Below, piece by piece: positions 1 through 40,683 of a stretch of DNA of 40,683 bases. This DNA comes from Oscillospiraceae bacterium. Lineage in GTDB: Bacteria > Bacillota > Clostridia > Oscillospirales > Oscillospiraceae. The stretch's first letter is position 1, and the number at the start of each line of letters is the position of its first letter. The translations under genes were made by a program, and so were the position numbers. The stretch spans positions 1 to 40,683 of the forward strand of contig JAFSJE010000063.1 of NCBI GenBank assembly GCA_017439425.1, in the 5' to 3' direction. The notes under the pieces are model-generated. The model was not told the DNA's origin. It was given only the letters and a program-made list of their open reading frames with translations, and did no database searches.

Positions 1-24
1 AGCCAGGATCAAACTCTCTGTAAA
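1..24 (-). rRNA. rrs: 16S rRNA gene, 5' end only (runs off left edge)
   Basis: Read on the minus strand, bases 17 to 1 are AGAGTTTGATCCTGGCT, the universal 5' primer site of bacterial 16S rRNA, which lies about 7 nt inside the mature 5' end. The mature start is therefore placed near 24 by analogy, not seen directly. The rest of the gene lies beyond the window. Two strong promoters upstream (minus strand 311-339 and 208-236) support a full rRNA operon here. Confidence 0.95.
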
Positions 25-207
25 TTGTATCTTAAAGCCTTTCGGCCTTAAAATCTAATCTACTAAGTTAAATACTTAGCTCTCAAAAGAATTAATTTTT
101 GACTCTTCGTTCAAAGAGTCGCCCATTTTTCTGGTGCTTTTCTTTGTCTACATTGTTTAATTCGCAAGGTGCATTCCGCATTCAATCTCTTTCGTGCGGG
201 TTCCTCT

Positions 208-236
208 ATCTTAGCACTTTCAAGTCCGTTTGTCAA
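208..236 (-). promoter_or_regulatory. rRNA promoter P2 (sigma-A type)
   Basis: On the minus strand TTGACA (236-231), a 17-base spacer and TAAGAT (213-208). Perfect -35 box, near-perfect -10, consensus spacing, about 185 bases upstream of the 16S 5' end. Confidence 0.88.
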
Positions 237-310
237 GAACTTTTTTCGTTTCTTTCAAACTTTTTTCAAGCCGCTCTTTTCGAGGATCGCCTCTCTCGAA
301 GCGCTTGGCT

Positions 311-339
311 ATATTACCACTCAGTTGCTCAAATGTCAA
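311..339 (-). promoter_or_regulatory. rRNA promoter P1 (sigma-A type)
   Basis: On the minus strand TTGACA (339-334), a 17-base spacer and TAATAT (316-311). Upstream is an A/T-rich block with A-tracts that may act as an UP element. Tandem promoters about 100 bases apart are usual for rRNA operons. Confidence 0.88.
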
Positions 340-370
340 GAGGTTTTTTCAAAAATTTTCAAGTTTTTTC

Positions 371-397
371 TAAAAAGTTCGCCCCTCACCGGGGCGA
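371..397 (-). terminator. Terminator after dpaB
   Basis: In minus-strand RNA the arms UCGCCCC (397-391) and GGGGCGA (385-379) form a GC-rich hairpin with a 5-base loop, followed by ACUUUUUA. It begins 7 bases after the dpaB stop and insulates dpaB from the rRNA promoters. Confidence 0.85.
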
Positions 398-404
398 GCA
401 GTTT

Positions 405-974
405 TCACTTCAAAACGGGCTGCATCTGCTCTCCTTTGAGAGCCATTTCTATCGCTTTTTCTGCTTCTGTAAGATCCGCTACAACGCTCATAGGTTTATT
501 GATCGTATCGTCCTGCCGCATCGGCACGAAGTATATATTCCGCCGCACCATCAGTTTTCCTATATTCTCTGCGCTTGCTCCGAGAGCGTCGTTGGTGCTT
601 ACAGCAATTACTACCGGCTTTCCGTTTCGCAGATGACTCTTTACCGCCATTGTCACCGCAGTATCGTTTACGCCGTTTGCAAGCTTTGCGAGAGTATTAC
701 CCGTGCACGGCGCGACCAGCATAGCATCCGTCATTTTCTTCGGGCCGATAGGCTCTGCTCCGGCTATCGACGATATCGGTTCTCTTCCCGTTATTCTTAT
801 TATTTCCTGCGTAAAATGCTCCCTCGTTCCGAAGCGCGTATCGGTCGCTGCCGCGGTCTCGCTCATTATCGGAACTATATCGTAAATGCCCGACAGCTCC
901 TCCATTAGCTTCAGTGCCTTGCTGAAGGTGCAGAACGAGCCGGTAAGCGCAAAGCCCAGCTTCTTTTTACTCAA
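405..974 (-). CDS. dpaB: Dipicolinate synthase subunit B
   Basis: Flavodoxin-like subunit of dipicolinate synthase, which makes dipicolinic acid from dihydrodipicolinate in the mother cell so that the spore core can be loaded with Ca-DPA. The 189-residue protein has the family's N-terminal GFALTGSFCTF segment (phosphate-binding loop of the flavoprotein fold), a central VAPCTGNTLAKLANG motif and the IAVSTNDALGAS segment, and its length fits SpoVFB. Translation starts at TTG; the TGA stop of dpaA overlaps it in TTGA, so the subunits are coupled. A terminator follows. Reading it as dpaB rather than another flavoprotein rests on the sequence plus the adjoining dpaA. Confidence 0.93.
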   Translation of the reverse strand: MSKKKLGFALTGSFCTFSKALKLMEELSGIYDIVPIMSETAAATDTRFGTREHFTQEIIRITGREPISSIAGAEPIGPKKMTDAMLVAPCTGNTLAKLANGVNDTAVTMAVKSHLRNGKPVVIAVSTNDALGASAENIGKLMVRRNIYFVPMRQDDTINKPMSVVADLTEAEKAIEMALKGEQMQPVLK

Positions 975-1597
975 GGTTTCGCCCTCTCCCCTTTTCTGAT
1001 GAAGGCGGCTATCGCCTCCGCAGCGGATCTGGGAGCGTATTTTGCCGGAAGTCCGGGAGCGGCCACAACGCGCATACCGCGCTTTTCGGCTTCCTCCTGA
1101 TCGAAGCCTCCCGGCTTCGAGGCAAGCTCGATGAGCAGCGCGCCCTTTCTGAGATTATCGAGGTCGACAACCCTCTCCGGCACTGTATTAATTATAATTG
1201 TGCCGCCGATGTTCTCTATCGGCGCTGCATTCATTCCGAGAATTGCAAACATCGCTCTCTCGCGCTCGCTTCTGCACGCGACAGTAACAGACGCGCCAAG
1301 CGCATTCAGCTTTTCAGCCAGAAGCTTTGCGATCCGACCCGAGCCGACGACCGTCACACTTCTGCCGGAGATTGTTCTGTCGAGCTCGCGCATCAGAAGC
1401 CATACCGCACCCTCGGCAGTTATATCCGCGTTGCGAGTCAGATACTCCTCGTCAGATGCGTAGTTCACGATATTCGCTCCGTGCAGCTTTGCCGTTGGTG
1501 TCGGTACTATCATATCCGCCTCGTCTTCAGGCGCGCAGGTGAGCATCGTTTTCAGTATTTCAAAACGCTCGTCGGCACCCATTACATAGTATTTCAT
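971..1597 (-). CDS. dpaA: Dipicolinate synthase subunit A (short form)
   Basis: NAD(P)-binding subunit of dipicolinate synthase, partner of DpaB. Visible signs are the TAEGAVWLLM segment near residue 62, a Rossmann loop VVGSGRIAKLLAEKL, and the C-terminal IELASKPGGFD and VAAPGLPAKYAPRSAAE motifs that are diagnostic for SpoVFA. The start is set at ATG 1597 because GGAGG lies 7 bases upstream; an in-frame start at 1660 has no such site. At 208 residues it is clearly shorter than the roughly 300 residues I know for SpoVFA, and the missing part is in the N-terminal domain before TAEG. A sigma-K-like promoter lies upstream, in the tail of proC. Confidence 0.9.
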   Translation of the reverse strand: MKYYVMGADERFEILKTMLTCAPEDEADMIVPTPTAKLHGANIVNYASDEEYLTRNADITAEGAVWLLMRELDRTISGRSVTVVGSGRIAKLLAEKLNALGASVTVACRSERERAMFAILGMNAAPIENIGGTIIINTVPERVVDLDNLRKGALLIELASKPGGFDQEEAEKRGMRVVAAPGLPAKYAPRSAAEAIAAFIRKGERAKP

Positions 1598-1625
1598 CTC
1601 ATCGCCTCCAAAATCAGCTGCGAGA

Positions 1626-1652
1626 TATACTATGCAGAAAAATAAGGGCTGT
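1626..1652 (-). promoter_or_regulatory. Candidate sigma-K promoter for dpaAB
   Basis: On the minus strand, AC (1652-1651), a 16-base spacer and CATAGTATA (1634-1626) fit the sigma-K pattern AC-N16/17-CATANNNTA. The family expectation is that dpaAB is transcribed by mother-cell sigma-K. The motif is short and degenerate, so this is inference supported by gene function and position just upstream of dpaA. Confidence 0.5.
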
Positions 1653-1667
1653 GCAGCCACAGCCCTT
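1637..1667 (-). terminator. Terminator after proC
   Basis: Minus-strand RNA folds AAGGGCUGUG (1667-1658), a 4-base loop and CACAGCCCUU (1653-1644), followed by AUUUUUC. It starts 5 bases after the proC stop codon and overlaps the candidate sigma-K promoter for dpaAB. Confidence 0.9.
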
Positions 1668-1671
1668 AGAT

Positions 1672-2469
1672 TTATCCCAATTCTCTGTTCTTATCCCTCG
1701 CAGCGATTACAGCGTTCATCACGCTCGCGCGAAACGCGCCCTCCTCAAGAGTCCGCACTGCCTCAATAGTCGATCCGCCCGGTGAGCATACGGCGTCCTT
1801 CAATTCGCCCGGGTGCATTCCCGACGATAGCATAAGCGCCGCCGAACCCCTTAGCGTTGCAGCCGCAAGCTCGTAAGCAGTCTTGCGGGGTATTCCGCAG
1901 GTAACTGCTCCGTCAGCAAGCGCCTCCATAAACATAAAGCAGTACGCGGGGCCGCATCCCGAAAGCGCGCTGCCCGCGTCGAAAAGGCGCTCCGGAAGCT
2001 CTACAAGATTTCCTGTGCCCTTGAACGCGCTGAGAAACTCGCTCTGCGCGGTATCGCTCACTCCGTCCGCCGTCCATAGCATAACGCCCTCGCCGATGGC
2101 GCAAGGTGTATTCGGCATTACGCGGATAAAGGGGTAGTCTGCACCGAGAAGAGAGCGGAGCGTTTCGATAGTCAGTCCCGCCGCCATGCTGACGAGAGTA
2201 AAGGGCGCAGTTCTCGCACTCAGAACCGGTGCGATTTCTCCCAGCACGCCCGCCATCATCTGAGGCTTGACGCCGAGGATTATATAATCCGCTCGCTCGG
2301 CAATCTCTATGTTCGAGTAAACCTTTGCGCCTATTCTGTCGGCAAGCGCTCTAGCCTTCTCAGGCGTTCTATTCGAGATAAGAATATTCTCGCCGCCGAC
2401 AATCCCTGCCGCCGCAGTCGAGAGCGCGGAGCCCATATTCCCCGCGCCGATGAAGCCGTAAATTGCCAT
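1672..2469 (-). CDS. proC: Pyrroline-5-carboxylate reductase
   Basis: Catalyses the last step of proline synthesis, NAD(P)H-dependent reduction of pyrroline-5-carboxylate. The 265-residue protein begins with the dinucleotide-binding loop GFIGAGNMGSAL (residues 5-16), has the family motif MPNTPCAIGEG about residue 117, and ends with the GCGPAYCFMFMEALADGAV and SPGGSTIEAVRTLEEGAFR segments that form the substrate site. Its ATG shares one base with the proA stop codon (TAATG), so it is translationally coupled as the last gene of a membrane protein-proB-proA-proC operon. A canonical terminator follows. Confidence 0.97.
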   Translation of the reverse strand: MAIYGFIGAGNMGSALSTAAAGIVGGENILISNRTPEKARALADRIGAKVYSNIEIAERADYIILGVKPQMMAGVLGEIAPVLSARTAPFTLVSMAAGLTIETLRSLLGADYPFIRVMPNTPCAIGEGVMLWTADGVSDTAQSEFLSAFKGTGNLVELPERLFDAGSALSGCGPAYCFMFMEALADGAVTCGIPRKTAYELAAATLRGSAALMLSSGMHPGELKDAVCSPGGSTIEAVRTLEEGAFRASVMNAVIAARDKNRELG

Positions 2470-3716
2470 TACCGCACCTGTCCCTTTCCCTCGATGAGAT
2501 ACTTCCAGCTTGTAAGCTCCTCAAGACCCATCGGGCCGCGGGCGTGAAGCTTCTGCGTCGATATTCCTATTTCCGCGCCGAAGCCGAACTCACCGCCGTC
2601 CGTGAAGCGGGTCGAAGCATTGTGATACACAGCCGCGGCGTCGATCTCGTTCATAAAGCGCGCCGCCTTTCCGGCATTTTCGGTGATTATCGCCTCAGAG
2701 TGTCCGGTTGTGTGCTCGGAGATGAATTCTATCGCCTCGTCGATGCCGCGCACCGTCTTGACGGCGAGGATGAGATCGCCGTACTCAGTATCCCAGTCCT
2801 CCTCGGTCGCCTCTTTCGCGCGCGTGCCGAGGATGTTGCATATTTTCGAGTCGCCGCGAAGCTCGAGATGAGCATCGTCCATCCAGCCCATCGCCTCGTT
2901 CAGAAATGCCTCAGCTATCGCCTTGTCGAGCACCAGGCACTCGGCGGCGTTGCAGACCGACGGGCGCGAGCACTTGGCGTTGCGGAGTATATCCGACGCC
3001 ATACTGATGTCCGCCTCGCTCTCGACGTAAACGTGGCACACGCCCTCTCCGGTGCGTATGACCGGAACCGACGCTTCATTGACTACGCTTCTTATAAGTC
3101 CCCTGCCTCCGCGAGGAATCAGCACGTCAACATAGTCGTTAAGGTGCATGAGCGCCCGCGCCGATTCGCGGGAGGTGTCCTCTATAAGGGAAACTGCGTT
3201 CTCATCAACGCCGACGCCCGCGAGCGCCTCGCGCATGATTTTTACGGCGCAGATGTTCGAGCGTATCGCCTCCCTGCCGCCGCGCAGTATGCAGGCGTTG
3301 CCGGATTTGAGGCACAGCGCCGCCGCGTCGACCGTTACATTCGGACGCGCCTCGTAAATTATTGCGATCACGCCGAGCGGTACGCGGCGCTTTATGATAA
3401 CGAGTCCGTTCGGGCGCGACCACTCTCTGATAGTCTCTCCCACCGGGTCGGGGAGCTCCGCCGCGGCGCGAACTCCGTCGGCTATTTTCTCGATTCGCTC
3501 TCTTGTGAGACGAAGTCTGTCTAAAAGCGACTCGCTCATGCCGCTCTTTTCAGCCTCCGCTAAATCCTCCGCGTTTGCGGCAAGCCAGGCTTCCGCTTTT
3601 TCCGTAAGCGCGTCTGCTATCGCGTAAAGCGCGCGGTTCTTCTCCTCAGTTGTGAGCAGCGCGACCGCCCGGGAAGCGCGTTTCGCGGCTTTTCCTGTTT
3701 CAATAAGCTCAGACAT
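2469..3716 (-). CDS. proA: Glutamate-5-semialdehyde dehydrogenase (gamma-glutamyl phosphate reductase)
   Basis: Reduces gamma-glutamyl phosphate with NADPH, the second step of proline synthesis. The 415-residue product has the aldehyde-dehydrogenase fold, with PLGVIAIIYEARPNVT near the cofactor site and the catalytic cysteine in PSVCNAAECLV. The frame is open up to 3839, but ATG 3716 (MSELIETGKAAKRAS) matches the family N-terminus and leaves a 4-base gap after proB, so I chose it. It lies between proB and proC with coupled spacing. Confidence 0.97.
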   Translation of the reverse strand: MSELIETGKAAKRASRAVALLTTEEKNRALYAIADALTEKAEAWLAANAEDLAEAEKSGMSESLLDRLRLTRERIEKIADGVRAAAELPDPVGETIREWSRPNGLVIIKRRVPLGVIAIIYEARPNVTVDAAALCLKSGNACILRGGREAIRSNICAVKIMREALAGVGVDENAVSLIEDTSRESARALMHLNDYVDVLIPRGGRGLIRSVVNEASVPVIRTGEGVCHVYVESEADISMASDILRNAKCSRPSVCNAAECLVLDKAIAEAFLNEAMGWMDDAHLELRGDSKICNILGTRAKEATEEDWDTEYGDLILAVKTVRGIDEAIEFISEHTTGHSEAIITENAGKAARFMNEIDAAAVYHNASTRFTDGGEFGFGAEIGISTQKLHARGPMGLEELTSWKYLIEGKGQVR

Positions 3717-3720
3717 ATTC

Positions 3721-4500
3721 TCAGCCTCCGAATCTTGTTCCGATGTTCTCTCCGGCGACGATGCCGTAGAGATCCTCGGGGCGTTTGCCGTTTGTAATGA
3801 CCATCTCGCAGCCGGCGTCCATGCATATCTTCGCGGCATTCAGCTTCGTCGCCATGCCGCCCGTTCCGCGCCACGTTCCGGCGCCGCCCGCCATCGCCAT
3901 GATCTCCGGCGTAAGAGCCGTTACTCTGTGGAGCAGCACCGCATTTTCGTCCGCCCTCGGATCAGCGCTGTAAAGTCCGTCGATATCGCTGAGCAGAACG
4001 AGCAGATCAGCCCCGATAAGCGCCGCGACGAGCGCGGACAGCGTATCGTTGTCGCCGAGGGTCTTGTGCGCTCCGGTCTCGATCTCAGCGGAGGAGACCG
4101 AATCGTTCTCGTTGACAACCGGCAGAACGCCCATCTCGAGCAGAGACGAGAACGTAGCGCGCAGGTGCTCCTCGCGCTCGCCCTCGTCTATATCGTCTCC
4201 GGTAAGCAGTATCTGCGCCACCGTGCCGTTGTACTCCGAAAAAAGCTTATCATATATGTGCATGATGCGGCACTGACCGACGGCGGCAGCCGCCTGCTTC
4301 ATTCTCAGCTCCTTCGGCCGCTCAGTAAGTCCGAGGGCGCTCGTGCCGACCGCGATAGCGCCGGAGGAAACTAAAATCACCTCGTTACCCATACCCATAA
4401 GGTCGCTTATCGCGCGCAGGAGCTTGTCCATGCTCATTAAATCGAGTGAGCCGGAGGCGTGGGTCAGTGTGCTCGTGCCGACCTTTATTACTATTCTCAT
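3721..4500 (-). CDS. proB: Glutamate 5-kinase without PUA domain
   Basis: Phosphorylates glutamate to gamma-glutamyl phosphate, the committed step of proline synthesis. The 259-residue protein is an amino-acid kinase domain only: IVIKVGTSTLT at residues 3-13, EVILVSSGAIAVG at about 39-51, NENDSVSSAEIETGAHKTLGDNDTLSA for substrate binding and the GGMATKLNAAKI segment near 215. Many ProB proteins (about 365 residues) carry a C-terminal PUA domain, absent here. Its ATG overlaps the stop of the upstream membrane protein gene in ATGA. Proline feedback inhibition is a property of the kinase domain in known enzymes. Confidence 0.95.
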   Translation of the reverse strand: MRIVIKVGTSTLTHASGSLDLMSMDKLLRAISDLMGMGNEVILVSSGAIAVGTSALGLTERPKELRMKQAAAAVGQCRIMHIYDKLFSEYNGTVAQILLTGDDIDEGEREEHLRATFSSLLEMGVLPVVNENDSVSSAEIETGAHKTLGDNDTLSALVAALIGADLLVLLSDIDGLYSADPRADENAVLLHRVTALTPEIMAMAGGAGTWRGTGGMATKLNAAKICMDAGCEMVITNGKRPEDLYGIVAGENIGTRFGG

Positions 4501-5072
4501 TCTTCTTCCGTCTCCTCTTCAGATTTCTGCCTGCGAGTTGTAAACCAGTTTACGCACAGTCCGATGAGGCTGAGCGCGCCGGACACGAGCAGCGTTATCT
4601 CCGGAAACACCGGGATCGGCGCAAGGATGAGCTCCACGTTGTCGATTATCACGACAGAGCATAAGAGAACTATCCCCGCAAAAATGAACTGCATGATTTT
4701 CAAGGGGCTTCCCAGCACCGTCAGTGATACCGCGCTCTGAAGCATCATAACGCCAAGAACGAGTGCGACGATGCCTGTATACGCGTAAAATGACCCCGCG
4801 ACGAGGTCTATCCTGACAAGTCCGCATACTCCGAGCAGGAGCATCAGAACACCGACAGCGAAGCTGTAATCGTTCATTCTTCGATAAGCTCCGGTGAAAA
4901 AGAAAATAAACAGCGCCGCAGCTCCCGCAAAAAGCAGCGCAACGCAGAACACAACGCTGAGCGTCGTGACGTTTATCTCACTCGATAGAAGCAGCAGGGC
5001 TCCGAGAATGATGCACACAATGCTGAGAGCTACCTGAATCCCGAGTCCCGAAATACGTTTTTTCTTTTCCAT
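4497..5072 (-). CDS. Six-helix membrane protein, DUF308/HdeD-like
   Basis: A 191-residue integral membrane protein with about six hydrophobic segments (roughly residues 11-32, 36-62, 69-88, 93-115, 124-143 and 154-176), a short basic N-terminus and an acidic C-terminal tail ending EEETEEE. The paired-helix repeat pattern resembles the DUF308/HdeD group; I recognise no catalytic motif. It is the first gene of the proline operon and overlaps proB by ATGA. A GGGAG site precedes its ATG. Its role is unknown; a link with proline or osmotic stress is only suggested by position. Confidence 0.7.
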   Translation of the reverse strand: MEKKKRISGLGIQVALSIVCIILGALLLLSSEINVTTLSVVFCVALLFAGAAALFIFFFTGAYRRMNDYSFAVGVLMLLLGVCGLVRIDLVAGSFYAYTGIVALVLGVMMLQSAVSLTVLGSPLKIMQFIFAGIVLLCSVVIIDNVELILAPIPVFPEITLLVSGALSLIGLCVNWFTTRRQKSEEETEEE

Positions 5073-5096
5073 ATTCTCTATCTCCCTCGGATAATA

Positions 5097-5129
5097 TTAA
5101 AACGCGAGCCCAACGCATGGGTCGCGTTT
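5097..5129 (-). terminator. Terminator after tRNA-Leu
   Basis: Minus-strand RNA forms AAACGCGA (5129-5122) paired with UCGCGUUU (5107-5100), with inner CCCA/UGGG pairs and a short loop, followed by UUAAUAUUA. It lies about 55 bases after the tRNA-Leu CCA end and just before the membrane protein gene. Confidence 0.75.
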
Positions 5130-5181
5130 CGTCCTCTGATGGTTTTCATGCCGGAACAGCGCTCAAGCGCTGTTACGGCGG

Positions 5182-5266
5182 TGGTGCGGGTAGCCGGACT
5201 CGAACCGGCACGGGTCGCCCCGAGAGATTTTAAGTCTCTTGTGTCTACCTATTTCACCATACCCGC
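5182..5266 (-). tRNA. tRNA-Leu (anticodon TAA), CCA encoded
   Basis: An 85-base gene in RNA sense: acceptor GCGGGTA pairs with TACCCGC, D-loop region GGTGAAATAGGTAGAC, anticodon loop CTTAAAA with TAA, a long variable arm typical of class II tRNA, the T-loop GGTTCGAGTCC, discriminator A and encoded CCA (5184-5182). The first base, 5266, directly follows the stop codon of the DUF896 gene, so the two are almost certainly cotranscribed. Confidence 0.97.
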
Positions 5267-5467
5267 TTATTTTTTGCCGAGAGGACGCTTATTGCCCTTC
5301 TCGTCAACGACATATGTATTGTCGAGCTGGCCTGTAAGGCTCGCCTTGACCGCCTCGATGTACTCGCGGCGAAGCTCGGCGCGCTCAGCGAGCTCCTCCT
5401 CTGTGAGGACTCTTTCACGGGATATGCGCGTAAGCTCCGAAATTCTGTCTATTCTCTTTTGCTCCAT
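5267..5467 (-). CDS. DUF896 family small protein (YnzC-like)
   Basis: A 66-residue, highly charged, predicted helical protein. The segment ELTRISRERVLTEEELAERA followed by LRREYIEAVKASLTGQLDNTYV is the signature of the DUF896 (YnzC) family, a small cytoplasmic two-helix protein of unknown biochemical role. ATG 5467 has a GGGGGTG site upstream. The TAA stop (5269-5267) touches the first base of tRNA-Leu with no spacer. A near-consensus sigma-A promoter starts 20 bases upstream of the ATG, inside the tail of the SLH gene, so this is a two-gene mRNA-tRNA unit. Confidence 0.9.
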   Translation of the reverse strand: MEQKRIDRISELTRISRERVLTEEELAERAELRREYIEAVKASLTGQLDNTYVVDEKGNKRPLGKK

Positions 5468-5486
5468 GTCGCACCCCCGTGAAAGT

Positions 5487-5515
5487 ATTTTAATTATTTA
5501 GTCACTTGTTGTCAA
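5487..5515 (-). promoter_or_regulatory. Promoter of the DUF896-tRNA-Leu unit
   Basis: On the minus strand TTGACA (5515-5510), 17-base spacer, TAAAAT (5492-5487). The -35 box lies within the last codons of the SLH protein gene. Spacing and sequence are near the sigma-A consensus. Confidence 0.82.
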
Positions 5516-6758
5516 GCTTTTTATATCGCATTATTATATCCGCGACGTGCGCCCTCGTCGCATCGTCCTGCGGCTTGACGCCGCCCTCGCCGATAGAGAT
5601 CATCTTATTTTCCATCGCCCATTTCATCGCACTCTGCGCCCAGGAGGAAACTCCCGTGATATCGTCGCCGCTGACCTCCGGAGATCCGGAGAGTCTGTGG
5701 AGAAGCGCACATAGCTGTTCGTAGGTTATATTTCGGTCCGGCTCGAAAAGATTATCTCCGACGCCCTTAATATAGCCCTTGTCAGCCGCCCACGCGACCT
5801 CCTTTGCGTACCAGGCATAGTCCAATACGTCTGTGAAGTCGTTTTTGCCGCCGAGGGCAGGCTTTCCGGCTATTCTGTGCAGAACCACCGCCATCATAGC
5901 GCGGGTCATGCTGTCGTTTACGCCGAAGGAGCCGTCCGGGTAGCCGTTGAAAAGTCCGCGCCGCGAGACGTAATCCACCGCCTCCGCCATCCACGAGCCC
6001 TCCGGCACGTCGGTATATTTCACCGCCGGAAGAAGCTCCTCTTCGGGCTCCTTCACGGCGTCATTATTCTCCTCGGGCTTCTCCGGCTCGTCGACATGTT
6101 CCTTGAAATAGATAGTCTGTATACTGTGACTTGCCTTGCCGTCCTCGATGAGATTGTAGCTGATGATTACCGATTTATCGCCCTTCATCGAGCTCTTCGC
6201 CGCGATAACGGCAACGGTCTTGTCGGCCGAGAGCGTTGTCATGACGTCCTTGGAGTTTGCTACAACGCTGTCAAGCGCTGCGCCGCTCGTGATAAAGTAG
6301 ATGCTTCTGGACGAGGCGTCGTATTCAAAGGTATAGCGCCCGTCGTTTCCCACCACTATGTAGCTCTCCGGAGTCTTGTCCGGGGTGCTGTAAAAGCCCT
6401 CCTTCGGGTAGACGAGGTTAACGTCGATCGCGTATTTAACGCCGTCCTTCTCCGCATAGATTTTACCGGAGATGCCCGGCTTTCTGTCGGAGATGCGCAG
6501 CCTGTACTGATCGACAACGCCGTCCTCAAATTTATCGATAACTCCGATGGCGGAGTCACAGGTGACCGTGTAGCTGAGATCGATATTCGGCCCGTTCTCG
6601 GGATGAAGAACGAGCAGATCGTTGGTTTTCGGCTGAACGTTCATAACCTTCTCGTTTCCGAAATAGAGCTGCCGAACCTCATCGTCAGCGACCGCAAACG
6701 GCGCAGAGAGTGCGCAAAGAAGCGCAAAGCAAAGCATAAATGCCGTTATTTTTCTCAT
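5502..6758 (-). CDS. Secreted surface protein with three SLH domains
   Basis: The 418-residue product starts with a signal peptide (basic MRKI, hydrophobic core, likely cut near APFAVA at about residue 24). The middle 220 residues match no family I know. From residue 248 on there are three S-layer homology repeats: YTDVPEGSWMAEAVDYV with GYPDGSFGVNDSMTRA, FTDVLDYAWYAKEVAWA with FEPDRNITYEQ, and a more diverged copy ending DDATRAHVADIIM. SLH domains anchor proteins to secondary cell-wall polymers, so this is a cell-surface protein. ATG 6758 is preferred over 6788 because GGAGGG lies 7 bases upstream. An own promoter is present at 6779-6807. Confidence 0.92.
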   Translation of the reverse strand: MRKITAFMLCFALLCALSAPFAVADDEVRQLYFGNEKVMNVQPKTNDLLVLHPENGPNIDLSYTVTCDSAIGVIDKFEDGVVDQYRLRISDRKPGISGKIYAEKDGVKYAIDVNLVYPKEGFYSTPDKTPESYIVVGNDGRYTFEYDASSRSIYFITSGAALDSVVANSKDVMTTLSADKTVAVIAAKSSMKGDKSVIISYNLIEDGKASHSIQTIYFKEHVDEPEKPEENNDAVKEPEEELLPAVKYTDVPEGSWMAEAVDYVSRRGLFNGYPDGSFGVNDSMTRAMMAVVLHRIAGKPALGGKNDFTDVLDYAWYAKEVAWAADKGYIKGVGDNLFEPDRNITYEQLCALLHRLSGSPEVSGDDITGVSSWAQSAMKWAMENKMISIGEGGVKPQDDATRAHVADIIMRYKKLDNK

Positions 6759-6778
6759 TCCGATCCCTCCTCTCTTAA

Positions 6779-6807
6779 ATAGTAACACAATGGTTACAAA
6801 AATTCAA
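6779..6807 (-). promoter_or_regulatory. Promoter of the SLH protein gene
   Basis: On the minus strand TTGAAT (6807-6802), 17-base spacer, TACTAT (6784-6779). The -35 box overlaps the stop codon region of the upstream fchA-like gene. Confidence 0.75.
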
Positions 6808-7400
6808 GAGAGCCTTTTGAAAACTCTTGAGTAAGTTTGCGGCTTATTTTCCATTAGCTTCCGCAATTCCGCGTTCAGCTCTTCGGCTTTGTCGCGGTTT
6901 TTCATAAGGCGCGTGTTCACAAGCACGTTGAGCGCAGCCGAATCAAGCGCAGCCGAGGCGATCGAGGCGCAGCAGCCGGCGTCGGAGACCATAAGCGCGC
7001 TGCCGTGCTGCTCCAGAATATCGGCAAGCTCCATAATTCTGCGCGAGAGGCGCGCTATCTCCATAGGAACAGCGGCAGCGTCAAGAAGGCACTTCTCGAG
7101 CATCTCATCGCGCCCCGGCTCATCCTTCGATATGGCGTAAGCGCGGCTGAGCGGCTCAAACGCCTCCGCGTCAGCCTTTATAAGAAGCAGCGTGCGCGAG
7201 CGCAGAACGGCGCACTCGCTGATAATCGCGCGCATTTCGTCATCGTACTCGGCGTATTTCTTCTTGCCGAGTGTGAAATTCGCGGTCATCGAGCCGAGAG
7301 CCGCAGCCAGCGCGGCACAGAGAGCTGACGCGCCTCCCCCGCCCGGAGTCGGAGTTTTGGAAGCAAGCTCAAAAGTAAAGACATCGAGAGTTCTTTCCAT
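6804..7400 (-). CDS. fchA: Cyclodeaminase/cyclohydrolase family protein (FchA-like)
   Basis: A 198-residue all-helical protein of the formiminotetrahydrofolate cyclodeaminase/methenyltetrahydrofolate cyclohydrolase family. The N-terminal TPTPGGGGASALCAALAAALGSM is the family hallmark (folate-binding glycine-rich turn), followed by MTANFTLGKKKY and a C-terminal SDAGCCASIASAALDSAALNVLVN helix pair. In anaerobes such proteins interconvert one-carbon tetrahydrofolate forms; which reaction this one performs cannot be told from sequence. ATG 7400 is used because AGGTGA lies at good distance; upstream GTG 7409 is less likely. No other folate gene is adjacent. Confidence 0.87.
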   Translation of the reverse strand: MERTLDVFTFELASKTPTPGGGGASALCAALAAALGSMTANFTLGKKKYAEYDDEMRAIISECAVLRSRTLLLIKADAEAFEPLSRAYAISKDEPGRDEMLEKCLLDAAAVPMEIARLSRRIMELADILEQHGSALMVSDAGCCASIASAALDSAALNVLVNTRLMKNRDKAEELNAELRKLMENKPQTYSRVFKRLS

Positions 7401-7413
7401 AATCATCACCTAA

Positions 7414-7442
7414 AAATAATGCTGCAAGCGAATGCTTGCAGC
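7414..7442 (-). terminator. Terminator after tRNA-Cys
   Basis: Minus-strand RNA: GCUGCAAGC (7442-7434), loop AUUC, GCUUGCAGC (7429-7421), then AUUAUUUUUA. A perfect 9-bp stem with a U-rich tail, placed between tRNA-Cys and fchA; the same U-rich tail leads into the fchA ribosome binding site. Confidence 0.82.
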
Positions 7443-7450
7443 AAATCATT

Positions 7451-7525
7451 TGGAGGTGGCACCCGGATTTGAACCGGGGAATCAGGGTTTTGCAGACCCT
7501 TGCCTTACCACTTGGCTATGCCACC
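7451..7525 (-). tRNA. tRNA-Cys (anticodon GCA), CCA encoded
   Basis: 75 bases in RNA sense: acceptor GGTGGCA pairs with TGCCACC, anticodon loop CTGCAAA with GCA, T-loop GGTTCAAATCC, discriminator T and encoded CCA (7453-7451). It stands 166 bases downstream of the four-tRNA cluster. Confidence 0.96.
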
Positions 7526-7691
7526 TCGTCGTCATGGAGGCGCTTCATTCCGTTTCGGCGCTGAAAGGGCGCGCGCCAAAACTGCACTCCGCGGCTCCAC
7601 TCCTCCTCTTAAAATCAAATGCACGCATTTGATTTTATAGAACAAGGTATATTAAATATTTTGCCGCCGATATTTTGTTATCGGCGGCAAA
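7526..7691. other. Palindrome-rich spacer between tRNA-Gly and tRNA-Cys
   Basis: No gene seen. It holds a perfect 12-bp stem with loop TTTTGT (7661-7690, arms TTGCCGCCGATA), a second near-perfect 12-bp stem (7611-7636, arms AAAATCAAATGC) and the palindrome GGCGCGCGCC (7568-7577). The first hairpin sits where a terminator of the tRNA cluster would be, but in the transcribed direction it is followed by AAAAUAUUUAAU, not a U-run. The remaining GC-rich part has the look of a dispersed intergenic repeat, which cannot be tested within this window. Confidence 0.55.
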
Positions 7692-7767
7692 TGGAGCGGC
7701 TTACGAGGCTCGAACTCGCTACCTCCACCTTGGCAAGGTGGCGCTCTACCAGATGAGCTAAAGCCGC
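7692..7767 (-). tRNA. tRNA-Gly (anticodon GCC), CCA encoded
   Basis: 76 bases in RNA sense: acceptor GCGGCTT/AAGCCGC, D-arm AGCTCATCTGGTAGAGC, anticodon loop TTGCCAA with GCC, T-loop GTTCGAGCC, discriminator T, encoded CCA. Last gene of a four-tRNA cluster transcribed from the promoter at 8039-8068. Confidence 0.97.
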
Positions 7768-7770
7768 AGA

Positions 7771-7846
<76 letters not shown>

Positions 7847-7849
7847 AAA

Positions 7850-7926
7850 TGGCGACCGAGAAGGGGCTCGAACCCTCGACCTCCAGCGTGACAGGCTGGC
7901 GTTCTAACCAACTGAACTACTCGGCC
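7850..7926 (-). tRNA. tRNA-Asp (anticodon GTC), CCA encoded
   Basis: 77 bases in RNA sense: acceptor GGCCGAG/CTCGGTC with one G-U pair, anticodon loop CTGTCAC with GTC, T-arm region AGGGTTCGAGCCC, discriminator G as expected for Asp, encoded CCA. Confidence 0.97.
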
Positions 7927-7930
7927 ATTA

Positions 7931-8007
7931 TGGTGGGAGCTACAGGGCTCGAACCTGTGACCTCCTGCTTGTAAGGCAGGCGCTCTAACCAGCTGAGCTA
8001 AGCTCCC
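7931..8007 (-). tRNA. tRNA-Val (anticodon TAC), CCA encoded
   Basis: 77 bases in RNA sense: acceptor GGGAGCT/AGCTCCC, D-arm AGCTCAGCTGGTTAGAGC, anticodon loop CTTACAA with TAC, discriminator A, encoded CCA. First gene of the cluster, about 32 bases from its promoter's -10 box. Confidence 0.97.
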
Positions 8008-8038
8008 GTATTGTCGCTCTATCGCGGCGACGAATAGG

Positions 8039-8068
8039 ATTATACAGTATTGACCCCCATTTTGTCAA
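8039..8068 (-). promoter_or_regulatory. Promoter of the Val-Asp-Phe-Gly tRNA cluster
   Basis: On the minus strand TTGACA (8068-8063), 18-base spacer, TATAAT (8044-8039): both boxes are perfect consensus. It lies in the short gap between nfnB and tRNA-Val. Confidence 0.9.
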
Positions 8069-8087
8069 TACTTATTTTCAATTTTTT

Positions 8088-8112
8088 GGGGAGGGATTTT
8101 ATCTCCCTCCCC
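8088..8112 (-). terminator. Hairpin after nfnB, probable terminator
   Basis: GGGGAGGGA (8112-8104 in RNA sense) pairs perfectly with UCCCUCCCC (8096-8088) across a 7-base loop, 7 bases after the nfnB stop codon. In the transcribed direction the stem is followed by AAAAAAU, not a U-tract, so this is not a textbook intrinsic terminator; it may protect the 3' end or act in another way. Confidence 0.5.
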
Positions 8113-8119
8113 GAATATT

Positions 8120-9508
8120 TCAGTTCTTGCTCTTTATATACTCGTCGATGCTCTTCGCTGCGGTCTTGCCTGCGCCCATCGCGAGAATAACGGTAGCAGC
8201 GCCGGTAGCGGCGTCGCCTCCGCAGAAGATGCCCTCGCGGGAGGTGGATGCGTCCTCCTTGGTGGAGATGCAGCCGTGGCTGTTGGTGTCAAGTCCTTCT
8301 GTGGTGGAGCGGATGAGCGGGTTGGGGCTCGTGCCGATGGAGATAATAACAGAGTCGGCCTCGATGTCGAACTCGCTGCCGGGGATAGCAACAGGACGGC
8401 GGCGGCCTCTCTCATCCGGCTCGCCGAGCTCCATGCGGATGCAGGTAACGCTCTTTACCTTGCCCTTCTCGTCGCCGTTGATGCGGACGGGGTTGGTGAG
8501 CAGGTCAAAGATGATGCCCTCCTCCTTGGCATGGTGGACCTCCTCCTTACGGGCGGGAAGCTCCTCCTCGCTGCGGCGATAAACGATGTGCGTCTCAGCG
8601 CCCATTCGCTTCGCGCTTCTCGCGGCGTCCATAGCGACGTTGCCGCCGCCGACGATGACAGCCTTCTTGGCGTGGAAGATCGGGGTCGGGTTATTCGGAA
8701 GATATGCCTTCATGAGGTTGATTCTGGTGAGGTACTCGTTAGCGGAGAATACGCCGACAAGGCTCTCGCCGGGGATGTGCATGAACATCGGAAGTCCTGC
8801 GCCGGAGCCGATGAATACAGCCTCGAAGCCCTCTTCCTCGAGAAGCTCGTCGATGGTGATGGTCTTGCCGATAACCATATTGAGCTCGATCTTAACGCCC
8901 ATCTTCTCGAGATTTGCAACTTCCTTCTTAACGATGCTCTTCGGGAGACGGAACTCGGGGATACCGTAGCTCAGAACGCCGCCGGCAACGTGGAACGCCT
9001 CAAAGATGGTAACGTCATAGCCCTTCTTTGCAAGCTCGCCGGCGCAGGTAAGGCCGGAGGGGCCGGAGCCGATAACGGCGACCTTGTGTCCGTTGGGAGC
9101 GGCAACGTCAGTATTTGCGACGTCGTGGGCAATAGCCCAGTCCGCAACATAGCGCTCAAGACGGCCGATGCCGACAGGCTCGCCCTTCTTGCCGCGGATG
9201 CAGCGGCCCTCGCACTGGCTCTCCTGCGGGCATACGCGGCCGCAGACGGCAGGAAGTGCGTTAGCGGTGGAAATTGTACGGTAAGCGCCCTCGATGTCGC
9301 CCTCCTGCACCTTCTGAATGAAGGCGGGGATGGGAACGGAAACGGGGCAGCCCTCCATGCAGAAGGGCTTCTTGCAGTTGAGGCAGCGGGTCGCCTCCTC
9401 GCGGGCCTCCTCATCGGTGTAGCCGAGGTTGACCTCAAGGAAGTTTGCGTTGCGGACATTCGGCTCCTGCTCTCTGATGGGAGTCTTGGTAAGTGACATA
9501 TTAGGCAT
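8120..9508 (-). CDS. nfnB: NfnB (NfnL), large subunit of NADH-dependent ferredoxin:NADP+ oxidoreductase; GltA-like
   Basis: A 462-residue flavoprotein related to the glutamate synthase small subunit. The N-terminus carries two [4Fe-4S] cysteine sets (CLNCKKPFCMEGCP at about 42-55 and CGRVCPQESQCEGRC at about 89-103), then a FAD loop VIGSGPSGLTCAGELAKKG and an NADPH loop VIVGGGNVAMDAARSA. Paired with nfnA just upstream it forms the Nfn complex, which bifurcates electrons between NADPH, NAD+ and ferredoxin in anaerobes. Its ATG overlaps the nfnA stop by 8 bases and has GGAGGG 8 bases upstream. No glutamate synthase large subunit is nearby, which favours Nfn over GltD. Confidence 0.93.
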   Translation of the reverse strand: MPNMSLTKTPIREQEPNVRNANFLEVNLGYTDEEAREEATRCLNCKKPFCMEGCPVSVPIPAFIQKVQEGDIEGAYRTISTANALPAVCGRVCPQESQCEGRCIRGKKGEPVGIGRLERYVADWAIAHDVANTDVAAPNGHKVAVIGSGPSGLTCAGELAKKGYDVTIFEAFHVAGGVLSYGIPEFRLPKSIVKKEVANLEKMGVKIELNMVIGKTITIDELLEEEGFEAVFIGSGAGLPMFMHIPGESLVGVFSANEYLTRINLMKAYLPNNPTPIFHAKKAVIVGGGNVAMDAARSAKRMGAETHIVYRRSEEELPARKEEVHHAKEEGIIFDLLTNPVRINGDEKGKVKSVTCIRMELGEPDERGRRRPVAIPGSEFDIEADSVIISIGTSPNPLIRSTTEGLDTNSHGCISTKEDASTSREGIFCGGDAATGAATVILAMGAGKTAAKSIDEYIKSKN

Positions 9509-10346
9509 TCTGCATTCCCTCCAGTCTGCAATTATGATCGCGGCGGCGCTGCTGCTCGAACTCAGAATAGGTGCGGGCGCGGGCCATGGTCTCGTCGAAG
9601 TCTACGAGATGACCGTCGAAATCCGGGCCGTCAACACAGGCAAACTTAGTCTCGCCGCCGACGGTAACGCGGCAGCAGCCGCACATTCCGGTGCCGTCGA
9701 TCATAATGGGGTTCATGGAAACTATGGTCTTGATGCCGTATTCCTTCGTGAGCTTCGCGACGAACTTCATCATGATAAGCGGACCGACAGCGAATACGCA
9801 GTCATACTGAACGCCGGAGTCGATGAGCTCCTTGAGCTGCGCGGTGACCATACCGTTGAAGCCGTAGGAGCCGTCGTCGGTGCAGATATAGAGATTGTTG
9901 GAGGCTGCCTTCATATCATCCTCAAGGATGACGATGTTCTTGGAGCGGAAGCCTCCGATGAGGTCAACGTCCACGCCCTTGTCGTGGAGGCTCTTAGCAA
10001 CCGGCAGTGCGATGGCGCAGCCGAGGCCGCCGCCGATAACGGCAACCTTCTTGCCCTCTATCTCTGTGGGTACGCCGAGGGGGCCGACAAAGTCCTGAAG
10101 GCAGTCGCCCTCGTTCATATCGCCGAGGGTAAGGGTACCGTCGCCGACCTTCTGGACAACGACGCTGACGTTATCTCCCTCCGCCTTGGAGATGGTAAGC
10201 GGGATTCTCTCGCCTCTCTCATCGGTGCGGAGGATAATGAACTGACCGGGCTTCGCCTTTTTTGCTACAAAAGGCGCGTAAACCGTGACGCGGACAACGT
10301 CCGGAGTCAGGTCCTCTTTTTTGACGATCTCGTACTTTTTGGGCAT
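9501..10346 (-). CDS. nfnA: NfnA (NfnS), small subunit of NADH-dependent ferredoxin:NADP+ oxidoreductase
   Basis: A 281-residue ferredoxin-NADP reductase-like protein. It shows the FAD motif RIPLTISKA (residues 47-55), the nucleotide loop VAVIGGGLGCAIA (101-113) and a C-terminal [2Fe-2S] site with C222, C224, C225 and C237 in DGTGMCGCCRV/KFACVDGP, as in NfnS and the PyrK family. The gene pair with nfnB points to the bifurcating Nfn complex rather than PyrK, since no pyrimidine genes are present. AAGGTGA precedes the ATG. I find no clear promoter in the 96 bases up to rpsU, so it may be read from the rpsU promoter. Confidence 0.92.
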   Translation of the reverse strand: MPKKYEIVKKEDLTPDVVRVTVYAPFVAKKAKPGQFIILRTDERGERIPLTISKAEGDNVSVVVQKVGDGTLTLGDMNEGDCLQDFVGPLGVPTEIEGKKVAVIGGGLGCAIALPVAKSLHDKGVDVDLIGGFRSKNIVILEDDMKAASNNLYICTDDGSYGFNGMVTAQLKELIDSGVQYDCVFAVGPLIMMKFVAKLTKEYGIKTIVSMNPIMIDGTGMCGCCRVTVGGETKFACVDGPDFDGHLVDFDETMARARTYSEFEQQRRRDHNCRLEGMQNA

Positions 10347-10398
10347 TGTTCATTCACCTTCATTTTCGTTATTTTTTTGCCAAAGCATCATAAAGATA

Positions 10399-10434
10399 TG
10401 ACCGAAAAGCCCCTGATGAGGCGTTTCGGTCATA
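10399..10434 (-). terminator. Hairpin after rpsU, possible attenuating terminator
   Basis: Arms AUGACCGAAA (10434-10425) and UUUCGGUCAU (10408-10399), with inner GCC/GGC pairs, followed by AUCUUUAUG. The tail is only moderately U-rich, so part of the transcripts may continue into nfnA. Confidence 0.6.
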
Positions 10435-10442
10435 GCGGTATC

Positions 10443-10628
10443 TTAATAATAACGCTTGTTCTTATTCTTGCGAGCAGCCTCGGACTTCTTGCGGCGCTTT
10501 ACGCTGGGGCTCTGGTAAAATTCCTTCTTGCGGAGGTCAGCGAGGACGCCAGCCTTTGCGCAGTTTCTCTTAAAACGCTTAAGAGCACTGTCAAGAGACT
10601 CGTTCTCCTTAACGATTACTTCGCTCAT
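10443..10628 (-). CDS. rpsU: Small ribosomal subunit protein bS21
   Basis: A 61-residue, very basic protein with the bS21 layout: [21 protein letters not shown] at the N-terminus, [16 protein letters not shown] in the middle and a lysine/arginine-rich tail KNKNKRYY. bS21 sits on the platform of the 30S subunit near the anti-Shine-Dalgarno sequence. A GGAGGG site precedes the ATG and a perfect-consensus promoter lies 57 bases upstream of it. Confidence 0.97.
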
Positions 10629-10684
10629 TCTCTAATTCCCTCCCTCCGACTGTGAACCTCGTTCTTTAATCTCGAACAAAGATT

Positions 10685-10713
10685 ATTATACCTTCTCCTT
10701 GTCGAAATGTCAA
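10685..10713 (-). promoter_or_regulatory. rpsU promoter
   Basis: On the minus strand TTGACA (10713-10708), 17-base spacer, TATAAT (10690-10685): full sigma-A consensus with optimal spacing. The -35 box ends 8 bases downstream of the leuS stop codon. Confidence 0.92.
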
Positions 10714-10720
10714 CAAAAAC

Positions 10721-13216
10721 TTACGCTTTCGGCTTCAAAATAAGATTGACGAGCTTGTTCTTGACTACGATAGTCTTGACGATATCGCTCGTCTCGAGCG
10801 CCTTCTGAATTTTATCGACGCTCTTTACGATTCCGAGCACCACGTCGTCCTCGGCGTCGACCGGGATAACGCAGGTGGCGCGCAGCTTGCCGTTGACCTG
10901 GATCGCTATCTCCTTCTCGGCGTCGACAAGCTTCTTCTCATCGTACTGCGGCCACGGCTGCTTGCTGACCTCTCCCTCGAAGCCCTGCATCTCCCAAAGC
11001 TCCTCGGCGATATGCGGAGCAAACGGGCTCAGAAGCGTTATAAGCGCCTTGACGTCGCCGCGAGAGAGCTTCTTGCCGGCAAAATCGTTCACCATAGCCA
11101 TCATCGCAGCGATGGCGGTGTTGAACTTCATCTCGTCGATGTCCTCGGTGACCTTCTTGATTGTGCGGTTGACGAGCGCCTCGAACTCCTTGGAGTAGGT
11201 CTCCGGCCCGTCAATGCGGTTTTCGCAGATGTTCCAGACCTTGTCAAGGAAGCGCTTGCAGCCCTTTACAGCTTCGTCAGACCACGTCGCGGTCTTCTCA
11301 AAGTCGCCAATGAACATTATATAGAGGCGCATCGTATCGGCGCCGTAAGCCTTTACAACGTCGTCCGGATTGACTACGTTCCCGAGGGATTTACTCATCT
11401 TGACAGAGGGTCTGAGCGCCTCGGAGCCGTACTTGTCGATGAGCGCCTGCTTCTCCTCCTCGGTCTCGGCATAGCCGACGTAGTGCGGGTTTCTGCCGAG
11501 GATCATGCCGTGGCTCGTGCGCTTCTTGTACGGCTCGCGGTTCGGCACAACGCCGATATCATAGAGGAACTGATTCCAGAAGCGGCTGTAAAGAAGGTGG
11601 AGTGTGGTGTGCTCCATGCCGCCGTTGTACCAGTCGACCTGTCCCCAGTAGTCGAGCGCCTCCTTGGAAGCGAGGGCCTCGCGGTTTTTGGGATCCATAT
11701 ATCTGAGGAAGTACCAGCTCGATCCCGCCCATTGAGGCATGGTATCGGTCTCGCGCTTGGCGTCGCCGCCGCACTTCGGACATTTGCAGTTGACCCAATC
11801 CGTTATCTTGGAAATGGGGCTCTCGCCGTCATCGGTAGGCTCGTAGCTCTCAACCTCGGGCAGTCTGAGCGGGAGCTCGCTCTCGTCCATCGGAACAAGA
11901 CCGCACTTCGGGCAGTTTACGATGGGGATAGGCTCGCCCCAATAGCGCTGGCGCGCGAATACCCAGTCGCGGAGCTTGTAGTTGACCTTTTCCTTGCCGA
12001 TGCCCTTCTCAGCGAGGAACTTGACTATCTCCTTCTTCGCCTCTTCAACGGTAAGTCCGTCAAGGAAGCCGGAATTGACCATTACGCCGGTCTCGCAGTC
12101 GGTAAACGCCGCCTCTTCGACGTTGCCGCCCTTGACGACCTCGATAATCGGAAGGCCGAACTTCTTTGCAAAGGCCCAGTCACGATCATCATGTCCGGGA
12201 ACAGCCATGATTGCGCCGGTACCGTAGGTCGCGAGAACGTAATCAGAGATGAAGATCGGAATCTCTCTGCCGTTTACGGGATTGATGGCGCGAACGCCCT
12301 TCAGCTCAACACCGGTCTTATCCTTGTTCAGCTCGGTACGCTCGAAGTCGGACTTTCTTGCGGCGGCCTCCTGATACGCCTTTACGTCCTCAAGGTTCGT
12401 GAGCTTTGACGCCCACTTTTTGAGTATCTCGTGCTCCGGCGAAATGACCATATAGGTCGCGCCGAAGAGAGTGTCGGGTCTTGTGGTGAAAATGCGTAGC
12501 GAGTCGCCCGCGGTGGTCTCGAAATCGACCTCAGCGCCGGTGGAGCGGCCGATCCAGTTAATCTGCTGAGCCTTTACTCTGTCGATAAAGTCGACGTCGT
12601 CGAGTCCGTCGATGAGGCTCTGCGCGTAGGCAGTGATCTTAAGCATCCACTGGCTCTTCTCCTTGCGGACTACCGGGCTGCCGCAGCGCTCGCACACGCC
12701 GTCAACGACCTCCTCGTTTGCAAGCACGCACTTGCAGGAGGTACACCAGTTGACGGGCATATATGTCTTATAAGCAAGGCCGCGCTTGAACATCTGGAGG
12801 AATATCCACTGAGTCCACTTGTAGTATTCAGGGTCGGTGGTGTCGATAACTCTGTCCCAGTCGAAGCTGTAACCGAGCATGTGGAGCTGGCGGGTGAAGT
12901 TTTCGATATTCTTCTTCGTTACGACTGCGGGATGTACGTGGTTCTTGATGGCGAAGTTCTCAGTGGGCAGTCCGAACGCGTCGTAGCCCATCGGGAAGAG
13001 GACGTTATAGCCCTGCATTCTCTTTTTGCGCGCAACAACGTCCATCGCGGTGTAGGGGCGAGGATGACCGACATGAAGTCCGGCGCCAGAGGGGTACGGG
13101 AACTCGATGAGCACATAGTACTTCGGCTTGTCGCCGCCTGTCTCGGCCTTGAAGGTCTTTTCCTCAGCCCATTTTTTCTGCCATTTTTTCTCAATGCGTT
13201 CAAAATCGTATTTCAT
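10721..13216 (-). CDS. leuS: Leucyl-tRNA synthetase
   Basis: Charges tRNA-Leu; class Ia synthetase of 831 residues, normal for bacteria. Visible are the HIGH-type motif HVGH (48-51), a zinc-knuckle segment [14 protein letters not shown]...CERCG near 160, the CP1 editing domain with [14 protein letters not shown], the second zinc element CPKCG, and [16 protein letters not shown] for ATP binding. The C-terminal anticodon-binding region ends with [13 protein letters not shown]. It follows rsfS by 6 bases at the end of the smc-to-leuS operon, and no T-box leader precedes it. Confidence 0.98.
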
Positions 13217-13222
13217 GCGGTA

Positions 13223-13582
13223 TTACTCCTTTATGAGTGCGGATATATCGGTAACGGCAGCGTCCTGCCAGAGATGCTCGAGGTTATAGAACTTTCTTCC
13301 CTCTTCTGTGAAGATGTGGACTACAACGCAGCCAAAGTCCACGAGGATCCACGTTCCGCCGCTGTAACCCTCGGTGCGGAGAGCAGGCTCGCCCTCCTGC
13401 TTGAGCTGGAACTCCACCTCGTCGGAGAGAGATTTTGCGTGGGTCGTTCCGGTGGCTGTGCAGATAACGAAGTAGTCGGCAAGCACCGTTACGTCGCGGG
13501 TCATCAGCACCTTGATATCGCCCGCCTTCTTCTCATCAAGGACGGCGACGATCTTTTCCATTACTTCTTTCGGTGTAAGCAT
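13223..13582 (-). CDS. rsfS: Ribosomal silencing factor RsfS
   Basis: A 119-residue RsfS/YbeB/Iojap protein that binds uL14 on the 50S subunit and blocks subunit joining in starvation. The family segments KAGDIKVLMTRDVTVLADYFVICT, EGYSGGTWILVDFGCVVVHIF and FYNLEHLWQDA are all present. Its ATG shares one base with the LCP gene stop (TAATG), and leuS follows 6 bases later. yqeK and rsfS are neighbours in many Firmicutes; here an LCP gene stands between them. Confidence 0.95.
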   Translation of the reverse strand: MLTPKEVMEKIVAVLDEKKAGDIKVLMTRDVTVLADYFVICTATGTTHAKSLSDEVEFQLKQEGEPALRTEGYSGGTWILVDFGCVVVHIFTEEGRKFYNLEHLWQDAAVTDISALIKE

Positions 13583-15174
13583 TATTCATTCGCTCCTTCT
13601 CCCCCGGCCTCTGCGGGCTCGGGTGTAGTATTTTCAACGGGCTGCGGTTCACTTTGGGTCTCCGGCTCTGACGGAGTCTCGGCAGGTGTTTCGGTCGGGG
13701 TCTCCGATGGTGTCTCAGCCGGTGTTTCAGAGGGTGCTTCGGTCGGGGTTTCCGTCGGGGTCTCGGTTTGCGTTTCAGCCGGGGTCTCGGTCGGTGTTTC
13801 GGTTGGATTCTCTGTCGGTGTTTCTGTCGGAGTATCGGTCGGTGTTTCGGTCGGATTCTCTGTTGGTGTTTCTGTCGGAGTCTCGGTCGGGGTATCAGTT
13901 GTTGACGGAGTCTCCGTCTTTGTTGTGGAGCTTGATGAGCTTGAAGAACTTGAAGAGCTTGAAGAGCTCGAGGTCGTCTTTTTACCGCCGGTACCCCAGC
14001 TCTGGTCGCCCTTCTTGACGCCGCTTGTTACATAGAGCTTGCCGTTGACCTTCGTCAGAATGTCAAGGTCAGATTCCTTTATATCCTCGTCGTAAGGATT
14101 CATGCTCTCGTTTATCATCGTGAGCCATTCGTCTACGTAGATTGTCGGATAGCTGATGGGGCCGCCGTTGACATAGACATAGTCGTCACCCTTGACAGGT
14201 ATCGTCATAAAGTGGACGTTCTCGGAGTCCATCTTGAAGAACTCCTTGGCAAACCATATGAGATTGCCCTCGTTGAGGTCGGTCTCAACGTCGTTGAGGA
14301 AGATGTCCACGATGGTAGTAAGCGGGATCTTGTCGACGTTAGAAAGTATCTGCTTTACCATAGCCTTAAGGAACTCCTGCTGCATGGCTATGCGGCCGAT
14401 ATCGGCGTCGGCGTAGCCAGCGCGGAAGCGAAGGAGCTCAAGTGCCTTCTTGCCGTCAAAGTGCTGCAAACCCTTCGAGATGTGGATGTGCAGATCCTGA
14501 TACGGGTCGTCGTAGTTCATATTTCTCGGGCAGTTGAAATCAACTCCGCCGATGCCGTTGATGAGCTTGATAAACGCCTTCATATCGACGTGTACCGCAA
14601 AGTCGATATCGTAGCCGGTCAGATCCTTCAATCCGTTCTTTACGTTGTTGAGCTTATTCTCCTTATCGGGGCCGAAGGAATATATTGTGTTCGCCTTTTT
14701 CAGATTCCACGGCACGTTCACGAGCGTATCGCGCGGGATGGACACTACGTTCAGAGTGTAATTTTCAACGTCAAAGGTGCCGGTCATGATGACGTCGGTG
14801 TTGCCGTTTCCGTCATCAGAGGCGACGAGGGCGAAGGTGTATTTCGTAACCTCTTCCTCGGGCGGAGTATCCGGATTCTCGGACGGCTGCGCGGGAGTAT
14901 CGGTCTCCTGCGGAGTTTTGGTCGGGTCGTCTGTCGGCGCTATGACGGGCGTTGTATCCGTTGCCGGAGTATTGTTCTTCGCAGGCCGCACGACCTCCGG
15001 CGGCTTTACGCGCAGCGTCCAGTAGGCGTAGCCCGCTATTGCGAGCGCTGCGGCGACAACGAGAACGATTATGAGCGCTCTGACGAGCACGTTTCCCTTT
15101 TTCTTCGCCGCATGTGAGCCGCCGGACTGATGGCCGGCATGTTTGGAATGTGAATTGGAACCGAATAGCTTCAT
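13582..15174 (-). CDS. LytR-CpsA-Psr (LCP) family cell-wall glycopolymer ligase with Ser/Thr-Pro-Glu tail
   Basis: A 530-residue membrane-anchored protein that probably transfers lipid-linked glycopolymers to peptidoglycan. Layout: cytoplasmic basic N-terminus, one membrane helix (29-53), a Pro/Thr/Asp-rich linker (60-110), and an LCP catalytic domain from about 112 to 340 with VVSIPRDTLVNVP (143-155) and FRAGYADADIGRIAMQQEFL (250-269), which carry the conserved Arg/Asp residues. The tail has 15 consecutive serines (402-416) and about 90 residues built mainly of T-E-T-P units. It overlaps rsfS and yqeK by 1 and 4 bases. Tails of this kind are presumed to span or sit in the cell wall. Confidence 0.92.
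   Translation of the reverse strand: MKLFGSNSHSKHAGHQSGGSHAAKKKGNVLVRALIIVLVVAAALAIAGYAYWTLRVKPPEVVRPAKNNTPATDTTPVIAPTDDPTKTPQETDTPAQPSENPDTPPEEEVTKYTFALVASDDGNGNTDVIMTGTFDVENYTLNVVSIPRDTLVNVPWNLKKANTIYSFGPDKENKLNNVKNGLKDLTGYDIDFAVHVDMKAFIKLINGIGGVDFNCPRNMNYDDPYQDLHIHISKGLQHFDGKKALELLRFRAGYADADIGRIAMQQEFLKAMVKQILSNVDKIPLTTIVDIFLNDVETDLNEGNLIWFAKEFFKMDSENVHFMTIPVKGDDYVYVNGGPISYPTIYVDEWLTMINESMNPYDEDIKESDLDILTKVNGKLYVTSGVKKGDQSWGTGGKKTTSSSSSSSSSSSSSSSTTKTETPSTTDTPTETPTETPTENPTETPTDTPTETPTENPTETPTETPAETQTETPTETPTEAPSETPAETPSETPTETPAETPSEPETQSEPQPVENTTPEPAEAGGEGANE
13645..13971 (-). repeat. Repeat tract coding for Ser run and T-E-T-P units in the LCP gene
   Basis: Bases 13927-13971 encode 15 serines using mixed AGC/TCT/TCA codons; 13645-13914 encode about 90 residues of short T-E-T-P, T-E-N-P and S-E-T-P units. 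At DNA level the units are 12-18 bases long and imperfect. Such tracts can change length by slippage. On the other strand they create a spurious V-S-V-G open frame. Confidence 0.85.
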
Positions 15175-15755
15175 TGTTTTCTACCCTTTTTAAGAAATTC
15201 AAGCGCCTTGACAGAGTTCGGGTGGACAGACTGTCCCCTCTCACGGCAGTGGTCGATTGTCCGCTCCAGCGCCATTATGACGGCACCGTCAAGATCGCGC
15301 GCCGCCTCCCTGCGTATCTCGTCGACGCCCGGAAAATCGCGCGTCGGCTCGATCATATCGGCAAGATATATGATTTTTTCGAGCTTTGTCATATTTTCCT
15401 TGCCGGTCGTGTGCCATTTTATTGCCTCGCTGACTTCAGCGGGTACTATGAACTCATACCTCGCGATAAGCGCTCCGGCCTTGGAGTGGAGGAGCGATTC
15501 GCTCTCTCGCTCGTACTCGTCCGGTGTGTAGCCGTACTTCTCGCAGACCTCGAGCTGCTCAGAAAGACTCATTTTCTTCGCGCAGTCGTGGAACATCGCG
15601 GCAAGGCGCGCAGAGTACTCGTCCTCGCCGTAGACTCTTGCCATCGCCGCACTGAGCGCCTCGACGCCCTCCACGTGCTTAACTCTCTTCTCCTTCAGAA
15701 GAGAGTGCGCCTTTACGCGCAAAAAGTCAAGATACTCCTTCTCCTCCGCGTTCAT
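15171..15755 (-). CDS. yqeK: YqeK, HD-domain symmetrical Ap4A hydrolase family
   Basis: A 194-residue HD-superfamily protein. Metal-binding residues are visible as KHVEGVEALSAAMA, AAMFHDCAKKMS (the HD pair), WHTTGKENMTKLEKIIYLADMIEP and RDFPGVDEIR. Known YqeK proteins hydrolyse diadenosine tetraphosphate, a stress dinucleotide. It overlaps yhbY and the LCP gene by 4 bases each (ATGA). The usual neighbour nadD is not present between yhbY and yqeK. Confidence 0.93.
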   Translation of the reverse strand: MNAEEKEYLDFLRVKAHSLLKEKRVKHVEGVEALSAAMARVYGEDEYSARLAAMFHDCAKKMSLSEQLEVCEKYGYTPDEYERESESLLHSKAGALIARYEFIVPAEVSEAIKWHTTGKENMTKLEKIIYLADMIEPTRDFPGVDEIRREAARDLDGAVIMALERTIDHCRERGQSVHPNSVKALEFLKKGRKQ

Positions 15756-16060
15756 CTTTTCTTTACAAGCGCGATGCGCTTCTCCTCAGGGATATCCTTG
15801 TTCTCGCGGTAGAGGACGAATTTCGAGCCGATTGTCTGAACCGGCTCCGCCTTGCATCTCTCGCTGAGCTCCGCCACCGCCTCGCGCGGTGTGTACTCGC
15901 TGTTTTCGAGCACCTTGCCCTTTATGAGCTCATGAGCGCGCAGGGAATTTTCAGTCTCCTGCACCACGTTGTCTGTTATTCCGTTTTTTCCTACAAATAT
16001 TACGGCGTCGAGCTTAGAGGCAAGGCCCTTAAGCTGCGCTCTCTGTGCGCTTGTCAGCAA
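15752..16060 (-). CDS. yhbY: YhbY family (CRM-domain) ribosome-assembly RNA-binding protein
   Basis: A 102-residue single CRM domain: LTSAQRAQLKGLASKLDAVIFVG, the RNA-binding loop GKNGIT, and VLENSEYTPREAVAELSERC. YhbY binds pre-50S particles. The start is TTG 16060, supported by AAAGGAG 8 bases upstream, and it overlaps the end of rdgB by 7 bases. It is followed by yqeK with ATGA coupling. Confidence 0.93.
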   Translation of the reverse strand: MLTSAQRAQLKGLASKLDAVIFVGKNGITDNVVQETENSLRAHELIKGKVLENSEYTPREAVAELSERCKAEPVQTIGSKFVLYRENKDIPEEKRIALVKKR

Positions 16061-16641
16061 ATTTCATTCTCCTTTAACGTTTTAAGAAGCGCTCTCACGG
16101 CTCTTCCTCTGTGGCTTATTGCGTTCTTCTCATCCTCTGAAAGCTCCGCCATGTGTCGCCCGTCGCCCTCGACGAGGAACATCGGGTCGTAGCCGAAGCC
16201 GCCCTCTCCAGCCTGATCGCGGGCTATCGTGCCCTCGGTGGTGCCGAAGGCTGTGTACTCGCGCCCGTCCGGGAAAACGAGCACGACTGAGCACGCGTAT
16301 CTCGCCGTTCTGACGGGATAATCTTCCAGAAGCGTTATGATCCTCTGACACTTTTCGGGATAGGAAAGTTCCCCGAGAAAGCGCGAGGAGTAGATTCCCG
16401 GCAATCCAGCGAGCGCGTCGATGCAGATCCCGCTGTCATCGGAGAGCGACGGCAGCCCCGTAGCCCTCATGCAGGCGGTCGCCTTTATGCGGGCGTTCTC
16501 CTCGAAGGTGAGGCCGTTTTCCTCAGCCTCGAAGTCTGCTCCCGCCTCGCGCTGGCTTATGAGCTCAATGCCGGTGCCGGCGAGTATCTCGCGCATTTCC
16601 TTGAGCTTGTGCGCGTTATTGGAGGCAAGCACGATTTTCAT
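16054..16641 (-). CDS. rdgB: XTP/dITP diphosphatase (non-canonical purine NTP pyrophosphatase)
   Basis: Removes inosine and xanthosine triphosphates from the nucleotide pool. The 195-residue protein has the family landmarks: VLASNNAHKLKEMREIL at the N-terminus, SLSDDSGICIDALAGLPGIYSSRF about residue 68-91, GEGGFGYDPMFLVEGD and MAELSEDEKNAISHRGRA near the C-terminus. Its ATG overlaps the ftsY stop codon by 4 bases. Confidence 0.97.
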   Translation of the reverse strand: MKIVLASNNAHKLKEMREILAGTGIELISQREAGADFEAEENGLTFEENARIKATACMRATGLPSLSDDSGICIDALAGLPGIYSSRFLGELSYPEKCQRIITLLEDYPVRTARYACSVVLVFPDGREYTAFGTTEGTIARDQAGEGGFGYDPMFLVEGDGRHMAELSEDEKNAISHRGRAVRALLKTLKENEIC

Positions 16642-17543
16642 CCCAGCAGCGCCTCCACAAAGTCCTTGGAGTTGAACGGAATGAGGTCGTCCTGCCCCTC
16701 GCCCACGCCGACAAACTTCACGGGAACGCCGAGTTTATCGTTTATTGCAAAGACGATGCCGCCCTTTGCGGTACCGTCAAGCTTAGTGAGGACGATTCCG
16801 GTCATCGGAACGCTCTTCTGGAACTCCTCCGCCTGATTGAGTCCGTTCTGACCCGTTGTCGCGTCGAGCACAAGAAGCGTCTCGCGCGCGGCGTCCGGCA
16901 GCTCGCGGTCGATTACGCGGGAGATTTTGGATAGCTCGTTCATAAGGTTCGACTTATTGTGAAGCCTTCCTGCGGTGTCGACGATTATAACGTCGCAGCC
17001 GCGCGCCTTCGCCGCGCTGATTGCGTCGAAAACAACGGCGGCGGGGTCTGAGCCCTCCTCATGGCGCACGATGTCCGCGCCTGCGCGCTGAGCCCAGATG
17101 GTAAGCTGCTCCGCCGCGGCAGCACGGAAGGTATCGCCGGCGGCGAGCATGACCTTATGCCCCTCACGGACGAGGTTTGTCGCGATTTTGCCGATGGTCG
17201 TCGTCTTGCCGACGCCGTTTACGCCGACGACGAGGATAACCGCCGGGTTCGTGGAGAGATCGAGCTCCGCGCCGGATGGGAGCATTTTGCTCATGACCTC
17301 AACCATGCTCTTTCTGACGCCCTCTTCGCCTCTCGCGCCGTTGCGGTCAACCGCGTCCCTGAGGTCGTCGACGGCGCGCATAGCGCTCTCCGCACCGACG
17401 TCCGCCATAATCAGCGCCTCTTCGATATCGTCAAAGAACTCCTCGTTTTCACCCGTGAAGCCCGCGATAGTCGAATTGAACATCGCGGACATGGACTCCT
17501 TCGTCTTTTGAAGTCCCTGCTTTATTTTATCAAAAAATCCCAT
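16638..17543 (-). CDS. ftsY: Signal recognition particle receptor FtsY
   Basis: A 301-residue SRP receptor GTPase consisting of the N and G domains only, lacking the long acidic A domain of E. coli FtsY, as usual in Gram-positives. GTPase motifs are visible: GVNGVGKTTTIGKIA (107-121), AAGDTFRAAAAEQL, DTAGRLHNKSNLM and LTKLDGTAKGG. It docks SRP-bound ribosomes at the membrane. It begins 4 bases after smc, a common pair in Firmicutes. Confidence 0.97.
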   Translation of the reverse strand: MGFFDKIKQGLQKTKESMSAMFNSTIAGFTGENEEFFDDIEEALIMADVGAESAMRAVDDLRDAVDRNGARGEEGVRKSMVEVMSKMLPSGAELDLSTNPAVILVVGVNGVGKTTTIGKIATNLVREGHKVMLAAGDTFRAAAAEQLTIWAQRAGADIVRHEEGSDPAAVVFDAISAAKARGCDVIIVDTAGRLHNKSNLMNELSKISRVIDRELPDAARETLLVLDATTGQNGLNQAEEFQKSVPMTGIVLTKLDGTAKGGIVFAINDKLGVPVKFVGVGEGQDDLIPFNSKDFVEALLG

Positions 17544-17547
17544 TATC

Positions 17548-20500
17548 TCAGTCCTTTGTCAAAGTCTTTTCCGCTTCCTCAATGTCCATCTTGAGCACCT
17601 TTGAAACGCCCTGCTCCTGCATCGTAACTCCGAAGAGAACGTCCGCCTCCTCCATGGTGCCGCGGCGGTGTGTAATAACGAGAAACTGCGTCTTTCCCGT
17701 AAGCGTTCGCATATAGTCAGCGGTCGCGACCACGCGCGCCTCATCGAGCGCCGCCTCGATCTCGTCCATTATAACGAACGGTGTCGGGCGAACCTTCAGA
17801 ATCGCGTAATAGAGCGCGATGGCGACGAACGCCTTTTCTCCGCCGGAGAGGAGAGTGATCGTTTTGAGCGTTTTGCCCGGCGGCTGAACCTTTATCTCAA
17901 TGCCGCAGTCGAGAATGCTGTTCGGATCCTCAAGCTCCAGCGCCGCCTTGCCGCCGCCGAAGAGGTCGAGGAAGGTTTTCTGAAAGCTCTCGTTTATTTT
18001 ATCAAATTCCACGCGGAATATGTTTTCCATCTCGCCGGTGATATCGCTGATTATGCCGAGAAGCTCAGTTCTCGATTTCTCGATATCGTCGCGCTGCTCG
18101 GTGAGGTAGGTGTAGCGCGTGTTCACGCGCTCGAATTCCTCAATAGCGCCGAGGTTCGGAGTTCCGAGCGAGGACATACTGCGGCGGATTTCGCCGGTGC
18201 GTCGCTTCGCGGTCTGATAGCTCTCGAGCTCCTTTCGCTCGCTCTGCGCTGTTGTGCGCGTGAGCTCGTAGCTGTCCCAGAGCTTGTCTACGAGCGTCTT
18301 TTCCTCCATCTCAGCCGCCTGACGGCGCTGCTCGACCCTGCTCGCCTCGCGCTCGAGGTCGAGGAGCCTGCGGTTTTTCTCCTGCGCGAGCTTATCGCCG
18401 CGAACTCTCTCAGCTTCGACGTTCATGCGCTCATTGTTTATTCCGTCAAGCTTTTCCTTAAGGCTCTGCACCGACGCTCTGCGCGCAGCTATCTCAGTCT
18501 CGCACTGCTCTATCGCCTTTTCAAGCTCCTTTGAGCGCTCCACAAGGCTGTCGCGGGTTTCGCGCTGCTTCTCGCTGCCCTCCTGCATACCGCTTCTGAG
18601 CTCTCTGAGCTGGGCAGCCGCCTCAGTCTGCGTGATCGCCTCCGCCTCGAGGGAGGCAAGCGCGGCTCTGATTTCCGCATCCTCGTCCATAAGGGCGCGG
18701 CGCGCGTCGGATAGCTCTTCCCTGCCCGCGGTGCTCGATTCGAGCTCGGCTCTCGCTTTCTCGGAGAGCTTTTCAAGGCCGGCAATCTCTGCCTTAAGCG
18801 CGTCCGCGCTCGCTCTGAGATCGGTCGACCTCGTCTTTGAGCCGTCGCGCTCAGATTTCAAAGCCTCTATGTGCTCCTCGATGCTCTCGATGAGCAGCCG
18901 ATAGTGCCCGGTCTCGCCGTTAAGGCGCGTTAGGATATCCTCCGCCTCGCGCAGCTCGTCGTTTGACACCGAAAGCTCGTATTCTCCGGCGCTAACCTCG
19001 CGCTTCAGGGTTTCAAGCTCAGCTCTCAGCGCCTCGAGCTTTTCTCTCATGCCCATCTCCTTTTCGGAGAGGGACTTCAGCTCGTTCGCTCTCGAGAGTA
19101 TGCCCGTATTCTTCGATATGCTGCCGCCGGTCATGCTTCCTCCGGCGTTCAGCACCTGCCCGTCGAGCGTTACTATGCGGAAGCGGTGACCGTACTTTCC
19201 GGCTATCCGCACCGCCGAATCCATGTCCTCGACTATGGCCGTTCTGCCGAGAATGCTGAGGTAGATATCGCTGTACTGTCTGTCAAAGCTCACAAGGTCG
19301 TAGGCGACGCCCTCGAAGCCCTCCTCGCTCTCAAGCCCGCGCTCGTTTAAACTCGAGCCGCGGATAACGCTCATCGGGAGGAGCGTGACTCTTCCGGCGT
19401 CGAGGCGCTTCAGGAGGTTTATCGCCGCCTTGCCGTCGTTTTCGGTGCCGACGATTATATTCTGCATAGCGCCGCCCATCGCGGTCTCGATGGCGATGGA
19501 ATAGCGGCTCTCGGTCTTTATGAGCTCGCCCGCGGGGCCGTGTATCCCGCGCAGCGTGCCTCTTCCCTTCTCACGCATTACGGTTTTGACGGCGCGGGAG
19601 TAGCCCTCGTAGTCCTTTTCCATATCGCTCAGAAGCTGAATGCGGCTTGTGAGGGCGTTGTGGTCCATCGTGAGGGTGGTGAAGCTGTCGCGGGTCTTTT
19701 CGAGCTTTTCCTGCTTGCCCTTCATGCGGAGCTTATAGCCGTTTACGATGTTTCTTATGCCGTTTGCCTTCTCCTCCGCGTCCGAAAGCGCCTTTCTGTG
19801 CGCGGCAAAGTCGCCCTTCGCCTTCTCGAGGCGCTCAGTTTCGCTGTTAATTTCGGTGAGAAGTCCGCTCTCTCTGTCCTCGACCTCCTGCATACTCGCG
19901 GCGACCGAGCCGAGGCGCGTGCGCTTTTCGCTGAGTTCTGCGGCGGCGATATCGACCTTTTCCGTAAGCGCGGCGATGGCGCGCTGGTTTTCCGACTCGT
20001 TTTCAGTGAGCTTATCGCTCCTGCGCCTGTTCTCCGCCGCCCTTTCGCTGAGCGCTGCCTTCTCTTTCCCGATGGCGGAGAGTCTTTCCTCCCTCTCCGC
20101 GATCTGAGCGTCGATGCCGGAAGCCTGACCCGCCTGTGCCTTGAGCTCCTCGTCGATGCGCTTAATATTCTCATTTGTGTGGCTGAGGTCGGTTTTGAGA
20201 ACTGCCTCGCGGCTCTCGGACTCGTTGACCGAACTCTCGGCGGCACTGATGCGGGCGCGCATATTCTCCGCCTCGATGTCTTTATCGTGCATCTTTGCGG
20301 CATATTCGTCGCCCGCGGCGTAGAGAGCCTCAAGCTCCGATTTCGCCTTTTCGAGAACGCCGTTTGCCTGAAGCGCCTCCTGCTCAAGCTTTCTGTGCTT
20401 GTCAGCAAGCTCGTCGAGCTCGTGCATCCAGAGGCTTATTTCAAGCCCTCTCAGCTCATCGCGCAGGACAAGGTATTTCTTCGCGACCTCGCTCTGCTTT

Positions 20501-21117
20501 CTGAGCGGCTCGACCTGCATTTCAAGCTCGCTGATCTTATCGTTTACCCGGGTGAGATCCTCCTCCGCGCGCTGAAGCTTGCGCTCCGACTCCTCTTTTC
20601 TGTGGCGGAAGCGGCTGATCCCCGCCGCCTCCTCAACGATCTCACGGCGGTCTGTGCTCTTGGCTGAGAGGATCGAATCTATCTTGCCCTGGCCGATTAT
20701 CGAATACCCGTCGCGCCCGAGGCCGGTGTCCATAAAAAGCTCGTTCACGTCGCGCAGACGGACTGCCTTGCGGTTTATGTAGTACTCGCTCTCGCCGGAG
20801 CGGTAGTATCGGCGGGTGACCTCCACCTCGTCGGACTCAATGCTTAGCCCGCCGTCGGAGTTGTCGAGCGTCAGCGTAACCTCGGCGTAGCCGAGCTGAC
20901 TTCGGCGCACCGTGCCGCCGAAGATGACGTCCTCCATCTTGCCGCCGCGCAGGGCCTTGGAGCTCATCTCGCCCATGACCCACTGAAGCGCGTCAGCTAT
21001 GTTCGATTTTCCTGAGCCGTTCGGCCCGACGATTGCCGTTATCGGTTTTTCAAAGGTGAGCCGCGTTCTCTCCGGAAAGGATTTGAAGCCTGCAAGCTCA
21101 AGCGCTTTAAGGTACAA
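17548..21117 (-). CDS. smc: Chromosome partition protein SMC
   Basis: A 1189-residue structural-maintenance-of-chromosomes ATPase. Head motifs are GPNGSGKSN (31-39), the signature LLSGGEKAFVAIAL and the Walker B FVIMDEIEAALDEA near the C-terminus; the hinge lies around residues 515-670 (RGIHGPAGELI to LNAGGSMTGG), flanked by long coiled coils. Works with ScpA/ScpB (not in the window) in segregation. The start is TTG 21117: GGAG lies 9 bases upstream and YLKALELAGFKSF is the family N-terminus. It has its own promoter and heads the operon smc-ftsY-rdgB-yhbY-yqeK-LCP-rsfS-leuS. Confidence 0.98.
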   Translation of the reverse strand: MYLKALELAGFKSFPERTRLTFEKPITAIVGPNGSGKSNIADALQWVMGEMSSKALRGGKMEDVIFGGTVRRSQLGYAEVTLTLDNSDGGLSIESDEVEVTRRYYRSGESEYYINRKAVRLRDVNELFMDTGLGRDGYSIIGQGKIDSILSAKSTDRREIVEEAAGISRFRHRKEESERKLQRAEEDLTRVNDKISELEMQVEPLRKQSEVAKKYLVLRDELRGLEISLWMHELDELADKHRKLEQEALQANGVLEKAKSELEALYAAGDEYAAKMHDKDIEAENMRARISAAESSVNESESREAVLKTDLSHTNENIKRIDEELKAQAGQASGIDAQIAEREERLSAIGKEKAALSERAAENRRRSDKLTENESENQRAIAALTEKVDIAAAELSEKRTRLGSVAASMQEVEDRESGLLTEINSETERLEKAKGDFAAHRKALSDAEEKANGIRNIVNGYKLRMKGKQEKLEKTRDSFTTLTMDHNALTSRIQLLSDMEKDYEGYSRAVKTVMREKGRGTLRGIHGPAGELIKTESRYSIAIETAMGGAMQNIIVGTENDGKAAINLLKRLDAGRVTLLPMSVIRGSSLNERGLESEEGFEGVAYDLVSFDRQYSDIYLSILGRTAIVEDMDSAVRIAGKYGHRFRIVTLDGQVLNAGGSMTGGSISKNTGILSRANELKSLSEKEMGMREKLEALRAELETLKREVSAGEYELSVSNDELREAEDILTRLNGETGHYRLLIESIEEHIEALKSERDGSKTRSTDLRASADALKAEIAGLEKLSEKARAELESSTAGREELSDARRALMDEDAEIRAALASLEAEAITQTEAAAQLRELRSGMQEGSEKQRETRDSLVERSKELEKAIEQCETEIAARRASVQSLKEKLDGINNERMNVEAERVRGDKLAQEKNRRLLDLEREASRVEQRRQAAEMEEKTLVDKLWDSYELTRTTAQSERKELESYQTAKRRTGEIRRSMSSLGTPNLGAIEEFERVNTRYTYLTEQRDDIEKSRTELLGIISDITGEMENIFRVEFDKINESFQKTFLDLFGGGKAALELEDPNSILDCGIEIKVQPPGKTLKTITLLSGGEKAFVAIALYYAILKVRPTPFVIMDEIEAALDEARVVATADYMRTLTGKTQFLVITHRRGTMEEADVLFGVTMQEQGVSKVLKMDIEEAEKTLTKD

Positions 21118-21156
21118 TGGTCTTCACTCCAGAAATACACATAGTTTAACTTGTAT

Positions 21157-21185
21157 ATTTTACTACAAAGTATTGCATTATTCAA
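21157..21185 (-). promoter_or_regulatory. smc operon promoter
   Basis: On the minus strand TTGAAT (21185-21180), 17-base spacer, TAAAAT (21162-21157), between the tyrS terminator and the smc TTG start. Confidence 0.82.
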
Positions 21186-21195
21186 GCATTTTCCT

Positions 21196-21228
21196 AACTA
21201 AAAACCTCCCCGATAACCGGGGAGGTTT
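21196..21228 (-). terminator. Terminator after tyrS
   Basis: Minus-strand RNA: AAACCUCCCCG (21228-21218), 5-base loop, CGGGGAGGUUU (21212-21202), then UUAGUU. Perfect 11-bp stem with a U-run. Confidence 0.93.
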
Positions 21229-21233
21229 GGTGA

Positions 21234-22442
21234 TTATTTAAGAATAACCTTAAAGAAGTTCTTTTTGCCGCGCTTTAAGAGCACTCCTGCGCGCAGTTCG
21301 TCCTCGGAGAAGGTCTTGTCCGGGTCTGTGACCTTCACGTCGTTTGCTGTCACGCCGCCCTGCTGGATATTGCGCCTTGCGTCGCCGCGGGAGGAGCAAA
21401 GTCCGGTCTTGACGAGAAGCGAGATGACGTCCGAGCCGTCCTCGGCCGTGACCTCAACGGTCGGTGCGGAGTCGGCAGAACCGGCGCCGAAGAGAGCGCG
21501 GGCGGACTCCTGAGCTTTCGTTGCCTCCTCCTCGCCGTGCACCATCTTCGTAAGCTCGAAGGCGAGGATCTCCTTTGCGCGGTTGAGCTCGCTGCCCTCC
21601 CACGTCTTCATCGCCTCGATCTCCTCAACGGGGAGGAAGGTGAGCATCATAAGGCACTTAATAACGTCGGCGTCGTCGACGTTGCGCCAGTACTGATAGA
21701 AATCGTAGGGCGAGGTCTTGTTCGGATCGAGCCAGACTGCGTTGCCTGCGGTCTTGCCCATCTTCTTGCCCTGGGAGTCGGTGAGGAGCGTAATGGTCAT
21801 CGCGTGAGCGTCCTTGCCGAGCTTTTTGCGGATAAGCTCCGTGCCGCCCAGCATATTCGACCACTGATCGTCGCCGCCGAACTCCATGTTGCAGTCGTAG
21901 TGCTGGAAGAGATAGTAGAAATCGTAGGACTGCATGATCATGTAGTTGAACTCAAAGAAGGTGAGACCCTTCTCCATTCTCTGCTTGTAGCACTCAGCGC
22001 GGAGCATATTGTTAACAGAGAAGCAGGCGCCGACCTCACGCAGAAGCTCGATGTAGTTCAAATCGAGAAGCCAGTCTGCGTTGTTGACCATAATAGCCTT
22101 GTCGGGGCCGAACTCGATGAACTTCTCCATCTGTCTGCGGAAGCACTCGGCGTTGTGGTCGATGTCGGCTCTTGTGAGCATCTTGCGCATATCGGTTCTT
22201 CCGGAGGGGTCTCCGATGAGCGTCGTGCCGCCGCCGATGAGGGCGATTGGCTGGTTGCCCGCCATCTGAAGGCGCTTCATAAGCGTGAGCGCCATAAAGT
22301 GACCGGCGGTAAGAGAGTCCGCGGTGCAGTCAAAGCCGATATAGAATCTCGCCTTGCCGGCGTTTATCATCTTTTTTATTTCTTCTTCGTTAGTTACCTG
22401 GGCGATAAGTCCTCTTCTTACGAGTTCCTCGTAAATTTCCAT
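21234..22442 (-). CDS. tyrS: Tyrosyl-tRNA synthetase
   Basis: Charges tRNA-Tyr; class Ic synthetase of 402 residues. The tyrosine-pocket and HIGH-like region is FYIGFDCTADSLTAGHF (33-49), the KMSKS equivalent is KKMGKTAGNAVWLD, and the C-terminus has an S4 RNA-binding domain (CSSRGDARRNIQQGGVTAND). ATG 22442 is chosen over TTG 22445 because AGGAAG then has better spacing. It has its own consensus promoter overlapping the recN stop, no T-box leader and a strong terminator, so it is monocistronic. Confidence 0.97.
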   Translation of the reverse strand: MEIYEELVRRGLIAQVTNEEEIKKMINAGKARFYIGFDCTADSLTAGHFMALTLMKRLQMAGNQPIALIGGGTTLIGDPSGRTDMRKMLTRADIDHNAECFRRQMEKFIEFGPDKAIMVNNADWLLDLNYIELLREVGACFSVNNMLRAECYKQRMEKGLTFFEFNYMIMQSYDFYYLFQHYDCNMEFGGDDQWSNMLGGTELIRKKLGKDAHAMTITLLTDSQGKKMGKTAGNAVWLDPNKTSPYDFYQYWRNVDDADVIKCLMMLTFLPVEEIEAMKTWEGSELNRAKEILAFELTKMVHGEEEATKAQESARALFGAGSADSAPTVEVTAEDGSDVISLLVKTGLCSSRGDARRNIQQGGVTANDVKVTDPDKTFSEDELRAGVLLKRGKKNFFKVILK

Positions 22443-22478
22443 CAATCTCTTCCTTTCGGATTTTTATAAGCTTATGGG

Positions 22479-22507
22479 ATTATAGCAAAGATATAATTAT
22501 TTGTCAA
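22479..22507 (-). promoter_or_regulatory. tyrS promoter
   Basis: On the minus strand TTGACA (22507-22502), 17-base spacer, TATAAT (22484-22479). Full consensus; the -35 box lies in the last codons of recN. Only about 37 bases separate the -10 box from the ATG, too short for a T-box. Confidence 0.93.
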
Positions 22508-24185
22508 ACTGTGTATTTTTGAACTTCTTCGCGGCCGAAAGCTGCTCCTTTGCCGCCATGAGCGTGGTTTCCGTTACGTTGTCGCCGCCGGTGAGACGCG
22601 CGAGCTCTGCGGCTCTGCCGCCCTCGTCAAGTCGCTCGACCTTTGTGTAGGTGCGGCCCTCGGCGATCTCTTTTTTGATCGAAAAGTGCGTATCCGCCAT
22701 CGCCGCAAGCTGCGGAAGATGGGTAACGCAGATAACCTGGTGGCGCGCGCCGACTGAGGCGAGCTTTTCCGCAACCCTCTGTGCTGCGATGCCGGAAACA
22801 CCGGTGTCTATCTCGTCGAACACCATGCTGTCGGTCGGGTCGCGCTCGCTGAGCACGCTCTTCATCGCGAGCATAACGCGGCTTAATTCGCCGCCGGAGG
22901 CAACCTTCGCGATCCTGCCGAAGTTCTCGCCCGCGTTCGCGCTCATAATAAAGCGCACGTCGTCCTGCCCGTGGCTCGTCAGCTCGCCGCCCTCGCCGAG
23001 CGAAACTGCAAACCTCGCGCCCTTCATGCTGAGAGCAGACAGCTCCGCCTCAATTCTCGCGGAAAGCCTCTCGCCTGCGCTCTTTCGCGCCTTTGTTAAC
23101 TCGTCCGCTGCGGTTTTCGCTGATTTTTCGAGCTTTTTGAGCTTCTCTGTAAGCTCCTCGCGCCGCTCATCGGCATATTCGATGCTCCTGCGCTCCTCGC
23201 GGGCGCTTTCAAGGAACGCGATCGCGCTCTCCTCGTCGCCGCCGTACTTTCTCAGCACGCGCTTTAATGTATCAAGCCGCTCGTCGAGCTCATCGAGCTC
23301 CTCCGGCTCAAACTCCAGCTCCTCTGCGCTCTCGCGCACCTCGAGCGCTACGTCCTCGCACATAAATCGCAGGTCGCGCACCCTTGACGCCACGTCCGCG
23401 AAGCTCTCCGAGAGCTTCGCAGCCCGCTCGATGGAGTCGAGCGCCGCCTCAATGAGGCTCAGCGCGCCGTCGCTTCTCTCGGAACCGAGGAGGGCGGATT
23501 TAGCGTCGGAGAGAGAGTTTGAAAGCTTGCCCGCGTTTTTGAGAAGCGTTCTTCTCGCGTTTTTCTCATCGAACTCCCCAATCTTTATGTCCGCGCGCTC
23601 AAGCTCCGCTATCTGATAGCCCAGCATATCAACCTTGCGCGCCTTTTCCGCCTCGTCAAGCGTGAGCGAATCCAGCTCTTTTTTGACTGATATGTACGCG
23701 TTCCATGCGTTTTTGTAAGCTTCGAGCGTCTTATCGTAGCCGCCGAAGGAATCGAGATAGTCGCGGTGGCTGCGCTCATCCGTGAGGCGCTGGCCGTCGC
23801 CCTGACCGTGGATGTCGATGAGGCGCAGTCCGAGCGCGCGCACCTGCGCCGCCGCGACCGGCTCGCCGTTAACGCGGCAGGTCGAGCGCCCGTCCTCGGT
23901 GATTTTCCTTGTTAGGATGAGCTCGCCGTCCTCGGGCTCGATGTCGTTTTCACGGCACCAGTCCCCGCACCCGTCGGCGGTAAAGACCGCAGTGACCTTC
24001 GCGCTCTTCGCGCCGGAGCGCACTATCTGCGCGCTTGTCCTCCATCCGAGAGCCGCCTCGAGGGAATCTATGACTATGCTCTTTCCGGCTCCCGTCTCAC
24101 CCGTCAGCACGTTGAAGCCAGCGCCGAACTCTATCTCAGCCTGCTCGATTACGGCGATATTTTCTATTGTCAGTGAACGAAGCAT
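22497..24185 (-). CDS. recN: DNA repair protein RecN
   Basis: A 562-residue SMC-like ATPase of double-strand break repair. Motifs: Walker A LTGETGAGKS (27-36), two coiled-coil arms in the middle, the signature VASGGELSRVMLAMK and Walker B SMVFDEIDTGVSGIAAQRVAEKL, followed by VICVTHLPQLAAMAD. It follows argR by 12 bases, the argR-recN order seen across Firmicutes, and is the last gene of the OLE-oapA-dxs operon. Confidence 0.97.
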   Translation of the reverse strand: MLRSLTIENIAVIEQAEIEFGAGFNVLTGETGAGKSIVIDSLEAALGWRTSAQIVRSGAKSAKVTAVFTADGCGDWCRENDIEPEDGELILTRKITEDGRSTCRVNGEPVAAAQVRALGLRLIDIHGQGDGQRLTDERSHRDYLDSFGGYDKTLEAYKNAWNAYISVKKELDSLTLDEAEKARKVDMLGYQIAELERADIKIGEFDEKNARRTLLKNAGKLSNSLSDAKSALLGSERSDGALSLIEAALDSIERAAKLSESFADVASRVRDLRFMCEDVALEVRESAEELEFEPEELDELDERLDTLKRVLRKYGGDEESAIAFLESAREERRSIEYADERREELTEKLKKLEKSAKTAADELTKARKSAGERLSARIEAELSALSMKGARFAVSLGEGGELTSHGQDDVRFIMSANAGENFGRIAKVASGGELSRVMLAMKSVLSERDPTDSMVFDEIDTGVSGIAAQRVAEKLASVGARHQVICVTHLPQLAAMADTHFSIKKEIAEGRTYTKVERLDEGGRAAELARLTGGDNVTETTLMAAKEQLSAAKKFKNTQFDK

Positions 24186-24197
24186 TCTCTATGCTCC

Positions 24198-24644
24198 TTA
24201 CATATATTTTCCTATCAGATCGCACAGCTCCCCGGCGCTCTTTACGTCCATCATCGCAATGAACGCCGTATCGTCGCCCGCGAGCGAGCCCGCAAGCTTT
24301 TCGATATCCATTCTGTCTATTGCGCTGCACGCCGCGGACGCAAGCCCGGGCAGGGTCTTGATGACCACGATATTCTGCGCGCAGGTGTAGCTTGTAACGC
24401 ACTCGTGGAATATCTTTCTGAGGCGCTCAGAGTGGTTTTCCACGTCCTCGGAGGGCGGCATATAGCGGTATGTGCCGTGGGTCGTGAGCTCCTTCACTAG
24501 TCTGAGCTCCTTTATATCGCGCGAAACCGTCGCCTGCGTTGCGTGAACGCCGACGGAATTCAGCTCTTCGATGAGCTGATTCTGCGTTTCAACCTCTTTT
24601 TCTGCGATTATTTCAAGGATTTTCTTCTGTCTGAGGTTTTTCAT
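24198..24644 (-). CDS. argR: Arginine repressor ArgR
   Basis: A 148-residue arginine-responsive regulator. The N-terminal winged helix shows QNQLIEELNSVGVHATQATVSRDIKELRLVK with the SRDI recognition segment; the C-terminal hexamerisation and arginine-binding domain has KTLPGLASAACSAIDRM and LAGSLAGDDTAFIAM. Its ATG overlaps the nadK stop in ATGA. No arginine biosynthetic gene is nearby, as usual for the argR-recN arrangement. Confidence 0.96.
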   Translation of the reverse strand: MKNLRQKKILEIIAEKEVETQNQLIEELNSVGVHATQATVSRDIKELRLVKELTTHGTYRYMPPSEDVENHSERLRKIFHECVTSYTCAQNIVVIKTLPGLASAACSAIDRMDIEKLAGSLAGDDTAFIAMMDVKSAGELCDLIGKYM

Positions 24645-25459
24645 AGCTTGTCTCCCAGCTTTTCGCTCACTCTCTCGTAAAAGCTTCTCTCGGTGAGCTT
24701 AATAAACTCCGCGACCTTCTCAGAGCGCGTTACAACGATCCTGTCGCGCGGCTCGAGCGGAACCGGCTTTGCGCCGTCCGTCGAAACGTAAGCGCTCTTG
24801 CGCCCGAAGTCCTCCACCTCGACTGTGACGGTGCGGTTCGGACTGAGCACGAATCCCTTTGCAAAGAGCGTGTGCGGACAGATCGGAGTCAGAATAATAT
24901 TCTCTGTGTCCGGCTCAAGTATCGGGCCGCCGGCCGATAGATTGTAGGCAGTCGAGCCCGTCGGCGTTGATACGATTATTCCGTCGCCGGAGAAGGAGGT
25001 TATCTTTCTCTCGTCGCCGTAGGCGCTTATAGGCAGCGTTCTGCCCATGCTTCCGACGACCACGTCATTGAGGGCAAAATCCTTATATATTACGCTTCCC
25101 TTTCTTATAAGCTCAACGTCTATCATCATGCGTTTTTCTGTGCGCACAGAGCCGGAAATGAGCCTTCTCAGCATATCGATATCGCGCATCTCAAGCTCCG
25201 CGATAAAGCCCTTGTGTCCGAGGTTTACGCCGAGCACCGGCACGCCGTAGGCACAGGCGTTGCGCGCGGCGTGGAGTATCGTTCCGTCGCCGCCGAAGGT
25301 TATCGCAAAGTCTGCCCAGCGGAGCCTTTCCCCGGTCATATCGTCAATGGTGCAGACATCGACCTCTCCGCCGGCATTTATGAGCATATCTCGTACTGAA
25401 TTTGTCACGCGGCAGCCTCTGTCGCGCTTCGGATTCGGGCAGAGCAGTATTTTACTCAA
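24641..25459 (-). CDS. nadK: NAD kinase
   Basis: Phosphorylates NAD to NADP. The 272-residue protein carries the catalytic FGGDGTILHAAR motif, the ALNDVVVGS segment, and the SGDGIIVSTPTGSTAYNLSAGGP glycine-rich site. The start is TTG 25459 with GGAGG 9 bases upstream; no ATG fits. It lies between tlyA and argR, a common clostridial position. Confidence 0.96.
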   Translation of the reverse strand: MSKILLCPNPKRDRGCRVTNSVRDMLINAGGEVDVCTIDDMTGERLRWADFAITFGGDGTILHAARNACAYGVPVLGVNLGHKGFIAELEMRDIDMLRRLISGSVRTEKRMMIDVELIRKGSVIYKDFALNDVVVGSMGRTLPISAYGDERKITSFSGDGIIVSTPTGSTAYNLSAGGPILEPDTENIILTPICPHTLFAKGFVLSPNRTVTVEVEDFGRKSAYVSTDGAKPVPLEPRDRIVVTRSEKVAEFIKLTERSFYERVSEKLGDKL

Positions 25460-25462
25460 GTT

Positions 25463-26257
25463 TTACAGCCTCCCGTGCGCTTCGTCCACGACCGCCATGA
25501 CGTCGATCTCCTCGCTCTTCATGCCGTCGAGCACGAGCTTTGCTAAAAATTCAATATTTCCCTCCGGTCCCTTTATAGGCGACCAGGTTACGCCCTTGAC
25601 GGAAAATCCGCTCTTTTCGGCGTTTTCGATGAATTTCTCAATTACCTCGGCGTGGGTCTCTTTCTCTCGCACGACGCCCTTCTTGCCGACCTTGTCTTTT
25701 CCAGCCTCAAACTGCGGCTTTATGAGGGAATAGACAATGCCGCCGGGCGTGAGGACAGTAGAAAGCGCAGGAAAAATCAGCGCGGTAGATATAAAGCTCA
25801 CGTCTATCGTGCCGACCTCCGGCCTATCCGGGAACATATCCGGCGTTATGTAGCGGACGTTCGTGCGCTCCATAACCGTCACGCGCTCGTCCTGCCTCAG
25901 GCTCCACGCAAGCTGACCGTAGCCTACGTCGACAGAGTAAACGTGCCTTGCACCGTTCCGGAGCATCACGTCCGTAAAGCCTCCCGTGGAGGCGCCGCAG
26001 TCGATGCATACCTTGCCGCGAACGTCGCCGGCGAAATATTCAAGCGCGCGCTCGAGCTTCAGTCCGCCGCGGGAAACGTATTTCAGCTCGCCGCCGCGCA
26101 CCTCTATCGAGGCATTCTCGTCATAGCTCACACCGGGCTTATCCGCCTTCTGCCCGTTTATATAAACCTCGCCCGCCATGATGACGGCCTTCGCCCTCTC
26201 GCGGGAGGTGAAGTAGCCGCCGTCCACAAGCATCTGGTCAAGTCGTTTCTTTGGCAT
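25463..26257 (-). CDS. tlyA: TlyA family rRNA 2'-O-methyltransferase / hemolysin-like protein
   Basis: A 264-residue protein with an N-terminal S4 domain (RLDQMLVDGGYFTSRERAKAVIMAGEVYING) and an FtsJ-type methyltransferase domain with the SAM motif CIDCGASTGGFTDVMLRNGA. Mycobacterial TlyA methylates 16S and 23S rRNA; the role of the clostridial protein is inferred from that. Its start overlaps the end of dxs by 20 bases. Confidence 0.93.
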   Translation of the reverse strand: MPKKRLDQMLVDGGYFTSRERAKAVIMAGEVYINGQKADKPGVSYDENASIEVRGGELKYVSRGGLKLERALEYFAGDVRGKVCIDCGASTGGFTDVMLRNGARHVYSVDVGYGQLAWSLRQDERVTVMERTNVRYITPDMFPDRPEVGTIDVSFISTALIFPALSTVLTPGGIVYSLIKPQFEAGKDKVGKKGVVREKETHAEVIEKFIENAEKSGFSVKGVTWSPIKGPEGNIEFLAKLVLDGMKSEEIDVMAVVDEAHGRL

Positions 26258-28136
26258 TTTCGACCTCTTTTTTCTTCCGTTCCTTGATTCTGTCAGGGAT
26301 ATTCTCCTCTATCTCCCGCGCTACGCTCTCCGCGTCGAGCCCGTATTCCTCACGCAGGCGCTGTACCTTGCCGTGAGGCACGAAGCTGTCGCCGAGGTTG
26401 CGGAGAACGAGTCTTCTCGGGCTCTGCCCCGCCTTTACGAGCATCGAGGCGATCTCCTCGCCGACGCAGCCGCCGGATACGCACTCCTCAAGGACGTATA
26501 GCCGTCCGGTTTTCGATACCGAGGCGATTATCGCATCCTCGTCAAGCGGCTTTATGCTTCCGAGCTTCAAAACGTCGCAGTAAATTGATTTCTCTGCGAG
26601 CATATCCGCCGCCTTTACTGCGTCGTTTATGTTTATTCCGTAGGTAATTATAGTGAAATCCTCGCCTGTGCGAAGAAGCTTTGATTTATCAACTCCGCGC
26701 TCCCTGTACTCGCCCTCGCCGCCCTTCGGATAGCGCACCGCGACGGGGCCGGTGATATCATAGAGCGCAAACGAGAGCATATCCCTCAGCTCCGCGTAGG
26801 ACGCAGGGCAGAGCACCGTCATTTTCGGAACGGAACGCAGATAATTCACGTCGAAAACGCCGTGGTGCGTTTCGCCGTCCTCGCCCACAAGCCCCGCCTT
26901 GTCAACCGCGAGCACGACGTGCTCAGAGAGTATGCCGATGTCGTGAATAAGCTGATCGTATGAGCGCTGGAGGAAGGTCGAATACACCGCGAGCACCGGC
27001 TTCATTCCGCCGGCAGCGAGCCCCGCCGCCATACCCGCGGCGTGCTCCTCTGCAATTCCCACGTCAAAAAAGCGGTTCGGGTACGTTCTGCCGAAGCCGG
27101 ACAGTCCCGTTCCGGGTGCCATAGCAGCAGTAATCGCGCAGATATCCTTATCATCCTCGGCAAGGGAGGTCAGATACTCGCCGAAGCGTGTGGCAAAGGA
27201 CTCCTCAGGAGACGGAGTAAGCCCTGTTTCCTTGTCGAACGCGCCGACGCCGTGAAATGCCTCGGGATTTTTCTCCGCAGGCGCGTAGCCCTTGCCCTTC
27301 GTCGTTATCGCGTGGATTATGACCGGCCCCCTGAGGTCGCGGGCGACCTCGAGTGCGCGGATGACCTCACCCAGGTCATGTCCGTCTACCGGGCCGAGAT
27401 ATGAAAAGCCCCAGTCCTCGAACATTCCGCAGTTGAAAACACCGCGCTTTATGTTCTCCTTGAGCTTATGCGTAAATCTGTATACCCATTTGCCGCCCGG
27501 AACGGCGCTTGTCACCTTGCGGTAGATGGTTTTGAAGGTACGATAACCTCGCCTCAGGCGAAGACGCGTCAGGTACTTTGCCATTCCTCCGACGTTTTTC
27601 GCTATGCTCATGCCGTTGTCGTTGAGGATTACGATGAGCGGCTCGCGGCTCGCACCCGCGTCGCACAGCGCCTCATAAGCCATGCCGCCGGTGAGCGCAC
27701 CGTCGCCAAGCAGGGCGATAACGGAGTAATCCTCCCCCGCTATCGTGCGCGCCCGCGCCATGCCGAGCGCCTCCGAAACCGCCGCCGAGGCGTGACCGCC
27801 GATGAAGGCGTCGTGTTCCGACTCCGAGGGCTTCGGAAAGCCCGCGATTCCGCCGAAGGAGCGGAGAGTGTCGAATTTATCGCGCCTGCCGGTGAGCGCC
27901 TTGTGGATATAGCTCTGGTGACCGACGTCGAAAACGAGCCTGTCGCGGCTCGTATCGAAAACTCTGTGTATGGCGACGGTTATCTCCGCCACGCCGAGGG
28001 AGCTTGAAAGATGCCCGCCCGTTTTGCTGACGGCGTCGACAGTAAAAGCTCTCACCTCGTCAACAAGAGTTCTGAGTTCATCCTCTGTGAGATACTTAAC
28101 ATCTCTCGGGCTTTGAATTGAATCTAATATCGACAA
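26238..28136 (-). CDS. dxs: 1-deoxy-D-xylulose-5-phosphate synthase
   Basis: First enzyme of the MEP isoprenoid pathway, joining pyruvate and glyceraldehyde phosphate with thiamine diphosphate. The 632-residue protein has the GHASAAVSEALGMARA segment, the ThDP motif GDGALTGGMAYEALCDAG followed by NDNGMSIAKNVG, the IAEEHAAGMAAGLA catalytic glutamate region and a transketolase C-terminal domain. The start is TTG 28136 (SILDSIQSPRDVKYL is the family N-terminus), with AAGGAT upstream. Together with ispA on the other side of the OLE RNA it forms an isoprenoid supply cluster. Confidence 0.97.
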   Translation of the reverse strand: MSILDSIQSPRDVKYLTEDELRTLVDEVRAFTVDAVSKTGGHLSSSLGVAEITVAIHRVFDTSRDRLVFDVGHQSYIHKALTGRRDKFDTLRSFGGIAGFPKPSESEHDAFIGGHASAAVSEALGMARARTIAGEDYSVIALLGDGALTGGMAYEALCDAGASREPLIVILNDNGMSIAKNVGGMAKYLTRLRLRRGYRTFKTIYRKVTSAVPGGKWVYRFTHKLKENIKRGVFNCGMFEDWGFSYLGPVDGHDLGEVIRALEVARDLRGPVIIHAITTKGKGYAPAEKNPEAFHGVGAFDKETGLTPSPEESFATRFGEYLTSLAEDDKDICAITAAMAPGTGLSGFGRTYPNRFFDVGIAEEHAAGMAAGLAAGGMKPVLAVYSTFLQRSYDQLIHDIGILSEHVVLAVDKAGLVGEDGETHHGVFDVNYLRSVPKMTVLCPASYAELRDMLSFALYDITGPVAVRYPKGGEGEYRERGVDKSKLLRTGEDFTIITYGININDAVKAADMLAEKSIYCDVLKLGSIKPLDEDAIIASVSKTGRLYVLEECVSGGCVGEEIASMLVKAGQSPRRLVLRNLGDSFVPHGKVQRLREEYGLDAESVAREIEENIPDRIKERKKKEVENAKETT

Positions 28137-28148
28137 ATAAATACATCC

Positions 28149-28688
28149 TTATTTTTTCTTTTTACCTCCGCCGGTGAAAAAGGCGGAGACCTTTCCCGCA
28201 AGGAGAACTATCTCCGTATTGCGGTTTATGGCGAGGCTCTTTCCGAGCGCCTTGCCGCCGATGGTAAGCCCGGCGACGATGCCGGTCACTATAATCTGTG
28301 TAATTACGGCTGAGAGCGAAAAGTCCCGTGTGAAATTCGCGGCGAGCACCGCTGCGGTCGCACCCGAGACGATGCCTGAGATATCGCCGACGACGTCGTT
28401 GCATATTGAGCTTACTCTCTCAGAGGCGCGCACGAGCTTAATCGCCTCGCTCGCGCCGTACTCCTTATGGCTCGCCATGGAGTGAAACGGAGCCTCGCGC
28501 GCCGCTGTCACCGCGACGCCGAGCATATCGAACACGATACCGATGGCAATGAAGCTCAGAAGCAGCAGCGAGGCGACAATATAGCCCGCGCCGTCAAGTA
28601 TCTCGCTTGAAACGAGCGAGAATACCATACTTGTTGCTACAGCGATGAGGGTTATCGAAATTACCCAGCGCCAGTTTGTTTTACGCAT
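28149..28688 (-). CDS. oapA: OLE-associated protein A (CorB/DUF21-like membrane protein)
   Basis: A 179-residue membrane protein with hydrophobic segments at about 7-29, 34-60 and 124-146, a less hydrophobic one near 103-118, and a lysine tail (GGGKKKK). The conserved segment REAPFHSMASHKEYG...RVSSICNDVVGDISGIVSGA contains a DxxxD motif (D98, D102), which as far as I recall is conserved in OapA. Such proteins are often labelled CorB-like magnesium transporter. Identification rests on position: directly after the structured RNA and directly before dxs, exactly the ole-oapA-dxs order known from Bacillus halodurans. OapA binds OLE RNA and holds it at the membrane. AAAGGT precedes the ATG. Confidence 0.85.
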   Translation of the reverse strand: MRKTNWRWVISITLIAVATSMVFSLVSSEILDGAGYIVASLLLLSFIAIGIVFDMLGVAVTAAREAPFHSMASHKEYGASEAIKLVRASERVSSICNDVVGDISGIVSGATAAVLAANFTRDFSLSAVITQIIVTGIVAGLTIGGKALGKSLAINRNTEIVLLAGKVSAFFTGGGKKKK

Positions 28689-28713
28689 TTTAAGCTACCT
28701 TTTTATTATATGT

Positions 28714-29374
28714 ACGGCGGCATATCGCGGAGTAAACCTTACGGCATAGGTCGGGTCGGATTTCCCGCGGCGCCGCCTCCCGTTGCCGGTGGAGGAGGTT
28801 TCCCCTTGGGGCGCCGCACGCGCCGTTGCCCTGCGCGTTACCCGATTGCCACTGAGTCCGTACTGCAATCCCCCGCAATACCTATTATCGACAGCCTAGA
28901 TGTTTTCCATAACGGAGCGAACCGTCTCTTTAGCCTCTTTTGCAGAAAATATTTCATAGAGATATCGACCCTGCGATCCCGGCCGGGGACCGCTTGCCGC
29001 TTAAGCTCTCCAATCCGCTCTTTCCCACTCAAGGCAGGCTACTCTGCACACAGCACTGAGAAAAAAGAATTCTGTCAAAACGCACCGCAATACAGGTTCA
29101 ACCCCGGTCCGTAATGAGATCGCATACCGCAAATGGGAGTACGCCTCACCACAGAGTCGGGTCTCCACACCGGCCGGGTCGAATTCCCGATGCCATTCGG
29201 GGACGCCCGTCCGATGCAGGCTAAGACGATCAAAGTTCGCATAGACCTCCCTCCAGCATCCACCCGGAACTGGCATTCCAAGCAAACACAAGAGGCTTCA
29301 TAGATGTGCCCTTCAAAGGATTTTTAGGCCCTTCCTGGGAGACAGGGCTCCGACTAGGATACTGCACCGCCGTA
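28714..29374 (-). ncRNA. ole: OLE RNA (ornate large extremophilic RNA), about 660 nt
   Basis: A 780-base stretch without a protein gene, with a strong promoter at one end and oapA at the other. The proposed RNA starts near 29374; its 5' ACGGCGG (29373-29367) pairs perfectly with CCGCCGU (28720-28714) at its 3' end, closing the molecule as expected for a large structured RNA. It is rich in local GC stems with A-rich joints and lacks the hallmarks of RNase P RNA, tmRNA, SRP RNA and 6S RNA. Size (about 0.6 kb) and the order ispA-RNA-oapA-dxs-tlyA-argR-recN match the known OLE locus. OLE forms a membrane ribonucleoprotein with OapA linked to magnesium, cold and alcohol stress in B. halodurans. 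I did not align it to a covariance model. Confidence 0.85.
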
Positions 29375-29381
29375 ATTTTTT

Positions 29382-29410
29382 ATTATACATAATATTTATT
29401 CATTTTTCAA
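29382..29410 (-). promoter_or_regulatory. OLE RNA promoter
   Basis: On the minus strand TTGAAA (29410-29405), 17-base spacer, TATAAT (29387-29382), with an upstream TATG before the -10. It would start the RNA about 7-8 bases downstream, just before the closing P1 strand, and also serve oapA-dxs-tlyA-nadK-argR-recN. Confidence 0.87.
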
Positions 29411-29427
29411 GCCCAAATATGAATAAA

Positions 29428-29456
29428 CGCGGAAGAATCAAAAAGACTCTTCCGCG
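29428..29456 (-). terminator. Terminator after ispA
   Basis: Minus-strand RNA: CGCGGAAGA (29456-29448), 11-base loop, UCUUCCGCG (29436-29428), then UUUAUUC. It separates the xseA-xseB-ispA transcript from the OLE promoter, so OLE is not simply read through from ispA. Confidence 0.82.
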
Positions 29457-29468
29457 CAAAATGAACAT

Positions 29469-30329
29469 TTACTCTCTCTCACCCATCGTGTCCGCGAGCT
29501 TGAGTAGGAAGGCGTATGGCCCGATCCAGTGGGCGCTGAAAAGCGCAGATATCGCGCGCTCGGTGTACTCGCCGACGAGCTTCTTCGACTGGTCTACGCC
29601 GACAAGGTCGACGATAGTGATCTGTCCCTCCTTCTTCGCGCTCTTTCCTGCGTCGATTATATCGTCGCGGATGGAATAAGCGTGGCCGAGGTTAGTAGCG
29701 TAGTCGCGCGCAACCTCGAAGTAGAAGGGGTCAACCTCTCTTCTGCCCTGCGATGCGTAAACGCCGATCTCGCCCGCGGCTCTGAGGATGGCGCAGGTCT
29801 TTTTGTCGCCGATATCCTTCAGCTCGCGGTTTGTTGTAGTGGTCTTGGGGCGGGTATCGAGATACTGCCCCTTGCAGAGCTCTCTCTCCCCCGCTGCCTG
29901 CGCGAGAGTTCTCGCCGCCGCAAGAGCCGCGCCCTTGCCCTCGTCCGGGAACATCTCACCCGCGGTGAGGATCGTGCGGAATGCCGCCGCCTGCAGAGCG
30001 TCGCCCGCGATAAGCGCCGTATCAGCGCCGAATTTCATGTGATTTGTCGGAATGCCGTTCCGTATCTCGTCGTTGTCCATTATCGGAAGATCGTCGTGAA
30101 TGCGGGAGTAGACGTGGAGCATCTCGACCGCGCAGGCGAAGTCTATCGCCTCGTCGGGCGCACCGCCCGCAGCCTCGCAGAATTTAAGAGTGAGTATCGG
30201 GCGCAGACGTGTGCCGCCGGACATTAGGGAGTATTTCATCGCCTCCTCAATGCCGCCGCCGTTAAAATACGTTCCGAGTCTGCCCTCGATCAGTCTGCGC
30301 ATCTCCGCGTATTCTTCTCTGAAGCTCAT
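29469..30329 (-). CDS. ispA: Polyprenyl (farnesyl/geranyl) diphosphate synthase
   Basis: Condenses isopentenyl diphosphate with allylic diphosphates to give the C15 (or C20) precursor for undecaprenol and quinones. The 286-residue protein has the first aspartate-rich motif in RIHDDLPIMDND and the second in YSIRDDIIDAG, plus the MSGGTRLRPILTLKFCEA substrate segment. It overlaps xseB by ATGA, the usual xseA-xseB-ispA order. Chain length cannot be decided from sequence alone. Confidence 0.95.
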   Translation of the reverse strand: MSFREEYAEMRRLIEGRLGTYFNGGGIEEAMKYSLMSGGTRLRPILTLKFCEAAGGAPDEAIDFACAVEMLHVYSRIHDDLPIMDNDEIRNGIPTNHMKFGADTALIAGDALQAAAFRTILTAGEMFPDEGKGAALAAARTLAQAAGERELCKGQYLDTRPKTTTTNRELKDIGDKKTCAILRAAGEIGVYASQGRREVDPFYFEVARDYATNLGHAYSIRDDIIDAGKSAKKEGQITIVDLVGVDQSKKLVGEYTERAISALFSAHWIGPYAFLLKLADTMGERE

Positions 30330-30568
30330 GTCTCGTCCTCCTCGATGAATTTCGATTCTACCGGCTCGCCGTCCGGCCCCTTGCGGAGCTTCACGACTCT
30401 CTGCTCCGCCTCCTCGAGCATTTTTGAGGCGCCCTTTATAAGCGCGGTGCCCTCCTCAAACAGCCCGAGCGCGTCGTCGAGGCTCTTGTCGCCCTTTTCA
30501 AGCGCGCGCACGATCTCCTCAATGCGCTGCATGGAGTCCTCAAAGCTGAGTTTTTCAGTTCTTTTCAT
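30326..30568 (-). CDS. xseB: Exodeoxyribonuclease VII small subunit
   Basis: An 80-residue helical protein with the XseB signature LSFEDSMQRIEEIVRALEKGDKSLDDALGLFEEGTALI followed by a coiled C-terminal helix. It binds XseA to form the exonuclease that processes single-stranded DNA. It lies 3 bases after xseA and overlaps ispA. Confidence 0.95.
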   Translation of the reverse strand: MKRTEKLSFEDSMQRIEEIVRALEKGDKSLDDALGLFEEGTALIKGASKMLEEAEQRVVKLRKGPDGEPVESKFIEEDET

Positions 30569-30571
30569 ACC

Positions 30572-31765
30572 TTACCTCACAATCGCCTCTATGGTATCCT
30601 TTTTGAGGCTTATTGTTATTTCATCGCCGGGCTTTACGTCCTTTGCGGACTTTATTACCTTGCCTTCGGCGGTTTTTGCTATCGAATAGCCGCGCCCGAG
30701 CACCTTCAGCGGGCTCAGCGCGTCGAGCTTTGAGGCGGAAGCGGCAAATCTCTCCCTCGCGCGTGAAATGCTCATTCCCACAGCAGATGTGAGCCGCGCT
30801 TCGAGGTGCGTGAGGTTCTGCTTTCTGTCCTCAACGTAGTTCTTCGGATCCTGCATAACGCGCTTTTCCTTGAGCGCGTCGAGCCTCTGACGGCTGCGCT
30901 TCAGCCCGCTCATAACGGCATTAAAGCTTCTCGCTTCCGCTGAGTCGAGGTATTCAAGCAGCTCAGAATAGTCAGGCGCGCAAAGCTCTGCGCCGTTAGA
31001 CGGCGTAGCGGCTCTCAGATCAGCCACAAAGTCGGATATCGTGACGTCCGGCTCGTGACCGACGGCGCTTATTATCGGGATCTCACTCTCGTAGATCGCG
31101 CGCGCCACGCGCTCATCGTTGAACGCCCACAGATCCTCGATAGAGCCGCCTCCGCGGCCGACTATGAGAACGTCTGCAATATTATGGCGGTTAGCATAGC
31201 GTATCGCGCCGACGATCTCCGGCGGCGCCTCCACGCCCTGCACTCTTACGGGCAGCAGGAGTATCTTGCCTATCGGCCAACGCTTTCTGAGCACGCGGAT
31301 TATATCGTGTACAGCCGCGCCGGCGGAGCTTGTGACGACTCCGATCCGCATCGGAAAGCGCGGGATCGGCTTTTTGTGGCTCTCGTCGAAAAGTCCCTCG
31401 TTATAGAGCTTCTCCTTGAGCTGCTCAAAGGCGATGGTGAGGTCGCCAACTCCGTCCGGTGTCATGCTCGAGACGTAGAGCTGATACGCGCCGTCGCGCG
31501 GATAGACTTGCACTCTGCCGAAGGCTATGACCTTCATGCCGTTCTCCGGCCGGAAGCGCAGAGAGCCTGCCGCAAAGCGGAACATTACGCATTTCAGCGC
31601 GCTCTCAGAGTCCTTTATCGTAAAATAGTGATGCCCCGAGGGGTAGAGCTTGTAGTTTGAAATTTCGCCGCGGACGTAGACATTCTGAACGAAAAGGTCT
31701 GCGTCAATGAGCTCCTTGAGGTGAGCGTTCAGCTGGCTGACTGAGAGAATCTGTCTTTCATCCAT
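30572..31765 (-). CDS. xseA: Exodeoxyribonuclease VII large subunit
   Basis: A 397-residue catalytic subunit. The N-terminal OB-fold starts ILSVSQLNAHLKELIDADLFVQNVYVRGEISN; the catalytic core has RIGVVTSSAGAAVHDIIRVL, VGRGGGSIEDLWAFNDE and ISAVGHEPDVTISDFVADLRAATPS. The C-terminal helical arm and the LGRGYSIAKTAEGKVIKSA motif complete the protein. It overlaps the upstream TsaD-like gene by 8 bases. Confidence 0.97.
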   Translation of the reverse strand: MDERQILSVSQLNAHLKELIDADLFVQNVYVRGEISNYKLYPSGHHYFTIKDSESALKCVMFRFAAGSLRFRPENGMKVIAFGRVQVYPRDGAYQLYVSSMTPDGVGDLTIAFEQLKEKLYNEGLFDESHKKPIPRFPMRIGVVTSSAGAAVHDIIRVLRKRWPIGKILLLPVRVQGVEAPPEIVGAIRYANRHNIADVLIVGRGGGSIEDLWAFNDERVARAIYESEIPIISAVGHEPDVTISDFVADLRAATPSNGAELCAPDYSELLEYLDSAEARSFNAVMSGLKRSRQRLDALKEKRVMQDPKNYVEDRKQNLTHLEARLTSAVGMSISRARERFAASASKLDALSPLKVLGRGYSIAKTAEGKVIKSAKDVKPGDEITISLKKDTIEAIVR

Positions 31766-32672
31766 CGGCGTTTACCGCGCGCCATGTGAGAATGGCGGTT
31801 CCCATGGCGTTGTCAGTCGAATACTGCGGCTCTGCAAATATACCGCCCTGCACGGTTTTGCGCAGCAGCGAGTTCGAGGCAACGCCGCCGGAGTAAAGAA
31901 CCGGCAGGTCGCCGAATTTTGCCATAGCGTTCTTCGTCGCGCCCTCGACTGCGGCGATCATGCTCCGCAGGGTAAAATACGCGACGTTCTCGGCGCTTTC
32001 GCCGGAGTCGATCATCTTGTGCATCTTCTGCTCAACGCCGGAGAGTGAAAAGCTCATGCCGGCGACCTTGGGCTTGTACATATCCATGACGGAAGCCGAC
32101 TTAGAGAGCGCGTCAAGCGCCTTGCCCGCCGGGAACTGAAGTCCGAGCGCCTGACCCGCGCGGTCAATGAGCTGACCCGCTGAGACGTCCTGCGTGCCGC
32201 CGATTATCTCGCACTTTACGGCAACGCCCATCGGGCGGACGTAGAGAAGCTCCGTCGTTCCGCCGGAGAGGTGCCATGCAAGGTGCTCTCGCTCCAGCAG
32301 GTCGAGTCTGCCCGCGCTCCACGAGGCGGCGGCGATATGCCCCTGCTGGTGCGAAAAGCCGAAGTACGGCACGCCGAGAAGGGTCGCAAGGCTCTTCGCC
32401 GCCGCAACGCCCGCGAGGAAGCACGGCATATAGCTGTCCTCAGTCTCGCGCGGCTTTTCGGAGGCGCCGACGGCGATAATATCGGTCTTTCCGAGCTTTT
32501 CGACGATTTCAGGGAGCCTTTTGACGTGGCTGAAAAGCGCCTCAGACTGTCTGAGTCCCAGCTCGCCGGGCTTGACGTCGAGAAGTCTGCCGGAGTTTAC
32601 TCCTCCCGCTCCGTCAAAGCGGGCGCAGGAGGTGGTGTAGTTTGATGTGTCGAAGCCGACTGAAAAGCTCAT
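31758..32672 (-). CDS. TsaD/Kae1 (M22) family paralogue of unknown function
   Basis: A 304-residue protein of the ASKHA fold related to the tRNA t6A enzyme TsaD. Metal ligands are kept: H108 and H112 in FSHQQGHIAAA and D287 in STDNAMG; GGVASNSLLRK also fits. The nucleotide site differs: the SGGHT motif of TsaD is SGGTT (136-140), and the DDAxGEAFD segment reads QDVSAGQLID (161-170). Such paralogues are found between nusB and xseA in clostridia and annotated as O-sialoglycoprotein endopeptidase. I do not call it TsaD. It is coupled to nusB (TGATG). Confidence 0.83.
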   Translation of the reverse strand: MSFSVGFDTSNYTTSCARFDGAGGVNSGRLLDVKPGELGLRQSEALFSHVKRLPEIVEKLGKTDIIAVGASEKPRETEDSYMPCFLAGVAAAKSLATLLGVPYFGFSHQQGHIAAASWSAGRLDLLEREHLAWHLSGGTTELLYVRPMGVAVKCEIIGGTQDVSAGQLIDRAGQALGLQFPAGKALDALSKSASVMDMYKPKVAGMSFSLSGVEQKMHKMIDSGESAENVAYFTLRSMIAAVEGATKNAMAKFGDLPVLYSGGVASNSLLRKTVQGGIFAEPQYSTDNAMGTAILTWRAVNADG

Positions 32673-33121
32673 CAGCGCTTCACTTCCTCACGCACAAACG
32701 AGCCGAGGATGCCGTTCACAAAGGCTACGGTATCCTGCTCGTCGTATTTTTTTGCAAGCTCTATTGCGGAGTTTACACTCGCGCCCACCGGCACGTCCGG
32801 CATATAGAGCGTCTCGAACATACAGACCTTCATAACGGCGAGGGCTGTTCTCGAGATTCTCTCGAACTTCCAGCCCTTCGCGTACTTCATAACATACTCG
32901 TCAAGCTCCATATTGTGCTCATCCACACCGCGGATAACGCGCTCTATGTACGCGCGGGAGTTATCGTCGGGGAACTGCTTAAAGAGCTCGTCCTCCTCAG
33001 AGAGGGACTCGAAATACTCCCTGTCAAAGAAGTGCTCAAGTATCTCGTCGGCGCCGGTGGTGCTGCCGGAAATCTCGAAGGCAAGGCGAACTGCCAGCTC
33101 TCTCGCTTCCTGTCTTGTCAT
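32672..33121 (-). CDS. nusB: Transcription antitermination factor NusB
   Basis: A 149-residue all-helical protein that binds boxA of rRNA leaders together with NusE. It begins MTRQEARELAVRLAFEI and ends with ARTALAVMKVCMFETLYM plus VGASVNSAIELAKKYDEQDTVAFVNGILGSF, which are NusB landmarks. ATG 33121 is chosen because TRQEARE is the family N-terminus; AAAGGA lies 12 bases upstream, a long but usable spacing. Upstream in-frame starts (33133, 33193) have no proper site. The ribosome binding site is in one arm of a 15-bp inverted repeat. Confidence 0.93.
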   Translation of the reverse strand: MTRQEARELAVRLAFEISGSTTGADEILEHFFDREYFESLSEEDELFKQFPDDNSRAYIERVIRGVDEHNMELDEYVMKYAKGWKFERISRTALAVMKVCMFETLYMPDVPVGASVNSAIELAKKYDEQDTVAFVNGILGSFVREEVKR

Positions 33122-33124
33122 ATT

Positions 33125-33184
33125 TATGACCATTCCTTTCATAAATGCCAAAGGCACAAAATGACCATAAAAGGAATGGTCATA
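33125..33184 (-). promoter_or_regulatory. nusB leader inverted repeat enclosing the ribosome binding site
   Basis: Plus-strand TATGACCATTCCTTT (33125-33139) is the exact reverse complement of AAAGGAATGGTCATA (33170-33184), with a 30-base spacer. In the nusB mRNA this 15-bp stem buries the AAAGGA site. A competing stem, AUGACCAU with AUGGUCAU, uses the same upstream arm and frees the site. A further hairpin lies at 33194-33225 (GTTTTTCC/GGAAAAAC arms). Regulation is inferred from structure only. Confidence 0.6.
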
Positions 33185-33279
33185 AAATGCCATGTTTTTC
33201 CACCCCGCTATGCGGCGGGAAAAACGGCTTTGATTTCAATAAAGGTTGAGCTTACCTTTTACCTCAATATATAAGTATT

Positions 33280-33306
33280 GCCTGCTTATTTTTAAAATAA
33301 GCAGGC
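33280..33306 (-). terminator. Hairpin between yqhY and nusB
   Basis: Perfect 12-bp stem with arms GCCTGCTTATTT, loop of 3, ten bases after the yqhY stop. The following RNA reads AAUACUUAUAU, so the U-tract is poor and termination may be partial, allowing yqhY-nusB readthrough. Confidence 0.5.
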
Positions 33307-33318
33307 TTAATGGCGAGA

Positions 33319-33675
33319 TTATTTAAGGTCGATGCCCACAACGTGGACGTTGACCTCGCTCACCTTGACGCCCGTAACAGTTTCCACGTTGGAAACCACG
33401 TTTTTCTGAACGTCAGAGGCGGTTTTATGGACGGAAACGCCCATCTTTGCAAGAATATAGACCTCAATGCCGACGGAATCGTCCTCAGCAAAGGAAAGTC
33501 TGATGCCCTTGGAAACGTTTTTCTTGCCGAAAATATCAGTGCTCTCCCAGGCAAGAGCTGCCACGCCCTCGGTCTCGGTGACTGCGCGGGCGGCGACGAC
33601 GCTGATAACGTCAACGGATACGTTTACGTTTCCCTTGTCGGTGGTGATAGTGATGTATTCCTTGTTTTCACCCAT
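33319..33675 (-). CDS. yqhY: Asp23/Gls24 family protein (YqhY)
   Basis: A 118-residue protein with the Asp23 fold: GNVNVSVDVISVVAARAVTETEGVAAL, then GIRLSFAEDDSVGIEVYILAKMGVSVHKTASDVQKNVVSNVETVTGVKVSEVNVHVVGI. In Bacillus YqhY lies next to nusB downstream of accBC and affects acetyl-CoA carboxylase; accBC are absent here, with spoIIIAH as the upstream neighbour. ATG 33675 is preferred to GTG 33684 because GGAG lies 10 bases upstream. Confidence 0.92.
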   Translation of the reverse strand: MGENKEYITITTDKGNVNVSVDVISVVAARAVTETEGVAALAWESTDIFGKKNVSKGIRLSFAEDDSVGIEVYILAKMGVSVHKTASDVQKNVVSNVETVTGVKVSEVNVHVVGIDLK

Positions 33676-33715
33676 GGTATTCACTCTCCAAAGTGCAATA
33701 TTGCTTAATATGGGA

Positions 33716-33724
33716 ATTATATCA
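33716..33724 (-). promoter_or_regulatory. Extended -10 promoter for yqhY
   Basis: On the minus strand TGATATAAT (33724-33716), an extended -10 element with perfect TATAAT; the -35 region is weak (TTTATT). It lies between spoIIIAH and yqhY and would give a vegetative promoter separate from the sporulation operon. Confidence 0.72.
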
Positions 33725-33752
33725 CACCTTGCGGGAAAAATAAAGAGTTTTT

Positions 33753-34322
33753 TTACTTAACTTCCGATACTCTCAGCTCAGCGGCTGAATATCCGGTTTC
33801 CGACAACACCGTGTCGGTTATTTTTGCCACTGCAACACCCGTGAGACCGCCCTCGCAGGCAACCGAAACCGTGACATGGTCGTCTGTCATGCAAACTACG
33901 CAGTCCTGAAAGCCCTTTGAGATTATCTGGCTCTCAAGCTCGCCCTCCTTCGCCGTGCGGTCAGCAAGCAAGGTAAGCTTCATTGCGGCCTCAGTGAGCG
34001 CCTCCTGGGCTATTCCGTCTGTCGAGGCTATTACCTCGAGCGCGCCGGCTGCCTCGGCTCTCGCGGTCTCGCGGGCAAGGCGTATTGCGCTGAACTCCTC
34101 TCTCTGGCTCTTTGTCAGGCTCGATACCGGCTCCGGCTCAGCCTCCGGCTCCTCTGTGACAGTATAGTAGAGCTCGCTGCCCTCGGGGATGACCTCATCC
34201 TCCGTCACCGTCGGTGCAGAAGCTTCCCTGACATTCTGGTCGTAGCGCCAGTTGAGATACACCGCCGTTCCCACGAAAACCAGCACCGTAAAGAATACAA
34301 GTCCTCTTTTTACCGCTTTCAT
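33753..34322 (-). CDS. spoIIIAH: Stage III sporulation protein AH
   Basis: A 189-residue mother-cell membrane protein. One N-terminal membrane helix (about 8-24, GLVFFTVLVFVGTAVYLNW) is followed by an acidic, Pro/Glu-rich linker and a YscJ/FliF-like ring-building domain (SQREEFSAIRLARETARAEAAGALEVIAS to CVVCMTDDHVTVSVACEGGLTGVAVAKITDTV). SpoIIIAH binds SpoIIQ across the two forespore membranes. Last gene of the operon, coupled to spoIIIAG by ATGA. Confidence 0.95.
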   Translation of the reverse strand: MKAVKRGLVFFTVLVFVGTAVYLNWRYDQNVREASAPTVTEDEVIPEGSELYYTVTEEPEAEPEPVSSLTKSQREEFSAIRLARETARAEAAGALEVIASTDGIAQEALTEAAMKLTLLADRTAKEGELESQIISKGFQDCVVCMTDDHVTVSVACEGGLTGVAVAKITDTVLSETGYSAAELRVSEVK

Positions 34323-34672
34323 AGTTCTCCACCCTTCATATTGATTACGCTTATCCTGTCAAGCTTCAGGCCCGTGAGCCTCGAAACAGCTTCCGTCACC
34401 GTAAGCCTCACGCTCGCGCTCGAAGCGCCGTCGCAGACCACCGCGCAGCCGTAAAGCACGCCGTCGCGCTCGCCGAGCATTACCTTTACCCTGCCGACCC
34501 CCTCACAGGACGAGAGAATCGCCTCTATCCTCGCCTCCTCGCTCCTCCCGGTCTGAGCAGGCTCGGTTTTTGCACTCTTCGCCGCCGTCGGAAGGAGCAT
34601 TAGCGCGATCCCGACCGCAAGCACAAGCAGCACAGCCTTGTTTTTCTTCAGAAATTCCGTCAGTTTATCCAT
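34319..34672 (-). CDS. spoIIIAG: Stage III sporulation protein AG
   Basis: A 117-residue protein with one membrane helix (about residues 12-29, AVLLVLAVGIALMLLPTA) and a ring-forming domain (ARIEAILSSCEGVGRVKVMLG, SVRLTVTEAVSRLTGLKLDRISVINMKG). It is shorter than Bacillus SpoIIIAG (about 229), lacking much of the beta-barrel insertion. ATG 34672 (MDKLTEFLKKNK) is chosen over the longer frame to 34798, which would run deep into spoIIIAF; it overlaps spoIIIAF by 13 bases. Confidence 0.92.
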   Translation of the reverse strand: MDKLTEFLKKNKAVLLVLAVGIALMLLPTAAKSAKTEPAQTGRSEEARIEAILSSCEGVGRVKVMLGERDGVLYGCAVVCDGASSASVRLTVTEAVSRLTGLKLDRISVINMKGGEL

Positions 34673-35109
34673 TCCTGCCGCTCCTTCGGTATCATCAGCT
34701 CCCCCGCGATATACTCGCCGATTCTCACTCTGTCGGCGCTCTTTACCTCGCCCTCGAGCCGGACGGAATAGGGATACCAGTAGCCCTCGTCCGACCACCG
34801 GGCGGTCACGCCGGCAGACAGTTCGAGCCCGAGGGCTCTCGCTCTTTCCAAAATATATTCACCCAGCCGCTTTTCTATGATAAATCTTGTCTCGCTCCGC
34901 GCCTCCTCCATGCTTATTGCAGGCACAGTGCTCTCCGGAAGCGACGGTGCAATAAACGGTATCGCCTCTCTGAGTGATAAGAGCGCCGAAATGAGCGCGA
35001 GCGCGCAGGCGAGGCGCGTGACCTTTCTGTACGGTCCATCCGGTGTGAGCCGTACTGCCGCCGCCGCGATCATCGCAGTTCCGACGAGCCTCATTATCCA
35101 CTCCCGCAT
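34660..35109 (-). CDS. spoIIIAF: Stage III sporulation protein AF
   Basis: A 149-residue membrane protein: MREWIMRLVGTAMIAAAAVRLTP and a second hydrophobic segment VTRLACALALISALLSL, then a soluble domain of the ring-building type (RFIIEKRLGEYILERARALGLE to YSVRLEGEVKSADRVRIGEYIAGEL). ATG 35109 shares its A with the TGA of spoIIIAE (TGATG). Part of the SpoIIIA channel complex in the mother-cell membrane. Confidence 0.92.
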   Translation of the reverse strand: MREWIMRLVGTAMIAAAAVRLTPDGPYRKVTRLACALALISALLSLREAIPFIAPSLPESTVPAISMEEARSETRFIIEKRLGEYILERARALGLELSAGVTARWSDEGYWYPYSVRLEGEVKSADRVRIGEYIAGELMIPKERQEWIN

Positions 35110-36149
35110 CACGTCACCGTCCCCATGAAGCCCGCAACGCATATAAAGAGCGCAAGCGCGCTCACCGCCGCAGTCGCCGCGGCGTAACCGATTGCCGTTC
35201 CGATATCCGAGATGAGCCGCGTTATCTCCGGCCCTGCGACTATCTGTGCAAGCGAGGAGGCGAGCTTGTAGCCGAGGTAGTTTGCCGCAGCCGTCACTAA
35301 CGGCGTGTATGCGAGTGCAAGGATGACGAGTATGCCGAAAACTCCCGTGGTGTTTTTCAATACGGCAAAGCTCCCCGCCACCGCCTCGGAGGCGTCCGAG
35401 ATCGTGCGTCCTACCACCGGAACGAGGGTTGAGAGCGCAGTACGCGCCGCCTTTACGGCCGCTTCATCAGCCGCTCCGGAAACGATCTTCGTAAAGCCTA
35501 TCGCGGCCGTAAACGCCGTGGAAAGCCCGATAATAAGCCACCTTGCAGTGCGCGAAAGCATTTCAAAAACTCCCCTCAGCGCTCCGTCGAACGCCGCGGA
35601 AGCCGTCGCCACCGCTACAAGGACGGAAATGAGCGGGATTATAAATCTCTCCGCCGCCGCGAGAACGACGTTTATGCAGAGCGTCGCCGCAGCAAGATTT
35701 GCAGAGGCCGATGCCGGAGCGCCGGATGCCGCCGCCGCAGAGGCGACAGTCGGCAAAAGCGCTGAAGAATACGCGCGTATGTCAGCACAAAGCTCGGCAA
35801 GCGAGCCGATTATCCCGCCAACGCCTGAGCCCGCAGCAGCCGTTATTCCGAGCACTCCCGCTATCTTTGCCGCTCCCGCGCCGCTCCTTCCGAGGCTCAC
35901 GGTATCCCCGAGCGAGGCAAGCACCGCGCAGATAAGCACCGCCGATGCGTTTTTCATCGCCCTCGCAATCGGCTCAGTCAGTCCGTCAAGCATACGCTGA
36001 CCGATGCTTCTGAGCACGCTTTCCGGGTCGAGCACATCGCCCGCTTCAATATCGCCGATTATCGGCTTTGCCGCATCCGGAATTTCCTCGGCCGAGGCGC
36101 AGGGAGCAAGGAAAAAGCACAGGATTATCAGCACAATTATTCTCTTCAC
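35109..36149 (-). CDS. spoIIIAE: Stage III sporulation protein AE
   Basis: A 346-residue polytopic protein: an N-terminal signal-like segment (KRIIVLIILCFFLAPCASAEE), then several hydrophobic helices rich in Ala and Gly, including FTKIVSGAADEAAVKAARTALSTLVPVVGRTISDASEAVAGSF, the family's most conserved stretch. The start is GTG 36149 with GGAG 9 bases upstream, overlapping the spoIIIAD stop in GTGA; the longer open frame to 36311 lies in another gene. It is the largest membrane subunit of the SpoIIIA complex. Confidence 0.94.
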   Translation of the reverse strand: MKRIIVLIILCFFLAPCASAEEIPDAAKPIIGDIEAGDVLDPESVLRSIGQRMLDGLTEPIARAMKNASAVLICAVLASLGDTVSLGRSGAGAAKIAGVLGITAAAGSGVGGIIGSLAELCADIRAYSSALLPTVASAAAASGAPASASANLAAATLCINVVLAAAERFIIPLISVLVAVATASAAFDGALRGVFEMLSRTARWLIIGLSTAFTAAIGFTKIVSGAADEAAVKAARTALSTLVPVVGRTISDASEAVAGSFAVLKNTTGVFGILVILALAYTPLVTAAANYLGYKLASSLAQIVAGPEITRLISDIGTAIGYAAATAAVSALALFICVAGFMGTVT

Positions 36150-36529
36150 AGCCCGCTCCTTATCGCATCGAGGCACATTCGCAGAAGCGGAAGCGCTGAC
36201 CACAGTCCCGCCGCAACGCCCAAAAGCTCCACGCTCGACGCCGCCGCGCCCATGCCGCTGTCGCGCAGTATGTCCGCGCCGAAGCGCGCGAGAATTCCGA
36301 TTGCCACGCATTTCAGCACCGCCGTGATTACCCCCGTCTGCAAATTTGCGTCCTCCGCGAGCATAAACAGCTCGTCCGTAAGCTCTCTGAGCGGCTCAAG
36401 CGCCGTCCACATCGCGAATAGCGCCGCAGAAACGGCGATCAGGAGCGCAAAGACCGGATTATCGCGCCGTATCGTGACCGCCAGCGCCGCCGCAATGAGG
36501 CTCACGGCGATGGCTCTCACCGCCGCCAT
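36146..36529 (-). CDS. spoIIIAD: Stage III sporulation protein AD
   Basis: A 127-residue, four-helix hydrophobic protein related to SpoIIIAC; FALLIAVSAALFAMWTALEPLRELTDELFMLAEDANLQTGVITAVLKCVAIGILARFGADILRDSGM is the conserved core (residues about 29-95). Starts at ATG in TAATG overlap with spoIIIAC. Confidence 0.95.
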   Translation of the reverse strand: MAAVRAIAVSLIAAALAVTIRRDNPVFALLIAVSAALFAMWTALEPLRELTDELFMLAEDANLQTGVITAVLKCVAIGILARFGADILRDSGMGAAASSVELLGVAAGLWSALPLLRMCLDAIRSGL

Positions 36530-36723
36530 TATAGTCCGAAGAGGCTTTTAATAAGGTCGAAAAGCCCCGATATCTCGCGCACGATCACCATCAGCACCAC
36601 GATAAGCCCCGCTATCGTCGTCATAAGCGCCTGCTCATCGCGCCCGGAGCGGCTCAAGAGAATATTCAGCACCGCCACGAGTATGCCGACGGCGGCTATT
36701 TTGAAAATGAGGTCAACCTCCAT
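36529..36723 (-). CDS. spoIIIAC: Stage III sporulation protein AC
   Basis: A 64-residue protein with two membrane helices, normal length for SpoIIIAC: DLIFKIAAVGILVAVLNILLSRSGRDEQALMTTIAGLIVVLMVIVREI. Lies 16 bases after spoIIIAB and overlaps spoIIIAD by one base. Confidence 0.95.
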   Translation of the reverse strand: MEVDLIFKIAAVGILVAVLNILLSRSGRDEQALMTTIAGLIVVLMVIVREISGLFDLIKSLFGL

Positions 36724-36739
36724 GTAATGCCTCTTTCGT

Positions 36740-37171
36740 TCAGATAAGTAAAATTACCGCCAGCGCACCGGCAGTCGCAGACAGCGCCAGCGCAAGGCGC
36801 GTATCCCGCTCCTTTTTATTCCTCAGTACGCTGAGCTTAGTCTCAGCCTCGTAAATAGCGCGGTCAAAGGCGGCGGCCTTTGCCTCCTCGTCTATACTGC
36901 TGAGGTAATTGCCGAGTTCACCGAGCGCAGGAGCTTCGGCCCAAGCCCTCCATCGCTCGGAAAACGGCGCCTCAGTGTTTTCAAGCTCGATTCCGCACTC
37001 TCCGAGCGCCTCATTGATCGGAAGCCTTGCGCTCATTACGAGGCTTCTGAGCCTTGTGAGCCGATAGAGCTCGCTCTCCGCTTTCCTCACGCTCTCGCCC
37101 ATCTCGCGCACCGCCGCAATTCCGAGGAGTATCGACGACGCCATTATCGCAAAAGCGCCGATAAGCTTCAA
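36740..37171 (-). CDS. spoIIIAB: Stage III sporulation protein AB
   Basis: A 143-residue protein with membrane helices at both ends and a helical soluble middle; it resembles type II secretion GspF in architecture. The start is TTG 37171, overlapping the spoIIIAA stop in TTGA. Conserved segments: LSRLRSLVMSARLPINEALGECG-like RLRSLVMSARLPI and FSERWRAWAEAPALGELGNYLSSID. Confidence 0.92.
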   Translation of the reverse strand: MKLIGAFAIMASSILLGIAAVREMGESVRKAESELYRLTRLRSLVMSARLPINEALGECGIELENTEAPFSERWRAWAEAPALGELGNYLSSIDEEAKAAAFDRAIYEAETKLSVLRNKKERDTRLALALSATAGALAVILLI

Positions 37172-38025
37172 ACTATCGCCGCCTCCGTGTATTTCCTGCC
37201 ATTGCCTATGATTATCGCCCGCTCAAAAATCCGCTCATTGAAAAGCGCGCGGTATAAGGGCTTCTCACCGAGCTCCTCAAGGCTGTCGGCATGGACTGTC
37301 GCGTATACCTTCACTCCGCAGTGCGCCGCCGCGCTGACTGCGGACACGTCCTCCGGCGCGGTTATCTCGTCGAGGGCTATGACCTGCGGATTCATGCTCC
37401 GTATGAGCATCATTGCAGCCCGCGCCTTCGGAACGCCGTCGATTATGTCGGTTCTGCGCCCGAGGTCCATCGTCGGCGTCCCCTCCCAGAAGCAGGCGAG
37501 CTCCCCGCGCTCGTCGCATACGGATACGCGGTATTTTTCGCCCGTGAGCCGTATAAGGTCGCGCAGAAGTGTGGTCTTTCCTCCGCCGGGCGGGCTGAGG
37601 ATCAGCGTTGAGAGCGGCTTTTCCCGTAAAAGCGGCTCGGCGCAGCCGCGTATCTCGCGTGAAATGCGGATATCGAGCCCTGTGAGCCTCATCAGTCCTC
37701 CCTCTCCATACTGCCCCGCAAGTCCGACGCGATAGCCGCCCTTCGCAGTGACAAATCCCTCCGAGATCCGCTCGCGCGAGGCGTAGGCGCTCGCGCCGGT
37801 GCAGAGCTCAAAGGCGTAGTCGAGGTCGCGCCGCGTGATCTTGTCGCCGCCGCGGTCGCGCTCGCCGTCGGGAAAGGTAAAGGAAAGGCTCTCGCCTATT
37901 CTTAGGCGTATCTCCTCGCACTCCTCCCTCTCCTGCCTGCCGAGCTCCCGCGCCCTCTCGCGCATGGCGTAGGGTAAAAGCATCACCGCTCTGTCAAACC
38001 TCTCGACCTTAACGCTTCCTTCCAT
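37168..38025 (-). CDS. spoIIIAA: Stage III sporulation protein AA (secretion-type ATPase)
   Basis: A 285-residue AAA-type ATPase related to type II/IV secretion motors, which powers the SpoIIIA-SpoIIQ feeding tube. Walker A is TLILSPPGGGKTTLLRDLIRL, followed by VSVCDERGELACFWEG, a Walker B-like VIALDEITAPEDV and AHCGVKVYATVHADSLEEL. ATG 38025 is preferred to GTG 38034 because AGGAG then lies 8 bases upstream. First gene of the complete spoIIIAA-AH operon, preceded by a sigma-E-like promoter. Confidence 0.95.
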   Translation of the reverse strand: MEGSVKVERFDRAVMLLPYAMRERARELGRQEREECEEIRLRIGESLSFTFPDGERDRGGDKITRRDLDYAFELCTGASAYASRERISEGFVTAKGGYRVGLAGQYGEGGLMRLTGLDIRISREIRGCAEPLLREKPLSTLILSPPGGGKTTLLRDLIRLTGEKYRVSVCDERGELACFWEGTPTMDLGRRTDIIDGVPKARAAMMLIRSMNPQVIALDEITAPEDVSAVSAAAHCGVKVYATVHADSLEELGEKPLYRALFNERIFERAIIIGNGRKYTEAAIV

Positions 38026-38046
38026 CTTGTCCACTCCTCTCGCCTA

Positions 38047-38075
38047 ATACTATGACGGCAGGCAAAAAAATATGA
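38047..38075 (-). promoter_or_regulatory. Candidate sigma-E promoter for spoIIIA
   Basis: On the minus strand TCATATT (38075-38069), a 14-base spacer and CATAGTAT (38054-38047), close to the sigma-E pattern (ATATT-N14-CATACANT). spoIIIA is a sigma-E operon in Bacillus. The -35 element lies in the terminator of the upstream spo0A-type gene. Confidence 0.6.
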
Positions 38076-38092
38076 CCCCGCTTGGGGGTCAT
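38063..38092 (-). terminator. Terminator after the spo0A-type gene
   Basis: Minus-strand RNA: AUGACCCC (38092-38085), 5-base loop, GGGGUCAU (38079-38072), then AUUUUUUUGCC. Canonical intrinsic terminator 12 bases after the stop. Confidence 0.93.
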
Positions 38093-38104
38093 AAATTATT
38101 ACAT

Positions 38105-38860
38105 TCACATTCTTCTCTTATCGTTCTCGTGCTTCAGATAGAGCTTGTCCGCGATCATCGCGATGAACTCCGAATTTGTCGGCTTTCCCTTCAGTCCTGA
38201 AACAGTATAGCCGAAGTAGCGCTGCAGAACGTCGACATCGCCTCTGTCCCAGGCTACCTCAATGGCGTGGCGTATCGCACGCTCAACGCGGCTCGGAAGG
38301 GTGCTGAATCTGCGCGCGACCTCGGGATACAGCTCCTTTGTGACGGCGTTTATAAGGCGCATATCCTTTACGGTCAGCACTATCGACTCTCTGAGGTACT
38401 GATAGCCCTTTATGTGCGCCGGAATGCCGATTTCGTGGATTATCTCGGTGACCTCGCCGATGAGCCGAAGGTCACGGCTGTACTCCTCGTCGATGGCGCG
38501 AAGCCTCGAGAGCGCCTGGGAGAGCCTGTCACTTATTTCACTCTCGTCAAAGTCTGCGGTAAAAAGCTTCACTCCGAGCGCCTTCGCCCTCTCCGGCTGG
38601 CAGTTAACAAGAATGATCTCCGGCCTTTCGCGTATCGGGAGGCTCTCCCGCCAATCCGTCAGCTCCTGCGCGTCCTTCCCGAGCGAGACGGCGTCAGCGA
38701 GGATTATATCAGCCCGCTTCTCAGCCGCCTCACGCGCAGCGCCCTTCTCACAAGAGCCTGATAAAGCCGTAAGCTCGCGGTTTTCACCCGCGATTTCGCA
38801 GGCTCGCGCAGTCTCCTCCTCGCTTCCCATTATTACAAGTACGGTTTGTGTATTTTCCAT
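38105..38860 (-). CDS. spo0A: Spo0A-type sporulation regulator with degenerate receiver domain
   Basis: A 251-residue response-regulator-like protein. The C-terminal DNA-binding domain (about 128-247) is fully Spo0[41 protein letters not shown] and [16 protein letters not shown]. The receiver domain is strongly altered: the acidic pair (D10, D11 in Bacillus) is I10/M11, the Thr is N86 and the conserved Lys of KPFD is A102, while D56 (LADAV) remains. Normal phosphorelay activation is therefore doubtful. ATG 38860 has GGAGGAA upstream; the longer frame is not used. It is divergent from spoIVB instead of following it. Another canonical Spo0A may exist elsewhere. Confidence 0.88.
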
Positions 38861-38907
38861 GTCAAATTCCTCCAAAATGTATTTCCCACGCCCTTGCAAG
38901 CAGATAT

Positions 38908-38936
38908 AAATTACCACATATTGGAAATTATTGCAA
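38908..38936 (-). promoter_or_regulatory. Candidate promoter of the spo0A-type gene
   Basis: On the minus strand TTGCAA (38936-38931), 17-base spacer, TAATTT (38913-38908): a moderate sigma-A match about 48 bases upstream of the ATG. A palindrome (38938-38957) lies directly upstream of the -35 box. Confidence 0.55.
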
Positions 38937-38937
38937 G

Positions 38938-38957
38938 CATAAATTTGGTAATTTATG
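38938..38957. promoter_or_regulatory. Operator-like palindrome in the spo0A-spoIVB interval
   Basis: CATAAATT-N4-AATTTATG, 8-base perfect arms, one base upstream of the -35 box of the spo0A-type promoter and in the shared intergenic region. The geometry suits a dimeric regulator; none can be named. Confidence 0.45.
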
Positions 38958-39070
38958 GAATTTTTTTACAATGCCCGAGACTTAACCAATTTGTGCCTCG
39001 CTTCGCGGTTTTTCCCTCAGATATACGGCGCGCGGCGGGATATAATAAGCATTCGGAAAGGAGTGAAAAT

Positions 39071-40045
39071 ATGAAAAAAACGATAAAAATCGCCGTGGCA
39101 GCCCTCGTTCTGAGCCTCTTAAGCGTTCCCGCGCTCGCGTGGGATATGCCGACTGAGCTGGTTCCCGTCGGCGAGGTGCGCGGTATAACGGTCGGCACCG
39201 GACTTGTGATAACCGACCTCGGTGAGAAGAACGGACACTCTCCGGCGCGTGAGGCTGGTCTTCTGCCCGGCGACAAGCTGATCTCTCTCGGCGGAAAGAG
39301 GCTTGAGAGCGCAGGCGACCTCGTAGGCGCGGTCGCGGAATCCGACGGAGCCCTTATCGCCGTCTGCGAGCGCGGCGGAGAGGAGTTTACAGCCACGATC
39401 GAGCCTTACCGAACAGGCGGTGAGTGCTATATCGGCGTGTGGATTCGCGACGGTATCTCCGGCATAGGGACGGTCACCTTCTACGACCCCGCCTCCGGCG
39501 TTTTCGGCGCGCTCGGGCATCCCGTCTCAGACGAGAGCATCGGAGACCGCGGCGAGATGCGCGACTGCGAGCTCACCGGTGTTCTGCGCGGAAAACCCGG
39601 CGAGCCGGGAGAGCTTACGGGCGAGGTCGGCGAGAGCGTTCTCGGCTCGATAACCGTCAATTCCGCCGTCGGCATCTTCGGTACTATGGACTTAACCGGC
39701 TTTGAGGGAGCAATACCCGTCTCTCACTCGGCGCATACCGGTCAGGCAGAGATCATAGCCTCCCCCGACGGAGCCAGACACCGCTATACTATCGAGATCA
39801 CGCGGGTCTATCCGGAAGCTGAAGGAGCAAAAAGCATGATGGTGCGCGTGACCGATCCGGAGCTTATCGCCATGACCGGCGGCATCGTTCAGGGTCTCAG
39901 CGGCAGTCCGATAGTGCAGGACGGAAAGCTCGTCGGAGCGGTGACGCACGTTCTCATTTCCGACCCGACCCGCGGGTACGCGGTTTCTATCGGGCGTATG
40001 CTCGAGGAATGCGCCGAGCGCGGCATCTACGAGCCGGCAGCATAA
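39071..40045 (+). CDS. spoIVB: SpoIVB serine peptidase (PDZ, family S55)
   Basis: Forespore protease that crosses into the intermembrane space and triggers pro-sigma-K processing. The 324-residue product has a signal/anchor segment (residues 4-23), a PDZ domain (about 36-110, with SPAREAGLLPGDKLISLGGK) and the S55 domain with histidine H150 in FGALGHPVSDESIG and the catalytic serine in IVQGLSGSPIVQDGKLVGAVTHV (275-280). It is about 100 residues shorter than Bacillus SpoIVB. ATG 39071 has AAAGGAG 7 bases upstream; the open frame extends further 5' without support. It is the only gene I call on the plus strand; no convincing sigma-F/G promoter was found. Confidence 0.95.
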   Translation: MKKTIKIAVAALVLSLLSVPALAWDMPTELVPVGEVRGITVGTGLVITDLGEKNGHSPAREAGLLPGDKLISLGGKRLESAGDLVGAVAESDGALIAVCERGGEEFTATIEPYRTGGECYIGVWIRDGISGIGTVTFYDPASGVFGALGHPVSDESIGDRGEMRDCELTGVLRGKPGEPGELTGEVGESVLGSITVNSAVGIFGTMDLTGFEGAIPVSHSAHTGQAEIIASPDGARHRYTIEITRVYPEAEGAKSMMVRVTDPELIAMTGGIVQGLSGSPIVQDGKLVGAVTHVLISDPTRGYAVSIGRMLEECAERGIYEPAA

Positions 40046-40082
40046 AAATGTGCCGCAGCTTTTTTGCTGCGGCACTGTTTGT
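40045..40082. terminator. Bidirectional terminator between spoIVB and ohrR
   Basis: Arms GTGCCGCAGC (40050-40059) and GCTGCGGCAC (40066-40075) with a 6-base T loop. Plus-strand RNA continues UGUUUGU, minus-strand RNA continues AUUUUUAUG, so it serves both converging genes, better for ohrR. Confidence 0.88.
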
Positions 40083-40087
40083 ACATA

Positions 40088-40516
40088 TTATTCGGTTTCC
40101 AGCACCTTATAAAGGAGTCTGTAAAGTTCCTTAGCCTCTTCAGGCTCAAGGGCGACGCAATCTGACATTCTCTCGGGAATCAGGACAGCCCTTTTTTTGA
40201 GCTCCTCACCGGCTTCGGTGATGGTCACGTTCAGGTTGCGCTCATCCTCCTCACTGCGGCGGCGGGTAAGATAACCCTTCTGCTCAAGCTTTTTCAGAAG
40301 CGGCGTGAGCGTTCCGCTGTCGAGATACAGACTGCTGCCGAGCTCCTTGACGGTTACGGATTTTTTCTCCCACAGCACCATCATGGTGATGTACTGGGTG
40401 TAGGTCAGATCGATCTCGTCAAGAAACGGCTTATAGCGCTTGATGATTTCCCTGGAGCAGGCATAGAGCGGGAAGCAGATCTGGTTTTTAAGTTTAAGGC
40501 TGTCATAATTAGGCAT
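40088..40516 (-). CDS. ohrR: OhrR-type MarR family regulator
   Basis: A 142-residue winged-helix regulator. The N-terminal LKLKNQICFPLYACSREI has the peroxide-sensing cysteine of OhrR (C14 in QICF); then LDEIDLTYTQYITMMVLWEKKSVTVKELGSSLYLDSGTLTPLLKKLEQKGYLTRRRSEEDERNLNVTIT spans the DNA-binding helix and the wing. OhrR proteins repress ohr peroxidases until oxidised by organic hydroperoxides; no ohr gene lies inside the window. GAGGGTGA precedes the ATG. A palindrome ATAAATATTTAT (40531-40542) 15 bases upstream of the start could be its own operator. Confidence 0.9.
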   Translation of the reverse strand: MPNYDSLKLKNQICFPLYACSREIIKRYKPFLDEIDLTYTQYITMMVLWEKKSVTVKELGSSLYLDSGTLTPLLKKLEQKGYLTRRRSEEDERNLNVTITEAGEELKKRAVLIPERMSDCVALEPEEAKELYRLLYKVLETE

Positions 40517-40530
40517 ACGGTCACCCTCTT

Positions 40531-40542
40531 ATAAATATTTAT
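40531..40542. promoter_or_regulatory. Possible OhrR/MarR operator
   Basis: Perfect 12-base palindrome ATAAATATTTAT upstream of ohrR. MarR regulators often bind AT-rich palindromes at their own promoter; position supports autoregulation, but the sequence is short and AT-rich. Confidence 0.35.
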
Positions 40543-40544
40543 GG

Positions 40545-40683
40545 AAGCGCTGATTAAATCGGCAAGAGCGAAGAGCGAGGTATTTTTTGTCGCAATGACG
40601 GCAAAAAATTGAAGGAATACTTTGTGTATTTCAAGATTTTTTGACTAAATTGCGGCGGAAAAGAGCCGCTATGCGCCGAAGCC
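40545..40683. repeat. Palindrome-rich intergenic element, probably a dispersed repeat (runs off right edge)
   Basis: No gene seen. Three hairpins follow one another: TTTTTTG/CAAAAAA arms around 40583-40608, TTGAA...TTCAA around 40609-40634 and GCGGC/GCCGC around 40650-40667. This clustered arrangement, unlike the gaps elsewhere in the window, resembles intergenic palindromic repeats. No second copy occurs in this window, so the call is tentative. Confidence 0.4.

Follow-up and report, generated by a model that had tools for sequence, protein, structure and literature searches.

OLE RNA is a large bacterial RNA whose biochemical function is not established. The window, i.e., the whole stretch of 40,683 nucleotides that was analyzed, comes from an Oscillospiraceae bacterium (assembly GCA_017439425.1, contig JAFSJE010000063.1), and contains a block of 780 nt without a gene between the ispA stop (29469) and the oapA start (28688), as originally proposed. 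On the minus strand of this block, a cmscan search finds the Rfam covariance model of OLE RNA (RF01071, gathering score 50 bits) at 390.6 bits (E 1.9e-111), with the whole model covered (1-616 of 616), and no second copy was found in the assembly (2.30 Mb, 95.5% complete). In addition, 149 of the 158 Rfam pairs with both bases in the window are standard, which is in line with the conserved secondary structure that had been expected. Judged from its sequence, the block holds a genuine OLE RNA, a known class of RNA, beside oapA. Five open reading frames of 62-134 aa lie wholly inside the block and would suit an mRNA leader or a coding sequence instead of a structured RNA, but the covariance model score and the covariation described below contradict such a reading, and its probability is negligible. 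The features of the locus are listed in Table 1.

Table 1. Features of the OLE RNA-oapA locus and of related genes in the window.
Feature	Position	Strand	Basis or remark
rpsU, ribosomal protein bS21, reported OLE partner	10443..10628	-	PF01165, 75.1 bits
argR	24198..24644	-	Pfam
dxs	26238..28136	-	Pfam DXP_synthase_N, 2.3e-108
oapA, 179 aa, D98/D102	28149..28688	-	adjoins OLE RNA; homologue search and alignments
OLE RNA (RF01071)	28701..29386	-	cmscan, full model; P1-to-P1 transcript predicted at ~660 nt
P1 3' strand (GCCGCCGU)	28714..28721	-	pairs with 29366-29373
L9.3 palindrome GGCC (dimer bridge B3)	28981..28984	-	sequence
J6/7 GGAG (k-turn 1b strand)	29163..29166	-	GGAG[AG][CU] motif in relatives
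P6, reported bS21-binding stem	29169..29215	-	covariance model alignment
Clade-specific J5/6 hairpin replacing the short J5/6 strand	29218..29248	-	comparative covariation
J4a/5 AUC-UAU-GAA, 5' half of the reported k-turns	29297..29305	-	most frequent in relatives: AUC-GAU-GAA
L4 region CUAAAAAUCC (dimer bridge B1, A-A pairs)	29318..29327	-	L4 assigned by position
P1 5' strand (ACGGCGGU)	29366..29373	-	pairs with 28714-28721; compensatory changes in relatives
Sigma-70-type promoter TTGAAA-17-TATAAT	29382..29410	-	11/12 consensus score; recurs in relatives
Terminator-like hairpin 3' of ispA	29427..29457	-	number of such sites at chance level
ispA (polyprenyl synthetase)	29469..30329	-	neighbour annotation
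xseB (30326-30568) and xseA (30572-31765)	30326..31765	-	neighbour annotation

The surroundings resemble those of other RF01071 loci, with xseA-xseB-ispA, dxs, and argR nearby; links of ArgR to OLE RNA have been reported, and the dxs gene predicted to follow oapA is indeed present. Further neighbours are nusB and genes for an S4/FtsJ protein, NAD kinase, a RecN-like protein, Asp23, and SpoIIIAH. Elsewhere in the window, five tRNA genes form a cluster at 7454-8007 and a sixth is located at 5185-5266. Like the OLE RNAs of H. halodurans and C. acetobutylicum, the RNA of the window matches the model end to end, has the L4, P6, L9.3, and P13 regions, and adjoins oapA. Unlike the RF01071 description, it has longer P7 and P8 loops, a J4a/5 bulge that reads UAU rather than GAU, a hairpin at 29218-29248 in place of the short J5/6, and a P1 helix that is missing from the Rfam structure line.

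An OLE profile match was found at 79 of 80 OapA loci, and an Rfam match at all 17 of the closest ones. Among 197 genomes sampled from the order, 69 have OLE RNA, and the window RNA scores below most of these; the RNA is present in 5 of the 15 genomes listed for the family of the window (f1) and in 3/3 for its genus. The 112 OLE profile loci, after the removal of nine truncated or split ones and the addition of the window, gave 104 rows and 99 distinct RNAs, and 35 further members of the order enlarged the set to 134. OLE RNA and oapA lie close together in most relatives, while in L119 the RNA (1806-2473) and oapA (5001) are ~2.5 kb apart. The contig L091 begins 567 nt before an OapA homologue (568-1074); no OLE match occurs in the 567 nt available, and the RNA may lie elsewhere or be lost.

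The two ends of the transcript had been predicted to pair over 7 bp. The pairing of ACGGCGGU with GCCGCCGU comprises 8 bp, namely the earlier 7 bp and one G-U. This helix, P1, is real and shows compensatory changes among relatives. P1 was read at fixed offsets from conserved anchors in 96 usable RNAs of the 99 (three were left out), which correspond to 80 distinct sequences. Standard pairs fill 511 of 640 cells (79.8%; shuffle maximum 68.3%), both sides have changed in 133 cells (shuffle maximum 72), and slid registers give 32-36% standard pairs. The pair types of P1 are no more numerous than in the shuffles, 115 of 500 of which reach the same count. In Oscillibacter-like RNAs, P1 is visibly extended (GCUAAGCGGCGGC with GCCGCCGGCUUAGC) and reaches ~13-14 bp in L084, L097, and L103 compared with 8 bp in the window.

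A consensus promoter of its own, which had also been proposed for the RNA, is supported by its recurrence upstream of OLE in relatives: 63 of 99 OLE upstream regions score at least 9/12, compared with a mean of 11.2 and a maximum of 18 after shuffling. Within 28000-29600, three promoter-like sites occur versus 1.4 expected. The recurring promoter supports an OLE-oapA unit that would be independent of xseA-xseB-ispA. The terminator claimed to follow ispA exists as a hairpin, but two such sites are found versus 1.8 by chance, and it is weak evidence. At the other end, the gap between the P1 3' strand and the oapA start codon is 25 nt, with no terminator-like site listed in it. In a permissive scan that had no chance control, 8 of 16 OLE-oapA gaps examined in relatives have a hairpin with a T-rich tail, which was set aside as evidence. 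The gaps of the close relatives L050, L053, L054, L055, L057, and L061 measure ~190-410 nt and contain terminator-like hairpins by the same scan. The sequence TATAATAAAAA at 28700-28710 of the window, 3' of OLE and before oapA, repeats the -10 region upstream of OLE and may be a second start or a coincidence.

The downstream protein had been described as a CorB/DUF21-like membrane protein with a DxxxD motif. It is indeed OapA, as it adjoins OLE RNA and has the DxxxD motif. The 179-aa query has 34 matches among the loci searched, two of them being itself, and D98 and D102 are invariant in an alignment of 17 OapA proteins and in one of 34 that includes Halobacillus and Halolactibacillus. The pair mutated in H. 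halodurans OapA is reported as D100/D104 (PM1). By the motif, D98/D102 would correspond to this pair, and no difference from known OapA was found in these alignments. The CorB/DUF21 part of the description stands only as a weak CNNM resemblance (12.6 bits, E 0.11) below the Pfam cut-off of 28.4 bits, which agrees with the weak homology of OapA to CNNM reported by Fernando & Breaker (2024). This resemblance is shared with the MpfA/CorB (CNNM) Mg2+ exporters, from which the window OapA differs in its 179 aa and in having no Pfam domain over the cut-off; a sequence comparison of OapA with solved structures gave nothing convincing (best E 0.92). The closest OapA, at 99% identity, is from the metagenome-assembled genome RGIG5036, an Oscillospiraceae member from roe-deer rumen, and the next matches belong to uncultured Oscillospiraceae and their kin, several of rumen origin or, where named 'Lapin', apparently of rabbit origin. 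By these sequence relationships, the host is a rumen Oscillospiraceae, in keeping with the gut clostridium originally proposed.

Among the published dimer contacts, L4 forms bridge B1 and L9.3 forms bridge B3 (Kretsch et al. 2025), and the window has, at the level of sequence, both the A-run CUAAAAAUCC and the GGCC palindrome. In the L4 region, CUAAAAAUC is found in 48/48 RNAs with a J5/6 hairpin of the window type and in 61/77 RNAs with a short J5/6 (both classes are described below), while 47 of the 48 window-type RNAs have a four-base palindrome in L9.3. Complementarity between the L5 and L6 loops of at least 4 nt is seen in 40 of 134 RNAs (mean of 36.7 with swapped partners), and was dropped as dimer evidence for lack of a signal beyond the swapped pairs. 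P6 is reported to bind bS21 (Wencker et al. 2025).

The main departure of the window RNA lies in J5/6, where 30 nt are inserted between P5 and P6 in the Rfam alignment. The measured J5/6 span in the 99 distinct full-length RNAs is 12-15 nt in 48 and 26-75 nt in 51, three of which (family f8) look unrelated. The set of 134 RNAs consists of 48 window-type hairpins (the window and 47 of 133 related RNAs), six hairpins of family f10, three of f8, and 77 short RNAs. The window-type inserts are mostly hairpins in the conserved frame GGGA-stem-UGC. Sporobacter termitidis is an example of a cultured species with a hairpin. Covariation was counted for pairs 3-6, with the two anchor pairs excluded, in 46 of the 48 rows (24 distinct sequences; L062 and L068, which have long inserts, were left out). 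In the 24 distinct sequences, 80 of 96 cells are standard and 40 carry changes on both sides; all three measures lie above every one of 500 shuffles, which do not keep relatedness (shuffle means 42.9%, 17.1, and 12.7), and slid registers give 18-21% standard pairs. Folded alone, the window hairpin is no more stable than its shuffles (z -0.15), and therefore the support for it is comparative. A separate J5/6 hairpin is found in genus g38 of f10 (L173, L174, L175, L178, and L179), with loops containing CCUCAA in 5/5, a J4a/5 that reads AUC-UGU-GAA, and no YbxF-type OapC found.

The window lacks the short J5/6 strand that is reported to form part of k-turn 1a and has the hairpin in its place; membership of the OLE class does not rest on this strand. 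The literal motif UUAAG occurs in J5/6 of 48/77 short RNAs and in 1/57 hairpin RNAs, and was rejected as a mark of the short class because of its presence in only 48/77; since 29 of the 77 lack it, the term 'canonical' is not used for it. No J5/6 insert was found in the published OLE text searched for inserts and hairpins, a search that did not extend to the exact term 'J5/6', and no publication pairing OLE RNA with Oscillospiraceae was found in the literature searched. The OLE variants named there concern J6/7 to P8, P7-P9, or the OapB site. The J5/6-hairpin OLE RNA is thus apparently an undescribed structural variant as far as that text goes, even though it is not proven to be new. Variants 1 (TANB77) and 2 (RF39) of Fernando & Breaker (2024) are similar to it in being gut-associated, in their clade-specific departures, and in largely missing OapC, as reported. 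In contrast, those variants shorten or lose P7-P9 or the OapB site, whereas in the window P7-P9 is not shortened, an OapB homologue is encoded in the genome, and the change is in J5/6.

The J5/6 region is of interest for the binding of OapC. K-turn 1a, the reported OapC site, is formed by J4a/5 and J5/6 (Lyon et al. 2022), k-turn 1b by J4a/5 and J6/7 (Kretsch et al. 2025), and both are discussed by Wencker et al. (2025). As the J5/6 strand is replaced by a hairpin, the k-turn 1a switch is probably gone or changed in the clade. The J6/7 strand is retained, with GGAG[AG][CU] in 48/48 window-type, 6/6 f10, 2/3 f8, and 66/77 short RNAs. The J4a/5 form AUC-GAU-GAA is found in 70 of 77 short RNAs (two unparsed) and 3/3 f8 hairpins, compared with 5/48 window-type and 0/6 f10 RNAs; GAU alone occurs in 11 of the 48 window-type RNAs. 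Of the 132 RNAs parsed with a pattern that requires GA[AC] 3' of the bulge, every one reads GAA; the two short rows unparsed by the pattern read AUCGAUGAA in their printed letters. The only parsed short RNAs without GAU are L110 and L112, and both genomes lack OapC, so the drift of J4a/5 may follow the loss of OapC and not the hairpin. Moreover, AUC-GAU is present in nearly all short RNAs without UUAAG, and this makes the UUAAG strand less plausible as the sole constraint on J4a/5. One reading of these patterns is that two lineages may have abandoned k-turn 1a and retained 1b.

The original prediction had named oapB and oapC as further genes to look for in the host genome. An OapB homologue was found as a 96-aa open reading frame between map and infA; searched from its second ATG (89 aa), it matches the OapB structure 7k9b at E 7.3e-7, and it has no Pfam match. 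Together with bS21, this makes the host similar to H. halodurans, and the difference lies in OapC (YbxF), which is essential in H. halodurans and was not found in the 95.5% complete assembly. The lone L7Ae match of the host, below the cut-off and located at nusA-ylxR-x-infB, is YlxQ by its best structure match and its profile scores (YlxQ 90.7 vs 13.2 bits), and the rpoC-rpsL interval is intact with no ybxF in it. YlxQ reportedly does not replace OapC in H. halodurans (Fernando & Breaker 2024). With OapC not found and its reported RNA strand rewritten, the earlier conclusion that the host has a working OLE complex goes further than these data.

The absence of OapC from the assembly, the low OLE score within the order sample, and the ten f1 genomes of the 15 listed that have no OLE match would fit a decaying RNA in a host-associated lineage that is heading for loss. 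Against such decay stand the intact pairs, the strong covariation, the OapA residues kept invariant, the recurring promoter, and the lack of a replacement, as no CNNM (MpfA-type) protein over the cut-off was found in the host genome; this makes decay very improbable. MpfA/CorB proteins are reported to be anticorrelated with OLE (Fernando & Breaker 2024).

OapC was scored across genomes by classifying L7Ae genes according to their neighbours and rpsL loci. Outside the order sample it was judged at rpoC-rpsL, in some cases without rpoC seen in the ~1.4 kb upstream of rpsL. OapC was present, absent, or not assessable in 17, 20, and 11 window-type genomes, 0, 6, and 0 of f10, 3, 0, and 0 of f8, and 59, 9, and 9 short-type genomes. 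Hence, 17 of 37 assessable window-type genomes keep OapC, and 9 of 68 assessable short-type genomes lack it. All 16 assessable genomes of the 22-row subclade of the window are without OapC, and the assessable Oscillibacter and Dysosmobacter hairpin genomes keep it. A whole-genome L7Ae search in 30 genomes from outside the order sample (22 scored absent and eight not assessable) found no YbxF-type protein; 20 of their 22 L7Ae loci are YlxQ (at least 68 bits), and L357 and L359 are neither. Nine of the 30 have no L7Ae match at E 0.05, YlxQ included, which indicates that such searches can miss. By its profile scores, the one f10 match left unclassified (G096) is not YbxF either. Within these bounds, OapC appears to have been lost in the subclade of the window, where the OLE ribonucleoprotein (RNP) would run without it.

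The raw counts for hairpins of any lineage are 26 absent, 20 present, and 11 not assessable, compared with 9, 59, and 9 for short RNAs (Fisher 1.2e-6). As the rows are not independent, the proposal that the J5/6 hairpin goes with OapC loss was kept as a clade observation only. In a tree of the 134 RNAs built without the J4a/5 and J5/6 columns, J5/6 type changes at least five times and OapC at least seven times; tree-aware independent pairs of J5/6 type and OapC are not significant (median p 1), and thus no causal link between the two is claimed. A version based on GG after UGC in P6 (OapC present in 13 and absent in 3, otherwise 4 and 17; p 0.0002) was rejected for the same non-independence.

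Another reading is that the window has an ordinary full-length OLE RNA, with a neutral expansion in J5/6, a k-turn as in H. halodurans, and an OapC that was missed or replaced by YlxQ. The 17 of 37 window-type genomes with OapC are consistent with this, as are the 29 of 77 short RNAs without UUAAG, which suggest that the strand tolerates change, the expanded P7 and P8 loops of the window RNA, and the incomplete assembly. However, in two separate lineages most hairpin RNAs have a J4a/5 other than AUC-GAU, the rpoC-rpsL interval of the host is intact without ybxF, and YlxQ reportedly does not substitute for OapC in H. halodurans, so neutral expansion is considered rather unlikely. The locus is probably an OLE RNA-oapA unit with the published functions carried over, a clade-specific J5/6 change, and apparent loss of OapC in its subclade. 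A bolder version is put forward tentatively: a large branch of the Oscillospirales would have an OLE subclass of its own, with the k-turn 1a switch abolished by the covarying hairpin, a J4a/5 free to drift, a retained k-turn 1b, and, in the window subclade, an RNP that runs without OapC.

By analogy with the published work on H. halodurans and C. acetobutylicum, the OLE RNA of the unit would be made from its own promoter, closed by P1, and dimerized via L4 and L9.3. OapA would hold the RNA at the membrane, and the RNA with OapB and bS21 would form a stress-adaptation RNP involved in metal-ion adaptation, which may do the jobs given to MpfA-type Mg2+ exporters in other Bacillota. The clade-specific step would be the replacement of the J5/6 strand, and with it of the P5/P6 to k-turn 1a switch, by the hairpin, with the k-turn 1b strand (J6/7) kept.

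The published models differ on the OapC k-turn strand, which is J5/6 in Lyon et al. (2022) and J6/7 in Kretsch et al. (2025). Hairpin RNAs with a retained J6/7 occur both in genomes that have OapC and in genomes that lack it; they offer a direct test of this question and indicate which components the RNP may do without. If k-turn 1a is truly abolished, they are a natural experiment on the OapC site, and the OapC of hairpin genomes would need to use k-turn 1b or act elsewhere.
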